Below are positions 1 to 64,000 of a stretch of 64,000 bases of DNA, piece by piece. The position numbers and the translations under genes were made by a program. Every line of letters starts with the position of its first letter. Positions within the stretch are counted from its first letter, which is position 1. Origin of the DNA: Actinotalea sp. JY-7876. GTDB lineage: Bacteria > Actinomycetota > Actinomycetes > Actinomycetales > Cellulomonadaceae. The notes beneath the pieces are model-generated. The model made no database searches. It saw nothing but the letters and a program-made list of their open reading frames with translations, and was not told where the DNA came from. The DNA lies in assembly GCF_014042015.1 (NCBI RefSeq), contig NZ_CP059493.1, positions 1,178,001 through 1,242,000 of the forward strand, written 5' to 3'.

Positions 1-964
1 CCGGCGTGCGCGGGAGCGCCGCCCGCAGGTCGACGAGCAGGTCCGCGATCGGGTCGTCCACGGGCAGGTGATGCGCCTCGGTGGTCGCCATGAGGTCGAG
101 ATCCACCAGGACGCCCCACAGGGCCCGTGCCGCCGCGGGCTCGGCCGCCATGATCTCGCGGACGTCGACGCGCCCCCGCGGGCCTGCGGGGTCCCTGACC
201 GGGGTGCGCCGGAACATCGCGTACCCGACCGGCTCGCCCTCGCGCTCGGCGACGGCGATGCGCAGCGTCTCGGCGCCGTCCCGCAGGGGCTCGGGGTCGT
301 CGAGGAAGACGCGGCGCAGCTCCGGCGTGTCCCGTGTCGCCCAGCCCGGGCGCTCGACGGCGCCGTGGAGCCGGTGCACCAGCGCGTCGTGGCGCTCGGG
401 GTCGAGACGTTCCAGGCGGACGCGCACGTCCCGCCAGCCCGGGACGTCGCGCAGCGCGGCGCCGCGGGGGATGGTGAGCGCCAGCCGCCTCATCGCCATG
501 CCGTACCCGAACCGTCCGTAGATGGCCGGCTCGGCCGCCGTGAGCGCCGAGACGGCCTCCCCACGGGCGAGGCTGCGGCCCACGTGGTCGGCGATCATGG
601 CGCGCAGCAGGCCGCGTCGCCGGTGCGCCGGGTGGACGGCCACCCAGGTCAGGCCGGCGACCGGCGTGCGCGCACCGGGGACCGGGAACGTCGTGAACGG
701 GTAGGACGCGTGGAGGCCCACGAGCTCACCGTCGTCCGTCTCGATGCCGCGCGTGCGCTCCCAGGTCAGGGGCGTCGGCCACGTGTGCGTCTGCGCCTCG
801 ATGCTCGTCGGGAACGCCCACGCGTCGAGCGTCAACATCTCCTCGCGGCGCTCCGCGGTGACGTCCACGAGCCGGTAGCCGCCGGGCAGGGGGGACGGGC
901 GCACGGCCGTGGTGGCCGTGGGGCCGGTGCGGGGCGCGGTGGGCTCGGAGCCGGGTGAGTTCAC
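1..964 (-). CDS. Eis-like GNAT N-acetyltransferase (3' end outside window)
   Basis: The open frame starts at a GTG at 964 and runs off the left edge, so about 321 residues are visible and the C-terminus is missing. After a Pro/Thr-rich N-terminus comes a GNAT fold: TPVAGLTWVAVHPAHRRRGL carries the acetyl-CoA pyrophosphate-binding R/Q-x-x-G/A-like motif (HRRRGLL), followed by MIADHVGRSLARGEAVSALTA and the EPAIYGRFGYG segment typical of the Eis/DUF4081 group. Eis proteins have two GNAT domains and an SCP2-like tail and acetylate amines, including aminoglycosides in mycobacteria. The substrate here cannot be told. It is divergent from the phosphatase gene at 1053. Confidence 0.8.
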   Translation of the reverse strand, partial: MNSPGSEPTAPRTGPTATTAVRPSPLPGGYRLVDVTAERREEMLTLDAWAFPTSIEAQTHTWPTPLTWERTRGIETDDGELVGLHASYPFTTFPVPGARTPVAGLTWVAVHPAHRRRGLLRAMIADHVGRSLARGEAVSALTAAEPAIYGRFGYGMAMRRLALTIPRGAALRDVPGWRDVRVRLERLDPERHDALVHRLHGAVERPGWATRDTPELRRVFLDDPEPLRDGAETLRIAVAEREGEPVGYAMFRRTPVRDPAGPRGRVDVREIMAAEPAAARALWGVLVDLDLMATTEAHHLPVDDPIADLLVDLRAALPRTP

Positions 965-1040
965 GGCCCCATCCTGGCCGCGCGGCGCGCCCGGGTCACC
1001 CCGTTTCGGCACGGGAGGGCCGCGAGGGGCCCGCGCTCGG

Positions 1041-1053
1041 TAGCCTCGCCCCG
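1041..1053 (+). promoter_or_regulatory. -10 box of a leaderless promoter for the SpoIIE-type phosphatase
   Basis: TAGCCT at 1041-1046 is followed by six bases and then the GTG start at 1053, the spacing expected when transcription starts at or next to the start codon. No Shine-Dalgarno sequence is present. The same arrangement recurs at several genes in this window. No convincing -35 was identified. Confidence 0.5.
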
Positions 1054-2177
1054 TGAGCCTCGCCGCAGCGCCACGCCCGGTGGCACGGACGAGGCGGACC
1101 CGTGCCGGTGCCCCGCGCCGCCTGCGGCGCCTGCGCGCCCCGCGCCGCTCGGCGCCCCTGAGCCGCCAGGTGCTCTCGGGAGCCGCGCTCGTCGCCGCCT
1201 CGGGCCTGGCGGCGGCCGGGATGATCGTCGAGCCGCGGTGGGTCCCGCCCGGCGTCATGCTCTTCGTCATCCTGCTCGGCGTGTTCGTGCTCCGCCTGCG
1301 GGCGATGGTGGTGCTCTGCGTGGCCGTCGCCGTGCAGGTGGCCGCCCTCGAGCTCACCGGACGCGTGCGTCTCGCCCCGGGAGAGCTCGCGGTGCTCGTC
1401 CTGGCCATCGCCTGCGGGCTGGCCTTCGTCCGGTCCCGGGAGCGGCGTGGCCTGCAGGGCGCGGCGAGCGACCTCATGCTCGTCGACCTGCGGGACCGGC
1501 TCGTGCAGCACGGCCGCATCCCGCCCCTGCCTGAGCGCTGGCGGGTCGACAGCCTCGTGCGCTCCGCCTACGGGGAGGCGTTCTCGGGCGACTTCGTCGT
1601 CGCCGCGCGGAGCCAGCACGACCTGCAGCTCGAGATCGTCCTCGTCGACGTCTCCGGCAAGGGCCAGGAGGCCGGCGTGCGCTCGCTCCTGCTGTCGGGC
1701 GCCTTCGGCGGGCTGCTGGGCGCGATGCCGCGCGAGATGTTCCTGCCGGCGGCCAACGACTACCTCCTCGCGCAGGCCTGGGAGGAGGGCTTCGCGACGG
1801 CGGTCCACGTGGCCGTGCGCCTCGACACCGGCCGCTTCTGGATCTCCACCGCGGGCCACCCGCCGGCGGTCCACCTGCACGCCGGCTCGGGCCGGATCGA
1901 GACCGTCGACACCTCCGGGGGGCCCGCGCTGGGGGTCGTGCGGGCGCCGGTCTTCGCCGTGCACGAGGGGCAGCTGGAGCGGGGGGACACGCTCATGGTC
2001 TACACGGACGGCCTCATCGAGTCCCCGGGCTCCGACGTCGAGCTGGGCATCGACCGGCTCATGGGCCAGGCCGAGCGCATCGTCTCGACCCGGACCGGCG
2101 GCGCCGACGCGGTCCTCGCCGGCGTCCGCGCGGGGGAGGGCGACGACCGCGCGCTGATCCTCATCCACCGCGACTGA
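1053..2177 (+). CDS. Membrane-anchored PP2C/SpoIIE-type serine phosphatase
   Basis: The 374-residue protein has an Arg-rich cytoplasmic N-terminus (residues 1-38), two to four hydrophobic segments (about 40-125), then a SpoIIE/RsbU-type PP2C phosphatase domain. The metal-binding VDVSGKG motif, the GAFGGLLGAM segment, the TAGHPPAVH loop and the late VYTDGLIES motif are visible in order. Such enzymes dephosphorylate anti-sigma-factor antagonists and so control partner-switching stress sigma factors. No STAS or RsbW-like partner lies nearby, so the target is unknown. The start is GTG 1053 with a -10 box directly upstream. Confidence 0.88.
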   Translation: MSLAAAPRPVARTRRTRAGAPRRLRRLRAPRRSAPLSRQVLSGAALVAASGLAAAGMIVEPRWVPPGVMLFVILLGVFVLRLRAMVVLCVAVAVQVAALELTGRVRLAPGELAVLVLAIACGLAFVRSRERRGLQGAASDLMLVDLRDRLVQHGRIPPLPERWRVDSLVRSAYGEAFSGDFVVAARSQHDLQLEIVLVDVSGKGQEAGVRSLLLSGAFGGLLGAMPREMFLPAANDYLLAQAWEEGFATAVHVAVRLDTGRFWISTAGHPPAVHLHAGSGRIETVDTSGGPALGVVRAPVFAVHEGQLERGDTLMVYTDGLIESPGSDVELGIDRLMGQAERIVSTRTGGADAVLAGVRAGEGDDRALILIHRD

Positions 2178-2183
2178 CGCCCC

Positions 2184-2522
2184 GTGGACGACGACTACCT
2201 CGAGGCGGTGCTCGACCTCGTCGCGCAGGTGCCCGCCGGGCGGGTGGTCACCTACGGGACGGTCGCCGAGGTCCTGGCGGACGCGCTCGGACGCGGCGGC
2301 CCCCGCCAGGTCGGGCGGGTCATGGCGCGCGCCGGCGCGGACCTGCCCTGGTGGCGGGTGGTCAACGCGTCGGGCCTGCCGCCCGCCCACCTGCGGGGCG
2401 AGGCCCTCGACCGGCTCGCGGCCGAGGGCTGCCCGCTGCTCGGGCACGGCGAGGCGCGCCACGTGGCGGTGCGCCGTGCGCTGTGGTGGCCGGACGACGA
2501 CCGCGACGACGCGCCGCGCTGA
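2184..2522 (+). CDS. Alkyltransferase-like (ATL/MGMT family) DNA-binding protein
   Basis: At 112 residues this matches the C-terminal domain of O6-methylguanine-DNA methyltransferase, with the helix-turn-helix region (VPAGRVVTYGTVAEVL) and the segment that normally holds the active-site PCHR. Here that segment reads PWWRVV, with Trp replacing the acceptor Cys. Loss of the Cys defines alkyltransferase-like proteins, which bind O6-alkylguanine and hand the lesion to nucleotide excision repair instead of repairing it. The start GTG is six bases after the phosphatase stop, so the two genes are probably co-transcribed. Confidence 0.85.
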   Translation: MDDDYLEAVLDLVAQVPAGRVVTYGTVAEVLADALGRGGPRQVGRVMARAGADLPWWRVVNASGLPPAHLRGEALDRLAAEGCPLLGHGEARHVAVRRALWWPDDDRDDAPR

Positions 2523-2526
2523 CTAC

Positions 2527-3066
2527 TCAGCCCAGCGCCCGCCGGGAGCTGATCACCCCGGTGTCGAAGCCCGCGAGGTGCAGCCCGCCGTGGAACCGCG
2601 CGTGCTCGATCTTGACGCACCGGTCCATGACCACGTCCAGACCCGCGGCCTCGCCGCGCCGGGCGACGTCCTCGTGCCAGGAGCCGAGCTGGAGCCACAG
2701 CGTCCGCGCCCCCACCGCGACCGTCTCGTCCAGGACGCTCGGCAGGTCGTCGTGCCGGCGGAAGACGTCGACGAGGTCGGGCACCACGGGCAGGGCGTCG
2801 AGCGAGGGATACACCGGGCGCCCGAGGATCTCGGTCGCCCGCGGGTTGACGAAGTACACGTCGTAGGGCGACGACGACAGCAGGTACGTCGCGACGAAGT
2901 AGCTCGCGCGCGAGGCGTTCGCCGACGCGCCGACGAGGGCGATCGACCGCGTCCGGCGCAGGATCGCCAGGCGCTCGGCGGCGCTGGGCCCTGCCCACGT
3001 GCGGGCGGTCGGGGCGGGCGCCGGCAGGGCGCAGGCGACGGCGTCGGCCGGTGGCTCGAGGCTCAT
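2527..3066 (-). CDS. CoA-binding (YccU-like Rossmann) protein
   Basis: The 179-residue protein is a single succinyl-CoA-ligase-type CoA-binding Rossmann domain: RSIALVGASANASRASYF at the phosphate-binding loop, YDVYFVNPRATEILGRPVYPSLDALP, then ARTLWLQLGSWHEDVARRGEAAGLDVVMDRCVKIEHARF at the end. The LGSWHE and DRCVKIEH motifs are typical of the YccU family. Its ATG overlaps the metY stop by 4 bp, making it the last gene of the sulfur operon. Homologues are often found next to metY; the function is unproven, possibly binding CoA or a CoA-linked sulfur intermediate. Confidence 0.85.
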   Translation of the reverse strand: MSLEPPADAVACALPAPAPTARTWAGPSAAERLAILRRTRSIALVGASANASRASYFVATYLLSSSPYDVYFVNPRATEILGRPVYPSLDALPVVPDLVDVFRRHDDLPSVLDETVAVGARTLWLQLGSWHEDVARRGEAAGLDVVMDRCVKIEHARFHGGLHLAGFDTGVISSRRALG

Positions 3067-4420
3067 GCGGGGACCTCCGTGGGGACGGGCGCGACGGCGG
3101 GACCCACCGCGGCGTCCAGGGCCTGGTCGAGGTCCCAGAGGATGTCCTCGACGTCCTCCAGTCCGACGCTGATGCGGACCAGGTCCGCCGGGACGCCGGC
3201 GGCCTCGAGCTGTTCGGGCGAGAGCTGCTGGTGCGTGGTCGACGCCGGGTGGATGACCAGGGTGCGCGAGTCGCCCACGTTGGCCAGGTGGCTCGCGAGC
3301 TGGAGCGACTCGATGAAGCGTCGCCCGGCGTCGCGGCCCGGCACGTCGTCCGAGCCGCGCAGGCCGAACGCGAACACCGCGCCCGGCCCCGCCGGCAGGT
3401 ACCGCGCGGCGCGCTCGTGGTGCGGGTGGGAGGGCAGGCCGGCCCAGTTGACGTAGCCGACCCGCGGGTCGGCCTCGAGCCACGCCGCGACGGCGCGCGT
3501 GTTCGCCAGGTGCGCGTCGAGGCGCTGCGGCAGGGTCTCGACGCCCTGGAGGAGGTTGAACGCCGACTGCGGGGACAGCGCCGGTCCGATGTCGCGCAGC
3601 TGCTCGGAGCGCAGCTTGGTGAGGAACCCGTACTCGCCGAAGTTCTCCCACCACGAGACGCCCCCGTACGAGGCCACCGGCTCGGTCATCTGGGGGAACT
3701 TCCCGTTGCCCCAGTCGAAGCGCCCGCTCTCGACGACGACGCCGCCGAGCGTGGTGCCGTGCCCGCCCAGGAACTTCGTGACCGAGTGGATGACGACGTC
3801 CGCCCCGTGCTCGATCGGGCGGCACAGGTACGGCGTCGCGAGCGTCGCGTCGATGACCAGGGGGACGCCCGCGGCGTGCGCCACCTCGGCGAGGCCGGCG
3901 ATGTCGGTGACCTCGCCCGAGGGGTTCGCGACGACCTCCGCGTAGACCACCTTGGTCTCCGGCCGGATCGCCGCCGCGTAGTCGGCCGGGTCGGTGCCGG
4001 GGACGAACGTCGTCGCGACCCCGAAGCGCCGCAGGGTGACGTCGAGCTGGGTGACCGTGCCGCCGTAGAGCGAGGCGGCGGCCACGACGTGGTCGCCCGC
4101 GCCGACGAGCGCGGCGAAGGTGATGAACTCCGCCGACATGCCCGACGCGGTGGCGACCGCGCCGATGCCGCCCTCGAGCGAGGCGATGCGCTCCTCGAGC
4201 GCCGCCACCGTCGGGTTCCCGATGCGCGAGTAGATGTTGCCGTACTTCTGGAGCGCGAAGAGGTTCGCCGCGTCGGCCGTGTCGCTGAAGACGAAGCTCG
4301 TCGTCTGGTAGATCGGCACGGCGCGGGCGCCGGTCGTGGCGTCGGGGACGCCGCCCGCGTGCAGGGCGCGCGTGCGGAACCCCCAGCGCCGGTCGCTCGT
4401 GGGTGCCTGCGGGGTGTCCG

Positions 4421-4424
<4 letters not shown>
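3063..4424 (-). CDS. metY: O-acetylhomoserine/O-acetylserine sulfhydrylase (MetY)
   Basis: The 453-residue Cys/Met-metabolism PLP enzyme has VPIYQTTSFVF and YSRIGNPTV at the N-terminus, the PLP-phosphate region (ATASGMSAEF), and the Schiff-base lysine in HSVTKFLGGHG. Length and the ASHLANVGDSRTLVIHPA segment fit O-acetylhomoserine aminocarboxypropyltransferase, which makes homocysteine from O-acetylhomoserine and sulfide. The start is GTG 4424, overlapping the synthetase stop by 4 bp (GTGA). Its place behind a sulfonate importer suggests it fixes the sulfide released from imported organosulfur. No metX is in the window. Confidence 0.93.
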
Positions 4425-6537
<2,113 letters not shown>

Positions 6538-6544
<7 letters not shown>

Positions 6545-7497
6545 CGGCGCAGGAGCCTCTTCTCGGCGACGCCGATGAGGGCGTCGGTCAGCTTGCCCAG
6601 CACCGCGAGGGTGACGAGGGAGAGCAGGATGCGGTCGACCCGACCGTTGTTGGTCGAGTCGGTGAGCAGGAAGCCGAGCCCCATCGACGACGCGATGAGC
6701 TCGGCCGCCACGAGGAACAGCCACGACTGCGCGAGCGCCAGCCGCAGCCCGGACACGACGGCGGGCGTCGCCGCGGGCAGCTGGACACGCAGCAGCAGCG
6801 CGGGCCCGCGCAGGCCGTAGGCCCGGCCCACCTCGACCAGGTGCGGGTCGACGTGGCGCAGCGCCGAGGCGACGGTCGTGTAGACGGGGAAGAAGGCGCC
6901 CACCGCGACGAGCAGGACCTTCGAGTCCTCGTTGATCCCGATCCACAGGATGAACAGCGGCACCCACCCGAGCGACGGCACGGCCCGCACGGCCCCGACC
7001 GTGCTGGCCAGGAGCGAGTCCGCGAGCCGGGACAGCCCCACGAGCGCCCCCGCGCCGAGCCCGGCGAGCGACCCGATGAGGAACCCGAGCAGCACCCGCT
7101 GGACGGAGATCTGGATGTGCGTGCCGAACGTCGGGCCGTTCTCCCAGGTCGCCAGCTCGACGCCCGCCCGGACCACGGCGCCGGGGGAGGGCAGCTGGTG
7201 GGGCGCGAAGGTCCCCGTCACCTCCGTGGCGACGTACCACGTGAGGAGCACGAGCACCGGCACGACGAGCGAGAGCGCGACGCGCCCGGCCCGGCCCACG
7301 CCCCGGCGCGCCGCACCGTCGGCCGCCGGGCGCGGGCGCTCGACCGTCACGACCCCGTGCTGCGTGACGAGGGCGGGGTCGGACGGCGCGGCGTCCTGCG
7401 GTCCCGCGTGCGGACCCCGCGGCAGGTCCGGCGCGCGCGGCGGACGGCGGTCCTGGTCCGCGGCGGGACCCGCGCCGGTGCTCCCGAGCACACTCAT
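6538..7497 (-). CDS. ssuC: ABC transporter permease, SsuC/TauC type
   Basis: The 319-residue integral membrane protein has a long polar, Pro-rich N-terminal tail (1-72) and about six hydrophobic segments. The ATP-binding-subunit contact loop is EVGRAYGLRGPALLLRVQLPAATPAVVSGLRLA. Family resemblance is to nitrate/taurine/aliphatic sulfonate importers, and the cysteine-leader and metY context favours a sulfur source. It is 24 bp downstream of the binding protein and overlaps the synthetase gene. Confidence 0.88.
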
Positions 7498-7521
7498 GTC
7501 GGCTCCTCGGCTCGCTGCCGG

Positions 7522-8574
7522 TCAGTCCGCGATCGTGGACGCGTCGGCCTGCTCGGCGAACTGCGTGTCGAACAGCTCGTCGATCGCCGTGTCGATCTGC
7601 TCCTGGGACCGGACGTCGCCGGACTCGACGAAGATCGGGCCGACCACCTCGAGCACGTCCCGCTGCGCGTCGCCGGGCACGACGTCGAGGTCGATCACCG
7701 TGCGCTCGAGGATCACCTTCTGCGCGACCGCGAGGTCGATCGCCGCGACGTCGGCGAGGATCTGCGCGGTCTCGTCCGGGTGCTCCAGCGCCCACGCGCG
7801 CGCCCGCTCGTACGCGTCGAGCACGAGCTGCGCGAGGTCGGGGTTCGAGTCGATGAACTCCTGCGTCGCGTTGAGGAAGCCGTAGGTGTTGAAGTCGATG
7901 TTGCGGTAGATCAGCTGCGACCCGGCCGTGGCCTCGCTCGCCGCCATCAGCGGGTCGAGCCCCGACCACGCGTCGACGGCACCGGACTCGAGCGCCGCCT
8001 TGCCGTCCGCGTGCTGCAGGTTCTGGACCTCGACGTCGCCCAGGGCGACGCCGTGCTCCTCGAGGGACTGGAGCAGGAAGAAGTACGGGTCGGTGCCCTT
8101 CGTGGCCGCGACCGAGCGGCCGGCGAGCTGCTCGACGGAGGTGATGTCCGAGCCCGCGGGGACGACGATCGCCGACCACTCCGGCTGGGTGTAGAGGCCG
8201 ATCGTGCGGATCGGGGAGCCGTTGGCGCGGGCGAGCAGGGCGGCGGAGCCCGCCGTGGAGCCCACGTCGACGGCGCCGGCGCGCAGCGCCTCGTTGGCCT
8301 TGTTGGACCCCGCCGACTGGACCCAGTTCACGGTGACGTCGTCGCCGAGCGTCGCCTCGAGCCAGCCCTCCTCCTTGATGATCAGGCTGAGCGGGTTGTA
8401 CGTGGCGAAGTCGATGGTCAGGACGTCGTCGCTCCACGCCTCGTCGCCGGCGGACGCCGCCGGCTCGGGCGCCTCGTCGATGGTCGCGGAGCCCTCGCCG
8501 GCCGCGCAGCCGCCGAGCATCAGGGCGACGGCAGCGGTCGCCGCGGTGACGGACAGCGTGGTGCGGATGCTCAT
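7522..8574 (-). CDS. ssuA: Sulfonate/taurine-type substrate-binding lipoprotein
   Basis: The 350-residue protein begins with a lipoprotein signal peptide; the lipobox LGGC places the acylated Cys at residue 23. The mature part is an NMT1/SsuA-like periplasmic-binding fold (VLTIDFATYNPLSLIIKEEGWLE, AGAVDVGSTAGSAALLARANGSPIRTIGLY, then LAGRSVAATKGTDPYFFL). It captures the ligand outside the membrane and delivers it to SsuC. The exact ligand cannot be read from sequence; the operon points to an organosulfur compound. Confidence 0.88.
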   Translation of the reverse strand: MSIRTTLSVTAATAAVALMLGGCAAGEGSATIDEAPEPAASAGDEAWSDDVLTIDFATYNPLSLIIKEEGWLEATLGDDVTVNWVQSAGSNKANEALRAGAVDVGSTAGSAALLARANGSPIRTIGLYTQPEWSAIVVPAGSDITSVEQLAGRSVAATKGTDPYFFLLQSLEEHGVALGDVEVQNLQHADGKAALESGAVDAWSGLDPLMAASEATAGSQLIYRNIDFNTYGFLNATQEFIDSNPDLAQLVLDAYERARAWALEHPDETAQILADVAAIDLAVAQKVILERTVIDLDVVPGDAQRDVLEVVGPIFVESGDVRSQEQIDTAIDELFDTQFAEQADASTIAD

Positions 8575-8616
8575 GGCTTCTCCAGGACGGGCGGGCGGCC
8601 GGTGGCCGCCTGGGTG

Positions 8617-8658
8617 GGTGGTGCGCGGGTGGTGGTGCGGCGGTGCGGTGGTGCGCGG
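8617..8658. repeat. GGTGGTGCGCGG direct repeats between ssuB and ssuA
   Basis: The 12-base word GGTGGTGCGCGG occurs at 8617-8628 and again at 8647-8658, with related GGTGGTGCGG copies between, in the 100-bp gap between the ATPase and binding-protein genes. The transcript is CACC-rich here and probably poorly structured. It may set relative expression of the two genes, but nothing more can be supported. Confidence 0.4.
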
Positions 8659-8674
8659 TCGGTGGTGCTCTGGG

Positions 8675-9529
8675 TCAGATCGAGTGGTGCTGGTCGGGGT
8701 CGACCGGCTCGTGGTGGCTCGGGACGCCGAGGCCGTCGAGGAGCCGCGCGCGCAGCAGCGCGAGCTCGGCGTCGGCCCGGTCGCGCGGCCGGGCGCCGGG
8801 GACCGTGACGACGCTGCGGACGCCGGCCGGCGCGGACCGGGGCGCGCCGTCGGCGCGGCCGAGCAGGACCACGCGGTCGGCGAGGTACAGCGCCTCGTCG
8901 ACGTCGTGCGTCACGAGCAGGACGGTGGTGGGCTCCGCCGCGTGCACGTCGAGCAGGAGGTCCTGCATCTGCAGGCGGGTCAGTGCGTCCAGCGCCCCGA
9001 ACGGCTCGTCCAGCACCAGGACCCCCGGGTTGCGGGCCAGCGCCCGGGCGAGCGACGCGCGCTGCGCCATGCCGCCCGAGACCTGGCGGGGCCGGTACCC
9101 CGTGCAGTCGCCGAGGCCCACGAGCTCGAGCAGCTCGGTGACCCGGCGCGCGCCCGCGGCCCGGTCGGTCCCGCGTGGCAGGCCGATCGCGACGTTCTGC
9201 GCCAGCGTGCGCCACGGCAGCAGGCGCGGCTCCTGGAAGGCGACGGCGCAGCGGGCGTCGACCCCGGTGACCGGCCGCCCGTCGATGAGGATCTCCCCGG
9301 TCGTGGGCGTGTCGAGACCCGCGACCTGGCGCAGGAGCGTCGACTTGCCGCAGCCCGACGCCCCCAGGAGCGCCACGATCTCCCCGGGGACCAGCTCGAG
9401 GTCGACGTCGGCCAGGACGGGCTTGGGTGCGCCGCGACGGTCGCGGGCAGGGAACGTCCGGCCGACGCCGCGCACGGCGACGCCGTGGGCCGGGTGGGTG
9501 CGCACGCTGGTGGGGGCGGAGATCGCCAT
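8675..9529 (-). CDS. ssuB: ABC transporter ATP-binding protein, SsuB/TauB type
   Basis: The 284-residue ATPase has Walker A (GASGCGKST), Q-loop (AFQEPRLLPWR), signature (VSGGMAQRASLARALA), Walker B (VLVLDEPFGALD) and H-loop (LLVTHDVDEAL). The FQEPRLLPW segment is characteristic of the nitrate/sulfonate/taurine group. It is the first full-length gene of the operon; its ATG lies 140 nt after the stop of the Cys-rich leader ORF, with the inverted repeats between. Confidence 0.9.
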   Translation of the reverse strand: MAISAPTSVRTHPAHGVAVRGVGRTFPARDRRGAPKPVLADVDLELVPGEIVALLGASGCGKSTLLRQVAGLDTPTTGEILIDGRPVTGVDARCAVAFQEPRLLPWRTLAQNVAIGLPRGTDRAAGARRVTELLELVGLGDCTGYRPRQVSGGMAQRASLARALARNPGVLVLDEPFGALDALTRLQMQDLLLDVHAAEPTTVLLVTHDVDEALYLADRVVLLGRADGAPRSAPAGVRSVVTVPGARPRDRADAELALLRARLLDGLGVPSHHEPVDPDQHHSI

Positions 9530-9609
9530 GACGGGTCCTCGGGTCCTGCCGGCACGCGAGCGAGGGCTCGCGCCGGGCCGCGGGAGAGCGGGGCGGGGAG
9601 CGGGGGTGA

Positions 9610-9683
9610 GCGCCGGCGGCCTAGGTCCGTCGTCGGGCCGGGACGGACCGGCTCAACCGAGGCGGTGCGTCAGGCGCCGGCGC
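9610..9683 (-). promoter_or_regulatory. Candidate cysteine attenuator structure, ssu-acs-metY operon
   Basis: On the transcript, GCGCCGGCG at the end of the leader ORF (9683-9675) is a perfect 9-nt complement of CGCCGGCGC at 9618-9610. Inside it is an 8-bp hairpin, GGTCCGTC (9649-9642) with GACGGACC (9631-9624). The leader's Cys codons occupy 9708-9691, so a ribosome stalled there would cover the 5' arm of the outer stem. That geometry suits attenuation, but there is no U-tract, so Rho-dependent or translational control are alternatives. Confidence 0.5.
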
Positions 9684-9759
9684 GTGGCATGCACAGACAG
9701 CAGCCACAGCCGAAGGGCATCATCGGCAGCGCCATCGACACGTCCTGGAGACGGTGCAC
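9670..9759 (-). CDS. Cys-rich leader peptide (29 aa) of the ssu-acs-metY operon
   Basis: A GTG at 9759 is preceded at 7 nt by GGAGG (within GGGAGGT), giving a 29-codon ORF ending in TGA at 9672-9670. Residues 16-26 read FGCGCCLCMPR: four Cys in six codons (18, 20, 21, 23). Met is also frequent (residues 9, 13, 14, 24). It sits just downstream of a good promoter and upstream of sulfur-uptake genes. Polycysteine small ORFs act as cysteine attenuators in mycobacteria, and short Cys-ended leader peptides are commonly annotated before sulfur genes in streptomycetes. The coding call is strong; the sensing role is inferred. Confidence 0.75.
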   Translation of the reverse strand: MHRLQDVSMALPMMPFGCGCCLCMPRAGA

Positions 9760-9854
9760 GGCGCTACCTCCCTTCGGTCGGGTCCCGCGCGGACCCGGCG
9801 GGAGCCGGTCCGACATGCGAGACGGGTTGCCCGCTGGGCAAGACCCTCGTCGCG

Positions 9855-9884
9855 AGGCTAGGCGCGCGGCGGGCGGCAGGGCAA
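9855..9884 (-). promoter_or_regulatory. Promoter of the ssu-acs-metY operon
   Basis: Reading the minus strand, TTGCCC (9884-9879) and TAGCCT (9860-9855) are separated by exactly 18 bp. Transcription would start near 9848, about 90 nt before the leader ORF. That 5' segment can form alternative hairpins, CGGACC...GGTCCG against GGGTCC...GGACCC, sharing the central GGTCC, and TTGCCC-AGC-GGGCAA. The cysK leader promoter has nearly the same boxes and the same spacer. Confidence 0.6.
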
Positions 9885-9898
9885 CGCCCCGGGGCGTT
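9883..9898. promoter_or_regulatory. 16-bp perfect palindrome overlapping the ssu -35 box
   Basis: AACGCCCCGGGGCGTT is self-complementary over all 16 bases. It shares its first two bases with the predicted -35 hexamer (9884-9879) and extends upstream, a classic operator position. It could equally be a terminator stem for benE, which stops at 9924. A second palindrome, GAGACGCGCGTCTC (9912-9925), covers the benE stop codon and is the better terminator candidate. Confidence 0.45.
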
Positions 9899-9923
9899 CG
9901 TACCGCATGGCGAGACGCGCGTC

Positions 9924-11090
9924 TCAGGAACGCGCGGGCGGCCGGAGGAGCGCCGTGAGCACGAGCCCGGCGGTCAGGCCCCAGAAGGCCGAGCTGATGC
10001 CGGCGAGCTGGAGGCCCGACGCCGTCACGAGGAGCGTGACCGCCGGTGCCACGGCCGCCACGCCGACCCGGGTCGCGAACGCGCCCCGCAGCGCCGCCGC
10101 GAGGGTCGCGACCAGGGCGAGGCCCGCCGCCGCCTCGACCAGGCCCCCGGGCGCGGCCAGTGCGATCGCGGCCACACCCGCCGACGCGAGCCCGACGGTC
10201 ACGTAGCCGAGTCCGGCGGTCACGGCGGCGCGCCAGCGGCGCTCGGGATCGGGCCCGGCCTCCGGTCCGGCCACCAGCGCCGCGCTGATGGCGGCGAGGT
10301 TGATCGCGTGTCCGCCGAACGGGGCGACGAGCACCGTGCCGAGGCCGGTGGTGAGCAGCACGGGGCGCAGTGAGGGGTGGTAGCCGAACCCGGCCAGCAC
10401 GGCGAGCCCCGACAGGTTCTGCGACGCCATGGTCACCACGAAGAGCGGCACGGCGAGGGACACGACGGCGGCCACGGTGAGGGCCGGCGTGGTCCACACG
10501 AGGTCGGGCAGCCACGCGGACGCGTCCAGGTCGCGGACCGCGGGGGAGGTGAAGGCCAGCCCTGCGGCCGCGACGAGGGCCGCGGGCGAGGCCCACCGCG
10601 GCGCGAGCCGCAGCAGGAGCGCCCACACGACCACCACGGGCGCCACGAGCAGGGGCGCCTCCGCGAGGCCACGGACCGGCGCGAGGCACAGGTCCAGCAG
10701 CACGCCTGCGAGCATCGCGGCCGCGAGGTCGCCCGGGATGCGCCGGACGAGCTCCGCGAGGGGCGTGACGAGCCCGACGGCGGCGAGCAGGAGGCCGCAC
10801 ACGGCGAACGCGCCGACCGCGGCCGCCCAGCCGCCCTCGACGGCGCCGGTGGTGGCCAGGAGCGCCGCACCCGGGGTGGACCAGGCGACCGTCACCGGCT
10901 GGCGCGTGCGCAGCGCGAGCAGCACGGTCGCGAGCCCCATCCCGACGCTCACCACCATGAGCCCGGAGGCGGCCTGGGCGCCGGTGGCCCCGACGGCCCG
11001 CAGGCCCGCGAGGACCACCGCGAACGAGCTGGTGAAGCCGACCACCGCCGCGACGACGCCCGCCGTGGTGGTCTGGTCCGGTGCTCGCAC
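9924..11090 (-). CDS. benE: BenE-family benzoate/H+ symporter-like permease
   Basis: About 388 residues, almost entirely hydrophobic with roughly 11-12 membrane segments. The BenE family (PF03594) is indicated by TPGAALLATTG, IPGDLAAAMLAGVLLDLCLAP and the FGGHAINLAAISAALVAG signature. These transporters are proton-driven aromatic acid importers; specificity for benzoate here is unproven. The start is taken as the second in-frame GTG at 11090, 7 nt after a TAGGGT -10 box (11103-11098), so the message is probably leaderless. The GTG at 11099 lies inside that -10 box. Confidence 0.85.
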   Translation of the reverse strand: MRAPDQTTTAGVVAAVVGFTSSFAVVLAGLRAVGATGAQAASGLMVVSVGMGLATVLLALRTRQPVTVAWSTPGAALLATTGAVEGGWAAAVGAFAVCGLLLAAVGLVTPLAELVRRIPGDLAAAMLAGVLLDLCLAPVRGLAEAPLLVAPVVVVWALLLRLAPRWASPAALVAAAGLAFTSPAVRDLDASAWLPDLVWTTPALTVAAVVSLAVPLFVVTMASQNLSGLAVLAGFGYHPSLRPVLLTTGLGTVLVAPFGGHAINLAAISAALVAGPEAGPDPERRWRAAVTAGLGYVTVGLASAGVAAIALAAPGGLVEAAAGLALVATLAAALRGAFATRVGVAAVAPAVTLLVTASGLQLAGISSAFWGLTAGLVLTALLRPPARS

Positions 11091-11146
11091 GGGGCGCACC
11101 CTAGGGCGCGCGCCGGTGTCGTGGCCCGTGCCGGTCCATGCCTCGG

Positions 11147-12160
11147 TCAGTCGGTGGGGACCTCGCGCCGGCTCGCCAGGGTGTTGAGCAGGGCGGCGGC
11201 CGTCGCGGCGTCGTCGACGGTGACCACGACCCGCCGGCCGCCGGTGCGGTGGACGCGCAGCGCATCGCCGCCGCGCACGACGACCCCGGTGGTGCCGTCA
11301 CGGCCGGTGCGCAGCCCCCACCCGCCGAACTCGGCGAAGGGCCGCGCCGGGACCACGTCGGCGCGCTCGATCTCGTCCAACGGCACGCGCAGGACGGGCG
11401 CGCGCACCACCGAGCGTGCCGCCAGCCCGTCACGGTCGACGGTGACCGTCCACTGCAGCATCGCGGCGACCACCGCCCCGACGACCACGGCGATCGCGCC
11501 CGAGAGCCACCAGGTCCCGGTCATGGCGCCGACGATCAGCGCCGGCGCCACGACGGCGAGGCACATGGCGGCCGGGTGGCGCGGCCCCGCCCGGCGCACC
11601 CACACCGCGCTCTCGGAGTCGCCGAGCGCGAGCCGCGGGGCATCGGCGGGCGGCACGGAGCGCGCGGGACGCGGCGTGTCACCGGGGACGAGGCACGCGA
11701 CGGCCAGCGCGGCGGCGCTCACGACGACGGCGCCGAGGGCGACCTGCCCGCCGCCGGAGGGCGCGGCCGACGCGTCGGCCAGCCCACGCTGGCCGACGAG
11801 CGACGCCAGGAGGGTCACCTGCATGAACCCGGCGAACCACACGGCCATGCCGCAGGCGAAGCGGCGCGTCATCGCGGCCTGGCCGGCGAAGGCGCCGACA
11901 CCGGCCATGACCAGGCAGAAGACCGCCGTCGTCGCCGCGATGCCGAGCACGAGCGGCGGGAGCGCGCTGTACCCGTCGACGCCGTCGGCGCCCCAGTGCG
12001 ACGCGACCGGGTCCGGCAGCTCGCCGCGCCAGGACCAGACCACCAGGAGGCCGGCGAGGGTCAGGAGGGCGGGCACGAGCAGGGTCCAGATCAGCGTCGT
12101 GCGCCGGTGCGGAACCGGCCCGGGCAGGACGGGGCGCGCGTCGGGTCCGGCGGTCGTCAT
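11147..12160 (-). CDS. DUF1648-domain membrane protein
   Basis: The 337-residue protein has a first membrane helix at about 24-43, then the DUF1648 stretch ([18 protein letters not shown]), three to five further helices, and a C-terminal PH-like soluble region ([31 protein letters not shown]). Its ATG overlaps the GntR stop by 4 bp, a pairing common for YtrA/YhcF-type regulators and membrane proteins. Function is unknown; partner genes of this type are linked to cell-envelope stress. Confidence 0.82.
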
Positions 12161-12510
12161 CGGAGTGCCTCCTTGAGCAGGGCGATGGTGGTCTCGGGGG
12201 CGACGCCGAGCCGGCGCGCCGTGGCGGCGACCTCGGCCACCGCGGCCTGCAGCGGCGTGAAGTCGACCGCGACGTCGGCGCTCACCACCGCGCCGCGGCC
12301 GCGGCGCAGCTCGATGAGGCCTTCGTCGCGCAGCTCCTGGTAGGCCCGCAGGACCGTGTGCAGGTTGACGTCCAGGGACGCGGCGAGGTCGCGCGCCGAG
12401 GGCAGGCGCTCACCCGGGGCGACGTCGCCGCGCGCGATCGCCGAGCGCACCTGCGCGGCGAGCTGCGCGAACAGGGGCTCGGTCGAGCCGGCGTCGATCC
12501 GGAAGAGCAT
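12157..12510 (-). CDS. GntR-family (YtrA/YhcF subfamily) transcriptional regulator
   Basis: From ATG 12510 the protein has 117 residues: an N-terminal winged helix ([62 protein letters not shown]) and a short helical C-terminal tail instead of a large effector domain. That length marks the YtrA-like subfamily. A TTG at 12537 would add nine residues but lies inside the operator. It most likely represses itself and the overlapping DUF1648 gene. Confidence 0.88.
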
Positions 12511-12516
12511 GGAGCC

Positions 12517-12540
12517 AGCATAGTTGTTACCCGACAACTA
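12517..12540 (-). promoter_or_regulatory. Leaderless promoter and GntR autoregulatory operator
   Basis: A perfect inverted repeat TAGTTGT-N6-ACAACTA occupies 12521-12540. On the minus strand the -10 box TATGCT (12522-12517) overlaps its end and is followed six bases later by the ATG at 12510, so the message is probably leaderless. A GntR dimer on the repeat would block RNA polymerase directly. The site is unusually AT-rich for this genome. Confidence 0.65.
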
Positions 12541-13047
12541 GAACAAGGGCTGGTCGCCGTCGTCGGCCACGCGGACGGTCGGGGCGTCGCCCCGGTTCCA
12601 GCGGAACAGCACCAGGTGCCACAGTCCCGGCCGTTGCCGCGAGGGGTCGATCAGCCCGTTCGCGCCGGCGTCCAGGAGCCGGTCCCTGACCGTCCACGAC
12701 GGCGGGGTGCCGCCCGAGGCGGCGATCTCCTGCCACGGGGCGGCGGCGTCCGCCGGCGAGATGCCGGTGGACTCCAGGGCGGCCCGATCGCGCAGGTCGA
12801 CGATGCCGGACGCCTCGACCTCGATCCGGAGGATCTCGAGCGCCGCCGACCGCGCTGTCCGGTGGGCGGTCATCGCGACCCCGACGCCCTCGACCGACGA
12901 GCTCAGGTAGAGCGTCGGCTCGTCGGGCCTCGAGTAGCGCCCCGCCGAACGCGAGCCGGTGATCGCGTGCTCACGGAACCGGGGATCGACCGCCCGGTAG
13001 AACGTGCCGCGCACCGTCGGGGCGAACAGCACGTCGGCAGGGGGCAC
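12538..13047 (-). CDS. RES-domain protein (possible NAD+-degrading toxin fold)
   Basis: From GTG 13047 the protein has 169 residues and looks like a full RES domain: [31 protein letters not shown], the central helical part, and [13 protein letters not shown] near the end. RES toxins such as MbcT degrade NAD+ and normally pair with an Xre/MbcA-like antitoxin. No such partner is adjacent: upstream is a small membrane protein and downstream the GntR operon. It is therefore either an orphan toxin or a RES enzyme with another role. Confidence 0.72.
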
Positions 13048-13072
13048 GGAGCCATCCCACCAGGGCGCCCTC

Positions 13073-13108
13073 GGGCCGGCCACCCGTGGGCCGGCCACCC
13101 GTGGGCCG
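13073..13108. repeat. 15-bp tandem repeat upstream of the RES gene
   Basis: GGGCCGGCCACCCGT is present at 13073-13087 and 13088-13102, followed by a partial third copy to 13108. It lies in the gap between the RES-domain gene and the small membrane protein gene. GGCC palindromes inside each unit would let it form hairpins. No function is visible. Confidence 0.6.
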
Positions 13109-13124
13109 CACGGCAGAGAGGGAC

Positions 13125-13547
13125 TCAGAGCGAGCGGACGATGTCCACGGCCTGCTCGAGGCTCAGCATCGGGAGCCGGCGCATGACCGCGCGGGTGGCG
13201 GCGAGCTCGCCCTCGGTGTCGCGGACGGTCCGTAGCGCGTCCTGGTCGAGGCCGGCCCGAGCGGCCAGCAGCGATCCGGCGAAGGTGCGCGCGAGCTCCT
13301 CCCGCCGCCGTCGCCTGTCCACGGTGGTCGTCGCCGTCACGACGACAGCCAGGACGACGGCGAAGCCGCCCGCGACCGCGGACGCCGCAGGTCCCTGCGC
13401 CGCCGCGACCGCGAGCGCGCCGGTCACCCCGAACGCGAGGAGCCACATGAGCACGCGCAGCACGCGCCGGCGCCGGATCTCGTCGGCACCGGGCGGGCCG
13501 CCCAGGGGTCGGCCCTGCGTCATCGACATCTCGTCCCCCGTCGCCAT
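13125..13547 (-). CDS. Small two-helix membrane protein, unrecognised family
   Basis: The 140-residue protein has a polar, Arg-rich N-terminus (1-29), two hydrophobic helices at about 30-50 and 55-75 joined by a short loop, and a cytoplasmic helical tail (DRRRRREELARTFAGSLLAARAGLDQDALRTVRDTEGELAATRAVMRRL) that may form a coiled coil. I do not recognise the family. Downstream ATGs offer alternative starts. Confidence 0.6.
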   Translation of the reverse strand: MATGDEMSMTQGRPLGGPPGADEIRRRRVLRVLMWLLAFGVTGALAVAAAQGPAASAVAGGFAVVLAVVVTATTTVDRRRRREELARTFAGSLLAARAGLDQDALRTVRDTEGELAATRAVMRRLPMLSLEQAVDIVRSL

Positions 13548-13617
13548 CGTGGAGGCGCCAGGGTAGGGGCCGGCGCCGCGAGCGCCACCCGCCGGACGGG
13601 TGCTCCTGAGTCGCGGC

Positions 13618-14202
13618 CTAGATGTAGAGGGCGGGGTCCTCGACGTGCTCGGTCAGCGGCGACGCCACGGGACGGCTCCGGACCACCGCGGGCACCCCGA
13701 CGGCGGTGGCCCCGGCCGGGACGTCCTTGACCACGACCGCGTTCGCGCCGATCTGCGCGCCGTCGCCCACCCACACGGGACCGAGGATCTTCGCCCCCGC
13801 GCCGACGACGACGCCGTCGCCGAGCGTCGGGTGGCGCTTGCCGCGGCGCATCGCCTTGCCGCCGAGCGTCGCGCCGTGGAACAGGACGACGTCGTCGCCC
13901 ACGACAGCCGTCTCGCCGATGACGATGCCCATGCCGTGGTCGATGAAGAGCCGTCGGCCCAGCAGCGCGGCGGGGTGGATCTCGATGCCGGTGGCGGCCC
14001 GCACCGCCTGCGAGAGCAGGCGGGCGGGCAGCCGCAGCGCGGGCTCGCGCCACATGCGGTGGGCCACCCGGTACGCCCACACGGCGTGGACGCCCGGGTA
14101 GGCCAGAGCGACCTCGAGCAGGGTGCGCGCGGCCGGGTCACGCCGACGAGCGGCGTAGAGGTCCTCGCGCAGGACCCGCAGGAAGCGCCAGAGGTGCTCC
14201 AC
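13618..14202 (-). CDS. cysE: Serine O-acetyltransferase
   Basis: The 194-residue protein is a short-form (EpsC-like) serine acetyltransferase: a helical N-terminal part ([40 protein letters not shown]) and a left-handed hexapeptide-repeat beta helix ([44 protein letters not shown]). The catalytic-region HGMG and [18 protein letters not shown] are intact. It makes O-acetylserine from serine and acetyl-CoA and starts 3 bp after the cysK stop, so the two genes form a complete cysteine synthase operon. Confidence 0.93.
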
Positions 14203-14205
14203 GCG

Positions 14206-15141
14206 TCAGTCCATCAGGTCCGAGTAGAGGACCGACGTCAGGTAGCGCTCGCCGAAGGACGGGACGATGACGACGATCAGCTTGCCCGCGTTCTCGGGGC
14301 GCTGGGCGACCTGGACGGCGGCGTGGATCGCGGCACCGGAGGAGATGCCGACGAGCAGGCCCTCGCGCTGAGCGGTGTCGCGCGCGACGCGGACCGCGGT
14401 CTCGGCGTCGACGTCGATGACCTCGTCGTAGACCGACGTGTCCAGGATCTCCGGCACGAAGTTGGCCCCGATGCCCTGGATCTTGTGCGGGCCGGGCTGG
14501 CCACCGTTGAGGATCGGCGACTCCGCCGGCTCGACGGCGATGACCTGCACGCCCGGCTTGCGCTCCTTGAGGACCTGCCCGACGCCGGTGATGGTGCCGC
14601 CCGTGCCGATGCCGGCGACGAGGATGTCGACCTGGCCGTCGGTGTCCGCCCAGATCTCCTCCGCCGTGGTCGCGCGGTGGATCGCCGGGTTCGCCTCGTT
14701 GGCGAACTGGCGGGCCAGGATGGCGCCCGGGCGCTCGGCCGCGATCTGCTCGGCGCGGGTGACGGCGCCCTTCATGCCCTCGGAGCCCGGGGTGAGCACG
14801 AGCTCGGCGCCGAAGGCGCGCAGCAGGGCCCGGCGCTCCTTGGACATCGTCTCGGGCATCGTGAGCACGACGTCGTAGCCGCGCGCCGCGCCGACCATGG
14901 CCAGCGCGATGCCCGTGTTGCCGCTCGTCGCCTCGACGACCGTGCCGCCCGGGGGCAGCTCGCCGGACGCCTCGGCGGCGTCGATGATCGCGACGCCGAT
15001 GCGGTCCTTGACCGAGTTCGCGGGGTTGTAGAACTCGAGCTTGGCGGCGACGGTCGCCCCGGCGCCCTCGGTCACGCGGTTGAGGCGGACCAGCGGCGTG
15101 CCGCCGATGAGCTTGGTGACGTCGTCGTGGATGCGTGCCAT
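14206..15141 (-). CDS. cysK: Cysteine synthase A (O-acetylserine sulfhydrylase)
   Basis: The 311-residue PLP enzyme has [11 protein letters not shown], the Schiff-base lysine in [10 protein letters not shown], the substrate loop [13 protein letters not shown] and the PLP-phosphate loop [13 protein letters not shown]. It replaces the acetate of O-acetylserine with sulfide. The start ATG 15141 follows GAGGACT. Residues 1-10 lack the long N-terminal extension of cystathionine beta-synthase. It is preceded by a Cys-containing leader ORF and inverted repeats, so expression is probably tied to cysteine supply. Confidence 0.95.
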
Positions 15142-15274
15142 GGGGAGTCCTCGTCTGTGAGCCTGCGGACGCAGGTCGCCGAGAGTGCGGCGGGTGGGAG
15201 TGGAAGACAGATCTCGTTGATCGCTGCTGCAGCGGTGAACCACACGGCGGTGGCGATCATTCCGCTGCGGGGGC

Positions 15275-15350
15275 GAGCGCCGGGAGCGGGGAGGTCGACC
15301 GGGGCGTCCGCACACGGGGACGCACGCCCGGCCGGCGCGTGCCGGCGCTC
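15275..15350 (-). promoter_or_regulatory. Candidate cysteine attenuator structure, cysK-cysE operon
   Basis: On the transcript GAGCGCCGG (15350-15342), beginning at the last base of the leader stop codon, is perfectly complementary to CCGGCGCTC (15283-15275). Within this 9-bp outer stem are GCACGC/GCGTGC around a GCCGGCC core and GCGTCC-N8-GGACGC. A ribosome held at the second Cys codon (15358-15356) would cover the 5' arm. The ssu leader has a related outer stem ending in the same CCGGCGCTC, which suggests a shared design. There is no U-tract. Confidence 0.5.
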
Positions 15351-15418
15351 TACCGACAGGAGGCGCGACAGGGCCCGTCGGGGGTGACCCCCGCCGGACG
15401 TCCGCTCGCGCGCTGCAT
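15350..15418 (-). CDS. Cys-containing leader peptide (22 aa) of cysK-cysE
   Basis: ATG at 15418 opens a 22-codon ORF ending in TAG at 15352-15350. The last residues read GPCRASCR, with Cys at positions 17 and 21. The ATG is seven bases after the -10 box TAGCGT, so it is probably translated from a leaderless transcript, as known polycysteine leader ORFs in mycobacteria are. The many CG-rich frames here make chance short ORFs easy; the promoter spacing and the stem starting at the stop codon raise confidence. Confidence 0.6.
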
Positions 15419-15425
15419 GGTCGGG

Positions 15426-15455
15426 ACGCTAGCGCGCGCCGCTCGCCCGCGGCAA
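15426..15455 (-). promoter_or_regulatory. Promoter of the cysK leader and cysK-cysE
   Basis: On the minus strand TTGCCG (15455-15450) and TAGCGT (15431-15426) are separated by 18 bp, and the leader ATG begins at 15418. Boxes and spacer nearly match the ssu operon promoter (TTGCCC, 18 bp, TAGCCT). The divergent gene at 15534 starts about 80 bp away. Confidence 0.6.
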
Positions 15456-15533
15456 TCGCGGCTCGCGGGCGCGCCACCCGCTAGCCTGCCCTGCGTCGGC
15501 GCCCCCCGCGCGCCACCGCCCCCAGGAGGTCCC

Positions 15534-16199
15534 GTGCGCCTGCTCGACCGGCCGCCGGCGGCCGCCGCGCGCCGGGCGCTGGGCTCCTGGTGGGGCAAGA
15601 CCTCGGTCGCGGTCCTCGCGGTGCTGCTGGTCGGCGTCGGCGCGCTCGCGGCCGGCGGCGGTCTGCGCGCCGCGGACCTGGAGGAGGAGCGTGTCGTGGC
15701 GGGGGAGCCGGTCGACCTGGGGCGGATCCGGGCGACGGTCATCGACCACACGGTCGCGTCGGACATCCTCACCTCGGACCTCGAGTACGTGGGCGGCGAG
15801 GCGTGGCTGGTCGTGCGCGCGGTGGTCGAGGTCCTCGACGACGAGACCGTCCAGATGCTGCCCGACCTCATCGGCCTCCCGGACGACGTGGAGCTGGCGC
15901 TCGAGCCCGAGGACAGCGGGTACCACCAGTACCCGGTGTGGGTCCTGTCCGCCGACGGCAGCAACCGGCCGAACCTGCACCCCGGCCTGCCGCAGGAGAT
16001 CCTGCTCGCCTGGCCGCTGGGGTCGGCGCAGGTCCCCGAGCCGCTGGACGTCGCGGTGCTGGGGTCGGAGCAGTACTTCAGCCGCTTGGAGCACGGTCCC
16101 TCCTGGTCCCCGCCGGCCCCGGTCGCGCGGCTCGAGGTGCCTCGCGCGCCGCAGCTGCCGGACGCGGTGCTCGCGCACCTGCGCGAGGACGCGCCGTGA
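15534..16199 (+). CDS. Single-pass membrane-anchored protein, unrecognised (1 of 3 coupled)
   Basis: From GTG 15534, behind AGGAGG, the protein has 221 residues: a basic N-terminus, one membrane helix at about 24-41 (TSVAVLAVLLVGVGALAAGG), then a beta-rich extracytoplasmic part with DLEYVGGEAWLVVRAVVEVLDDETVQML, reminiscent of DUF4352-like Ig domains. I do not recognise the family. It overlaps the next gene by 4 bp (GTGA), and all three products share the same one-helix plus beta-domain plan. A TAGCCT box lies at about 15482. Confidence 0.7.
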   Translation: MRLLDRPPAAAARRALGSWWGKTSVAVLAVLLVGVGALAAGGGLRAADLEEERVVAGEPVDLGRIRATVIDHTVASDILTSDLEYVGGEAWLVVRAVVEVLDDETVQMLPDLIGLPDDVELALEPEDSGYHQYPVWVLSADGSNRPNLHPGLPQEILLAWPLGSAQVPEPLDVAVLGSEQYFSRLEHGPSWSPPAPVARLEVPRAPQLPDAVLAHLREDAP

Positions 16200-16783
16200 G
16201 CGCGCGGCGTGGCCGCGAGGCGGTCGTGCACGCGGTGGTCGTCGCCGTCGTCCTCGCCGGCGGCCTGGCCGTCAACCACGTCCAACGCTACGGGGCGTCG
16301 GTCCGCTCGTTCGTGGCGTACGGGGAGCCGGGGGAGCGCCTGGACGTGTGGCCCGGGAGCGTGGTCGTGCACGGGGTCCGGGCGTCACGCACGCTCGACG
16401 TCAGCGAGAGCACGATGTTCGGGGACCCGCCCCCGCCGCCACCGACGGACGGCGTCTGGGTGGCCGTCGACCTCGCCGTCGCCGGGGGGGACCAGCCGGG
16501 CCCCGTGCCGCGCGTCCAGCTCGTCGACGCGTCGGACCGCACGTTCGAGCCGACCAACCGCGCTCGCGCGAGCTATCCCGGCCGCGCGCAGCCGGGCTCG
16601 CAGCACCGGTGGGAGGTCGTCTTCGAGATCCCGGCCGACGCCGTCGGTCCCGTGACCGTCGTCGTGGCCGATCGCTTCCCGTACCAGCTCGGCGCCGAAG
16701 CCCACGTCGCGACGCACGTCGGGCCGGTCTCGGACGAGCCGCTCGTCCCGGACGCGGCGGCGCTCGTGGAGCCCTTCGGATGA
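16196..16783 (+). CDS. Single-pass membrane-anchored protein, unrecognised (2 of 3 coupled)
   Basis: The 195-residue protein starts at GTG 16196, overlapping the previous stop. A membrane helix (EAVVHAVVVAVVLAGGLAV) is followed by a beta-rich outer domain with VWVAVDLAVAGGDQPGPVPRVQLVDASDRTFEP and QHRWEVVFEIPADAVGPVTVVVADR, the strand pattern of DUF4352-type domains. It is translationally coupled on both sides. Co-folding or complex formation with its two neighbours is inferred only from the coupling. Confidence 0.7.
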   Translation: MSARRGREAVVHAVVVAVVLAGGLAVNHVQRYGASVRSFVAYGEPGERLDVWPGSVVVHGVRASRTLDVSESTMFGDPPPPPPTDGVWVAVDLAVAGGDQPGPVPRVQLVDASDRTFEPTNRARASYPGRAQPGSQHRWEVVFEIPADAVGPVTVVVADRFPYQLGAEAHVATHVGPVSDEPLVPDAAALVEPFG

Positions 16784-17412
16784 GCGCCGCATCGGGCCGC
16801 CGCAGCGCCGGCCGGGGCCGGCTGCGACGGCACGCCGTGCCGCTGGCGCTGCTCGTGCCGGCGCTCGCCGCCTTCACCTGGACGGCGTCGTCGGACGCGC
16901 GCGCGGGGTGGTGGCTCGTCGAGAACCACGTCCCGGTCCGGGCCGGCGCTGACGGCTGGGCCCGGATGCCCGACGTCGTGCTGCGGCTCACCGAGGTGGA
17001 GCGGGTGCGGGTGCTCACGACCGACTTCGACGGGCCGTGGTCGCCGCCGCCCGGCTACGCCCTGTGGCGCGTGGGGGTCGAGGCGCGCTCGGACCTGGCG
17101 GAGCCGCGGTACTGCGACTTCCGGGTGGTCGACGAGCGCGGCCGCTCGTTCTCCGCGCCCGAGGGGCCCGCCGCCGTCCCCGGGACGTACTCGACGACCC
17201 TCGACTGCGGCGGCGGGGTCACCGAGGAGATCGTCGCTGTGCCGGGGGAGGACGAGGAAGAGCAGGCGCCGCGACCCGGGCAGTACGTCAACGAGGCGTA
17301 CGTGCTGCTCCCGACCCAGGCCCGGCCGGTCGAGGTCCGCGTCTTCACCACCAGCCGGGACGGCGGCTTCGGGCCGGCGTACGCGGCGCTGCCCGTTCCC
17401 GACGAGGACTGA
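16780..17412 (+). CDS. Single-pass membrane-anchored protein, unrecognised (3 of 3 coupled)
   Basis: The 210-residue protein begins at ATG 16780, overlapping the previous stop by 4 bp. After a basic N-terminus and one helix (HAVPLALLVPALAAFTWTA) comes a beta-rich ectodomain with PGYALWRVGVEARSDLAEP, a Cys pair about 41 residues apart (YCDF and LDCGG) that could form a disulfide, and an acidic linker (GEDEEEQ). The family is not recognised. The gene faces the membrane protein gene that stops at 17455. Confidence 0.7.
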   Translation: MSAASGRRSAGRGRLRRHAVPLALLVPALAAFTWTASSDARAGWWLVENHVPVRAGADGWARMPDVVLRLTEVERVRVLTTDFDGPWSPPPGYALWRVGVEARSDLAEPRYCDFRVVDERGRSFSAPEGPAAVPGTYSTTLDCGGGVTEEIVAVPGEDEEEQAPRPGQYVNEAYVLLPTQARPVEVRVFTTSRDGGFGPAYAALPVPDED

Positions 17413-17454
17413 GGGCCGCTCCTCGCCGCAGCGCCCGCGGCGCGTCCGAGCGCC

Positions 17455-18843
17455 TCAGCGGCGGCGCAGGCGCAGCGTGTCGGGCAGACCGAGGCGCACG
17501 AGGACGGCGTTGGCGGCCGACGCCACGAGCGCGAGCGTCAGGACGCGCGCCGCGATGACCCCCGCGCCGTCCACGAAGTCGTCGAGCGCGTCCCAGCCGA
17601 GGTACGTCTGGGGCCCGATCACGGCACGCATCCCCTCCCACAGGAGGAGGTCGACGTTGTCCGTGAGGAGGAAGGCGGCGCACACGACCAGGACGGGCCG
17701 CCACCCCGCGCGGGCGATCAGCCCAGCCGCGCCGATCACCGCGCCGAAGCGGCGCTCGGGGTTGGTGAGCAGCGTCAGCGCGCGCTGGGTGCGGTGGTCG
17801 CCCACGCGGGCGACGACCGCGCCGATGCGGCCCGCGGCCAGGTCGCGCGTGTGCATCACCTTGGTCGCCTCGACGCCGTAGACGACCGCGGCGAGGTTCA
17901 GCCAGGCGAGGGGCACCACGATCGCCGTGATCGCCGCCGCGAGGAGGAGCTCCCCGCCCGCGAGGGCGCTCTCGACCCACGCCGCCAGGTGCGGGGTGCG
18001 CAGGGCGACGCCGGACCACCACTCCTCCAGGGCCACGCCCGCGACACGCGTGCGCCACCACACGGACGCCGTGCCGAGCGACTCACGCACCACGACGGCC
18101 CCGAGCACGATCCAGACCGCCTCGCAGTAGCCGGCACCGAGCTGCAGCCAGGCGCGGCGCCCGGCGCGCGCGGCGGGCGTGCGACGGACCAGCATCGTGA
18201 GCAGCCGGCGCACGGCCAACGCGCCCACGACGGTGCCGAGGACGGCGACCGACGTGGCCTGGGCCAGGCGGTCGTAGATGTCACCGCCTGACCACGAGAC
18301 GTCACCCGCGACCGCGTACCCGAGCGCGTAGGAGTCGTCCACGAGCGCGCCGTCGTGCTCGTAGATCAGCAGGAACGGGATGAGCACGGCGGCCGCGGCG
18401 ATGACGAGCGTGGATGCCGCGCGGGCCCGGCGGCGCACGGCGGCGAGCCGGCCCCCCGCCGGCGCCGCGGCGGTCTCGAGCGGGCTCCCGGCGTCCGGCG
18501 CGTTCCGGCTGCGGAGCACCAGGAACATCGCGACGACGCACAGCAGCTGGACGAACGGGATGACGGCCTGCACGAGGTTGCTCAGCACCGCCGACGTGCG
18601 CGTCGTGACGACGGCCAGGTCGAGCAGCAGGGTGCGGGAGACGTAGGCGACCACGGCGAGGAGCGTCAGCGCGGGCCAGTGGGTCGCCACGAGCCTGCCC
18701 GCGTCGCGCAGCACGCGGGCGGCCTCCCGCAGCACCGGCTCGGCGGCCTGGCGCGCCGGCTCGGCCACCTCCTCGAGCAGGCCGCCGGCCGCGGTCCGCG
18801 CGGGCGCCGGGGCGGGCGGCGGCGGGGGCGGGGGCGCGGGCAT
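17455..18843 (-). CDS. Polytopic membrane protein of unknown function
   Basis: The 462-residue protein opens with a Pro/Ala-rich cytoplasmic tail (including eight consecutive Pro) and an amphipathic segment with an SPFH/apolipoprotein-like Ala/Glu pattern (LLEEVAEPARQAAEPVLREAARVL). Seven or eight hydrophobic segments follow, with a soluble loop around YEHDGALVDDSYALGYAVAGD and a cytoplasmic stretch near EATKVMHTRDLAAGRIGAVVARVGDHRTQRALTLL. I recognise no family. It is monocistronic and sits just before tRNA-Gly on the same strand. Confidence 0.75.
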   Translation of the reverse strand: MPAPPPPPPPAPAPARTAAGGLLEEVAEPARQAAEPVLREAARVLRDAGRLVATHWPALTLLAVVAYVSRTLLLDLAVVTTRTSAVLSNLVQAVIPFVQLLCVVAMFLVLRSRNAPDAGSPLETAAAPAGGRLAAVRRRARAASTLVIAAAAVLIPFLLIYEHDGALVDDSYALGYAVAGDVSWSGGDIYDRLAQATSVAVLGTVVGALAVRRLLTMLVRRTPAARAGRRAWLQLGAGYCEAVWIVLGAVVVRESLGTASVWWRTRVAGVALEEWWSGVALRTPHLAAWVESALAGGELLLAAAITAIVVPLAWLNLAAVVYGVEATKVMHTRDLAAGRIGAVVARVGDHRTQRALTLLTNPERRFGAVIGAAGLIARAGWRPVLVVCAAFLLTDNVDLLLWEGMRAVIGPQTYLGWDALDDFVDGAGVIAARVLTLALVASAANAVLVRLGLPDTLRLRRR

Positions 18844-18902
18844 GGCGCCGAGGCTAGCGGTGGCGCCGCGTTCGCGCGGGAGGCGGGCCGTGGGCCGGGC
18901 GG

Positions 18903-18973
18903 AGCGGGCGACGGGAATCGAACCCGCGTAGCCAGTTTGGAAGACTGGGGCTCTACCATTGAGCTACGCCCGC
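18903..18973 (-). tRNA. tRNA-Gly (anticodon UCC)
   Basis: The acceptor stem GCGGGCG pairs with CGCCCGC, the D-arm reads TAGCTCAATGGTAGAGC, the anticodon stem-loop CCAGTCTTCCAAACTGG gives anticodon TCC, and the T-arm GCGGGTTCGATTCCCGT is intact. No CCA is encoded at the 3' end. Confidence 0.95.
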
Positions 18974-19085
18974 ACGCTCCCGGACGGGAGCGGAGCCCAG
19001 GTTACAGGGACGGGCGAGGCCCGGGTGACGCGGGACGACGCGGCGGTCGGCAGTACGCTCGCGGTGCCGGACGCAGGCCGTCCGC

Positions 19086-19162
19086 CGGGATGTGGCGCAG
19101 GTTGGTAGCGCGTCCGCTTTGGGAGCGGAAGGTCGTGGGTTCGAATCCCGCCATCCCGACCA
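19086..19162 (+). tRNA. tRNA-Pro (anticodon UGG), CCA encoded
   Basis: The acceptor stem CGGGATG pairs with CATCCCG, the D-arm is GGCGCAGGTTGGTAGCGC, the anticodon arm CCGCTTTGGGAGCGG gives anticodon TGG, and the T-arm is GTGGGTTCGAATCCCGC. Discriminator A and CCA are encoded (19159-19162). Its 3' end is the first unit of a tandem repeat. Confidence 0.96.
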
Positions 19163-19191
19163 GCGCGATCCCGACCAGCGCGATCCCGACC
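19153..19191. repeat. Tandem duplication of the tRNA-Pro 3' end
   Basis: ATCCCGACCAGCGCG occurs at 19153-19167 and 19168-19182, followed by ATCCCGACC to 19191. The first copy includes the last ten bases of tRNA-Pro with CCA. tRNA 3' ends are integrase targets, so these could be old attachment-site scars, but no integrase or element lies beside them. Replication slippage is the simpler explanation. Confidence 0.7.
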
Positions 19192-19360
19192 GGGGGCCGG
19201 CGGGGCCGCTGCGTGCGGCGGGTCGGGCGTGCCGTACGATCGACGGGCTGAGCGTGGCTCACGCACGCCTGCCCGCACACGCCAGGAGCCGCCGTCGAGC
19301 GAGCGCCTGCCTCCCGCCGGGGTCCCCCGGCCACCGTTCGAGCCGTTGGAGATCACTGCT

Positions 19361-20755
19361 GTGAAGAGCGCCGTCGAGACCATCGATGCCACCACGGTCA
19401 AGCTGACCGTCGAGGTGTCCCACGACGAGCTGAAGCCGAGCATCGACCACGCGTACGAGCACATCGGCTCGCAGGTCCAGGTCCCCGGCTTCCGCAAGGG
19501 CAAGGTCCCCGCCCGCATCCTCGACCAGCGCGTCGGACGCGCCGCCGTCATCGAGCACGCCGTCAACGACGGCATGGCCGGCTTCTACCGCCAGGCCGTC
19601 ACCGAGGCGGACCTGCGGCCCATGGGCCAGCCCGACATCGAGGTCACCGCGATCCCGGCCCTGACCGAGGCCGAGGGCGGCCTCAGCTTCACGGCCCAGG
19701 TCGAGGTGCGCCCGACCATCGAGGTCCCCGCGCTCGACAGCATCACGGTCACCGTCGACGACGTCGCCGTGAGCGACGAGGACGTCGACGCCCGTCTCGA
19801 CGCCCTGCGCGAGCGCTTCGGCACCCTCGTGGGCGTCGACCGGCCGGCCGCCGAGGGCGACTACGTCGTGCTCGACCTCGTCGCCTCGATCGGTGACGAG
19901 GAGGTCGACTCGGTCAGCGGCATCTCCTACCAGATCGGCTCCGGCAACATGCTCGAGGGCCTCGACGAGGCGCTGACGGGCCTGTCGGCCGGCGAGACGA
20001 CGACGTTCGAGACGGAGCTCGCCGGTGGCGAGCACGCGGGCGAGAAGGCCCAGGTCAAGGTCACCGCGACGACGGTCAAGACCCGCGAGCTCCCGGCCGC
20101 GGACGACGAGTTCGCGCAGCTCGCGAGCGAGTTCGACACCCTTGCCGAGCTGCGCGACGACCTGCGCGAGCAGGTCGCCCGCACCAAGGCGTCCAACCAG
20201 GCCGTCCAGGCGCGCGACCTGCTCCTCGAGCAGCTGCGCGGCGGCGTCGAGATCCCCGTCCCGAACGGTGTGATCGAGGCCGAGGTGCACCGTCACCTCG
20301 AGAACGAGGGCCGCCTGGAGGACGACGAGCACCGCGCCGAGGTCGGCGAGCAGGCCCGCGAGGCGCTCGCCAACCAGATCCTGCTCGACACGCTCGCCGA
20401 GCAGCTGCAGGTCCGGGTCTCGCAGAACGAGCTCGTCGAGTACCTCGTGAGCGCGTCCCGCCAGTACGGCATGGACCCGAACACCTTCATCAAGACGGTC
20501 GACGAGCAGGGGCAGATCCCGGCCATGGTCGCCGAGGTCGGTCGCTCGAAGGCCGTCGCCGTCGCGCTGCGCCAGGTCTCCGTCGTCGACTCGGCCGGCG
20601 CGGCCGTCGACCTCTCGGAGTTCATCGGCACGGACGACGAGGACGCCGAGGAGCTGGACGTCGCCGACGAGGCCGTCGAGGACGGCCAGGAGACGGCGGA
20701 GGTCGAGTCCGAGGTCGAGGCCGACGCCACCCCTGAAGGCGACGCCAAGGCCTGA
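19361..20755 (+). CDS. tig: Trigger factor, ribosome-associated chaperone and prolyl isomerase
   Basis: From GTG 19361 the protein has 464 residues: the ribosome-binding N-domain with the signature VPGFRKGKVP at about 42-51, an FKBP-type isomerase domain in the middle (GDYVVLDLVASIG through SAGETTTFETEL), and the helical chaperone arms. The C-terminus is very acidic (DDEDAEELDVADEAVEDGQE), a usual actinobacterial trait. GGAG lies 9 nt upstream of the start, and TACGAT at 19235-19240 is a likely -10. Placement directly before clpP1-clpP2-clpX is conserved. Confidence 0.95.
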   Translation: MKSAVETIDATTVKLTVEVSHDELKPSIDHAYEHIGSQVQVPGFRKGKVPARILDQRVGRAAVIEHAVNDGMAGFYRQAVTEADLRPMGQPDIEVTAIPALTEAEGGLSFTAQVEVRPTIEVPALDSITVTVDDVAVSDEDVDARLDALRERFGTLVGVDRPAAEGDYVVLDLVASIGDEEVDSVSGISYQIGSGNMLEGLDEALTGLSAGETTTFETELAGGEHAGEKAQVKVTATTVKTRELPAADDEFAQLASEFDTLAELRDDLREQVARTKASNQAVQARDLLLEQLRGGVEIPVPNGVIEAEVHRHLENEGRLEDDEHRAEVGEQAREALANQILLDTLAEQLQVRVSQNELVEYLVSASRQYGMDPNTFIKTVDEQGQIPAMVAEVGRSKAVAVALRQVSVVDSAGAAVDLSEFIGTDDEDAEELDVADEAVEDGQETAEVESEVEADATPEGDAKA

Positions 20756-20780
20756 CGCCCCGTCGTCAGGACGCCTCTCA

Positions 20781-20816
20781 CGCAGGCCCCGCACCGCGCG
20801 CGGTGCGGGGCCTGCG
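20781..20816 (+). terminator. Terminator after tig (36-nt perfect palindrome)
   Basis: Bases 20781-20816 form a perfect 36-nt inverted repeat centred on CGCG, with arms beginning CGCAGGCCCCGCACC. It lies 25 bp after the tig stop. As usual in this GC-rich genome there is no T-tract. It separates tig from the clp promoter. Confidence 0.75.
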
Positions 20817-20845
20817 CGCGTCGGGAGGGCTCCGCCGCGGACCTC

Positions 20846-20904
20846 CGCCGTCAGCGAAAAGCGCGCGGCCCGGGGCGTGGAGGGACGGGGCGTCACGTTA
20901 GGGT
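20846..20904 (+). promoter_or_regulatory. clpP1 promoter with possible ClgR operator
   Basis: CGCCGTCAGCG (20846-20856) matches the actinobacterial ClgR site CGCYNANRGCG at all but one defined position and lies about 43 bp upstream of TAGGGT (20899-20904). ClgR activates clpP1P2 in corynebacteria, mycobacteria and streptomycetes. The -35 region is weak, as expected for an activated promoter. No clgR gene is in the window. Confidence 0.5.
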
Positions 20905-20979
20905 CACTGCACACCGCGAAGGGGCCAGTGGTACCACCACGGCCACCACCGACGGACCTTTGGACGGACGAGGAGAGTC

Positions 20980-21612
20980 GTGAACGAGACGAGCCACGCA
21001 GCACCGCGCGACGCACGCGGTGACGGCCCGAACCTGGGCCTCAACGACCACATCTACAACCGGCTGCTGCGCGAGCGGATCATCTGGCTCGGGTCCGAGG
21101 TCCGCGACGAGAACGCGAACGCCATCTGCGCGCAGATGATGCTCCTGGCCGCGGAGGACCCGGACAAGGACATCTTCCTGTACATCAACTCGCCCGGCGG
21201 CTCGATCACGGCCGGCATGGCGATCTACGACACGATGCAGTACATCCAGCCGGACGTGGCCACGGTCGCGATGGGCATGGCCGCGTCGATGGGGCAGTTC
21301 CTCCTCTCCTCCGGTGCCAAGGGCAAGCGCTACGCGACCCCCCACGCCCGCGTGATGATGCACCAGCCCTCGGGCGGCATCGGTGGCACGGCGACGGACG
21401 TGCGGATCAACGCCGAGCTCATCCTGCACATGAAGAAGGTGCTGGCCGAGCTCATCGCCGAGCAGACCGGGAAGTCGGTCGAGCAGATCAACCGCGACTC
21501 GGACCGCGACCGCTGGTTCACGGCGCAGGAGGCCCTCGAGTACGGCTTCGTCGACAAGGTCGTCACCCACTCCGGGTCGGTCGCCGGCGGCGGCGGCACC
21601 ACGAGCGCCTGA
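20980..21612 (+). CDS. clpP1: ATP-dependent Clp protease proteolytic subunit 1
   Basis: The 210-residue serine peptidase has the oxyanion GGS loop ([12 protein letters not shown]), catalytic Ser in [10 protein letters not shown], His in VMMHQPSGG and Asp in [10 protein letters not shown]. The N-terminal 20 residues are a removable extension. It starts at GTG 20980 behind AGGAGAG. With ClpP2 it forms the mixed two-ring tetradecamer fed by ClpX or ClpC. The C-terminal GGGGTTSA tail is flexible. Confidence 0.95.
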
Positions 21613-21644
21613 CGCCCAGCCACCACCATCTCCGAGGAGCACCC

Positions 21645-22343
21645 GTGAGCACCGAGCACCAGTTCATCTCCCGCGCCGCGGCCCTGGCCGGGTCGCACGG
21701 CGGCCGCGCGCTGCCCTACGGCGCGCCGTCGTCGCGCTACGTCCTGCCGCAGTTCGAGGAGCGGACCGCGTACGGCTTCAAGCGCCAGGACCCGTACACC
21801 AAGCTCTTCGAGGACCGGATCATCTTCCTGGGCGTCCAGGTGGACGACGCGTCGGCCGACGACGTCATGGCCCAGCTGCTCGTCCTGGAGAGCCAGGACC
21901 CGGACCGCGACATCATCCTGTACATCAACTCGCCCGGCGGCTCCTTCACGGCCATGACGGCGATCTACGACACGATGCAGTACATCAAGCCGCAGATCCA
22001 GACCGTGTGCCTGGGCCAGGCGGCCTCGGCGGCGGCGGTCCTGCTCGCGGCCGGGTCCCCCGGCAAGCGCCTCGCGCTGCCGAACGCCCGCGTCCTGATC
22101 CACCAGCCGGCGATGGAGGGTGGCGGCTACGCGCAGGCGTCCGACATCGAGATCCACGCCAACGAGCTCATCCGCATGCGCGAGTGGCTCGAGGCGACGC
22201 TCGCCCACCACGCCGGCCGCGACGTCGAGCAGGTGCGCAAGGACATCGAGCGCGACAAGATCCTGTCGGCCGAGCAGGCGCGCGAGTACGGTCTCGTGGA
22301 CCAGGTCCTCGAGAGCCGCAAGGCGGCGGTCCTGCCCTCCTGA
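21645..22343 (+). CDS. clpP2: ATP-dependent Clp protease proteolytic subunit 2
   Basis: The 232-residue paralogue of ClpP1 begins at GTG 21645, 32 bp after it, with GAGGAG upstream. It has [12 protein letters not shown], the catalytic Ser in [11 protein letters not shown], His in [11 protein letters not shown] and Asp in [10 protein letters not shown]. The longer N-terminus (about 40 residues before the first core strand) is typical of the second actinobacterial subunit. Confidence 0.95.
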
Positions 22344-22349
22344 GGGTCT

Positions 22350-22380
22350 CCGCCCGCCCGGGACCACCCCGGGCGGGCGG
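22350..22380 (+). terminator. Hairpin between clpP2 and clpX
   Basis: CCGCCCGCCCGGG (22350-22362) pairs perfectly with CCCGGGCGGGCGG (22368-22380) around a 5-nt loop, just after the clpP2 stop. It probably ends or attenuates the clpP1P2 message and lets clpX be expressed at a different level from its own promoter. Confidence 0.7.
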
Positions 22381-22482
22381 CAGGACACGCCGCCTGACCT
22401 GTGCGTGCTGACAGGCGGCGCGCCGTGGTGTGCAATGGTCGACAGGAGCGGTCCGGGACGGACCGCGGGTGAGGAGAGCTCA

Positions 22483-23760
<1,278 letters not shown>

Positions 23761-23768
23761 CGCACCGC

Positions 23769-23807
23769 ACGACGAACGCCCCGCCCGGACGGCGGGGCGT
23801 TCGTCGT
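23769..23807 (+). terminator. Terminator after clpX
   Basis: ACGACGAACGCCCCGCC (23769-23785) and its exact complement (23791-23807) form a 17-bp stem with the loop CGGAC. It starts 8 bp after the clpX stop. Confidence 0.85.
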
Positions 23808-23904
23808 CTCCGGCGGTTGGCGTCGGGGCGGCGTTTGGGCGAGGGTGGAGGGGTCCGAGCCGGCGGCTTCGGCGCCGGCGTCCCAGACAGATCGTGAGGA
23901 CCCG

Positions 23905-25101
23905 ATGAAGCTCGACTCCCTCAAGCCCCTGATCCACCACGACGGCCCTCTGACCACCGTGTGCCTGGACGCCACACGCGGGGACGAGTCCGGCGACCGC
24001 GAGGTCCGCAACCGGTGGAACGGGATGCGACGGGCGCTCGAGCAGGAGGGTGCACCGGCACAGACCCTGGCGGCGCTCGAGGAGGCGGTGCTGCGGCCCA
24101 CGCACGTCCCGGGGCGGCACGGGCGCTACCTCGTGGCGTCGGGCTCGCAGATCCTCATGGACCGCGTGCTCGCCGAGCCGCCCGTGCGCGACGAGGCCTT
24201 CCACGACGGTGCGCCGTCGCTCGCCCCGGCGGTCGCGGCGGCCGACGAGGCCGTGCGGTACCTGCTCGTGGAGATCGACCGCCAGGGCGCCGACCTGGTC
24301 TGGTCCGACGCGGAGAGCCACGCGGCCGGTGACGTGCACGAGCAGGTCGAGGGCGGACACGACGAGCTCCACAAGTTCAACGGCGGCGGGTGGGCCCAGC
24401 GGCGCTTCCAGATGCGCGTCCAGGACTCGTGGGAGCGCAACGCCGAGGCGGTCGCGACGGAGGTCGACAAGCTCGTCGCCGACCTGCGGCCCGAGCTGGT
24501 CCTGGTCACGGGCGACGTCCGGGCCGTGCCGCTGCTGCGCGACGCGCTCGGCCACGCCGCGAAGGAGCTCCTCGTCGAGGTGCCCGGCGGCTCACGGGCC
24601 GACGGCGTCAAGGAGGACGTCTTCGCGCAGCGCGTCCACGAGGTGCTCGAGGCGTACCGCGCCCGGCGTCGGGAGGCCGTCGCCGACCGCGTGCGCGAGG
24701 CGCTCGGCCGCGGGGACGGCGCGGTGACGTCGCTCGACGACGTCGTCGACGTGCTCCGCAAGGGGCAGGTCGACGAGCTCGTCGTCGTCCGCAACGCCGC
24801 CGGTGCGTCCGTCGCGCGGCTGGCGGAGCGGACCCTGTGGACCGGACCGGACCCGCTGCAGCTCGGCACCCGGCGCGACGACGTGCAGGCGCTGGGCGTG
24901 CCGGCGGACGAGGTCCGCGAGCTGCGCGCCGACATCGGCATGCTGCGCGCCGCCGTCGCGCAGGACGCCGGGTTCACCTTCGCCATGGAGGGCAGCCTCG
25001 ACCTCGTCGACGGCGTCGGGGCGCTCCTGCGCTGGAGCGACGCGGCGACGCCGCACGAGTCCGCGCCGAGCTACACGGGCGACACGCACCGGCGCCACTG
25101 A
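23905..25101 (+). CDS. Rv2629/Vms1-type baeRF-like protein
   Basis: The 398-residue protein resembles the actinobacterial Rv2629 family, related to eRF1-like release factors and the Vms1/Ankzf1 peptidyl-tRNA hydrolases. Visible pieces are the N-terminal domain ending near [17 protein letters not shown], a middle domain with [31 protein letters not shown] and [17 protein letters not shown], and a C-terminal L7Ae-like part ([26 protein letters not shown]). The likely role is on stalled or hibernating ribosomes; Rv2629 itself is dormancy-induced. ATG 23905 follows GAGG at a good distance. Confidence 0.8.
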
Positions 25102-25114
25102 GTCCGAGCAGGAC

Positions 25115-25143
25115 GCGTGCCCGCCCTCCGCGGGCGGGCACGC
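25115..25143. terminator. Bidirectional terminator between Rv2629-like gene and fadD
   Basis: GCGTGCCCGCCC (25115-25126) pairs perfectly with GGGCGGGCACGC (25132-25143) around a 5-nt loop, between two convergent genes. It can serve both strands. Confidence 0.8.
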
Positions 25144-25152
25144 GGCGCCGGC

Positions 25153-26952
25153 TCAGCGGGTGTAGAGCGCCTCGATCTCGTCGACGTAGTCGCGCAGCAC
25201 GAGGGCGCGCTTCACCTTGAGCGACGGCGTGAGGTAGCCGTTGGCCTCGGTGAAGTCGGTCGCCAGCACCGAGATCTTGCGGATCGACTCGGCGCGGGAG
25301 ACCGCCTCGTTCGCCCGCGCCACGGCCCGGTCGAGCGCGGCGAGGACCGCGTGGCTGCGCGCGGCCTCGGCGGGGTCCATCGCGGGCAGCCCGTGCGACG
25401 TCAGCCAGCCGGGGAGCATCTCCGAGTCGAGCGTGACGAGCGCCCCGATGAAGGGCCGCTTGTCCCCGACCACGACGACCTGGCTCACCAGAGGGTGGGC
25501 GCGCAGGCGGTCCTCGAGGAGGGCCGGGGCGACGTTCTTGCCGGCCGCGGTGACGATGATCTCCTTCTTGCGACCGGTGATCGTCAGGTGCCCGTGGTCG
25601 TCGAGGCTGCCGAGGTCGCCCGTGCGGAACCAGCCGTCCACGAGCGCGGCGGCCGTGGCCTCCGGGTTGCCGTGGTACCCGCGGAAGATGTGGGGCCCGC
25701 TGAGCTCGATCTCGCCGTCGTCCGCGATCCGGATCGCGGTCCCGGGCATCGGGGGACCGACGGTGCCGATGACCGTCCGGTCGGGGCGGTTGACCGCCGT
25801 CGGCGCCGTCGTCTCGGTGAGGCCGTAGCCCTCGAGCACCCGCACCCCGACGCCGCGGTAGAAGTGTCCGAGGCGCTCGCCCAGCGGCGCACCGCCCGAG
25901 ACGGCGTACTCGGCCGCGCCGCCGAGCGCCGCGCGGACCTTGCCGAGCACGAGGCGGTCGGCCAGCGCGTGCTGCGCCTTGAGCCGGGCGCCCGGGCCTC
26001 CCGGGGCGTCGAGCGCCCGCGAGTAGACGATCGCCGTCCGGGCGGCCCAGCGGAACGCCTTGAGCTTCACGCCCGTGCCGGCCTTCTGCTCGGAGGAGTT
26101 GTAGACCTTCTCGAAGACCCGCGGGACGGACAGCACGTACGTGGGCCGGAACGCGGCCAGGTCCGCCAGGAGGTTCTTGGTGTCCGGCGTGTGCCCGACG
26201 ACGGCGCCCGAGGCCACCGACATCACCTGGATGAAGCGCGCGAACACGTGCGCGAGCGGCATGAACAGCAGGGTGCGGGTGCCCGGCTTCGAGACGACGT
26301 CGCCCAGCCCGACGACGCCCTCGCGCGTGAGCGCGACGAAGTTGGCGTGGGTGAGCTCGACGCCCTTGGGGCTGCCGGTGGTCCCGGACGTGTAGATGAT
26401 CGTGGCGACGTCGTCGCCCACGGTGGCCGCGGTGCGCCGGGCGACCTCCGCCTCGTCGCCGGCCCGGCCCTCCTCGCGGAGCGCCTCCAGGCCGCCCTCG
26501 TCGATGACCAGCACGCCCTCGAGGGCGGGCAGGGTGCCACGCACGGACTCGGTGGCGGCGGCGTGCGCCGTGGTCTCCACGACGGCGAGCCGCACGCCGG
26601 CGTCGGAGAGAATCCAGCGGATCTGCTCGGCCGACGACGTCTCGTAGACCGGCACCGGGACGGCGCCGACCGCCCAGACGGCGAAGTCGAGCAGCATCCA
26701 CTCGTAGCGGGTGCGGCTCATGATCGAGACGCGGTCCCCGACCCCCACCCCGCGCGCGAGGAGCCCCAGGGCGAGGGCCGTGACCTGGTCGGCGAACGCG
26801 CGCGTCGTCACGGGCGTCCACGTCCCGCCCAGGCCCTGCTTGCGCTCGACGAGCGCGGTGTCGGGGGAGCGCTCCAGCCGCTCGGCGAGAAGGTCGGAGA
26901 TCGACGTCGTCGGGTCGACGTCGGCGAGGCTGGGGCTGGCGCTCTCACGCAC
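25153..26952 (-). CDS. fadD: Long-chain fatty acid-CoA ligase
   Basis: The 599-residue ANL enzyme has the AMP-binding P-loop IIYTSGTTGSPKGVELTH, the EGYGLTETTAPTAVN core, WFRTGDLGSLDDHGHLTITGRKKEIIVTAAGKNVAPA at the domain hinge, and a C-terminal TPSLKVKRALVL lysine region. Length and the linker LPEVFEKVYNSSEQKAG-like segment (VPRVFEKVYNSSEQKAG) match FadD15-type long-chain ligases. It activates fatty acids to acyl-CoA for beta-oxidation or lipid synthesis. The amino acid ABC gene upstream ends 14 bp before it. Confidence 0.92.
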   Translation of the reverse strand: MRESASPSLADVDPTTSISDLLAERLERSPDTALVERKQGLGGTWTPVTTRAFADQVTALALGLLARGVGVGDRVSIMSRTRYEWMLLDFAVWAVGAVPVPVYETSSAEQIRWILSDAGVRLAVVETTAHAAATESVRGTLPALEGVLVIDEGGLEALREEGRAGDEAEVARRTAATVGDDVATIIYTSGTTGSPKGVELTHANFVALTREGVVGLGDVVSKPGTRTLLFMPLAHVFARFIQVMSVASGAVVGHTPDTKNLLADLAAFRPTYVLSVPRVFEKVYNSSEQKAGTGVKLKAFRWAARTAIVYSRALDAPGGPGARLKAQHALADRLVLGKVRAALGGAAEYAVSGGAPLGERLGHFYRGVGVRVLEGYGLTETTAPTAVNRPDRTVIGTVGPPMPGTAIRIADDGEIELSGPHIFRGYHGNPEATAAALVDGWFRTGDLGSLDDHGHLTITGRKKEIIVTAAGKNVAPALLEDRLRAHPLVSQVVVVGDKRPFIGALVTLDSEMLPGWLTSHGLPAMDPAEAARSHAVLAALDRAVARANEAVSRAESIRKISVLATDFTEANGYLTPSLKVKRALVLRDYVDEIEALYTR

Positions 26953-26966
26953 GGGGTTCTCCTGGG

Positions 26967-27751
<785 letters not shown>

Positions 27752-27755
<4 letters not shown>

Positions 27756-28600
27756 ACGTGCCCCTTGTGGCCGGTGGTGCGCTCGAGCCACCGCGTGAGC
27801 GAGCTGAGCGGGATGGTCAGGAGGAGGTAGACGAGGCCGACGGCGACGATCGACGTGAGCCCGCCGCTCGGGTCGCTCAGCGCGTTGCGCCCGACCTTGG
27901 TCAGCTCGTAGTCGCTCGTGGCCAGGCCGAGCGCGAACACCAGCGAGGTGTCCTTGAGCAGCAGGACCACCTCGTTGGTCAGCGGCGGCAGGACGATCCG
28001 GAACGCCTGCGGGATGACCACGCGCAGCATGGTCGCGGTGGGGGACATGCCCAGGCTCCGCGCGGCCTCGACCTGTCCCTTCGGCACCGCCTGGATGCCG
28101 GCCCGGAGCGTCTCCGCGATGTAGGCCGCCGAGACGAGCCCGAGCGCGAGGGCGATCTGGAGCACGACGGAGTCGAAGCGCACCTCGAAGGCGGTCGGGA
28201 CCGCGTAGCCGAAGGCGAGCACGACCAGCAGCGCGGGGATCCCGCGGAAGAACTCGACGTATGCCGTGGCGAGGGCGCGCCAGACGCGCACCTCCGACAG
28301 CTTCATGAGCGCGAGCAGCAGGCCGAGGGCCAGGCCGACCGCGAACGCCGCGACCGTGTAGACGACCGTGTTGAGCGCCGCACGGGGTAGCAGCGGCGCG
28401 ATGGCCCGCACCGCCTCGGGGTCCGCGAAGGCGGACGCGACCCGGCCCCAGTCGGCGGTCACGGCCACGAGCACGACCGCGACCGCCAGGAGGCTGTACT
28501 GCACCGTGCGCGAGATGCGGGCCCGCCGGCGCGGGCTCATGCGGGCCCGCCCGGCGAGCGGACCCGCGTCGCCCGCCACGCCGGACTGCTCGATGGTCAT
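27752..28600 (-). CDS. Polar amino acid ABC transporter permease (HisMQ family)
   Basis: The 282-residue permease has a basic N-terminal tail and five or six membrane helices. The EAA-type loop [42 protein letters not shown] is clearly that of the His/Glu/Gln family. A single permease gene implies a homodimer. Confidence 0.93.
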
Positions 28601-28640
28601 GCGGTGTCCCGTCGTTCTCGCGTTCGTGCCTGGCCGCCGG

Positions 28641-29435
28641 TCACTCGGCCGGGGCCGTGCCGATGTACTGCTCGTAGATCGTCGCGTAGGTGCCGTCCTC
28701 GCGGATGCGCTCGAGCGTGCCGTTGACGGCCTCGAGCAGGGCCGTGTTGCCCGTGCGCACGCCGATGCCGTACTGCTCGCCCGTCGGGAACGTCGCGGCG
28801 ACCTCGAGGTCGCCGTCGGCGTACGGGCCCAGGACGGCGATGTCGTTGACGATCGCGTCCACCACGCCGGCGCGCAGCGCCTCGACCTGCAGGCCGAGGT
28901 CCTCGTACTGGCGCGTGGTCAGACCCTGCTCCGTGGCCCAGTCCTCGCCCGTGGTCGCCTGCTGCACGCCCACCGTGAGGCCCTTGAGGTCCTCGGCGGA
29001 CGTCAGGCCCGCGCCGGCGGCGGTGAGCAGGCCCTGGTCGGCGTCGAAGTGCGGGTCGGCGAAGTCCAGCCGCTCCTCGCGCTCGTCGGTGATGGTGATG
29101 CCCGACGCGACGAGGTCGCACTTGCGCGTCTCGAGGTCCTGGCCGGACTCGAGGCCCTCGAACGGCGTGGAGACGGTGGCGAGCTCCACGCCCAGGTCCA
29201 TGGCGACCTCGCGGGCGATGTCGACCTCGAGGCCCACGACCTCGCCGTCCTCCTCGTAGGTGAACGGCTCGTACGGCGGGTTGGCGCAGAGGGTCAGCGT
29301 CCCCTCGGAGACGAGCTCGATCTCGTCACTGCCCGCCCCGTCCATGGTGGCCTCGTTCGAGGCGGTGGAGCTGCACCCGGCGAGCGTGAGGGCGGCGGCG
29401 AGGCCGAGGAGCGCGGCGTGGTTCCGGCGCGGCAT
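28641..29435 (-). CDS. Polar amino acid-binding lipoprotein
   Basis: The 264-residue SBP_bac_3 protein has a lipobox LAGC (Cys21) and a bilobed fold: GTLTLCANPPYEPFTYEEDGEVVGLEVDIAREVA at the start, CDLVASGITITDEREERLDFADPHF in the middle, and VDAIVNDIAVLGPYADGD in lobe 2. The acidic N-terminal linker after the Cys (SSTASNEATMDGAGSDEIE) is a usual spacer. It is first in the importer operon; ligand specificity is not evident. Confidence 0.92.
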   Translation of the reverse strand: MPRRNHAALLGLAAALTLAGCSSTASNEATMDGAGSDEIELVSEGTLTLCANPPYEPFTYEEDGEVVGLEVDIAREVAMDLGVELATVSTPFEGLESGQDLETRKCDLVASGITITDEREERLDFADPHFDADQGLLTAAGAGLTSAEDLKGLTVGVQQATTGEDWATEQGLTTRQYEDLGLQVEALRAGVVDAIVNDIAVLGPYADGDLEVAATFPTGEQYGIGVRTGNTALLEAVNGTLERIREDGTYATIYEQYIGTAPAE

Positions 29436-29475
29436 GGTCGTTCCTGTTCTGTGGGTGGTGCGATGCACGTGGAAC

Positions 29476-29481
29476 TTTATA
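29476..29481 (-). promoter_or_regulatory. Likely -10 box for the amino acid importer operon
   Basis: TATAAA on the minus strand (29481-29476) is by far the most AT-rich site in the 136-bp gap between valS and the binding-protein gene. It lies about 40 nt upstream of ATG 29435. A GCATGC...GCATAGG cluster lies immediately upstream; no clear -35 is seen. Confidence 0.5.
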
Positions 29482-29571
29482 CGCGCGCAAGCATGCCTAT
29501 GCAGACGGAGGGCCCAGTGTGACGAACGTCCCGCCCCTCGGCGGTGGTCGCCCGTGGTCACCGGGCGACGG

Positions 29572-32241
29572 TCACCGGGCTCCGCGCGCCTCGGCCTCAC
29601 CGAGCTCGGCGTCCCGCACGCAGGTCAGCTCGATCGCGTCGTCGGGCGTCAGCGCGAGGTCGAGCGCGCGTCCGGCCGCGCGCACGTCGCCGAGCGCCGC
29701 GCGGACGTGGTCGACCTGCGCGGCCGGCACCACGAGCTCGGCGCGCAGGATCGGCGTCCGCATCGAGACCTTCGCCTCGGACTTGACCTTGCGCAGCGCG
29801 GCCAGGGCGCGCCCGGCGGCGTCGAGGGCCGCGGGGTCGGCGTCGCCAGCCGCGTCGCGCAGCGGCCCGGCGACCGGCCACGGCGCGCGGTGCACCGTGC
29901 CCTCGCGCCACCACGACCAGACCTCCTCGGTCGCGAACGGCAGCACCGGTGCCAGCAGGCGCAGGAGCGTGTCGAGCGCGAGCGCGAGCGCGGCGCGCGC
30001 GGACGCCGTCGCGCCGGCCCCGGCCTCCGCGCTGCCGTACGCCCGGTCCTTGACCAGCTCGAGGTAGTCGTCGCAGAAGGTCCAGAAGAAGGTCTCGGTC
30101 AGCTCGAGCGCGCGCGTGTGGTCGTAGGCCTCGAGCGCCTGGGTGGCCTTGTCGACGACGTCCGCCAGGCCGGCGAGCATCGCCCGGTCCAGGGGCTCGG
30201 TCACCGCGGCGGGGTCGAGCGCCGTGGTGTCGGCGCCGAACGAGAGCGCGAACTTGCTCGCGTTGAGGACCTTGATCGCGAGGCGTCGGCCGATCTTCAT
30301 CTGGCCGACCTCGAACGCGGCGTCCGTGCCCAGGCGCGCCGAGGCGGCCCAGTACCGGACGGCGTCGGAGCCGTGCTCCTCGAGCAGCCCCATCGGCGTG
30401 ACGACGTTGCCCTTGGACTTCGACATCTTCTTGCGGTCGGGGTCGAGGATCCAGCCCGAGATCGCCGCGTGGGCCCACGGCAGCGAGCCGTGCTCCAGGT
30501 GCGAGCGGACCACCGTCGAGAACAGCCAGGTGCGGATGATGTCCTGGCCCTGGGGGCGCAGGTCCATCGGGAAGACCCGCTCGAACAGGTCGTCGTCCCA
30601 GCCCCAGCCGCCCGCGATCTGCGGCGTCAGCGAGGACGTCGCCCACGTGTCCATGACGTCGGCCTCGCCGACGAAGCCGCCCGGCACGCCGCGCTGCTCG
30701 GGGGTGTACCCCGGCGGGACGTCGCTGCTCGGGTCGACCGGCAGCGCGGACTCGTCCGGGAGGATCGGACGCGCGTGGTCCACCTCGCCGTCCTCGCCCA
30801 CGGCGTACCACAGCGGGATGGCGACGCCGAAGAACCGCTGGCGCGAGATCAGCCAGTCGCCGTTGAGCCCGCCGACCCAGTTCTCGTAGCGCACGCGCAT
30901 GAAGTCGGGGTGGAACGCCAGCTCGTCTCCGCGGGCGAGGAGCGCCTCGCGCAGCCCGGCGCCCGCGCCCTCGTCGCGACCGCCGTTGCGGATGTACCAC
31001 TGGCGCGAGGTGACGATCTCCAGGGGCTTGTCGCCCTTCTCGAAGAAGTTCGCCTTGCGCTGGGTCGCGACGGGCTCGCCGTCGAGGTCCCCGCTGGCGC
31101 GCAGCGCGTCGACGACGGCGGTCCGCGCCGAGAACGTCGTCTTGCCGGCGAGCTCCGCCCACGTCTGGCGGCCCGCGGCGTCGGTGATCCACTCGGGCGT
31201 CTCGCGCTGCAGGCGCCCGTCGCGCTGGATCACCGAGCGCGTGGGCAGCTGGAGCTCGCGCCACCACTGGACGTCGGTGAGGTCGCCGAAGGTGCAGCAC
31301 ATCGCGATGCCCGCGCCCTTGTCGGGCTCGGCGGCCGGGTGCGCCAGCACGGGCACCTCGACGCCGAACAGCGGCGAGCGCACCGTGGTGCCGAACAGGT
31401 GGGCGTAGCGCTCGTCGTCCGGGTGCGCGATGAGCGCGACGACCGCGGGGATGAGCTCGGGCCGCGTCGTCTCGATGTGGACCGGGGTGCCGTCGTCGGT
31501 GCGGTGGAAGGCGACGCGGTGGAAGTGCCCGGGGTAGTCCCGTGCCTCGAGCTCCGCCTGCGCGACGGCGGTCTGGAAGGTCACGTCCCACAGGCCCGGG
31601 GCCTCGGCCTGGTAGGCCTCGCCGCGCTCGAGGTTGCGCAGGAACGCGCGCTGCGCGACGGCACGCGCCCGCGCGTCGATGGTCTGGTAGTGGTGCGACC
31701 AGTCGACCGACAGGCCCAGCCGGCGCCAGAGCGCCTCGAACTGGCGCTCGTCCTGCACCGTGAGCCGCTCGCACAGCTCGACGAAGTTGCGCCGCGAGAT
31801 CGGGACCTGGTCGGCGTTCTTGATGCTCTTGCCCTCGCCGCCCTCGTGCGGGGGCGTGAAGTCCGGGTCGTACGGCAGCGTCGGGTCGCAGCGCACGCCG
31901 TAGTAGTTCTGCACGCGGCGCTCGGTGGGCAGGCCGTTGTCGTCCCAGCCCATCGGGTAGAAGACCTTCTTGCCGCGCATGCGCCAGAAGCGCGCGACGA
32001 CGTCGGTGTGCGTGTAGGAGAACACGTGGCCGACGTGCAGCGAGCCGGAGACCGTGGGCGGCGGGGTGTCGATCGAGTAGACCTCGTCGCGCGTCGCCGT
32101 GCGGTCGAACGCGTAGGTGCCCTGCTCGGCCCACGCGGCGTCCCAGCGCTCCTCGAGCCCCTCGAGGCTCACCCTGTCCGGTACGCGCGACGGCGCGGCG
32201 GCCGACGGGGCGGGGGACGTGGTGGGGTGCTCGGTGCTCAT
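29572..32241 (-). CDS. valS: Valyl-tRNA synthetase
   Basis: The 889-residue class I synthetase has the HIGH motif as SGSLHVGHVFSYTHTD, a connective (editing) domain around IETTRPELIPAVVALIAHPDDERY, the KMSKS motif in KKMSKSKGNVVTPMGLL, a Val-specific anticodon domain and a coiled-coil-like C-terminus. The start ATG 32241 precedes an Ala/Pro/Ser-rich tail of about 25 residues. No T-box or leader structure is evident in the 118-bp gap to the divergent ABC gene. Confidence 0.95.
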   Translation of the reverse strand: MSTEHPTTSPAPSAAAPSRVPDRVSLEGLEERWDAAWAEQGTYAFDRTATRDEVYSIDTPPPTVSGSLHVGHVFSYTHTDVVARFWRMRGKKVFYPMGWDDNGLPTERRVQNYYGVRCDPTLPYDPDFTPPHEGGEGKSIKNADQVPISRRNFVELCERLTVQDERQFEALWRRLGLSVDWSHHYQTIDARARAVAQRAFLRNLERGEAYQAEAPGLWDVTFQTAVAQAELEARDYPGHFHRVAFHRTDDGTPVHIETTRPELIPAVVALIAHPDDERYAHLFGTTVRSPLFGVEVPVLAHPAAEPDKGAGIAMCCTFGDLTDVQWWRELQLPTRSVIQRDGRLQRETPEWITDAAGRQTWAELAGKTTFSARTAVVDALRASGDLDGEPVATQRKANFFEKGDKPLEIVTSRQWYIRNGGRDEGAGAGLREALLARGDELAFHPDFMRVRYENWVGGLNGDWLISRQRFFGVAIPLWYAVGEDGEVDHARPILPDESALPVDPSSDVPPGYTPEQRGVPGGFVGEADVMDTWATSSLTPQIAGGWGWDDDLFERVFPMDLRPQGQDIIRTWLFSTVVRSHLEHGSLPWAHAAISGWILDPDRKKMSKSKGNVVTPMGLLEEHGSDAVRYWAASARLGTDAAFEVGQMKIGRRLAIKVLNASKFALSFGADTTALDPAAVTEPLDRAMLAGLADVVDKATQALEAYDHTRALELTETFFWTFCDDYLELVKDRAYGSAEAGAGATASARAALALALDTLLRLLAPVLPFATEEVWSWWREGTVHRAPWPVAGPLRDAAGDADPAALDAAGRALAALRKVKSEAKVSMRTPILRAELVVPAAQVDHVRAALGDVRAAGRALDLALTPDDAIELTCVRDAELGEAEARGAR

Positions 32242-32359
32242 GGTCACCGATTCTCCCAGAACGCGGGGCGTGCGTGGTGCGGTCCGGCGGCCCGCCCGTG
32301 TTGGTCCTGGCGCGGGCGACGGCGATGATGGGTCCGGGACCACGACGGGACGGACGAGC

Positions 32360-33139
32360 ATGCGAGCACTGGCACCAGATCCCGCCGCGGCCGGGGGGCC
32401 GATCGCGTCGGCGCGCGCCCTGGTCAAGGTCTACGGCCGGGGGGAGACGGCGGTCCGCGCGCTCGACGGCGTCGACGTCGACCTCGAGCGGGGCGAGCTC
32501 ACGGCGATCATGGGGCCGTCCGGGTCCGGCAAGTCGACGCTGATGCACTGCCTGGCCGGCCTCGACACCCCCACCTCGGGGCGCGTCGTGGTCGACGGCG
32601 CCGACGTCGGGCGCATGAACCAGCGCAGCCTCACGCGCCTGCGGCGGACCCGCATCGGGTTCGTCTTCCAGGCCTTCAACCTCATCCCGACGCTCACGGC
32701 GGAGGAGAACATCACCCTGCCGCTCGACATCGCGCGCACGCCCGTGGACCGGGCGTGGTTCGACACCGTGGTGGACGCCGTCGGCCTGCGCGACCGGCTC
32801 AGTCACCGGCCGGCGGAGCTCTCGGGCGGGCAGCAGCAGCGCGTCGCCTGCGCCCGCGCGCTGGTCTCCCGCCCGGCCGTGGTCTTCGCCGACGAGCCGA
32901 CGGGCAACCTCGACTCGCGCTCGTCGGGCGAGGTCCTGGGCTTCCTGCGGCGGTCCGTCGACGAGCTCGACCAGGCCGTCGTCATGGTGACGCACGACCC
33001 GACCGCCGCGTCCTACGCGCACCGCGTGCTGTTCCTCGCGGACGGGCGCGTCGTCGGCGAGCTGGAGCGGCCCACCGCGGAGAGCGTGCTCGACACGCTC
33101 CGCGACCTCGGCGTCGGCCGCCGGACGGCGCCGGCGTGA
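32360..33139 (+). CDS. MacB/LolD-type ABC transporter ATPase
   Basis: The 259-residue ATPase has Walker [10 protein letters not shown], signature [15 protein letters not shown], Walker B VVFADEPTGNLDSRSS and H-loop VTHDP. The DEPTGNLD and FVFQAFNLIPTLTAEEN motifs mark the MacB/LolD/SalX group. It overlaps the permease gene by 4 bp (GTGA). The pair is probably a mechanotransmission-type exporter or lipoprotein/peptide transporter. Confidence 0.92.
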   Translation: MRALAPDPAAAGGPIASARALVKVYGRGETAVRALDGVDVDLERGELTAIMGPSGSGKSTLMHCLAGLDTPTSGRVVVDGADVGRMNQRSLTRLRRTRIGFVFQAFNLIPTLTAEENITLPLDIARTPVDRAWFDTVVDAVGLRDRLSHRPAELSGGQQQRVACARALVSRPAVVFADEPTGNLDSRSSGEVLGFLRRSVDELDQAVVMVTHDPTAASYAHRVLFLADGRVVGELERPTAESVLDTLRDLGVGRRTAPA

Positions 33140-35670
33140 TCCGCGTCGCGCTCCGCGCGATCCGGGCCCACCTCGGCCGCCTGCTCCTCTCGGTCGTGGC
33201 GGTCATGCTCGGCGTCGCCTTCGTGGCGGGCACGTTCTCGCTGCGGGCGACGCTGTCGTCGACGTTCGACGGCATCGTGGACGCGGGTCTGCCCGCCGAC
33301 GTCTACGTGCGCGCCGCGGACGCCGCGGCCGCGACGGACGCCCAGCCCGCGCCCGCGGCGACCTTCCCGCTGGAGATCGCCGACGCGCTCCGGGAGGTCG
33401 ACGGCGTCCGCGCCGCGGTCCCCGAGGTCAGCGGCCCCATCGTGCTCGTCGGCGCGGACGGCACGGCCGTCGTCTCGCAGGGCCCCCCGAGCTTCGGGCT
33501 GGGCCTGCACGAGAGCGACCCCGAGGTCGACATCGTCGCCGGGCGCGCGCCGGAGCGCGCCGGCGAGATCGCGCTGGAGTCCTCCGCGCTCGAGTCCTCG
33601 GGGCTCGCGGTGGGGGACGAGACGTCGGTCGTGCTCGGCGGCGAGGTCGTGCCCGTCGAGGTCGTCGGCGAGCTCCGCCTCGGTGCGCCGGTCGCCGGGG
33701 CGACGATCGTCGTGCTCGACGCCGCCACGGCGACGAGCGTCTACGCGCCCGACGGCCGCATCGGCAGCGTCGCCGTCTACGCCGAGCCCGACGTCGCCCC
33801 GGACGCGCTCGCCGCCGACGTGAGCGACGCGCTCGGGTCCGTCGCCGGGGCCGACGACGTGGAGGTCGTCACGGGCGACGAGCTGCGCGAGGAGAGCCGC
33901 GAGCAGATCGGCCAGGTGCTGGGCTTCGTCTCGACCTTCCTGCTCGTCTTCGCGGGCGTGGCCCTGTTCGTCGGGGCGTTCATCATCGCGAACACCTTCC
34001 AGATGATCGTGCGGCAGCGGCAGCGCGAGTACGCGATGCTCCGCGCGATCGGTGCGTCGCCGACGCAGGTGCTCGCATCGATCCTGCTCCAGGCCGCCGT
34101 GGTCGGCGTGATCGGCTCCGCGCTCGGGGTGGGCGCCGGGGTCGCGCTCGTCGCGGGTCTGCGGGAGGCGTTCGCCCGGTTCGGGATGGAGCTGTCCGGG
34201 TCGGTGCCCCTGGACACCGCGACGGTGGTCGTGTCCCTGCTCACGGGCACCCTGGTCAGCGTCGTGGCGGCGGCCGTGCCCGCGCGGCGCGCGGCCGTGA
34301 CGCCGCCCGTGGAGGCGATGCGGGACGACGTCGTCTCGACGGACGGCGCCTCCCGGGCGCGGACGGTCGTCGGCGCCCTGCTCCTCGCGGGCGGCGTCGC
34401 CGCCGTGGCGGCCGCGACCGCCGGGAGCGTGGGCGACCGCGGGACGGTGCTCGGCGTCGGTGCGGCGGCGGTGCTGCTCGGCGTGCTCGTGGTCGCGCCG
34501 GCGACGGTGCCGGCCGCGCTCGGGGCGCTCGCCGCCCCGGCGGTCGCGCTGCTGCGTCCCCTCGGCGGGCTGGCCCGCGGCAACGTCACCCGCACGCCGC
34601 GCCGGACGGCGAGCACGGCCGGCGCGCTGGTGATCGGCATGGCGCTGGTCGGCGCCGCCGGGGTGATCGCCGCGTCGACCCAGGCCTCGACGCGCGCGAT
34701 CGTGGAGAGCGAGTCGACCGCTGACCTGCTGCTGCGCTCCGCGACGCGCGACGTCCCGGCGGAGCTGATCGCCGACGCCGCGCAGGTGGACGGGGTGGCG
34801 GCCGTCGACCCGCTGCGCATCACGGTGGCGCTGGTCGACGGCGAGCAGACGCCCGTCGCGGGGGCGCCGGCCGGCATCTTCGACCGCTCGCTCGACGTCG
34901 AGCTGGTCGAGGGTGGCGCCGACGCGCTGGAGCGGGGCGAGGCGGTCGTGCAGGACGGGCCCGCCGAGGAGCGCGGGTGGTCGCTCGGCGACGAGCTGCA
35001 GGTCGAGGGGTCCGCGGGCGCGGCGACCGTCACGGTCGGCGCCGTCATCGACTCGCGCGCCGTCGGCGTGCCGCTCGTCCTGCCGCAGGACGTGCTCGCC
35101 GCGGTCGCGGTGCCGGGTGAGGGACAGGTCGACACGGCGTTCGTCGTCGTGGAGGACGGCGCCGACGTGGCCGCCGTGCGCGCGGACCTCGTCGACCTGG
35201 CGCGTCCGTACGTCGTGGCCACCGTCGTCGACAACGAGGAGTTCGCCGACGAGCTCGCGGGCCAGGTCGACCAGGTCCTCGTGATCCTCTACGCCCTGCT
35301 CGCGCTGTCCGTGGTCATCGCCGTGCTCGGCATCGTCAACACGCTCGCGCTCTCGGTCGCCGAGCGCACGCGCGAGATCGGGCTGCTGCGGGCCGTGGGG
35401 CTCGGACGGCTCCAGCTGGCGGCCGTGGTGACGATCGAGTCGGTGCTCATCGCGGTCTTCGGCACGGCGCTGGGCCTCGGCGTGGGTGTGGGGCTCGCCG
35501 CCACGATGCCCACCGTCTTCGCCGACGACGGCCTCGACACCCTGGCGATCCCGTGGGCGCAGCTCGTCGTGGGCCTGGGGGTCGCCGTCGTCGTCGGCGT
35601 GCTGGCGGCCGTGTGGCCGGCCGCGCGCGCCGCCCGGATGGACGTGCTGGACGCGGTCTCCTACGAGTGA
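33136..35670 (+). CDS. FtsX-like ABC transporter permease
   Basis: The 844-residue permease begins at GTG 33136 with a membrane helix (LLLSVVAVMLGVAFVAGTFSLRATLSSTF), a large extracytoplasmic MacB-PCD domain, a first FtsX module (about 260-390), a second helix and ectodomain, and a second FtsX module at the C-terminus (DQVLVILYALLALSVVIAVLGIVNTLALSVAERTREIGLLRAVG). The duplicated design with eight to ten helices is the long actinobacterial form. Function may be export of peptides, lipids or antibiotics. Confidence 0.9.
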   Translation: MIRVALRAIRAHLGRLLLSVVAVMLGVAFVAGTFSLRATLSSTFDGIVDAGLPADVYVRAADAAAATDAQPAPAATFPLEIADALREVDGVRAAVPEVSGPIVLVGADGTAVVSQGPPSFGLGLHESDPEVDIVAGRAPERAGEIALESSALESSGLAVGDETSVVLGGEVVPVEVVGELRLGAPVAGATIVVLDAATATSVYAPDGRIGSVAVYAEPDVAPDALAADVSDALGSVAGADDVEVVTGDELREESREQIGQVLGFVSTFLLVFAGVALFVGAFIIANTFQMIVRQRQREYAMLRAIGASPTQVLASILLQAAVVGVIGSALGVGAGVALVAGLREAFARFGMELSGSVPLDTATVVVSLLTGTLVSVVAAAVPARRAAVTPPVEAMRDDVVSTDGASRARTVVGALLLAGGVAAVAAATAGSVGDRGTVLGVGAAAVLLGVLVVAPATVPAALGALAAPAVALLRPLGGLARGNVTRTPRRTASTAGALVIGMALVGAAGVIAASTQASTRAIVESESTADLLLRSATRDVPAELIADAAQVDGVAAVDPLRITVALVDGEQTPVAGAPAGIFDRSLDVELVEGGADALERGEAVVQDGPAEERGWSLGDELQVEGSAGAATVTVGAVIDSRAVGVPLVLPQDVLAAVAVPGEGQVDTAFVVVEDGADVAAVRADLVDLARPYVVATVVDNEEFADELAGQVDQVLVILYALLALSVVIAVLGIVNTLALSVAERTREIGLLRAVGLGRLQLAAVVTIESVLIAVFGTALGLGVGVGLAATMPTVFADDGLDTLAIPWAQLVVGLGVAVVVGVLAAVWPAARAARMDVLDAVSYE

Positions 35671-35764
35671 GCCGGTCCGGGGTGGCCGCGCGGGCGAACT
35701 ACTGTCGTGCCGCGGGCCGGCGGCGTCGCCGGCCTGGTCGAGCACCGGAGGAGGCGGAGGACGC

Positions 35765-36769
35765 ATGGGGACGGGTCTGACCATCGGCTACGCCGCGATG
35801 CTCGAGCAGTTCCACCCGACCGAGGCCGTCGAGCTCGCGGTGCTGGCGGAGCAGCACGGGTTCTCGGGCGTCATGGCCGCGGACCACTTCCAGCCGTGGG
35901 TCCCGCAGCAGGGCCAGTCCGCCTTCGTGTGGAACGTGCTGGCGGCACTGGGCGAGCGCACGCGCGGCGACCTCGGCCCCGGCGTCACGGCGCCCACGTT
36001 CCGCTGGCACCCCGCGATGGTCGCGCAGGCCTCCGCGACGCTCGCGGCGATGTACCCGGGGCGGCACTGGCTGGGGCTGGGCTCGGGCGAGGCGCTCAAC
36101 GAGCACGTGGTCGCGGGCTACTGGCCGGAGGCGCCGGAGCGGATCAACCGGATGTTCGACGCCATCGACCTCATCACCAAGCTGTTCACCGCCTCGATCG
36201 CCGGCAAGGACGTCAAGCACTCGGGGCCCTTCTACACGATGGAGTCCACGCGGCTGTGGACCATGCCCGAGGTCGCCCCGGAGATCCTCGTGGCCACCGC
36301 GGGACCGGTCACCGCGCGCCGCGCCGGGCGGCACGCGGACGGGCTCATCACCGTCGGCGCCCCGCTGGAGAAGATCGCGGGGCTCTTCGCCCGGTTCGAG
36401 GCGGGGGCGCGCGAGGCGGGCAAGGACCCGGCGACGATGCCGCGCGTGCTCCAGGTGCACCTGTCCTGGGCCCCCACGGACGAGGAGGCGACGGCCAACG
36501 CGCTGCGCGAGTGGCCCAACGGCGGGATGCGGTTCCCCAAGGCCGACATCCGCTCCCCGTTCGACTTCGAGCAGATCGCGCGGCTCGTGCGCGCCGAGGA
36601 CTTCGCCGGTCGGATGGTGATCTCGGCGGACCCGGACGTCCACCGGGCAGCGATCCAGAAGTACGTCGACCTCGGCTTCGACCGGGTCTACCTGCACAAC
36701 GTCGGCCGCAACCAGCGGGAGTGGATCGAGGTCTTCGGCCGCGACGTGCTCCCGAAGCTGTCGCGGTGA
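35765..36769 (+). CDS. F420-dependent LLM-class oxidoreductase, G6PDH-related
   Basis: The 334-residue luciferase-like TIM barrel has the N-terminal [38 protein letters not shown], the segment [43 protein letters not shown] and C-terminal [20 protein letters not shown]. These match the F420-dependent glucose-6-phosphate dehydrogenase relatives (TIGR03557 type). It should transfer hydride to or from F420; the substrate is not known. GGAGG precedes the ATG, and the stop overlaps cofE by 4 bp. Confidence 0.88.
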
Positions 36770-37620
36770 GCGCCCCGCCCGCCCTGAGCGCCGTCGCCCC
36801 CGGCGGCGTGCCCGAGGTGCGTCCCGGCGACGACCTCGCCGCGCTCGTCCTCGGCGCCGTGGACGCGGCCGTCTGGCCGGACGGCTCGACCGGGCTGCGC
36901 GACGGCGACGTCGTCGTGGTGACGAGCAAGGTCGTCTCCAAGGCCGAGGGGCGGGTCCTGGCCGCGGCGGACCGCGAGGGCGCGATCACGCAGGAGACCG
37001 TGCGGCTGGTCGCCAGCCGCCGACACCCGGGCGGCGTCCTGCGCATCGTCGAGAACCGGCTCGGACTGGTCATGGCGGCGGCGGGCGTCGACGCGAGCAA
37101 CACGCCGGAGGGCACCGTGCTGCTCCTGCCGATCGACCCGGACGCCTCGGCGCGGGCGCTGCGCGCGCGGCTCCAGGCCGCGACCGGCCGGCGCCTGGGC
37201 GTCGTCGTCACCGACACGGCGGGCCGCGCCTGGCGCCGCGGGCTCGTGGACCTGGCGATCGGGGCCGCCGGCGTCGTCGTGCTGGAGGACCTGCGGGGGA
37301 GCGCCGACCACCACGGGCGCACCCTGGACGTCACCGTCCGGGCGGTGGCGGACGAGATCGCGAGCGCGGCCGAGCTGCTGACGGGCAAGACGTCGCAGCG
37401 TCCGGTCACCGTGGTCCGCGGGCTGGGCCACCACGTCCTGCCGGCCGACGACGACGGCGCGGGTGCCGGGTCGGTGGTGCGGCCGGCGGCCGAGGACCTG
37501 TTCCGCGAGGGCAGCGCCGAGGCGTACGCCCGCGGCTACGCCGCCGGGCTGGCCGCGGCCCGGGACACCGCGGGCGGGGTCAGCGCGGGCGGCGTCAGCG
37601 GGAGCGCGCCGCGGCCTTGA
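36766..37620 (+). CDS. cofE: Coenzyme F420-0:L-glutamate ligase
   Basis: The 284-residue protein shows the CofE fold: [19 protein letters not shown], the Arg/His-rich [45 protein letters not shown], and [26 protein letters not shown]. It adds the glutamate tail to F420-0 using GTP. Only the CofE part is present, without the FbiB C-terminal oxidoreductase domain, and the protein carries an extra Ala/Gly-rich C-terminal tail. No CofC, CofD, CofG or CofH gene is in the window. Its last 26 bp overlap the convergent gene. Confidence 0.92.
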
Positions 37621-38179
37621 GCGCCTTCTTGGTCGCGCGGACCTCGAGCAGCGAGGCCTCGTCGGTGACGTCGGCGATCGAGCGGCGCGAGCCCTCCTCG
37701 CCGTAGGCGCCGGCGGCCTCGCGCCAGCCGGCGGGCGTCACGCCGCGCCGCTTGCCGAGCAGGGCCAGGAAGATCCGGGCCTTCTGGTCGCCGAAGCCCG
37801 GCAGCGCCTTGAGGCGGCGCAGCACCTCGCGGCCGTCCGGGTCGCCGTCCCGCCACAGGCGCGTGACGTCGCCGTCGTAGGTGTCCACGACGGCCCTCGC
37901 GACGGCCTGGACACGGCCCGCCATCGAGCCCGGGTAGCGGTGGACCGCGGGGGGCGTCGCGCACAGCGCGGCGAACTGCTCGGGGTCGGCGTCGGCCACG
38001 GCGCGCGGGTCGAGCGTGCCGAGCCGGTCGGCGATCTTGCGCGGTCCGGCGAAGGCGGTCTCCATCGCGACCTGCTGGTCCAGGAGCATGCCGAGGAGCA
38101 GCGCGAAGGGGTCGGCGTCGAGCAGCGCGTCGGCCTCGGGGTCGCCGGTGAGCCAGAGGGTCTGCGTCATGGCGTCCAT
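37595..38179 (-). CDS. HhH-GPD base excision repair family protein
   Basis: The 194-residue protein has the TIGR03252-type layout: [31 protein letters not shown] at the N-terminus, then the HhH-like [25 protein letters not shown], where the Gly-Phe-Gly turn fits helix-hairpin-helix DNA glycosylases. It lacks the four-Cys iron-sulfur cluster of Nth/MutY. An ATG at 38170 would shorten it by three residues. Its 3' end overlaps the cofE 3' end. Confidence 0.85.
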
Positions 38180-38201
38180 GGTGCCACCGGTCGGCGGCGG
38201 G

Positions 38202-38978
38202 TCAGCCCGCCGGCGAGAACGTCAGGACGGGGCGACCCGTCTCGGGGTGCTCCAGCACGACGCACCGCACGCGGTAGACCGGCTCGAGGACGTCCGGGCG
38301 CAGGACCTCGCCCACGCTGCCCGCCGCGACGACGCGGCCCTCGGCCAGGAGCACCACGTGGTCGCACGCCTGCGCGGCGAGGTTGAGGTCGTGCAGCGCG
38401 GCGACGACCGTGACGCCGCGCGCGGTCAGGCGGTGCACGACGGCGAACGTGTCGAGCTGGGCGTGCACGTCGAGGTGGTTCGTGGGCTCGTCGAGCAGCA
38501 GCAGCTCGGGCTCCTGCGCGAGGGCGCGCGCCAGGTGGACCCGTTGGCGCTCGCCGCCCGAGAGCGTCGCGAGCAGGCGGTGGGCGAACGCCTCGGCTCC
38601 CGCCTCGCGCAGGGCGCTGTCGGCGACCTCGTGGTCGTGCGCGCCGAGGCCGCCCCAGCGCGAGCCGTGGGGCGTGCGGCCGAGCAGGACCGCGTCGCGC
38701 ACGGTCAGCGGGGCCTGGGCCGCCGAGTCCTGCTCGACGAGCGCGACCCGGCGCGCGCGCTCGCGGCGACCCAGGGCGAGGAGATCGACGTCGTCGAGGC
38801 GCACGCCGCCGCCGTCGGGCTCGGTCACGCCCGCGACGAGGCGCAGGAGGCTGGACTTGCCCGCGCCGTTGGGCCCGAGCAGGCCCGTCAGGGCGCCGCG
38901 CGGGGGCGTGCAGTCGACGCCGTCGACGATCATCCGGCCGCCGACGGACCAGGCGAGGTGGTCCAGGTGCAGGCTCAT
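38202..38978 (-). CDS. ABC importer ATPase, putative F420-0 uptake
   Basis: The 258-residue FecE/BtuD-type ATPase has Walker A GPNGAGKSS, signature LSGGERQRVHLARALA, Walker B LLLLDEPTNHLD and H-loop ALHDL. It overlaps the permease by 4 bp. A three-gene FecBCE-type cassette next to cofE and an F420-dependent dehydrogenase is the context for which F420-0 import was proposed (TIGR03868/03869/03873). A siderophore, heme or cobalamin importer is the alternative. Confidence 0.85.
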   Translation of the reverse strand: MSLHLDHLAWSVGGRMIVDGVDCTPPRGALTGLLGPNGAGKSSLLRLVAGVTEPDGGGVRLDDVDLLALGRRERARRVALVEQDSAAQAPLTVRDAVLLGRTPHGSRWGGLGAHDHEVADSALREAGAEAFAHRLLATLSGGERQRVHLARALAQEPELLLLDEPTNHLDVHAQLDTFAVVHRLTARGVTVVAALHDLNLAAQACDHVVLLAEGRVVAAGSVGEVLRPDVLEPVYRVRCVVLEHPETGRPVLTFSPAG

Positions 38979-40069
38979 CCGAGCTCCACCGAGCGGCGAC
39001 GCCACAGGAGCAGCGCGAACACGGGGGCGCCGAGGAAGGCGGTGACGATGCCGACCGGCAGCTCGCGCGGCTCGAACAGGCTGCGCGCCGCGGTGTCCGC
39101 CCACACGAGGAACGTCGCCCCGGCGAGCGCCGCGACGGGCAGCAGGCGGCGGTGCGCGGCGCCGACCAGCAGCCGCACGCCGTGGGGGAGGATCAGGCCG
39201 ATGAAGCCGATCGAGCCGCTGACCGCCACGAGCGCGCCGGTGAGCAGGGCCACGACCGTCAGCAGGGTCCAGCGGGTGCGGGCGACGTGGATGCCCAGCG
39301 CACCCGCGGCGGTGTCGCCGAAGGCGAAGGCGTCGAGCGTCCGGCCGCTGAGGACCAGGACCGTGCCGAGGACGAGCACCGCGAGCCCCGCGATCGCGAC
39401 CGACGACCAGCTCGCGCCGGCGAGCGAGCCCATGAGCCAGGCGAGGATCTCCCGGTAGGAGTCGCCCGTCGCGGACCAGAAGATGACGAAGGACGTGCCG
39501 GCCGCGCACAGCTGCGCGACCGCGAGGCCGGCCAGGATCGTGCGGGCCGGGGTGAGGGTGCCGAGCGAGCCGGCCAGGCCGAGCGCCGCGGCGAGGGCCA
39601 GCACGGCGCCCGCGAACGCGGCGACCGGCAGGAGCACGCCGATCCCCAGGACGAGGACGGCGACCGCACCGAGCGAGGCGCCCGAGGAGAGGCCGAGGAG
39701 GTAGGGGTCCGCAAGCGGGTTGCGCGTCAGGCTCTGCATCACGGCGCCCGCGACCGCCAGGCCCGCGCCCACCGCGGCGGCGGTGAGGACGCGCGGCAGG
39801 CGCACGTCCCACACGATGCCGTCGAGGAGGAGGCCGAGCGGCGGCTCGGTGACGCGACCGGTGAGCAGGTCGTCGAGGTGGTGCGCGACCGAGCCCCACA
39901 CGTCCGCGGGCGCGATGCCCGCGGGGCCGACCGTGACCGCGAGCGTCATCGATGCGAGCAGCACGAGCAGCGCGGCCACCAGGACCAGCGCCGTGGGTGC
40001 GCGGCGTCCACCCTCGGCCGCGCGGCGGGCCTGCGTCGTCCCGGCTGCCCGGGCGCTCGTCGTCCGCAC
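38975..40069 (-). CDS. FecCD-family ABC permease, putative F420-0 uptake
   Basis: The 364-residue permease has about ten membrane helices and the FecCD motifs LPRVLTAAAVGAGLAVAGAVMQSLTRNPLADPYLLGLSSGASLGA and GSIGFIGLILPHGVRLLVGAAHRRLLP. GTG 40069 lies 1 bp after the binding-protein stop. As a member of the proposed F420-0 cassette it would form the homodimeric channel. Confidence 0.88.
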   Translation of the reverse strand: MRTTSARAAGTTQARRAAEGGRRAPTALVLVAALLVLLASMTLAVTVGPAGIAPADVWGSVAHHLDDLLTGRVTEPPLGLLLDGIVWDVRLPRVLTAAAVGAGLAVAGAVMQSLTRNPLADPYLLGLSSGASLGAVAVLVLGIGVLLPVAAFAGAVLALAAALGLAGSLGTLTPARTILAGLAVAQLCAAGTSFVIFWSATGDSYREILAWLMGSLAGASWSSVAIAGLAVLVLGTVLVLSGRTLDAFAFGDTAAGALGIHVARTRWTLLTVVALLTGALVAVSGSIGFIGLILPHGVRLLVGAAHRRLLPVAALAGATFLVWADTAARSLFEPRELPVGIVTAFLGAPVFALLLWRRRSVELG

Positions 40070-40070
40070 C

Positions 40071-41177
40071 TCAGACGTCGAGCGCGGCGAGCTGCTCGGC
40101 GAGGTCCGCCGCGGCGTCCACGTTGCGCACCCCCGCCTCGGAGGCCGGGAACGGCACGACGAGGTAGCGCTCCTCGCGGACCGCCGTGAGGTTGGCGGTC
40201 GCGGGGCTGCCGGCGAGCAGCTCGCGCTTCTGGTCCGCGCTGTTCCAGGCGGAGTCGACGAGCACGATGACGTCCGGGTCGTCCTGCGCGACCTGCTCCC
40301 AGCTGAACGACGCCCACGTGTCCTGCACGCCGGCGGCGATGTTCGTCAGACCCACGGTGTCGAGGAGCATCTGCGGCGCGCCGATGCCGGCGCCCACGTA
40401 GGGCACGTCGGTGCCCGAGGAGTACCACAGGGCCGTGAGGCCGCGGTCGTCGCGCGCCACGGCGGCCAGGGCGTCGCGCTGCTCGGCGACCAGCGCGTCG
40501 CCGTCCTCGGGCACGCCGAGCATCGCCGCGACCTCGGTGATCTCGGCGAAGACGTCGTCGAACGTGAGGCGCTCGGGCTGGTACGCCGGGTCCTTGCAGG
40601 CCGACGGCGAGACGTACGTCGCGACGCCCAGGCCCGCGAGGGTCGCGCGGTCGCCGGCGCCCTCGGCGGTGAGGTTGGACTCCCACCCGGCGTAGACCAG
40701 GTCGGGCAGCGTCTCGAGCACGACCTCGGCGGCGGGCACCTTGTCGGCCAGGACGGGCAGCGTCTCCGCCTCGGCCGCGAGGGCCTCGGGCGCGGGCCCG
40801 TCGGGGAACGCCGTGCCGACGACGCGGTCGCCGGCGCCGAGGGCGAGGACCATCTCCGTCGCGCTCGACTTGATCGTCACGACGCGCTCGGGCGGCGCGT
40901 CGAGAGTGACCTCGACGCCGCAGTTGTCGAGCGTGAGCGGGAAGTCGCCGGTGGCCGCCGCGACGGTCGCTGCCGGGGGCTCGGGCGGGGCCTCGCCCGC
41001 CGTCGTCGAGCCCGCGCACCCGGCGAGGGCGAGGACCAGGGCCCCCACGACGAGGGGCAGCGACCGGGCGGGCACGGAGGTCGAAGGCGCCGTGGTGGAA
41101 CGCGCTGTGGACGGCGCTGTGGTGGACGGCGCTGTGGTGGAAGGCGCGGTGGCGAAAGGCACTGTGGGGCGACGCAC
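40071..41177 (-). CDS. FecB/TroA-type binding lipoprotein, putative F420-0 uptake
   Basis: The 368-residue binding protein has a lipobox LAGC (Cys54) and a TroA-like fold (VTIKSSATEMVLALGAGDRVVGTAF, then SACKDPAYQPERLTFDDVFAEITEVAAMLGV and PDVIVLVDSAWNSADQKRELL). The N-terminus before the signal helix is a repetitive APSTTAPST/ARST stretch encoded by 15-bp repeats. The start at GTG 41177 has GGAG 5 nt upstream; a later GTG at about residue 36 would give a normal signal peptide. Import of F420-0 is inferred from location. Confidence 0.82.
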   Translation of the reverse strand: MRRPTVPFATAPSTTAPSTTAPSTARSTTAPSTSVPARSLPLVVGALVLALAGCAGSTTAGEAPPEPPAATVAAATGDFPLTLDNCGVEVTLDAPPERVVTIKSSATEMVLALGAGDRVVGTAFPDGPAPEALAAEAETLPVLADKVPAAEVVLETLPDLVYAGWESNLTAEGAGDRATLAGLGVATYVSPSACKDPAYQPERLTFDDVFAEITEVAAMLGVPEDGDALVAEQRDALAAVARDDRGLTALWYSSGTDVPYVGAGIGAPQMLLDTVGLTNIAAGVQDTWASFSWEQVAQDDPDVIVLVDSAWNSADQKRELLAGSPATANLTAVREERYLVVPFPASEAGVRNVDAAADLAEQLAALDV

Positions 41178-41373
41178 GGCTGCTCCAGGTCGATGAACGA
41201 GGGCGGCCGACCATCTGCCGGCGGAAGGACCGCGACCCAGTGCCAGGTCGGGGACGGGGCCAGTACGGGCGCCGGGTCCGCTCCCATCGTAGGGGCAGGT
41301 GGCAGGGTGTCGGCATGACACCTGGCACGTGGACCGCAGCCCGTCCCACCGCGCCGACGGCGGGGGCCTACCG

Positions 41374-42123
41374 ATGAGCGCGCCGCTGCGGGCGGTCGTC
41401 ACCGGGGCGTCGTCGGGCATCGGCGCCGCGACGGTCCGTCGCCTGCGCGCGGAGGGGTGGGACGTCGTCGCCGTCGCCCGGCGCGCGGACCGGCTGGCGG
41501 TGCTCGCGGCCGAGACCGGGGCGACGGCGCTGGCGGCGGACGTCACGTCGGACGACGACGTCGCGCGCCTCGTCGCCGAGGTCACCGCGGCGGGGCCGGT
41601 GCACGCGGTGGTCAACAACGCTGGCGGCGCCCTGGGCACCGACCCGGTCGAGTCCGGGTCGATCGCCGACTGGTCCGCGATGTACGAGGTCAACGTGCTC
41701 GGCACGTTGCGCGTGACGCAGGGCTTCCTGCCGGCGCTGCGAGCGAGCGGCCGCGGCGACGTGCTGGTGCTGACGTCGACGGCCGCGCACGGCACCTACC
41801 CGGGCGGGGGCGGCTACGTGGCGGCCAAGCATGCCGAGCGGCAGATCGCCACGACGCTGCGGCTCGAGCTCGTCGGCGAGCCGGTGCGGGTCATCGAGAT
41901 CGCGCCCGGGATGGTGCACACCGAGGAGTTCTCGCTCACACGCTTCCGCGGCGACCGGGCGGCGGCCGACGCCGTCTACGCGGGCGTCGACGAGCCGCTC
42001 GTGGCCGACGACGTCGCCGACGCGATCGTGTGGACGCTCACCCGTCCGCACCACGTGAACGTCGACACGCTGGTCATCCGGCCGCGCGCGCAGGTGTCGA
42101 ACACGCAGGTCGCGCGGCGCTGA
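41374..42123 (+). CDS. Short-chain dehydrogenase/reductase
   Basis: The 249-residue classical SDR has the nucleotide motif TGASSGIG, NNAGG, catalytic Ser in TSTAAHG-type region, and the YVAAK active-site Tyr-Lys. The MVHTEEFSLTRFRGD loop after the PG motif is typical of YdfG-like serine/3-hydroxy acid dehydrogenases. Arg17-Arg18 positions suggest NADP preference, which is uncertain. It is divergent from the FecB-like gene. Confidence 0.9.
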   Translation: MSAPLRAVVTGASSGIGAATVRRLRAEGWDVVAVARRADRLAVLAAETGATALAADVTSDDDVARLVAEVTAAGPVHAVVNNAGGALGTDPVESGSIADWSAMYEVNVLGTLRVTQGFLPALRASGRGDVLVLTSTAAHGTYPGGGGYVAAKHAERQIATTLRLELVGEPVRVIEIAPGMVHTEEFSLTRFRGDRAAADAVYAGVDEPLVADDVADAIVWTLTRPHHVNVDTLVIRPRAQVSNTQVARR

Positions 42124-42142
42124 GCGGTGGGGCGGGCGGCTG

Positions 42143-42496
42143 CTACCCGGCGTCGTCCCGCTGAGCCGTCACCCCGACGCTCACGTCACCACCGGTGAGC
42201 GAGCGGTCGAGGCAGTCCAGGACGCGGCGCACGTCGTCCTCGTCCGCTTCGGGCGTGAAGGTGGCCGCCGCCCTCGAGGTCGGCATGTCGGCCGTCATGT
42301 GCGACTCCGCGACCGAGTCGTCGTCGACGCACGGGGTCCAGTCACCCTCGGGGTAGGCCATGCCGACGAACCAGACCTCCCCGGGGCCCGTGGCAGGCAC
42401 CTCCCATCGCTCCTGCGCGCAGCCCGCGAGCGAGAGGATCGCGACGACGGCCGCGAGCCGGCCCGCCGTCGCCCGTCGCTGTGGTCCGGTACGCAT
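42143..42496 (-). CDS. Small lipoprotein of unknown function
   Basis: From ATG 42496, with GGGAGG 5 nt upstream, the protein has 117 residues: a signal peptide with lipobox LAGC (Cys26), then a small soluble domain with two further Cys (WTPCVDDD and VLDCLDRS) that could form a disulfide. The segment PTSRAAATFTPEADEDDVRRVLDCLD looks like a ferredoxin-like helix-strand unit. The family is not recognised. A GTG at 42502 is too close to the ribosome-binding site. Confidence 0.75.
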   Translation of the reverse strand: MRTGPQRRATAGRLAAVVAILSLAGCAQERWEVPATGPGEVWFVGMAYPEGDWTPCVDDDSVAESHMTADMPTSRAAATFTPEADEDDVRRVLDCLDRSLTGGDVSVGVTAQRDDAG

Positions 42497-42838
42497 GCCC
42501 ACCTCCCGCCGTCACCGTGCTTGTGTGCTCGAGTCCTGACCGCTTGCAGGGGTGTGGTGCCCGACATCGCGGGGACATCCGGGGAGGTGGTCGGTCGCTC
42601 GTCGTGCGTGCGCTCGCCACGGCCCGCCGGGTGGCTCACCTCCACGGTGCCGTCTTCACGGACGTAGGTCGTGGTCTCGCCGCAGATCGGCGGATCGACG
42701 GTTCCCAGGACCTGGCCGGTGGTCCGCCCCTCGTACCGAACCGGCACGCCGTCGCGTGCCGCGAATGTGTGAGGCTCGGCGGCCGGACGCGCCGGGCCCC
42801 GCCACGACGTGGACGCCGCCTCGTAGGAAGATGTTCGG
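42497..42838. other. Intergenic gap with no supported gene
   Basis: This stretch separates the lipoprotein and the divergent hydrolase gene. On the minus strand one frame reads protein-like (FAARDGVPVRYEGRTTGQVL, VDPPICGETTTYVREDGTVE) but then runs into the lipoprotein gene out of frame, so it may be a remnant or chance. GC is lower near the hydrolase start. No repeat or RNA is seen. Confidence 0.4.
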
Positions 42839-43726
42839 ATGTTCGAGGGCTTCGACGAGTTGTACGTTGACGTCCCAGGTGGTGTCCGGCTCCGGGCTCG
42901 CCGGGGAGGGACCGGGGCCCCGGTCGTGCTGCTGCACGGGCACCCGCGCACCCACACCACCTGGTACCGGGTCGCGCCGCTGCTCGTCGCGGCCGGGCAC
43001 ACCGTCGTCTGCCCGGACCTGCGCGGCTACGGCCGGTCAAGCAAACCCGCGACCACGCCCGATCACGCGCCGTACAGCAAGCGGGCGATGGCTGGTGACG
43101 TGCTAGCTCTGATGCGCCACCTCGGGCACGAGCGGTTCGCTGTCGTCGGTCATGACCGCGGCAGCTACGTGGCGTTCCGGCTGGCTCTGGACGCGCCGCA
43201 GGCGGTCGGCGCGCTGGTCGTGCTCGACGGCGTGCCGATCGGTGAGGCACTGGCCCGCGCCGACGCCCGGTTCGCGCAGGCATGGTGGCACTGGTGGTTC
43301 TACGCGCAGCCGGACAAGCCCGAGCGCGCGATTCTGGCTGACCCATCGGCGTGGTACGGCGGGGACCCAGACCGGATGGGCCCGGAGAACTACGCCGACT
43401 TCAGCAGCGCCGTCCACGATCCTGCGACGGTGCTCGCGATGGTGGAGGACTACCGCGCGGGGCTCGGGGTGGACCGCGCCGCCGACGACGCAGATCGAGC
43501 GGCCGGCCGCCAGATCACCTGCCCCACCCTCGTCCTGTGGTCCACGCGCGACGACATGGAGCAGTTGTACGGCGACGTCCTCGAGGTCTGGCGGCCGTGG
43601 ACCACCAGCTTGCACGGGCACTCGATCGAAAGCGGGCACCACATGGCCGAGGATGCCCCACGCGACCTCGCGGACTCCGTCTCCAGCTTCCTCAGCATGC
43701 CCGGCCTCGCTGAACTGTCCCGGTAG
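42839..43726 (+). CDS. Alpha/beta hydrolase related to haloacetate dehalogenases
   Basis: The 295-residue protein has the oxyanion loop LLHGHPRTHTTW, nucleophile elbow VVGHDRGSY (Asp106 as nucleophile, as in dehalogenases and epoxide hydrolases), a HWWFYAQPD segment resembling the halide-binding His-Trp of fluoroacetate dehalogenase, EDYRAG, and catalytic His in ESGHHMAED. The second carboxylate-binding Arg of fluoroacetate dehalogenase appears to be Tyr110, so true defluorination is doubtful. AGGAAG precedes the ATG. It appears monocistronic. Confidence 0.85.
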   Translation: MFEGFDELYVDVPGGVRLRARRGGTGAPVVLLHGHPRTHTTWYRVAPLLVAAGHTVVCPDLRGYGRSSKPATTPDHAPYSKRAMAGDVLALMRHLGHERFAVVGHDRGSYVAFRLALDAPQAVGALVVLDGVPIGEALARADARFAQAWWHWWFYAQPDKPERAILADPSAWYGGDPDRMGPENYADFSSAVHDPATVLAMVEDYRAGLGVDRAADDADRAAGRQITCPTLVLWSTRDDMEQLYGDVLEVWRPWTTSLHGHSIESGHHMAEDAPRDLADSVSSFLSMPGLAELSR

Positions 43727-43800
43727 TCGATCTGCAACAAGATCCGCCTTCGGCGCCGTCGCGCGGAGGCCCATGCCCGGGTCGTGTCGGTGGTCGCCCG

Positions 43801-43813
43801 TAGTGTGCCGGTA
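43801..43813 (+). promoter_or_regulatory. -10 box for a leaderless DUF222-HNH transcript
   Basis: TAGTGT at 43801-43806 is followed by six bases and ATG 43813. No ribosome-binding site exists, consistent with a leaderless message. Confidence 0.5.
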
Positions 43814-45369
43814 TGTCCAGGTCGCGGGTTCTCGGTGGTGCGGCCGGTGCGCCGCGTCCCGAGGGTGGCGGTGGTGGCCGTGAGGTGGATCCGCAGGTCG
43901 ATGCGTGGTTGTGGGCGGTGCGTCACCCGCTGGCCTCCGAGCTGGCCGAGGCGGCTCCGGGTGTGGGGTTGGCGGAGCGGTTGGCGGGGTTGGAGCCGGC
44001 GGACGTGGACGAGGCGGGCCTGGTGGAGGCCCTCGCGGCGTGGGAGCGGGTGGTCTCGTGGGCGGTGGCGGGTCAGGCGCGGGTGATCGCCGAGCTGGCC
44101 TCGCGTGAGCGCGGTGCTCGTGGGGCGTTCCTGGCCGAGGAGGTCGCGGTCGCGTTGTCGGTGACCCGCCGCGTCGCGGAGGACAAGGTGGCCCTGGCCG
44201 TGGGTCTGGAGCGGATCCCGGCGGCGGCGGACGCGCTGGCGGGTGGCCGGATCGACGCGCGGCGGGCGACGGTGGTGTGCGAGGAGCTCGCGCGGGTGCC
44301 GGACGACGTGGCGCAGGAGGTGAGCGTGGCGGTGCTGCCGGGCGCGGTCTCGTGCACGGCGCCGCAGCTGCGCGTGCGGTTGCGGCGCCTGGAGCTGCGC
44401 CGTGACCCCGACGGTGCGCAGCGGCGTCATGTGCGGGCGCGCGAGCAGCGGCGCGTCGAGCTGCACCCTGCGCCGGATGCGATGGCGTGGTTGAGCGCGT
44501 ACCTGCCCGCGGACGAGGCGGTGGCGATCCACACCGGCCTGACGGCCCTGGCGGGGGACGCGTCGCCGGGCGACGAGCGGACGCTGGATCAGCGCCGCGC
44601 GGACGCGCTGGTCGATGTGACCACGCGGTGGTTGGACGCCGGGGTCCACCCCGACGGGGCGGCGTTGTCGGCGCGGCAGGGCCGTCTCCCCCACCTGGCG
44701 GTCACCGCCTCGGCGGCCACGCTGCTGGGGTTGTCGCAGGAGCCGGGCGAGCTGGGCGGGTACGGGCCGATCCCCCCGCAGATGGTCCGGCGGATCGCTG
44801 CCCGCGCGACCTGGGAGCCGCTGCTCGCGGACGCGTGGACCGGTGCTCCGCTGGCCCGCTCGACGCGCCGCTACGCCCCGACCCAGGCCCAGCGCGACGT
44901 CGTGGCCCTACGGGACGCGACGTGCACCTTCCCGGGGTGCCGGATGCCCGCGGCGCGCTGCGACATCGACCACGTCGTGCCCTACCGCCCCGACGACGAC
45001 AGCGACGACGGTCTGGAAGGGTCCCGCTCCGAGGCTGAGCGGAGGGCAGCCGAGGAGCGCGATCCGGGCGGGGGTGGCGAACCCCGCGGTGACCGTCGCG
45101 ACCGTCCACCACCCGACCCGCACACTCACCAGCGTGAGCCCGACCAGACCAGCGTCGACAACCTGCAGGCCCTGTGCCGCCACCACCACCGGGCCAAGAC
45201 CCACGCCGGGTGGACGCCGCACCGCGACGACGACGGCACGACCCTGTGGCGCTCACCCACCGGCCGGATCTACCCCCGCGCACCCGAGCACGAACCACCA
45301 CCGGTCCCACCCCGGCGACCCACCGACCACGACCACCGCATCGAGCTCTACCCGCCGCCACCGTTCTGA
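43813..45369 (+). CDS. DUF222 and HNH-endonuclease domain protein (13E12-repeat family)
   Basis: The 518-residue protein has an N-terminal DUF222 helical region (about 30-345) and a C-terminal HNH nuclease: CTFPGC (371-376), DIDHVVPY with His387, then NLQALCRHHHRAKTHAGW (450-467). These actinobacterial proteins occur as dispersed multicopy genes and are thought mobile. Between the two HNH halves there is an acidic/Pro-rich insert of about 50 residues (396-447) where relatives have about ten, and the C-terminus is Pro/Arg/His-rich. All metal and catalytic His/Cys residues remain, so activity is possible. The true biological role of the family is unknown. Confidence 0.88.
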   Translation: MSRSRVLGGAAGAPRPEGGGGGREVDPQVDAWLWAVRHPLASELAEAAPGVGLAERLAGLEPADVDEAGLVEALAAWERVVSWAVAGQARVIAELASRERGARGAFLAEEVAVALSVTRRVAEDKVALAVGLERIPAAADALAGGRIDARRATVVCEELARVPDDVAQEVSVAVLPGAVSCTAPQLRVRLRRLELRRDPDGAQRRHVRAREQRRVELHPAPDAMAWLSAYLPADEAVAIHTGLTALAGDASPGDERTLDQRRADALVDVTTRWLDAGVHPDGAALSARQGRLPHLAVTASAATLLGLSQEPGELGGYGPIPPQMVRRIAARATWEPLLADAWTGAPLARSTRRYAPTQAQRDVVALRDATCTFPGCRMPAARCDIDHVVPYRPDDDSDDGLEGSRSEAERRAAEERDPGGGGEPRGDRRDRPPPDPHTHQREPDQTSVDNLQALCRHHHRAKTHAGWTPHRDDDGTTLWRSPTGRIYPRAPEHEPPPVPPRRPTDHDHRIELYPPPPF

Positions 45370-45411
45370 GGAGTCCGCGTCGGCACAGGAGGGGTGTGAG
45401 GACGCGGAGCG

Positions 45412-45491
45412 GTCAGTGCGCGGAGGCGTCAGTACGCGGGACCGTCGGTACGCGGGACCGTCGGTACGCGGGACCGTCAGTACGCCGGGGG
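45412..45491. repeat. 16-bp tandem repeats, five units
   Basis: Five head-to-tail units of the form GTC[A/G]GTACGCGGGACC run from 45412 to 45491; units three and four are identical and the outer ones degenerate. They fill the gap between the HNH and YbjQ genes and the last unit carries the YbjQ stop codon. Slippage-prone and likely variable between strains; a terminator role is possible. Confidence 0.75.
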
Positions 45492-45947
45492 CGTCTGCGG
45501 CCCGGGGACCATGGCCGCCGGCGGGTCGGGCGGCGTCGCGCCACCCCGCGGCTGGGCGTACGGCTGGGCGGCGGCCTCGGCGCGCGCGAAGTGCGCGGAC
45601 TGGTCGGTCGACCCCTCCTCGCCCGCGGGGATGGGCTCCACGACGACGGCGGTCCCGTACGCGCAGACCTCGGTGAAGGCCTGGCCGATCGAGCCGTTGT
45701 CGAACCGCATCGCGACGATCGCGTTGGCGCCGCGGCGGCGGCCCTCCTCGACCATGCGGTGCATGACCTCCTGCCGGCTCTGGTAGACGAGCTGCGTGTA
45801 CTCGGTGATCTCACCGCCGCCCATGGCGCGGAAGCTCGCCGTGAAGTTGGCGCCCATGTTGGCGCTGCGCACCGTCAGGCCCATGACCTCGCCGAGCACG
45901 GCCTCGACGCGGTACCCGGGGATCTCGTTCGTCGTCACCACGATCAT
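45477..45947 (-). CDS. YbjQ/UPF0145 family protein
   Basis: From ATG 45947 the protein has 156 residues. The YbjQ fold covers about 1-108: IVVTTNEIPGYRVEAVLGEVMGLTVRSANMGANFTASFRAMGGGEITEYTQLVYQSRQEVMHRMVEEGRRRGANAIVAMRFDN and the strand ending YGTAVVVEPI. A disordered Pro/Ala/Gln-rich tail follows. The family is described as putative heavy-metal-binding and forms pentamers; its role is unknown. Confidence 0.88.
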   Translation of the reverse strand: MIVVTTNEIPGYRVEAVLGEVMGLTVRSANMGANFTASFRAMGGGEITEYTQLVYQSRQEVMHRMVEEGRRRGANAIVAMRFDNGSIGQAFTEVCAYGTAVVVEPIPAGEEGSTDQSAHFARAEAAAQPYAQPRGGATPPDPPAAMVPGPQTPPAY

Positions 45948-46053
45948 GGTCGCGATGCTCCCACAACGGCAGGGCGGCAGCACCAGAAACGCGCCGGTTC
46001 ACATCATGGGACCGGGGTTCCCACGTCCTGGATCGGCTGTCATGGTCGTCCCC

Positions 46054-46146
46054 ATGACCTCCGTCCGGCTGCTGACCGTGTCGCGCGACCTCCTCGCCGC
46101 ACGAATGTGCATGCCCACGGGGCGCCTCGTCGGCTGCTGTCGCTGA
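46054..46146 (+). CDS. Cys-containing leader peptide (30 aa) before ssuE-like operon
   Basis: ATG 46054 opens a 30-codon ORF ending TGA at 46146; an in-frame ATG at 46042 would add four residues. It has Cys at 19 (RMCMP) and a Cys pair at 28-29 right before the end (GCCR). The ORF ends in CR like the cysK leader, and its CMP motif recurs in the ssu leader. It lies upstream of an SsuE-like reductase and an organosulfur monooxygenase gene. No clear promoter or ribosome-binding site was found, so confidence is lower than for the other two. Confidence 0.55.
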   Translation: MTSVRLLTVSRDLLAARMCMPTGRLVGCCR

Positions 46147-46218
46147 CACTCGCCCCCGACCACACGGCCCGCCTGACGCCGCCCTGCAGGCCGGCACCGG
46201 TCTAGGGGCCGACGGTGC
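46128..46218 (+). promoter_or_regulatory. Candidate mutually exclusive hairpins after leader 3
   Basis: CGTCGGC (46128-46134), directly before the Cys pair codons, is complementary to GCCGACG (46208-46214). The same 3' segment overlaps the alternative hairpin GCACCG (46194-46199) with CGGTGC (46213-46218). Ribosome position at the Cys codons (46135-46140) could choose between them. Stems are only 6-7 bp, so this is tentative. Confidence 0.35.
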
Positions 46219-46240
46219 TGCGCCTCGCGGCCCGTCGCCC

Positions 46241-46372
46241 GGCAACCCGCCCGCCGGCCCGCCGCACGGCAACCCGCCCGGCGGCCCGCCGCAGGGCAAC
46301 CCGCGCGCCGGTCCGCCGACGGCGACCCGCTCAGCGGTCCGCCGTCGGCCACCGCCCGGCGGTCCACCCCAC
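46241..46372. repeat. Degenerate 26-27-bp tandem repeats upstream of the ssuE-like gene
   Basis: Five units beginning GGCAACCCGCCCG or variants run at 46241-46267, 46268-46294, 46295-46320, 46321-46346 and 46347-46372. They are GC-rich, contain opposing GGCGG/CCGCC words that can form hairpins, and lie in the leader region of the ssuE-like operon. Together with the flanking sequence they make up most of a 370-bp stretch with no gene. Confidence 0.65.
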
Positions 46373-46517
46373 GCCCGTCCGCCCGGCGAACGCGCCGGTG
46401 CGCGCTCGCCACCACCGCACTCACCGCACGGTTGCCGCCGTGTGCTCCCGACGGCCCGTCCGTCGCCGCCCGTCACGCCCTGCCCGACGCTCGCGTCGCC
46501 TTCCCGAAGGACCCACC

Positions 46518-47078
46518 ATGGCCACGATCCTCGTCCTGACCGGTAGCCCGTCCGCCCGCTCCCGCACCGCCGCCCTCGCCCGCCACGTCGGCGACGAGCT
46601 CGCGCTCGACGGGCACGACGTCGCCGTCCTCGCGCTGCGGGAGCTGCCCGCCGACGCCCTGCTCGGCGCCGACACCGCCGCGCCGGCCATCGCCGCCGCC
46701 GTCCGCCAGGTGATCGCGGCCGACGCCGTCGTGGTCGCGACGCCGATCTACAAGGCCTCCTACTCGGGCCTGCTCAAGGTCTTCCTCGACCTGCTGCCGC
46801 AGTCCGCCCTCCAGGGCAAGGTCGTCCTCCCGCTGGCGACCGGCGGGACGCTCGCCCACCTGCTGGCGATCGACTACTCGCTGCGCCCCGTCCTCGTGTC
46901 CCTGGGCGCCCGGCACATCACCACGGGGCGCTTCGTCCTCGACACCCACATCGACCACACGTCCGGCGGACCCGTGCTCGCGGACGAGGGCACGCGTGAG
47001 TGCGTCACCAGGACGGCGGACGCGTTCCGCGCCGCCCTCGGCGAGGTGGGGCGCGTGCCCACCCTCGCGACGGCGTGA
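46518..47078 (+). CDS. ssuE: SsuE-like NAD(P)H-dependent FMN reductase
   Basis: The 186-residue flavodoxin-fold protein has the FMN phosphate loop LTGSPSARSRT, VATPIYKASYSGLLKVFLDLLPQ and PLATGGTLAHLLAIDYSLRPVLVSLGA, the pattern of SsuE rather than general NQO enzymes. SsuE reduces FMN for two-component monooxygenases that release sulfite from organosulfonates or sulfones. The next gene is a flavin-dependent monooxygenase-like protein, which it may serve. Confidence 0.88.
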   Translation: MATILVLTGSPSARSRTAALARHVGDELALDGHDVAVLALRELPADALLGADTAAPAIAAAVRQVIAADAVVVATPIYKASYSGLLKVFLDLLPQSALQGKVVLPLATGGTLAHLLAIDYSLRPVLVSLGARHITTGRFVLDTHIDHTSGGPVLADEGTRECVTRTADAFRAALGEVGRVPTLATA

Positions 47079-47176
47079 GGCGCCGGCCCGCCCACAGGTC
47101 CGAGGACACGCGTCCCGTCGAGGACGCCCACTGCCGCCGGTCGCGCGGCTGACCTGCGGGTCTGCCGGCCGTGACC

Positions 47177-47210
47177 GGCGTCGGACGGGCCTGCCAGCCC
47201 GCCCGACGCC
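47177..47210 (+). terminator. Strong hairpin between the ssuE-like gene and the monooxygenase gene
   Basis: GGCGTCGGACGGGC (47177-47190) pairs with GCCCGCCCGACGCC (47197-47210), 13 of 14 positions, loop CTGCCA. A second perfect 8-bp hairpin, CCCACCGG/CCGGTGGG (47212-47219, 47226-47233), follows at once. These may end the ssuE message or act as a second attenuator. Confidence 0.65.
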
Positions 47211-47285
47211 TCCCACCGGTTGCCGCCGGTGGGTACGCCGCACCCCGTCCGAGGACGAGGTGCTCTCCATCACGCAAGGAGAAGT

Positions 47286-48524
47286 ATGTCCATCACCACG
47301 AGCGAGGCGCTCCTCGCCTCACCCTGGGTCGGCAGCGACCGGCCCACCACACCCGAGGGCTGGGTCCGGCGCGCCGAGGAGGTCGCCGCGATCCTCGAGG
47401 TCGACGCGGTCGAGCGCGACCGTGCCCTGGCCACACCGCACGACGAGGTGCGCCTGCTGAAGCAGGCGGGCCTGGTCACCCTGCTCGGCCCGACGGCGCA
47501 GGGGGGCGCCGGGCAGAGCTGGGAGACCGCGTACCAGGTGATCCGACGCGTCGCCGAGGGCGACGGGTCCATCGGCCAGCTCCTCGGCTACCACTACCTG
47601 TGGTCGCAGCTGCCGGCGTTCTTCGGCACCGCGGAGCAGGCCGAGCAGATCATCGGGCAGGCGACCCGGGAGGGCTGGTTCTTCGGCGGTGCGGTGAACC
47701 CGCGCGACGCCGACCTCACGGCCGTCGACCTCGGGGACGACCTGTCCTTCTCCGGCCGGAAGACGTTCTCGACCGGTTCCAAGGTCTCCGACGTCACGTG
47801 GCTCGAGGCGGCCATCGCCGGTCACGAGGAGCACGTCTTCGCGCTCGCGCCGTCGGACCACGCGGGGCTCACGTTCCACGACGGCTGGGACGCGCTCGGT
47901 CAGCGCCTGACCGAGTCGGGCAGCGTGAGCATCGACGACGTGGTCCTGCCGTGGTCCGCGGCGCTCGGCTGGGTCGGCAAGGAGTTCCGCCCGCGCACGT
48001 ACAACACGCTCTGCCTGGTCGCGATCCAGCTCGTGTTCACGAACTTCTACCTGGGCATCGCGCAGGGAGGGCTGCGCACCGCCCTGGCCTACACGCGCGA
48101 GCGCACGCGGCCGTGGCCGTACGGCGGCGACGACCGGGAGCGCGCCGTCGACGAGCCGTACATCCTGGACGCCTACGGCGACCTGCAGTCGAAACTGTGG
48201 GCGGCCCAGGCGCTGGGGGACCGCGCCGGCCAGGCGCTCCAGGCGCTGCACGCCGAGCCCGACGCGCTCACGCCCCGGGCACGGGGCGAGGTGGCGGTCC
48301 TGGTCGCCGCAGCGAAGCAGCGCGCGGTCGACGTCGGCCTGGAGATCGGCACCCGGATCTACGAGGTCACGGGAGCGCGCGCGACGGCCAGCTCGGTGGG
48401 CCTCGATCGGTTCTGGCGCAACGTGCGCACGCACTCGCTGCACGACCCGGTCCCGTACAAGCGGCGCGAGGTCGGTGTCTTCGCGCTGCTCGACGAGGTG
48501 CCGGAGCCGACCTGGTACACGTGA
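47286..48524 (+). CDS. Acyl-CoA dehydrogenase-fold flavin monooxygenase (DszC/SfnB type)
   Basis: The 412-residue protein has the acyl-CoA dehydrogenase fold: helical N-domain with GLVTLLGPTAQGGAGQSWETAYQVIRRVAEGDGSIGQLLGYHYLW, middle beta domain with GWFFGGAVNPRDADLTAVD and FSGRKTFSTGSKVSDV, C-domain ending FWRNVRTHSLHDPVPYKRREVG. The catalytic Glu of true acyl-CoA dehydrogenases is not evident, and the C-terminal RTHSLHDP matches DszC/SfnB flavin monooxygenases in sulfur acquisition. AAGGAGAAG precedes ATG 47286. It likely oxidises a sulfone or thiophene-like substrate with reduced FMN from the neighbouring SsuE-like enzyme. Confidence 0.85.
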   Translation: MSITTSEALLASPWVGSDRPTTPEGWVRRAEEVAAILEVDAVERDRALATPHDEVRLLKQAGLVTLLGPTAQGGAGQSWETAYQVIRRVAEGDGSIGQLLGYHYLWSQLPAFFGTAEQAEQIIGQATREGWFFGGAVNPRDADLTAVDLGDDLSFSGRKTFSTGSKVSDVTWLEAAIAGHEEHVFALAPSDHAGLTFHDGWDALGQRLTESGSVSIDDVVLPWSAALGWVGKEFRPRTYNTLCLVAIQLVFTNFYLGIAQGGLRTALAYTRERTRPWPYGGDDRERAVDEPYILDAYGDLQSKLWAAQALGDRAGQALQALHAEPDALTPRARGEVAVLVAAAKQRAVDVGLEIGTRIYEVTGARATASSVGLDRFWRNVRTHSLHDPVPYKRREVGVFALLDEVPEPTWYT

Positions 48525-48560
48525 CCGCCGGAGCCTGACCGCCCCCGGGCCGACGCGGCC

Positions 48561-48611
48561 ACCGAGGTCGCCGTCCGGTACGCGCGGAGCGTGCCGGACG
48601 GCGACCTCGGT
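48561..48611. terminator. Bidirectional terminator, 23-bp stem
   Basis: The arms 48561-48583 and 48589-48611 pair over 23 bp with a single G-U and a 5-nt loop, between the convergent monooxygenase and TipA-like genes. It is the longest hairpin in the window. Confidence 0.85.
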
Positions 48612-48635
48612 CCGTGGGGGTGGCGCCGCGGCGCG

Positions 48636-49412
48636 TCACATGCGGGCGGCGTAGGAGTGCAGGGCGTCGCGCACGAAGGTGGCGCCCTCGATCCCGCCGT
48701 AGGTCGCCGCGAAGCGCTCGTCGCCGACGTACATGTCGGCCAGCCCGAGCAGGTACTCCTTGGCCGGCCCGCCGTGCCCGTGGCCGGGAGTGCCGGGCAC
48801 GCCGCTGAGCCAGTCGGCGTGCCGCCGCGCCAGCTCCTGCGCCTCGTCCGACGCCGGGTCGACGCCGCGGGCCGCCGCCTGCGCCCAGTCGCGCGCGAGC
48901 CGCGCGGCCCGCTCGCGCCAGACCTCCTGCTCGGCGGGCGTCATGCCGGTCCACCAGCGGTCGCCGGCCGCGTAGGCGTCCTTGCCCCACCGCTCCTCGA
49001 CCTCGTCGCGGTGCTGCGTGTGGTCGAACCCGTCGAACATGTCCTCGGCCATGAGTCGTCCTCCCTGTTCCAGTGCGGTGATGGTCCGTTCGACCGACGC
49101 CGCCTGGCGCGCCAGCCGGCGCTGCTCGGTCCGCAGCGCCCGGAGATGGTCGTGCAGCGCGGCGAGCGCGTCGCGCTCGTCCGCCAGTGCCCCCGCGATG
49201 GCGGGCAGCGACAGGCCCAGGTCCCGCAGGACCAGGATCCGCTGCAGCCGGACGAGGGCGTCGACGTCGTAGCGGCGGTAGCCGTTCGCGCCCACCCGGC
49301 TCGGCGGCAGCAGCCCGACGTCGTCGTAGTGCCGCAGGGTGCGGCTGGTGACGCCCGTCAGGCGGGCGATCTCCTGGATCGACCAGTCGGTCGTGCTCGG
49401 CGCGCTCCTCAC
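48636..49412 (-). CDS. MerR-family regulator with TipAS domain
   Basis: The 258-residue protein has a MerR winged helix (SIQEIARLTGVTSRTLRHYDDVGLLPPSRVGANGYRRYDVDALVRLQRI), a dimerisation coiled coil (about 80-120) and a C-terminal TipAS domain (MFDGFDHTQHRDEVEERWGKDAYAAGDRWWTGM... ERFAATYGG). TipAS domains bind thiopeptides and other lipophilic drugs. GTG 49412 has GGAGGAGG upstream. It probably controls its own gene and unidentified others. Confidence 0.9.
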   Translation of the reverse strand: MRSAPSTTDWSIQEIARLTGVTSRTLRHYDDVGLLPPSRVGANGYRRYDVDALVRLQRILVLRDLGLSLPAIAGALADERDALAALHDHLRALRTEQRRLARQAASVERTITALEQGGRLMAEDMFDGFDHTQHRDEVEERWGKDAYAAGDRWWTGMTPAEQEVWRERAARLARDWAQAAARGVDPASDEAQELARRHADWLSGVPGTPGHGHGGPAKEYLLGLADMYVGDERFAATYGGIEGATFVRDALHSYAARM

Positions 49413-49437
49413 GGTGTCCTCCTCCCGGACGGGACCG

Positions 49438-49468
49438 ACGCTAGAGGTTGACGCTACGTCAAGGTCAA
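49438..49468 (-). promoter_or_regulatory. MerR-type promoter and operator of the TipA-like gene
   Basis: On the minus strand TTGACC (49468-49463) and TAGCGT (49443-49438) are 19 bp apart, the lengthened spacer that MerR proteins correct. The spacer holds the palindrome TTGACG-TAG-CGTCAA (49462-49448). This strongly suggests autoregulation by DNA distortion. Confidence 0.8.
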
Positions 49469-49510
49469 CCGACGTCTCGACGGGCGCCGGGGGCCGAGTA
49501 GCATCGTGGG

Positions 49511-49745
49511 CACAGGCGTCGACCCGGCCATCACCGGCGAGCCTCCGGAAGAACAGGACGCGCGGCTCCCCGGGCGTCCCCAGTAGAACCGGACGGGTGG
49601 GCCCGTCACAGCCTTCACGAGCGGTCGACGTCGGCACACCCCCCGGGGCGGGCCACGGCGGCAAGCGGGGTGGTACCGCGGTGACCGGGAAGCCGGGAGT
49701 CGTCCTCGCAGGACTGGCAGCACGTCCGGCCTCCGGCCGGTGCGT
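49511..49745 (+). ncRNA. T-box riboswitch, isoleucine, ileS leader
   Basis: GTCGACCCGGCCATCACCGG forms the very short stem I with ATC as Ile specifier codon (49530-49532). It is followed by GAGCCTCCGGAAGAAC and by the T-box bulge motif AAGCGGGGTGGTACCGCGG (49663-49681). Actinobacterial ileS T-boxes of this shape act on translation, with uncharged tRNA-Ile freeing the ribosome-binding site. TAGCAT at 49499-49504 is the likely -10. A CCGGCC-TCC-GGCCGG hairpin lies just before the start region. Confidence 0.93.
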
Positions 49746-49766
49746 GACCCGACCGACGTACCGCCG

Positions 49767-52700
49767 ATGAGCATGGAGCACCCCGCGATGGCCTACCCCC
49801 TGCACCGCCCGGACGGCACCCCCGTGCCCGCGTCCCCGGACCTGCCGGCGCTCGAGAAGGACGTGCTGGCGTACTGGCAGCAGGACGGCACGTTCCAGGC
49901 CTCGATCGACCAGCGCGAGGCCGGCGAGCACGGGGCCAACGAGTTCGTCTTCTACGACGGACCGCCCTTCGCCAACGGTCTGCCCCACTACGGCCACCTG
50001 CTCACGGGCTACGCCAAGGACATCGTCGGCCGCTACCAGACGCAGCGCGGGCACCGCGTCGAGCGCCGCTTCGGCTGGGACACGCACGGCCTGCCCGCCG
50101 AGCTCGAGGCGGAGCGGGTCCTCGGCATCACGGACAAGGCCCAGATCGACGAGATGGGCATCGCGGAGTTCAACAAGGTCTGCCGCGAGTCCGTCCTGCG
50201 CTACACGGACGAGTGGCGGGACTACGTCACCCGCCAGGCGCGCTGGGTGGACTTCGAGCACGACTACAAGACGCTCGACACGACCTACATGGAGTCGGTC
50301 ATCTGGGCGTTCAAGCAGCTGTACGACAAGGGCCTGGCCTACGAGGGCTACCGCGTGCTGCCCTACTGCTGGCGCGACGAGACCCCGCTGTCCAACCACG
50401 AGCTCCGCATGGACGACGACGTGTACGCCCAGCGTCAGGACCCGGCGCTGACCGTCGGCGTCCGGCTCGAGACCGGCGACCTCGCGCTGCTGTGGACGAC
50501 GACGCCGTGGACGCTGCCCTCGAACCTCGCTCTCGCGGTCGGTCCCGACATCGACTACGTCCGGGTGTGCCCGGCCCCGGGCTCGCGGCTCGCGGGCGAG
50601 GTCGTCGTCCTCGCGGCGAGCCGGCTCTCCGCGTACGCGCGTGAGCTCGGCTCGGTCGACGAGGCCGCCGCGCCCGAGGAGCGGGCGACCGTGCTGGAGC
50701 ACGTGGCGGGTGCCTCGCTGGTCGGCCGCCGCTACACGCCCCCGTTCGGCTACTTCGCGCGGCACGCGAACGCGCACCAGGTGCTCGCCGGCGACTTCGT
50801 CACGACCGAGGACGGCACCGGCATCGTCCACCTCGCGCCCGCCTTCGGCGAGGACGACATGGCCGTGTGCGACGCCGCGGGCATCGCCCCCGTCGTGCCC
50901 GTCGACAGCAAGGGCCGCTTCACCGCCGAGGTCCGCGACTACGCGGGCGTGCAGGTCTTCGACGCCAACGCGCAGATCATCGCCGACCTCAAGGCCGGCA
51001 CGGGCCCGCTCGCCGAGGTCGCGGAGCCGCAGCGCGCCGTCGTCGTGCGGCACGAGACGTACGACCACTCCTACCCGCACTGCTGGCGCTGCCGGAACCC
51101 GCTGATCTACCGGGCGGTCTCGAGCTGGTTCGTGCGCGTGACCGAGTTCCGCGACCGGATGGTCGAGCTGAACCAGGAGATCTCCTGGGTGCCCGAGCAC
51201 ATCCGCGACGGCCAGTTCGGCAAGTGGCTCGCGGGCGCCCGCGACTGGTCGATCTCGCGCAACCGCTACTGGGGCACGCCGATCCCGGTGTGGGTCAGCG
51301 ACGACCCGGCGTACCCGCGCACCGACGTCTACGGCTCGATCGCGGACCTCGAGGCGGACTTCGGCGTCACGGTCACCGACCTGCACCGGCCGTTCATCGA
51401 CGAGCTCACGCGCCCGAACCCGGACGACCCGACGGGCGCCTCGACCATGCGGCGCATCCCCGACGTGCTCGACGTGTGGTTCGACTCGGGCTCGATGCCG
51501 TTCGCCCAGGTGCACTACCCGTTCGAGAACGCGGACTGGTTCGAGCACCACTACCCGGGCGACTTCATCACCGAGTACATCGGTCAGACGCGCGGCTGGT
51601 TCTACACGCTGCACGTGCTGGCGACGGCGCTGTTCGACCGGCCCGCGTTCCGCACGTCCGTCTCGCACGGCATCGTGCTGGGCTCGGACGGCCGCAAGAT
51701 GAGCAAGTCGCTGCGCAACTACCCGGACGTCTCCGAGGTCTTCGACCGCGACGGCTCGGACGCGATGCGCTGGTTCCTCATGGCCTCGCCCATCCTGCGC
51801 GGCGGCAACCTCGTGGTGACCGAGGAGGGCATCCGCGACGGCGTCCGCCAGGTCCTGCTGCCGCTGTGGAGCACCTGGTACTTCTTCACGCTCTACGCGG
51901 GTGCTGCCGGCGGCGGCGCCGGCTACACGGCCAAGGCCGTCGACGCCGAGCGGGTCGCGTCGCTGCCGCCCATGGACCGCTACCTGCTCGCGCGCACGCG
52001 CGACCTCGTCGCGACCGTCACGGGGCGCCTGGACGCGTACGACGTGCCCGGGGCGTGCGAGGCCGTGCGGGAGCACCTCGACGTGCTGACCAACTGGTAC
52101 GTGCGCACGCAGCGCGACCGCTTCTGGGCCGAGGACGCCGACGCCTTCGACACGCTGTGGACGGCGCTGGAGGTGCTCACCCGCGTCATGGCGCCGCTCG
52201 CGCCGCTGACGACGGAGGAGGTCTGGCGCGGTCTGACCGGCGGGCGCAGCGTGCATCTGACGGACTGGCCGGCGCGGTACGCGGTCGACGACGACGCCGC
52301 CACCTACGGCGACCCCGCCGGGGCCCACGCCGTCGCGGCCCGCGTCGAGACGGAGCCCGCGCTCGTCGCCGACCCCGAGCTCGTCGCCGCGATGGACGAA
52401 GTGCGCGAGGTCGTCTCCGTCGCGCTCGGCCTGCGCAAGGCGAACGGTATGCGCGTGCGCCAGCCGCTGCGCGAGATCGCCGTCGCGGTCGCGGACCCGG
52501 CCGCGCTCGAGCCGTACCGCGACCTCGTCGCGCGCGAGCTCAACGTCAAGCACCTCACGGTCGTCGACCTCGCGGAGGTCGGCCCCGAGGAGCTCGGCAT
52601 CACCTCCCGCCTGGCGGTCAACGCCCGCGCCGCGGGCCCCCGCCTGGGCCGTCGCGTCCAGGACGTCATCCGCGCGGCGCGCGCGGGGGAGTGGGAGCAG

Positions 52701-53114
52701 ACCGACGGCGCCGTCGTCGTCCGCACCCCGGACGGCCCGGTCCCGCTCGAGCCCGCCGAGTACGAGCTCACGACCGTCGTCGCCGAGGGTGCCGGCGCGG
52801 ACCGCGTCGCGGCCGTCCTGGCCGGCGGCGGCGTCGTGCTGCTGGACACCGCGCTCGACGACGACCTGCGTGCGGAGGGCTTCGCGCGCGACGTCGTGCG
52901 CGCGGTCCAGGACGAGCGCAAGGCCGCCGGGCTCCAGGTCTCGGACCGGATCCGGCTGTCGCTCACCGTCGCCGCGGAGCACGTGCCGGCCGTGGAGGCC
53001 CACCGCGCGATGATCGCGGAGGAGACGCTCGCGCTCGCGCTCGAGGTGGCCGCCGGCTCGCCCGAGGGCGTCGCCGACGTGCGGGTGGCGCGCGTGGACG
53101 GGGCGGACCGATGA
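49767..53114 (+). CDS. ileS: Isoleucyl-tRNA synthetase
   Basis: The 1,115-residue class I synthetase has HIGH as [10 protein letters not shown], an editing domain (about 195-400), KMSKS as [16 protein letters not shown] and a long C-terminal domain. [13 protein letters not shown] and the length are those of the IleS2-like group that tends to resist mupirocin. ATGs at 49767, 49773 and 49788 are in frame; the last has GGAG 9 nt upstream and starts [10 protein letters not shown], which matches the usual N-terminus, so it may be the true start. It is controlled by the T-box and overlaps folC by 4 bp. Confidence 0.95.
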
Positions 53115-54466
53115 GCGGGCTCGGCGGCAGCGACGCGCTGCGCGAGGTCTACGCCGGCATCCTCGACCGGGCGCCGGAGCACGACTTCGAGCCCACGCTC
53201 GACCGCATGCGCGAGGTCTGCGACCTGCTCGGCAACCCCGAGCGGGCGTTCCGCGTCGTGCACGTGGGCGGCACCAACGGCAAGACGTCCACGAGCCGCA
53301 TGGTCGAGCGCCTGCTGCGCGAGCACGGGCTGCGCACCGGGCGGTTCACGAGCCCGCACCTGACGTCGGTCACCGAGCGCATCGCGATCGACGGCGAGCC
53401 GGTGAGCGAGGAGCGCTTCGTCGAGCTCTGGCAGGACGTCGCGCCGTACGTCCACATGGTCGACCAGCGCTCGCAGGCGGCGGGCGGGCCGCGGATGAGC
53501 TTCTTCGAGGTGCTCACCGTGATGGCGTTCGCGGCCTTCGCGGACGCTCCGGTCGACGTCGCCGTGATCGAGGTGGGCCTCGGCGGGGACTGGGACTCGA
53601 CCAACGTGGTGCAGTCCGACGTCGCCGTCATCACGCCGATCTCCTACGACCACGAGCGCTGGCTCGGGCACGACCTCGTCGACATCGCGGGCGTCAAGGC
53701 CGGCATCGTCAAGGAGGGGTCGACCCTCGTCCTGGCGCAGCAGCGCGAGGAGGCGGAGGGCGTCGTGCTCGCGGCCGCCGCGGAGCGGGGCGCGCGCGTG
53801 CTGCGCGAGGGCGTCGACCTCGAGGTCGTGGAGCGCCAGGTCGCCGTCGGCGGCCAGCTCGTGGTGCTGCGGACCGCGGCTGCCGTCTACGCGGACATCT
53901 TCCTGCCGCTGCACGGCGCCCACCAGGCGCACAACGCCCTGCTCGCCCTGACGGCGGTCGAGGTGCTGCTGCGCGACGGCGGCGCGCTCGCGGGTCCGAC
54001 CGTCGAGGCCGCGTTCGCGGGCATGGACTCGCCGGGGCGGCTCGAGGTGGTCCGCACGTCGCCGACCGTCCTGGTCGACGCGGCGCACAACCCCGCCGGC
54101 ATCGAGGCCCTCTCGCTCGGTGTCCAGGAGGCGTTCGCGTTCGCGCGGCTGGTCGGTGTCGTCGGCGTGCTCGACGACAAGGACGCCGAGCAGATCCTCG
54201 CGGGCCTCGAGCCGCTCCTGGACGAGGTCGTGGTCTCGCGCTCGAGCAGCCCGCGCGCGACCGACGTCGAGGAGCTCGCGGAGGTCGCGCGCGAGGTCTT
54301 CGGCGAGGACCGCGTGCACGTCGCCGAGCGCCTCGACGAGGCCGTCTCGCTCGCGGCCGAGCTGTCCGAGGCCGGCACGGACGGCTCGCCGACGGGCGCG
54401 GGCGTGCTCGTCACCGGCTCGGTCACCATGGCGGCGGAGGCGCGGATCCTGTTCGGCCGCGGCTGA
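53111..54466 (+). CDS. folC: Folylpolyglutamate/dihydrofolate synthase
   Basis: The 451-residue Mur-ligase-type enzyme has the ATP loop [14 protein letters not shown], the substrate segment [31 protein letters not shown] and the C-domain [15 protein letters not shown]. It glutamylates folates and can make dihydrofolate. It starts 4 bp inside the ileS stop (ATGA), so translation is coupled to the T-box-controlled ileS. In many actinobacteria DUF4233 and ndk follow directly; here they are displaced. Confidence 0.94.
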
Positions 54467-54477
54467 CGCCCGCGCCC

Positions 54478-54542
54478 GTGCACGGATGTGCACACCTGGT
54501 GCACGCGTATCCCTTGACCGCCCCGGGGCGGCGTTCGATGCT
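54478..54542 (+). promoter_or_regulatory. dhaK promoter with phased GTGCAC operator repeats
   Basis: GTGCAC occurs at 54478-54483, 54488-54493 and 54499-54504, spaced 10 and 11 bp so the sites face the same side of the helix. TTGACC (54514-54519) and GATGCT (54537-54542) follow with a 17-bp spacer. A regulator binding the repeats upstream of the -35 would be placed to activate. No regulator gene is adjacent. Confidence 0.55.
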
Positions 54543-54633
54543 GGCCTGACGGGGGCAACGGCGTCCCCGCACAGCTCCGGGGGCGCGCGACGACGGCGCC
54601 GCGCGTCGCCGGGCCGACGACCGGAGACGCGGG

Positions 54634-55629
54634 ATGAAGAAGCTGATCAACGACCCGGCGCGCGTGGTGGAGGAGTCGGTCGAGGGCTTCGGCCTCGCGC
54701 ACGCGGACCTCGTGCGAGTCCACACCGACCCGCTCTTCGTGGTCCGCGCCGGTGCGCCGGTGCACGGCAAGGTCGGCCTCGTCAGCGGCGGGGGCAGCGG
54801 CCACGAGCCGCTGCACGCCGGCTTCGTCGGCGTCGGGATGCTCGACGCGGCCGTGCCCGGCGCGATGTTCACCTCGCCGACGCCGGACGCCATCGCGCCG
54901 GCGACGACCGCCGTCGACGGCGGCGCCGGGGTGCTGCACATCGTCAAGAACTACACAGGTGACGTGCTCAACTTCGAGACGGCCGCCGAGCTGGCCGAGG
55001 CCGAGGGCGTCGAGGTCCGGACGGTCGTCGTCGACGACGACGTCGCGGTCGAGGACTCCACGTACACGGCGGGTCGCCGCGGCGTCGCCGGGACGCTCGC
55101 CGTGGAGAAGATCGCCGGCGCGGCCGCCGAGCGGGGCGACGACCTCGCGGGCGTCGCGACCGTCGCCGAGCGCGTCGTCGCGTCCGTCCGCTCGATGGGC
55201 GTCGCGCTGGCGGCCGGGACGGTCCCGCACGCCGGCACCCCGAGCTTCGAGCTCACGGACCAGGAGATCGAGATCGGGATCGGCATCCACGGCGAGCCGG
55301 GTCGGCGCCGCATCCCGATGGCGAGCGCCGACGAGATCACCGAGCTGCTCACGACGCCGGTCATGGACGACCTCGCGGTCGCGCGCGGCGACCGGGTGCT
55401 GCTGCTGGTCAACGGCATGGGCGGGACGCCGCTGTCCGAGCTCTACGTCGTCTACCGCGCCGCCCGGCGCCTGCTCGAGGCGCGCGGCGCGGAGGTGACG
55501 CGCTCGCTCGTCGGCAGCTACGTCACGTCGCTCGAGATGCAGGGCGCGTCGGTGACCGTGCTGCGCCTGGACGACGAGCTCACGGAGCTGTGGGACGCGC
55601 CGGTGATGACGCCGGCCCTGCGCTGGTGA
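54634..55629 (+). CDS. dhaK: PTS-dependent dihydroxyacetone kinase subunit DhaK
   Basis: The 331-residue protein has the Dha-binding region [27 protein letters not shown], the [22 protein letters not shown] segment and [13 protein letters not shown], where His forms the hemiaminal with dihydroxyacetone. DhaK holds substrate while DhaL supplies ADP-bound phosphate. It begins the dhaK-dhaL-dhaM set. Confidence 0.95.
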
Positions 55630-55771
55630 GGCCGGCCCAGGGTGCGCGCGGGTCGTGACTCGATCGTGACCTGGCGTGCCGTGCGGCCGCCGGTCGCGTG
55701 GCAGGCTGGCGGGTGAGGGGGCCGAAGGCGAACGAGCGGGCGGTACGACACGACCGCGGGCAGGAGGCGAC

Positions 55772-56410
55772 ATGGGTCTGGACGCGGCGTGGGCGCAGGA
55801 GTGGGTGCGACGGACGGCGGACACCGTCGCCGAGCACCGCGCCGAGCTGAGCGAGCTCGACCGGCAGATCGGCGACGGCGACCACGGCGAGAACCTGAGC
55901 CGCGGGTTCACCGCGGTGGTCAAGCGCCTGGACGAGCTCCCCGAGCCGCCCGCCCAGGTGGGTGACGTGCTCAAGCTCGTCGCGACGACCCTCATGTCCA
56001 CGGTCGGCGGCGCGGCCGGCCCGCTCTACGGCACCGCGTACCTGCGGGCCGCCAAGGTGACGGGCCTCGACGAGCTCGACGCCGGCGCCGTCGTCGCGAT
56101 GGTCGAGGCGGGTCTCGAGGGCATCGTCGCGCGCGGCAAGGCCCAGCCCGGCGAGAAGACGATGGTGGACGCGTGGACGCCCGCCGCCGCCGCCGCGCAG
56201 GCCGCGGCCGCCGAGGGGGCCGACCCCGCCCGGGTGCTCGAGGCCGCGGCCGCCGCCGCGGAGGAGGGCGCCGTGGCCACCGACCCGCTCGTGGCGACCA
56301 AGGGCCGCGCCAGCTACCTCGGGGAGCGCAGCGCCGGGCACCGCGACCCGGGCGCCGCGTCGTCCGCCCTGCTGCTGCGGGCCGCCGCGCAGGCAGCAGC
56401 CTCCCGATGA
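55772..56410 (+). CDS. dhaL: Dihydroxyacetone kinase ADP-binding subunit DhaL
   Basis: The 212-residue protein has the Mg-ADP-binding Asp motif IGDGDHGENLSRGF, STVGGAAGPLYGTAYLRA and PGEKTMVDAWTPA. AGGAGG precedes ATG 55772. ADP bound here is re-phosphorylated by DhaM. It is 142 bp after dhaK and overlaps dhaM by 4 bp. Confidence 0.95.
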   Translation: MGLDAAWAQEWVRRTADTVAEHRAELSELDRQIGDGDHGENLSRGFTAVVKRLDELPEPPAQVGDVLKLVATTLMSTVGGAAGPLYGTAYLRAAKVTGLDELDAGAVVAMVEAGLEGIVARGKAQPGEKTMVDAWTPAAAAAQAAAAEGADPARVLEAAAAAAEEGAVATDPLVATKGRASYLGERSAGHRDPGAASSALLLRAAAQAAASR

Positions 56411-57126
56411 CCGTCGCCCTCGTGCTCGTCTCGCACTCGGCCCAGGTGGCCGAGGGCACCGCCCGGCTCGCCGGCCAGATGGCGCCCGACGTCAGGCTGG
56501 TGCCGGCCGGGGGAGTGCCGGTGGAGGGCCAGGACGAGCTCGGCACGAGCCACGACCGCGTGCTCGAGGCGATCACGGCCGCGCTCGCGGACGACGGCGT
56601 CGTGGTCCTGACCGACCTGGGCTCGGCCGTCCTGACCACCGAGGGCGCGCTCGAGTGGCTGGAGGACGACGAGCGCGCGCGCGTCCGGACGCCCGACGCG
56701 CCGTTCGTCGAGGGCGCCGTCGCAGCGGCCGTCGCGGCGCAGCAGGGCGGCGACGTCGACGCCGTCGCCCGGGCGGCGCAAGAGGCCGGCGGGGCGCCGG
56801 AGGCGGCGAGCCGGGGCACGCCCGGCGGCGGTGGTGCTGGCGAGGACGCAGCAGGCGGCGCGGCGGACGACGTCGTGCGCGCGACGGTCGTCGTGCGCAA
56901 CCGTCAGGGGCTGCACGCGCGCCCCGCCGCGCTCCTCGCGCGGCGGGTCGCCGACCTCGGCGTGCCCGTGCGGGTCGGCGGCGCGGACGGCACGAGCGTG
57001 CTCGCGCTCATGGCGCTGGGCGCGGTCGCGGGCGACGAGCTGACCGTCGAGGCGTCCGGCCCGCGGGCGCAGGAGGCGGTCGACACCGTGGTCGAGATGG
57101 TCACGGAGGGCTTCGGCGAGGCCTGA
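56407..57126 (+). CDS. dhaM: PTS phosphotransferase subunit DhaM with fused HPr domain
   Basis: The 239-residue protein has an EIIA-Man-like DhaM domain (LVLVSHSAQVAEGTARLAGQM with the phosphorylated His10, and LTDLGSAVLTTEGALEWL), an Ala/Gly-rich linker (about 115-155) and a C-terminal HPr domain (VVVRNRQGLHARPAALLARRV with the active His). The fused HPr lets phosphate from enzyme I pass straight to DhaM; no enzyme I domain is attached, so enzyme I must be elsewhere. Confidence 0.93.
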   Translation: MTVALVLVSHSAQVAEGTARLAGQMAPDVRLVPAGGVPVEGQDELGTSHDRVLEAITAALADDGVVVLTDLGSAVLTTEGALEWLEDDERARVRTPDAPFVEGAVAAAVAAQQGGDVDAVARAAQEAGGAPEAASRGTPGGGGAGEDAAGGAADDVVRATVVVRNRQGLHARPAALLARRVADLGVPVRVGGADGTSVLALMALGAVAGDELTVEASGPRAQEAVDTVVEMVTEGFGEA

Positions 57127-57156
57127 CGCGGACGTGGCCAGTCCCTGATCGGTGCA

Positions 57157-57189
57157 TTGACTGCAACTTTTTGCCGCCCGTAGGTTGCA
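57157..57189 (+). promoter_or_regulatory. MFS transporter promoter with inverted-repeat operator
   Basis: TTGACT (57157-57162) and TAGGTT (57181-57186) are 18 bp apart. The inverted repeat TGCAAC (57162-57167) and GTTGCA (57184-57189) covers spacer and -10, ideal for repression by a dimeric regulator. The flanks add more TGCA/TGCAC words. The TTTTT stretch here is rare in this genome. Unlike the other promoters noted, it leaves a 150-nt leader with no structure I can name. Confidence 0.6.
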
Positions 57190-57231
57190 CTGGTGCCGAC
57201 CGACACGGCGGGGGACGACGCGCTGCCCTGA

Positions 57232-59019
<1,788 letters not shown>

Positions 59020-59060
59020 GTGGTCCGGCGGCCACGGGCCGCGGCGGTAGCGTGGAGGCC

Positions 59061-59465
59061 GTGCCCGACCAGCCCGTGACCGACCCGTCCAGCCCGGCTC
59101 CCGCCGTCCGACAGGGATCCGCGCGGCGCCAGTTCGCCGCCACGATCCTCGTGCTCGAGGTCCTCGTCGTCGCGTTCGCCTCCCTCGTCGCCTTCGGGCT
59201 CCGCGTGGCGCCGCCGTCCGTGGTGTGGGGGATCGGGGGTGCCCTCGCGCTCTCGCTCGCGCTCTCGGCCGGCCTGCTGCGCAGTCCCGCCGGGTACGTC
59301 GCGGGCTCCGTGCTCCAGGTCGCGCTCCTGGCGACGGGCGTCGCCGTCCCGATGATGTTCGTCGTCGGCGCGATCTTCGTCGTGCTGTGGGTCGTCGCGC
59401 TGCGCCTGGGCGGCCGCATCGACCGCGAGCGCGCCGAGCGCGCGCAGGCAACGGCCCTGGGCTGA
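59061..59465 (+). CDS. DUF4233 small membrane protein
   Basis: From GTG 59061 the protein has 134 residues and four membrane helices after a short polar tail (ATILVLEVLVVAFASLVAFGL, VWGIGGALALSLALSAGLL, VAGSVLQVALLATGVAVPMMFVVGAIFVVLWVVALRLGGRI). DUF4233 genes usually sit between folC and ndk in actinobacteria. Here both neighbours are displaced. TAGCGT at 59048-59053 lies seven bases before the start, so the message is probably leaderless. Confidence 0.85.
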   Translation: MPDQPVTDPSSPAPAVRQGSARRQFAATILVLEVLVVAFASLVAFGLRVAPPSVVWGIGGALALSLALSAGLLRSPAGYVAGSVLQVALLATGVAVPMMFVVGAIFVVLWVVALRLGGRIDRERAERAQATALG

Positions 59466-59611
59466 GCGCCCGCGCCGCCCGACCCGCGCCGCCCGAGTCG
59501 AGGGACGAATGTCCTACGACTCGACGGCGGCCGGCGCCTGATCCTGGGGTGACATAAGGAGCGCCGCGTCGTGGCGACGTGGCTTGATCAGGTGCGAGAG
59601 GAGTGCACCCA

Positions 59612-60205
59612 GTGACCGACCTTCCCACCCCCGAGACCCCCACGCCGCAGACGCAGGACGACCGCCGGCGCAAGCGGGCGGCCCTCGCCAAGCTCTCCCT
59701 GGCCGGCGTCGCCGTGCTGGGCGTCGGTGCCGCGCTGACCACCGCCGTCTGGACGGACGACGCCTGGTTCTCGGCCGCCGCCTCGGCCGTGGACCCCGAC
59801 ACGGCGATCGACCTGAGGGGTGCCTTCAACGAGGCCGACCCCGCGACCCAGCCGACCACGTTCGAGGAGGCCGACGACGCCGGCACCGCGGTGGCGATCC
59901 CGGCCAGCGTCTTCGCCAACCTCACCGCGGGTGACTCGGTGACCGTCCCGGTGTGGATCAAGAACGAGGGCACGTCCGCGCTCGCGATCGCGAACCCGGT
60001 CGTGGAGACCGGCGACGCCGGCCTGTTCGCCGTGGGCGGTGCGACGGCGGAGCTCGACCAGGTCCCCGCCACGCTGCAGCCCGGCGAGGTGGCGTCGGTC
60101 GACCTGACGATCGCCCTGCCCGCCGACGCCGACCGCGACACGTTCGGCGGCGCGACCGGCGACGTCACGATCCAGTTCCAGGGCTCGATCGCCAACCGGA
60201 ACTGA
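59612..60205 (+). CDS. SipW-dependent exported protein (TasA-like), first in cluster
   Basis: The 197-residue protein starts at GTG 59612 with AGAGGAG upstream. A charged N-terminus (DDRRRKRAALAK) is followed by a hydrophobic stretch (LSLAGVAVLGVGAALTTAVWTDDAWFSA), where the AVWTDD motif fits SipW-type signal peptides, then a beta-rich domain (SVTVPVWIKNEGTSALAIANPVVETGD ... GEVASVDLTIALPADADRDTFGGATGDVTIQFQG). Relatives form matrix fibres or surface layers. I do not know the function here. Confidence 0.82.
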   Translation: MTDLPTPETPTPQTQDDRRRKRAALAKLSLAGVAVLGVGAALTTAVWTDDAWFSAAASAVDPDTAIDLRGAFNEADPATQPTTFEEADDAGTAVAIPASVFANLTAGDSVTVPVWIKNEGTSALAIANPVVETGDAGLFAVGGATAELDQVPATLQPGEVASVDLTIALPADADRDTFGGATGDVTIQFQGSIANRN

Positions 60206-60280
60206 CACCGGCATCCGCCGGCGCGTGACCCGCGCCGGCGGATGCTCCTGCCACCGCGCGCGGGAGTGAAGGAGGTGTCG

Positions 60281-60844
60281 ATGCGCGCGCTCCGACTGGC
60301 CGGGGACGTCGTCCTGTGGCTCGTCGCGGCCCTCGGGCTCGCCAGCCTGGCCACCTGGGGTGCGACCCAGGCCGGCTGGATCCAGCCCCTCGTCGTCGTC
60401 TCGGGCTCGATGGAGCCGGAGATCATGACCGGCGACCTGCTCATCGCCGTGCCCCAGGAGCCCGCCGACCTGCGGGCCGGCGACGTGGCAGCGATCCGCA
60501 GCGCGGTCACGGGCGACCTGGTCACCCATCGCGTGGTCTCCGTCGAGGAGTCCGCCGAGGGGCAGTGGGCCGTCCACATGAAGGGTGACGCGAACGCGTC
60601 GCCGGACGCCGAGACCTACGTGGTCGACCAGGACGTCTGGCAGCCCGCCGTGCGTGTGCCCGGTGGCGGCTACGTCGTCGCGAAGCTCACGAGCCCGCAG
60701 GTCGCCATCCCCCTCGGGGTCGCCCTCGTCGCCCTCATGGGGCTCAGCCTGCTGCCCGCCTCCCCGCGGCCGTCGACGGGCGCGGACGCCGAGGACGCGC
60801 ACCCCGCACCCGCGGAGCCGGCACGAGCGGAGGTGGCGCCATGA
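60281..60844 (+). CDS. sipW: SipW-type signal peptidase I
   Basis: The 187-residue membrane peptidase has an N-terminal helix, the catalytic Ser43 in SGSMEPEIMTGDLLI, and His83 in GDLVTHRVV replacing the usual Lys, the mark of the ER/SipW class. A second helix ends the protein (VAIPLGVALVALMGLSLLP) before an Ala/Pro-rich tail. AGGAGGT sits 6 nt before ATG 60281. It should cleave the SipW-type signals of its neighbours. Confidence 0.92.
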   Translation: MRALRLAGDVVLWLVAALGLASLATWGATQAGWIQPLVVVSGSMEPEIMTGDLLIAVPQEPADLRAGDVAAIRSAVTGDLVTHRVVSVEESAEGQWAVHMKGDANASPDAETYVVDQDVWQPAVRVPGGGYVVAKLTSPQVAIPLGVALVALMGLSLLPASPRPSTGADAEDAHPAPAEPARAEVAP

Positions 60845-61653
60845 CGACCGCCCGTCGCCCCAGGATCTCGCACGGTCTCGCCGCGGCCCTGTGCCTCGTC
60901 CTTGCGGTCATCCTGGCCGCCGTGTCCGTCCTGACGGCCATCGCCGCGGACGCGACCTCGGGGTCGGGAACCGACTCGGACGCCGGTTCGGGCGTGGGCT
61001 CTGCGATCCCCGAGCCCCAGCCGACGCCGACGCCGACGCCGACGCCGTCTCCGTCGTCGTCGTCGTCGGGGACCCTGACGCGCACCACGCCCCTGCACGC
61101 GACGTTCAGCGACCTGCTGCCCGGCTCGTCGGCGTCGACGTCGTGGCAGATCACGGTGGACCGGGACGCCCTCGTCACCGACGTCGACGTCGTCGAGTCC
61201 GGCCCGGGCGACCTCGACTGGGAGGTCACGCTCCGTCATCGGTCGTCGGGCGCGGTCACCACGGTCGAGCACGACGTCACGGGCGCCCGTCTCGCCGCGG
61301 GCGACTACGACCTGCAGGTCGCCGTGCACGTCCGCGACATCCCCCCGCGCGCGACGAACGTGCTGCAGGGGCACATCGCCCTGCGGGACGCCACCGCCGC
61401 CGCCGTGAGCGGGTCCGGCGGGTCCGGCGGGTCCGGTCCCTCGGTCCTGCCCTGGACCGGCTCGTCCGCCCTGCCCCTGCTCCTGGCCGCCGTCGCCGCC
61501 ACGCTCGCGGGCCTCGGCCTGCTGCTCGCGGCGCGCCGCCGCCGCGAGGACGAGGAGGCCCCCGCTCACGGCCCCACCGATGACCCGACCGACGACCCGA
61601 CCGACGACCCGACCCAGGAGGGAGCACGCCGTGACCGGATCGCAGCGCGCTGA
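60841..61653 (+). CDS. Cell-wall-anchored protein with LPWTG motif in SipW cluster
   Basis: The 270-residue protein has a signal helix (LAAALCLVLAVILAAVSVLTAIA), a TPTPTPTPSPSSSSS stalk (about 61-76), a beta-sandwich domain (90-185), a Gly/Ser linker, then LPWTG (203-207), a hydrophobic helix and ARRRR, the layout of a sortase substrate. Unusually about 37 residues follow the Arg cluster, with a TDDP repeat (three copies). ATG 60841 overlaps the sipW stop by 4 bp. It may anchor the exported fibre to the wall; no sortase is in the window. Confidence 0.8.
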   Translation: MTTARRPRISHGLAAALCLVLAVILAAVSVLTAIAADATSGSGTDSDAGSGVGSAIPEPQPTPTPTPTPSPSSSSSGTLTRTTPLHATFSDLLPGSSASTSWQITVDRDALVTDVDVVESGPGDLDWEVTLRHRSSGAVTTVEHDVTGARLAAGDYDLQVAVHVRDIPPRATNVLQGHIALRDATAAAVSGSGGSGGSGPSVLPWTGSSALPLLLAAVAATLAGLGLLLAARRRREDEEAPAHGPTDDPTDDPTDDPTQEGARRDRIAAR

Positions 61654-62149
61654 CCGCGACCGCCGTCGCGGTGTCGCCGCGGTGCTCGGCCTGGGCCTGC
61701 TCACCGGCCTCGGCATCACCGGGACCTCGGCGGCTTGGACCGACGACGCGTGGGCCGTCGCCCCCGCCTCGGCCGCGTCGGTCGACCTCCGCGGCTCGAC
61801 CGACGGCGGCGCGACGTGGCACGCGGCGGACGTCGCGACGGCGCCGCTGACCGTCGACGCCGTCACCGGGCTCGTGCCGGACACCCCGGTGACGCGCACC
61901 GTCCAGCTCTGGAACGCCTCCACCGTGCCGGTCGACCTCACCTGGACCGCGCCGGACGAGGTCGGCTGCGTCGACGTCGAGGTCCGGCCCGCGGCGACGA
62001 CGCTGGACGCCGGCCCGACCGCCGCGGCGGCCGGCGCCGTCACGACCGTCGACGTCACCTTCAGCGTCCCCGAGGGGACCGACCCGGCCGGCTGTGCCGG
62101 CACCGCCGTCGGCCCCGTCGAGATCGTCTTCCACGGGAGCCCCGCATGA
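61631..62149 (+). CDS. SipW-dependent exported protein, second
   Basis: The 172-residue protein begins at GTG 61631, inside the end of the previous gene. A signal (GVAAVLGLGLLTGLGITGTSAAWTDDAWAVA) with the AAWTDD motif is followed by a beta-rich domain (VTRTVQLWNASTVPVDLTWTAPDEVGCVDVEV, then VTTVDVTFSVPEGTDPAGCAG). It resembles the first exported protein and is likely a partner subunit. Confidence 0.8.
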   Translation: MTGSQRADRDRRRGVAAVLGLGLLTGLGITGTSAAWTDDAWAVAPASAASVDLRGSTDGGATWHAADVATAPLTVDAVTGLVPDTPVTRTVQLWNASTVPVDLTWTAPDEVGCVDVEVRPAATTLDAGPTAAAAGAVTTVDVTFSVPEGTDPAGCAGTAVGPVEIVFHGSPA

Positions 62150-62745
62150 CCGCCGCGCCCAGCACCACGAGCGCCCGCCCGGGCACCCGCCGGCTGGCGG
62201 CGCTCCTCGCCGTCGTCCTGCTGCTCCTGGCCGGCGTCAACCTCGCGGTCCGCGCGACCGCGGGCGCCGCCGCCGCATGGTCCGACGACGTGCACACGAC
62301 CACCGACGTCGCGCTCGGCACCTGGAGCGCGCCGATGGGACCCGACGGCTGCGTCGTGCGCGACCCCAGCGGCACGCCGACCGGTCAGAGCTGCTCGCTG
62401 GGCCTGTGGCCCAACGGGTTCTCGTGGGGCAGCGAGTGGTACCAGCACTACACGGCCCAGCTGTGGTTCACGATCGACGGGCAGTACCCGGGCTACGTGG
62501 CGCCGGGGTACACCGTCGAGTTCCAGGTGACGCTGCCGACCAGCGACCAGCCGGCCTGGTGGAGCTGGGACGGCGCCGGCGTCGTGGCGATCCAGACCGA
62601 CGCGCCGTCCTACGCGCTGACGTCCAGCTGCGGCCAGCTGCCCGTGGTGTCCGGCACGATCTCCGGGCCCATCAGCTACTTCCAGGTCGAGGTGGAGCCG
62701 GGCGCCGCCACCGGCGGGGCGTCGGGGCTGCTCTGCACGCCCTGA
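62146..62745 (+). CDS. SipW-dependent exported protein, third
   Basis: The 199-residue protein overlaps the previous gene by 4 bp. Its N-terminus (RLAALLAVVLLLLAGVNLAVRATAGAAAAWSDD) carries the AWSDD variant, and the mature part is rich in Trp, Tyr and four Cys (GCVVRD, SCSLGLW, SSCGQL, LLCTP). It is larger and more distinct than the other two, with a DGQYPGYVAPGYTVEFQVTLP strand pair. It may be a tip or capping component, which is a guess. Confidence 0.75.
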   Translation: MTAAPSTTSARPGTRRLAALLAVVLLLLAGVNLAVRATAGAAAAWSDDVHTTTDVALGTWSAPMGPDGCVVRDPSGTPTGQSCSLGLWPNGFSWGSEWYQHYTAQLWFTIDGQYPGYVAPGYTVEFQVTLPTSDQPAWWSWDGAGVVAIQTDAPSYALTSSCGQLPVVSGTISGPISYFQVEVEPGAATGGASGLLCTP

Positions 62746-62778
62746 CGGGCCGTGACCTGGTGGCGCTCCCCGCGCCGC

Positions 62779-62792
62779 TAGGGTGACCGCCA
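62779..62792 (+). promoter_or_regulatory. -10 box for a leaderless ndk transcript
   Basis: TAGGGT (62779-62784) is followed by seven bases and ATG 62792. An in-frame GTG at 62783 lies inside the -10, which favours the ATG as the real start. Confidence 0.55.
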
Positions 62793-63217
62793 TGAACCAG
62801 GTCGAGCGCACCCTCGTCATCGTCAAGCCGGACGGCGTCCGTCGCGGACTCGTGGGGGAGATCCTGCGCAGGGTCGAGGCCAAGGGCTACACGCTCGTCG
62901 CCGCGGAGCTCCGCACGGCCGACGCGGACCTGCTGGGCGAGCACTACGCCGAGCACGAGGGCAAGCCGTTCTACGGGCCGCTGCTCGAGTTCATGGGCTC
63001 CGGCCCCGTGCTCGCCGCGGTGCTCGAGGGCCAGCGCGTCATCGAGGGGTTCCGCCTCCTCGCGGGGACCACGGACCCCACGACGGCGGCCCCGGGGACC
63101 ATCCGCGGGGACCTCGGCCGGGACTGGGGCACGGCCGTGACCCAGAACCTCGTGCACGGCTCGGACTCCACCGAGTCGGCCGCGCGCGAGATCGCCCTCT
63201 GGTTCCCCTCGCTCTGA
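62792..63217 (+). CDS. ndk: Nucleoside diphosphate kinase
   Basis: The 141-residue kinase has [32 protein letters not shown], the [16 protein letters not shown] loop and the phosphorylated His in NLVHGSDS. It equilibrates nucleoside triphosphates. Its position after the SipW cluster instead of DUF4233 is unusual. Confidence 0.96.
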
Positions 63218-63239
63218 CCCCGCACCTCTGACGCGCGAC

Positions 63240-63269
63240 GCCCCGCCCGCCTGACCCGGCGGACGGGGC
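63240..63269 (+). terminator. Terminator between ndk and smc
   Basis: GCCCCGCCCGCC (63240-63251) pairs with GGCGGACGGGGC (63258-63269) with one mismatch around a 6-nt loop, just after the ndk stop. Confidence 0.75.
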
Positions 63270-63277
63270 GCCGCCCG

Positions 63278-63290
63278 TAGGCTCGCCCCG
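63278..63290 (+). promoter_or_regulatory. -10 box for a leaderless smc transcript
   Basis: TAGGCT (63278-63283) precedes the GTG start by six bases, without a ribosome-binding site. Confidence 0.5.
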
Positions 63291-64000
63291 TGCACCTCAA
63301 GACGCTGACCCTGCGCGGCTTCAAGTCGTTCGCGTCGGCGACGACCCTGCGCTTCGAGCCGGGCGTGACGTGCGTGGTCGGACCCAACGGCTCGGGCAAG
63401 TCGAACGTCGTCGACGCGCTGGCCTGGGTCATGGGGGAGCAGGGCGCGAAGTCGCTTCGCGGCGGCAAGATGGAGGACGTCATCTTCGCCGGCACGTCCG
63501 GCCGCCCGCCGCTGGGCCGCGCCGAGGTGAGCCTGACGATCGACAACACCGACGGCGCGCTGCCGATCGACTACACCGAGGTGACGATCTCCCGCACGCT
63601 CTTCCGCAGCGGCGGGTCCGAGTACGCGATCAACGGCTCGGCGTGCCGCCTGCTCGACATCCAGGACCTGCTCTCGGACTCGGGCCTGGGCCGGGAGATG
63701 CACGTCATCGTCGGCCAGGGCCAGCTCGACGCCGTCCTGCGTGCGACGCCCGAGGAGCGCCGCGGCTTCATCGAGGAGGCCGCCGGCGTCCTCAAGCACC
63801 GCAAGCGCAAGGACAAGGCGCTACGCAAGCTCGACGCGATGCAGGCCAACCTCACGCGCCTGGGCGACCTCACCGCGGAGATCCGGCGCCAGCTGGGCCC
63901 GCTCGGGCGGCAGGCAGAGGTCGCCCGCAAGGCCCAGACGGTCCAGTCCGACCTGCGCGACGCGCGTGCCCGCCTCCTCGCCGACGACCTCGCCCAGCTC
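63290..64000 (+). CDS. smc: Chromosome partition protein SMC (5' part, runs off window)
   Basis: The first 237 residues of SMC are present: [22 protein letters not shown], the Walker [82 protein letters not shown], and the start of the coiled coil. SMC condenses and helps segregate chromosomes with ScpA and ScpB. The start is GTG 63290. Confidence 0.95.

Follow-up and report, generated by a model that had tools for sequence, protein, structure and literature searches.

A cysteine-codon leader with covarying RNA stems before an ssu-like operon of Actinotalea: a candidate ribosome-mediated attenuator

What does a short, cysteine-rich reading frame do in front of an operon for sulfur compounds, and by which switch might it act? 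The question is raised by Actinotalea sp. JY-7876, a member of the Cellulomonadaceae, in a stretch of 64,000 nucleotides (the window, contig NZ_CP059493.1, positions 1,178,001 to 1,242,000). The leader region features the following elements:

9884-9855, minus strand: promoter TTGCCC (9884-9879)-N18-TAGCCT (9860-9855), recognised by its sequence.
9772-9766, minus strand: Shine-Dalgarno (SD) sequence of the leader, GGGAGGT, likewise recognised by sequence; an SD is also present in relatives.
9759 (GTG) to 9670 (stop), minus strand: cysteine leader ORF of 29 codons, MHRLQDVSMALPMMPFGCGCCLCMPRAGA, with a homologue in all 15 loci of the Actinotalea clade.
9708-9691, minus strand: candidate regulatory codons TGT GGC TGC TGT CTG TGC, four Cys in six codons (CGCCLC).

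The C-terminal end of the leader reads GCGCCLCMPRAGA, and 140 nt separate its stop codon from ssuB. A preliminary description of this DNA had pointed to a 29-codon ORF with a good ribosome-binding site and four Cys in six codons, and all of this stands exactly as described, the site being a strong one. Among the 65 short SD-led frames of the window (8-60 aa, ATG or GTG start, an SD of at least 5, each nested start taken as a frame of its own), it is the sole one with four Cys in six codons. Another SD-preceded frame on the plus strand (27181/27259-27312) carries three Cys in a row, which may be chance.

The leader is followed by six genes on the same strand:

8675-9529, minus strand: ssuB-like ATPase, first gene of the operon; matches models of the sulfonate/nitrate/taurine type below the equivalog cut-offs.
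7522-8574, minus strand: ssuA-like substrate-binding protein; TIGR01728 above cut-off.
6538-7497, minus strand: ssuC-like permease; models of the sulfonate/nitrate/taurine type, below cut-offs.
4421-6400 (start approximate), minus strand: acs, acetate-CoA ligase family; TIGR02188 above cut-off.
3063-4424 (start approximate), minus strand: metY-like gene; an open frame whose position is conserved in relatives.
2527-3066 (start approximate), minus strand: gene of a CoA-binding protein; an open frame whose position is conserved in relatives.

The operon had been described as a sulfonate ABC transporter with acs and metY. This identity is firm for SsuA and acs, which pass their cut-offs, and looser for SsuB and SsuC, which do not. 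The frames at 3063-4424 and 2527-3066 are taken here to be MetY and a CoA-binding protein, names that come from the preliminary description.

Relatives were collected with SsuA. A search of 150 family genomes gave any match in 105, the best 30 places of which were taken as loci. The genus, searched in full, has 19 genomes; 15 of them gave a match at E <= 1e-100 and two loci were added, for a total of 32. A short SD-led Cys ORF precedes ssuB in 31 of these 32 family loci; the remaining one, L028, is cut by the contig start, yet a Cys-rich tail is visible. Leaders were called with a minimum SD of 4, and the weakest of them, L029, has 2 Cys in 44 codons. A second set of 80 named loci comprises 27 with a leader (Actinotalea, Cellulomonas, one Cellulosimicrobium record and the metagenome-assembled L083), 8 that are not assessable because of a contig edge or a missing ssuB, and 45 with the same ssu genes and no convincing leader among the listed ORFs as judged by eye. 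The latter belong to Microbacteriaceae, Arthrobacter/Pseudarthrobacter, Promicromonospora, Georgenia and others. Short ORFs with at least 2 Cys occur in 10 of these 45, none of them judged convincing by eye; the most leader-like are in L086 and L088, two Arthrobacter loci with an unrelated short ORF (CSVGCYC) 86 to 8 nt upstream of ssuB, which is possibly an independent cysteine leader. Of the 27 named loci with a leader, 25 have at least part of the set of acs, metY and the CoA-binding protein gene downstream of ssuC; L064 ends in acs, and in L083 metY is present but acs is not. Promicromonospora combines metY with the absence of the leader. Taken together, the relatives speak for a functional leader. 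The 31 family loci and 10 of the 27 leader-bearing named loci, the other 17 being repeats, make up the 41 leaders analysed below; L040 repeats L014, which leaves 40 distinct leaders, and L021 and L022 are nearly the same. Exact copies of the leader end occur once per genome in 13 of the 19 genus genomes, and the control pattern gave 0.

The promoter TTGCCC-N18-TAGCCT had also been claimed beforehand; it is present, and the motif TTGnnn-N17/18-TAnnnT, ending 59-95 nt upstream of the leader start, recurs in 37 of 41 leaders compared with 4 of 820 mononucleotide shuffles. With an SD and 59-95 nt from the -10 element to the start in these 37, the ssu leader is not leaderless. Between the -10 element and the leader SD, 16 of 32 ssu loci carry a perfect palindrome, GTCTC-N7-GAGAC or TCTCA-N5-TGAGA (e.g. 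L003:262-278), and 11 of those 16, all of the Actinotalea clade, have in addition the half-site GTCTCrnCATnTG upstream of it. The palindrome is probably an operator of some regulator and is degenerate in the window.

The preliminary description had proposed that relatives be compared for conserved Cys codons and stems. The Cys codons are conserved: every one of the 41 leaders contains Cys, which accounts for 161 of 1205 codons (1-7 per leader). The label 'polycysteine' does not hold strictly, as a single Cys is left in L005 and L032, two of the 15 Actinotalea-clade leaders. The choice of codon is unusual as well. The rare TGT makes up 83 of 161 leader Cys codons, compared with 24 of 406 in the operon genes of all named loci; for the 40 distinct leaders and the operon genes of the 27 leader-bearing named loci, TGT/TGC counts are 80/76 (80 of 156) and 4/171 (4 of 175), with a p of ~1e-27 that serves as a guide only because the rows are related. 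Nine genes of the window contain 0 TGT and 15 TGC.

A comparable leader precedes a second sulfur locus in the window:

15418-15350, minus strand: second Cys leader, before cysK-cysE; TAGCGT lies 7 nt before the ATG, and cysK starts at 15141.

This leader is probably leaderless. A Cys-bearing short ORF before cysK was found as a candidate in 19 of 19 genus genomes, a figure that is partly selection since a candidate needed at least 2 Cys, one near the stop; in genomes with several candidates, the choice was made by eye. The 19 cysK leaders resemble the ssu leaders, with TGT/TGC of 32/39 and a mean best 60-nt C minus G of 17.6 in the spacer.

The RNA of the Actinotalea-clade ssu leader features four helices:

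9766-9760 with 9733-9727, minus strand: helix P, spanning the leader start codon; 95.2% of cells paired, two-sided changes at one pair.
9707-9703 with 9688-9684, minus strand: helix C (GUGGC/GCCAC), a hairpin around the Cys codons; 98.6% paired, two pairs with two-sided changes.
9683-9673 with 9621-9610, minus strand: stem A, with the stop codon and helix B inside it; 98.6% of cells paired, two-sided changes at two pairs.
9639-9635 with 9628-9624, minus strand: helix B (GGUCC/GGACC in relatives); 94.7% paired, one pair with two-sided changes.

Helix P pairs the leader start region with the Ala-Leu codons, helix B has one mismatch in the window, and stem A joins the end of the leader ORF as its 5′ arm to a 3′ arm ~50 nt past the stop. 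Over the 15 Actinotalea-clade sequences, 97.0% of 398 cells are paired, a figure favoured by the naming of the helices from alifold and from one of the same 15 sequences. The stems are conserved in the Actinotalea clade, with covariation: two-sided changes occur at 6 pairs in 13 cells, a count reached in 0 of 500 shuffles, and slid controls show none. Further pair types in the four helices are no more numerous than expected by chance (74 of 500 shuffles). No fold among 100 shuffles is as good as that of the 321-nt leader (z -3.6); the 108-nt core stands out less, with 7 of 200 shuffles reaching its level (z -1.9). An alternative pairing of helix P with the arms of stem A was dropped by eye, as L007 and L009 break it. 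The 9-bp repeat 9610-9618/9675-9683, reported beforehand as perfectly complementary, is exact and lies within stem A; its siting where a ribosome stalled at the Cys codons would sit needs correction, since, with the last Cys codon in its A site, a ribosome would presumably cover just ~3 nt at the start of the stem A arm.

Outside the Actinotalea clade, the same layout can be followed in part. Nine Cellulomonas sequences (group Y) repeat it with different letters: a hairpin close to the Cys codons and, after it, a GCACCGGC/GCCGGUGC stem. Here, stem A is invariant and hence without covariation, and hairpin C shifts register, so that no pair counts are given. Folded singly, two of three group Y sequences show both helices in the MFE structure and in the third, L018, stem A is confined to the centroid structure. 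Five further Cellulomonas sequences (group X) pair GCACCG with CGGUGC, and another five (group Z, two identical) show nothing clear. L083 has a strong stem A and matches a covariance model of helices C, A and B on its leader with 40 bits. Among 39 loci, this model gave 7 matches at E <= 1: at the leader in L083 and, weakly, in L055 (19.5) and L017 (19.3), and elsewhere in L075 (28.7), twice in L079 and a second time in L055. In 297 genomes of the order, the sole match was the own genome, a result of little weight because 13 of thousands of candidates per genome were scored. Rfam holds no match for the leader RNA; NCBIfam holds none for the window leader peptide or for eight leader peptides, which are so short that profile filters may lose them.

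From these comparisons, the leader is predicted to attenuate the ssuBAC-acs-metY operon in response to cysteine, by way of the translating ribosome, with a probability of about two in three. As for the switch, an intrinsic terminator of the classical trp-type attenuator is found neither in the window region nor in the 41 leaders (0/41). Rho would be the likeliest off-switch, a tentative choice held at a little short of an even chance. When cysteine is plentiful, ribosomes would reach the stop codon and cover the 5′ arm of stem A, leaving the C-rich spacer open for Rho, which would load and end transcription before or early in ssuB. When Cys-tRNA runs short, ribosomes would stall at the Cys codons, hairpin C would melt and stem A would close—folding away part of the single strand, so that RNA polymerase could read through. 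The rho gene is present in the own genome, and the spacer contains a stretch suited to this role:

9551-9610, minus strand: C-rich, G-poor, rut-like stretch just 3′ of stem A; C minus G of 21 in 60 nt.

The spacers between leader stop and ssuB consist of 51% C and 30% G. The best 60-nt C minus G averages 18.1 in 40 spacers (spacers under 80 nt, 1 of 41, were left out). For 140-nt segments of the window (3650 in number), the mean is 6.7 and 1.8% attain 18.1; for 44 leaderless relatives, whose GC is lower, it is 6.8. When matched for length, 27 of 39 spacers fall into the top 5% of window segments, the worst case standing at 24.5%. The argument for a rut site is of just moderate force because ssuB itself starts with 60 C-rich nt (C minus G 14.8, the tract running on into the gene), because the spacers are richer in GC than the window (81% vs 75%) and because the leaderless controls are lower in GC. 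The rating of the Rho step was lowered on account of this C-rich start of ssuB and of a fold that encloses the ribosome-binding site (RBS). The weakest link of the model is how the closure of stem A would protect from Rho, the richest C stretch starting at or just after its 3′ arm in 12 of 15 Actinotalea-clade loci.

That fold leads to the strongest rival, translational attenuation as reported for mycobacteria, in which the position of the ribosome would set whether the RNA encloses or masks the RBS of ssuB. There is a reported precedent in M. smegmatis, which the available text of PMC13236596 calls translation attenuation. The SDs of ssuB look weak, alifold places a small hairpin of 5 pairs over the ssuB SD and start, and with a ribosome at the stop the freed 3′ arm of stem A pairs, around this hairpin, with ssuB codons ~9-13 (9 pairs in 8-15 sequences). 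However, this latter pairing shows a two-sided change at one pair (2 sequences), and the coding constraint of ssuB can explain the kept letters. In models of RBS accessibility that place the ribosome at the first Cys, at the last Cys or at the stop, or leave it out, its position causes no consistent shift: the energy to open the RBS with the ribosome at the first Cys is lower in 23 and higher in 18 of 41 leaders (p 0.24), and the mean unpaired probability is 0.45, 0.43 and 0.41 at first Cys, last Cys and stop (15 loci). This modelling does not support RBS masking, which may nevertheless be the switch, with a probability well short of even.

Less probable still, and unlikely on balance, is that the leader of the Actinotalea clade reads methionine, or cysteine together with methionine, for an operon that has a metY-like gene. 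Each of the 15 leaders of this clade contains 4-7 ATG (start included), next to a single Cys in two of them, and a leader of S. lividans ending in CMCRRMCAF before metNIQ is described as methionine-dependent in the available text of PMC8079986. However, the 26 other leaders, nearly all of Cellulomonas, precede the same set of transporter genes with 1-4 ATG and 2-7 Cys each, the cysK leader of the window has no internal Met, and structure may explain the retention of some Met codons, located within or next to helices P and C. Conservation of nothing but the RNA—a protein-binding element or riboswitch with an incidental ORF, in line with four covarying helices and the empty Rfam search—is very improbable given that SD and start are kept, that Cys codons persist across genera in different sequence, that TGT is favoured and that separate leaders precede cysK.

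The reading as a cysteine attenuator places the leader among known systems. Polycysteine, leaderless sORF attenuators were reportedly tested in M. smegmatis by Canestrari et al. in 2020 (Mol Microbiol 114:93). Attenuation by polycysteine sORFs of M. smegmatis is cited in the available text of PMC13236596 and PMC9094748. In both kinds, a short ORF in which Cys codons cluster lies upstream of genes for sulfur or cysteine metabolism, and a genome has more than one. The mycobacterial sORFs are leaderless, whereas the ssu leader has an SD, a promoter 59-95 nt upstream, TGT in half of its Cys codons and covarying helices. Cysteine control is reportedly translation-dependent in mycobacteria and would be so here; it is reported to act there by RBS masking, in contrast to the lack of a consistent folding effect at ssuB. 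The target had been called different from that of mycobacteria, which holds gene by gene (ssuBAC-acs-metY vs other genes) but still lies within sulfur metabolism. The ribosome position on the leader ORF decides Rho action on an untranslated leader in mgtL and tnaC. These attenuators respond to other signals in other hosts, and Rho action at ssuB is a proposal.

Cys leader peptides were predicted before cys operons of Mycobacterium, in P. acnes and before cbs of B. longum by Seliverstov et al. 2005 (PMC1262725). According to the available parts of that paper, these leaders likewise have Cys runs near the stop codon and no terminators, and Rho-dependent termination was suggested as one possibility. 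Conserved terminator hairpins are absent there and polyY motifs are not conserved, whereas the ssu leaders feature covarying stems and a spacer rich in C. The Streptomyces lividans metL leader, upstream of metNIQ (PMC8079986, as far as its available text goes) shares alternating Cys and Met codons, an ABC transporter for sulfur compounds and an unclear termination; it differs in being leaderless, in its annotation as methionine-dependent and in a sequence that is not alike. Among the literature matches listed, which leave most subscription papers outside the search, nothing concerns this leader family or ssu operon. The ssu leader with its covarying stems is most likely a variant of the known cysteine-leader kind, whose related mycobacterial members precede other genes.

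The metabolic setting bears on what the transporter carries. The own genome consists of a single contig of 3.55 Mb, with completeness rated at 100%. PAPS reductase (PF01507), present in 3 of 19 genus genomes, was not found in it, nor was a sulfite reductase domain (PF01077), and no SsuD lies above its cut-off, though 18 luciferase-like loci exist. One of these, a luciferase-like monooxygenase locus, lies in the window at 35804-36684 on the plus strand. A relative of MetX is present below a cut-off that 0 of 14 control genomes pass either. The genome keeps ssu-like transport, the metY-like gene and cysK despite the PAPS and sulfite reductases not being found. Since no sulfite reductase domain was found, a transporter delivering sulfite would be of little use, and the ssu-like transporter may carry another sulfur source.

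With a like leader before cysK, the proposed attenuation would extend to a small cysteine 'ribulon'. In its widest form, this picture is a Cellulomonadaceae ribulon acting via Rho, in which ssu and cysK leaders gate a C-rich rut site by ribosome stalling, with a covarying RNA switch at ssu, with reduced sulfur scavenged in place of assimilatory sulfate reduction and with an Actinotalea ssu leader that reads cysteine and methionine; as a whole it is speculative and rather unlikely to hold. An 'aliphatic sulfonate' transporter tied to cysteine supply in such a genome would place its annotated substrate in question. How terminator-less cysteine leaders work in high-GC Actinobacteria was left open at their prediction in 2005, as judged by the available parts of PMC1262725. 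The 40 distinct ssu leaders, with their covarying stem, and the 19 leaders of cysK, for the most part from bacteria of soil and other environments, form a set with which the Rho and RBS-masking models could be told apart experimentally.
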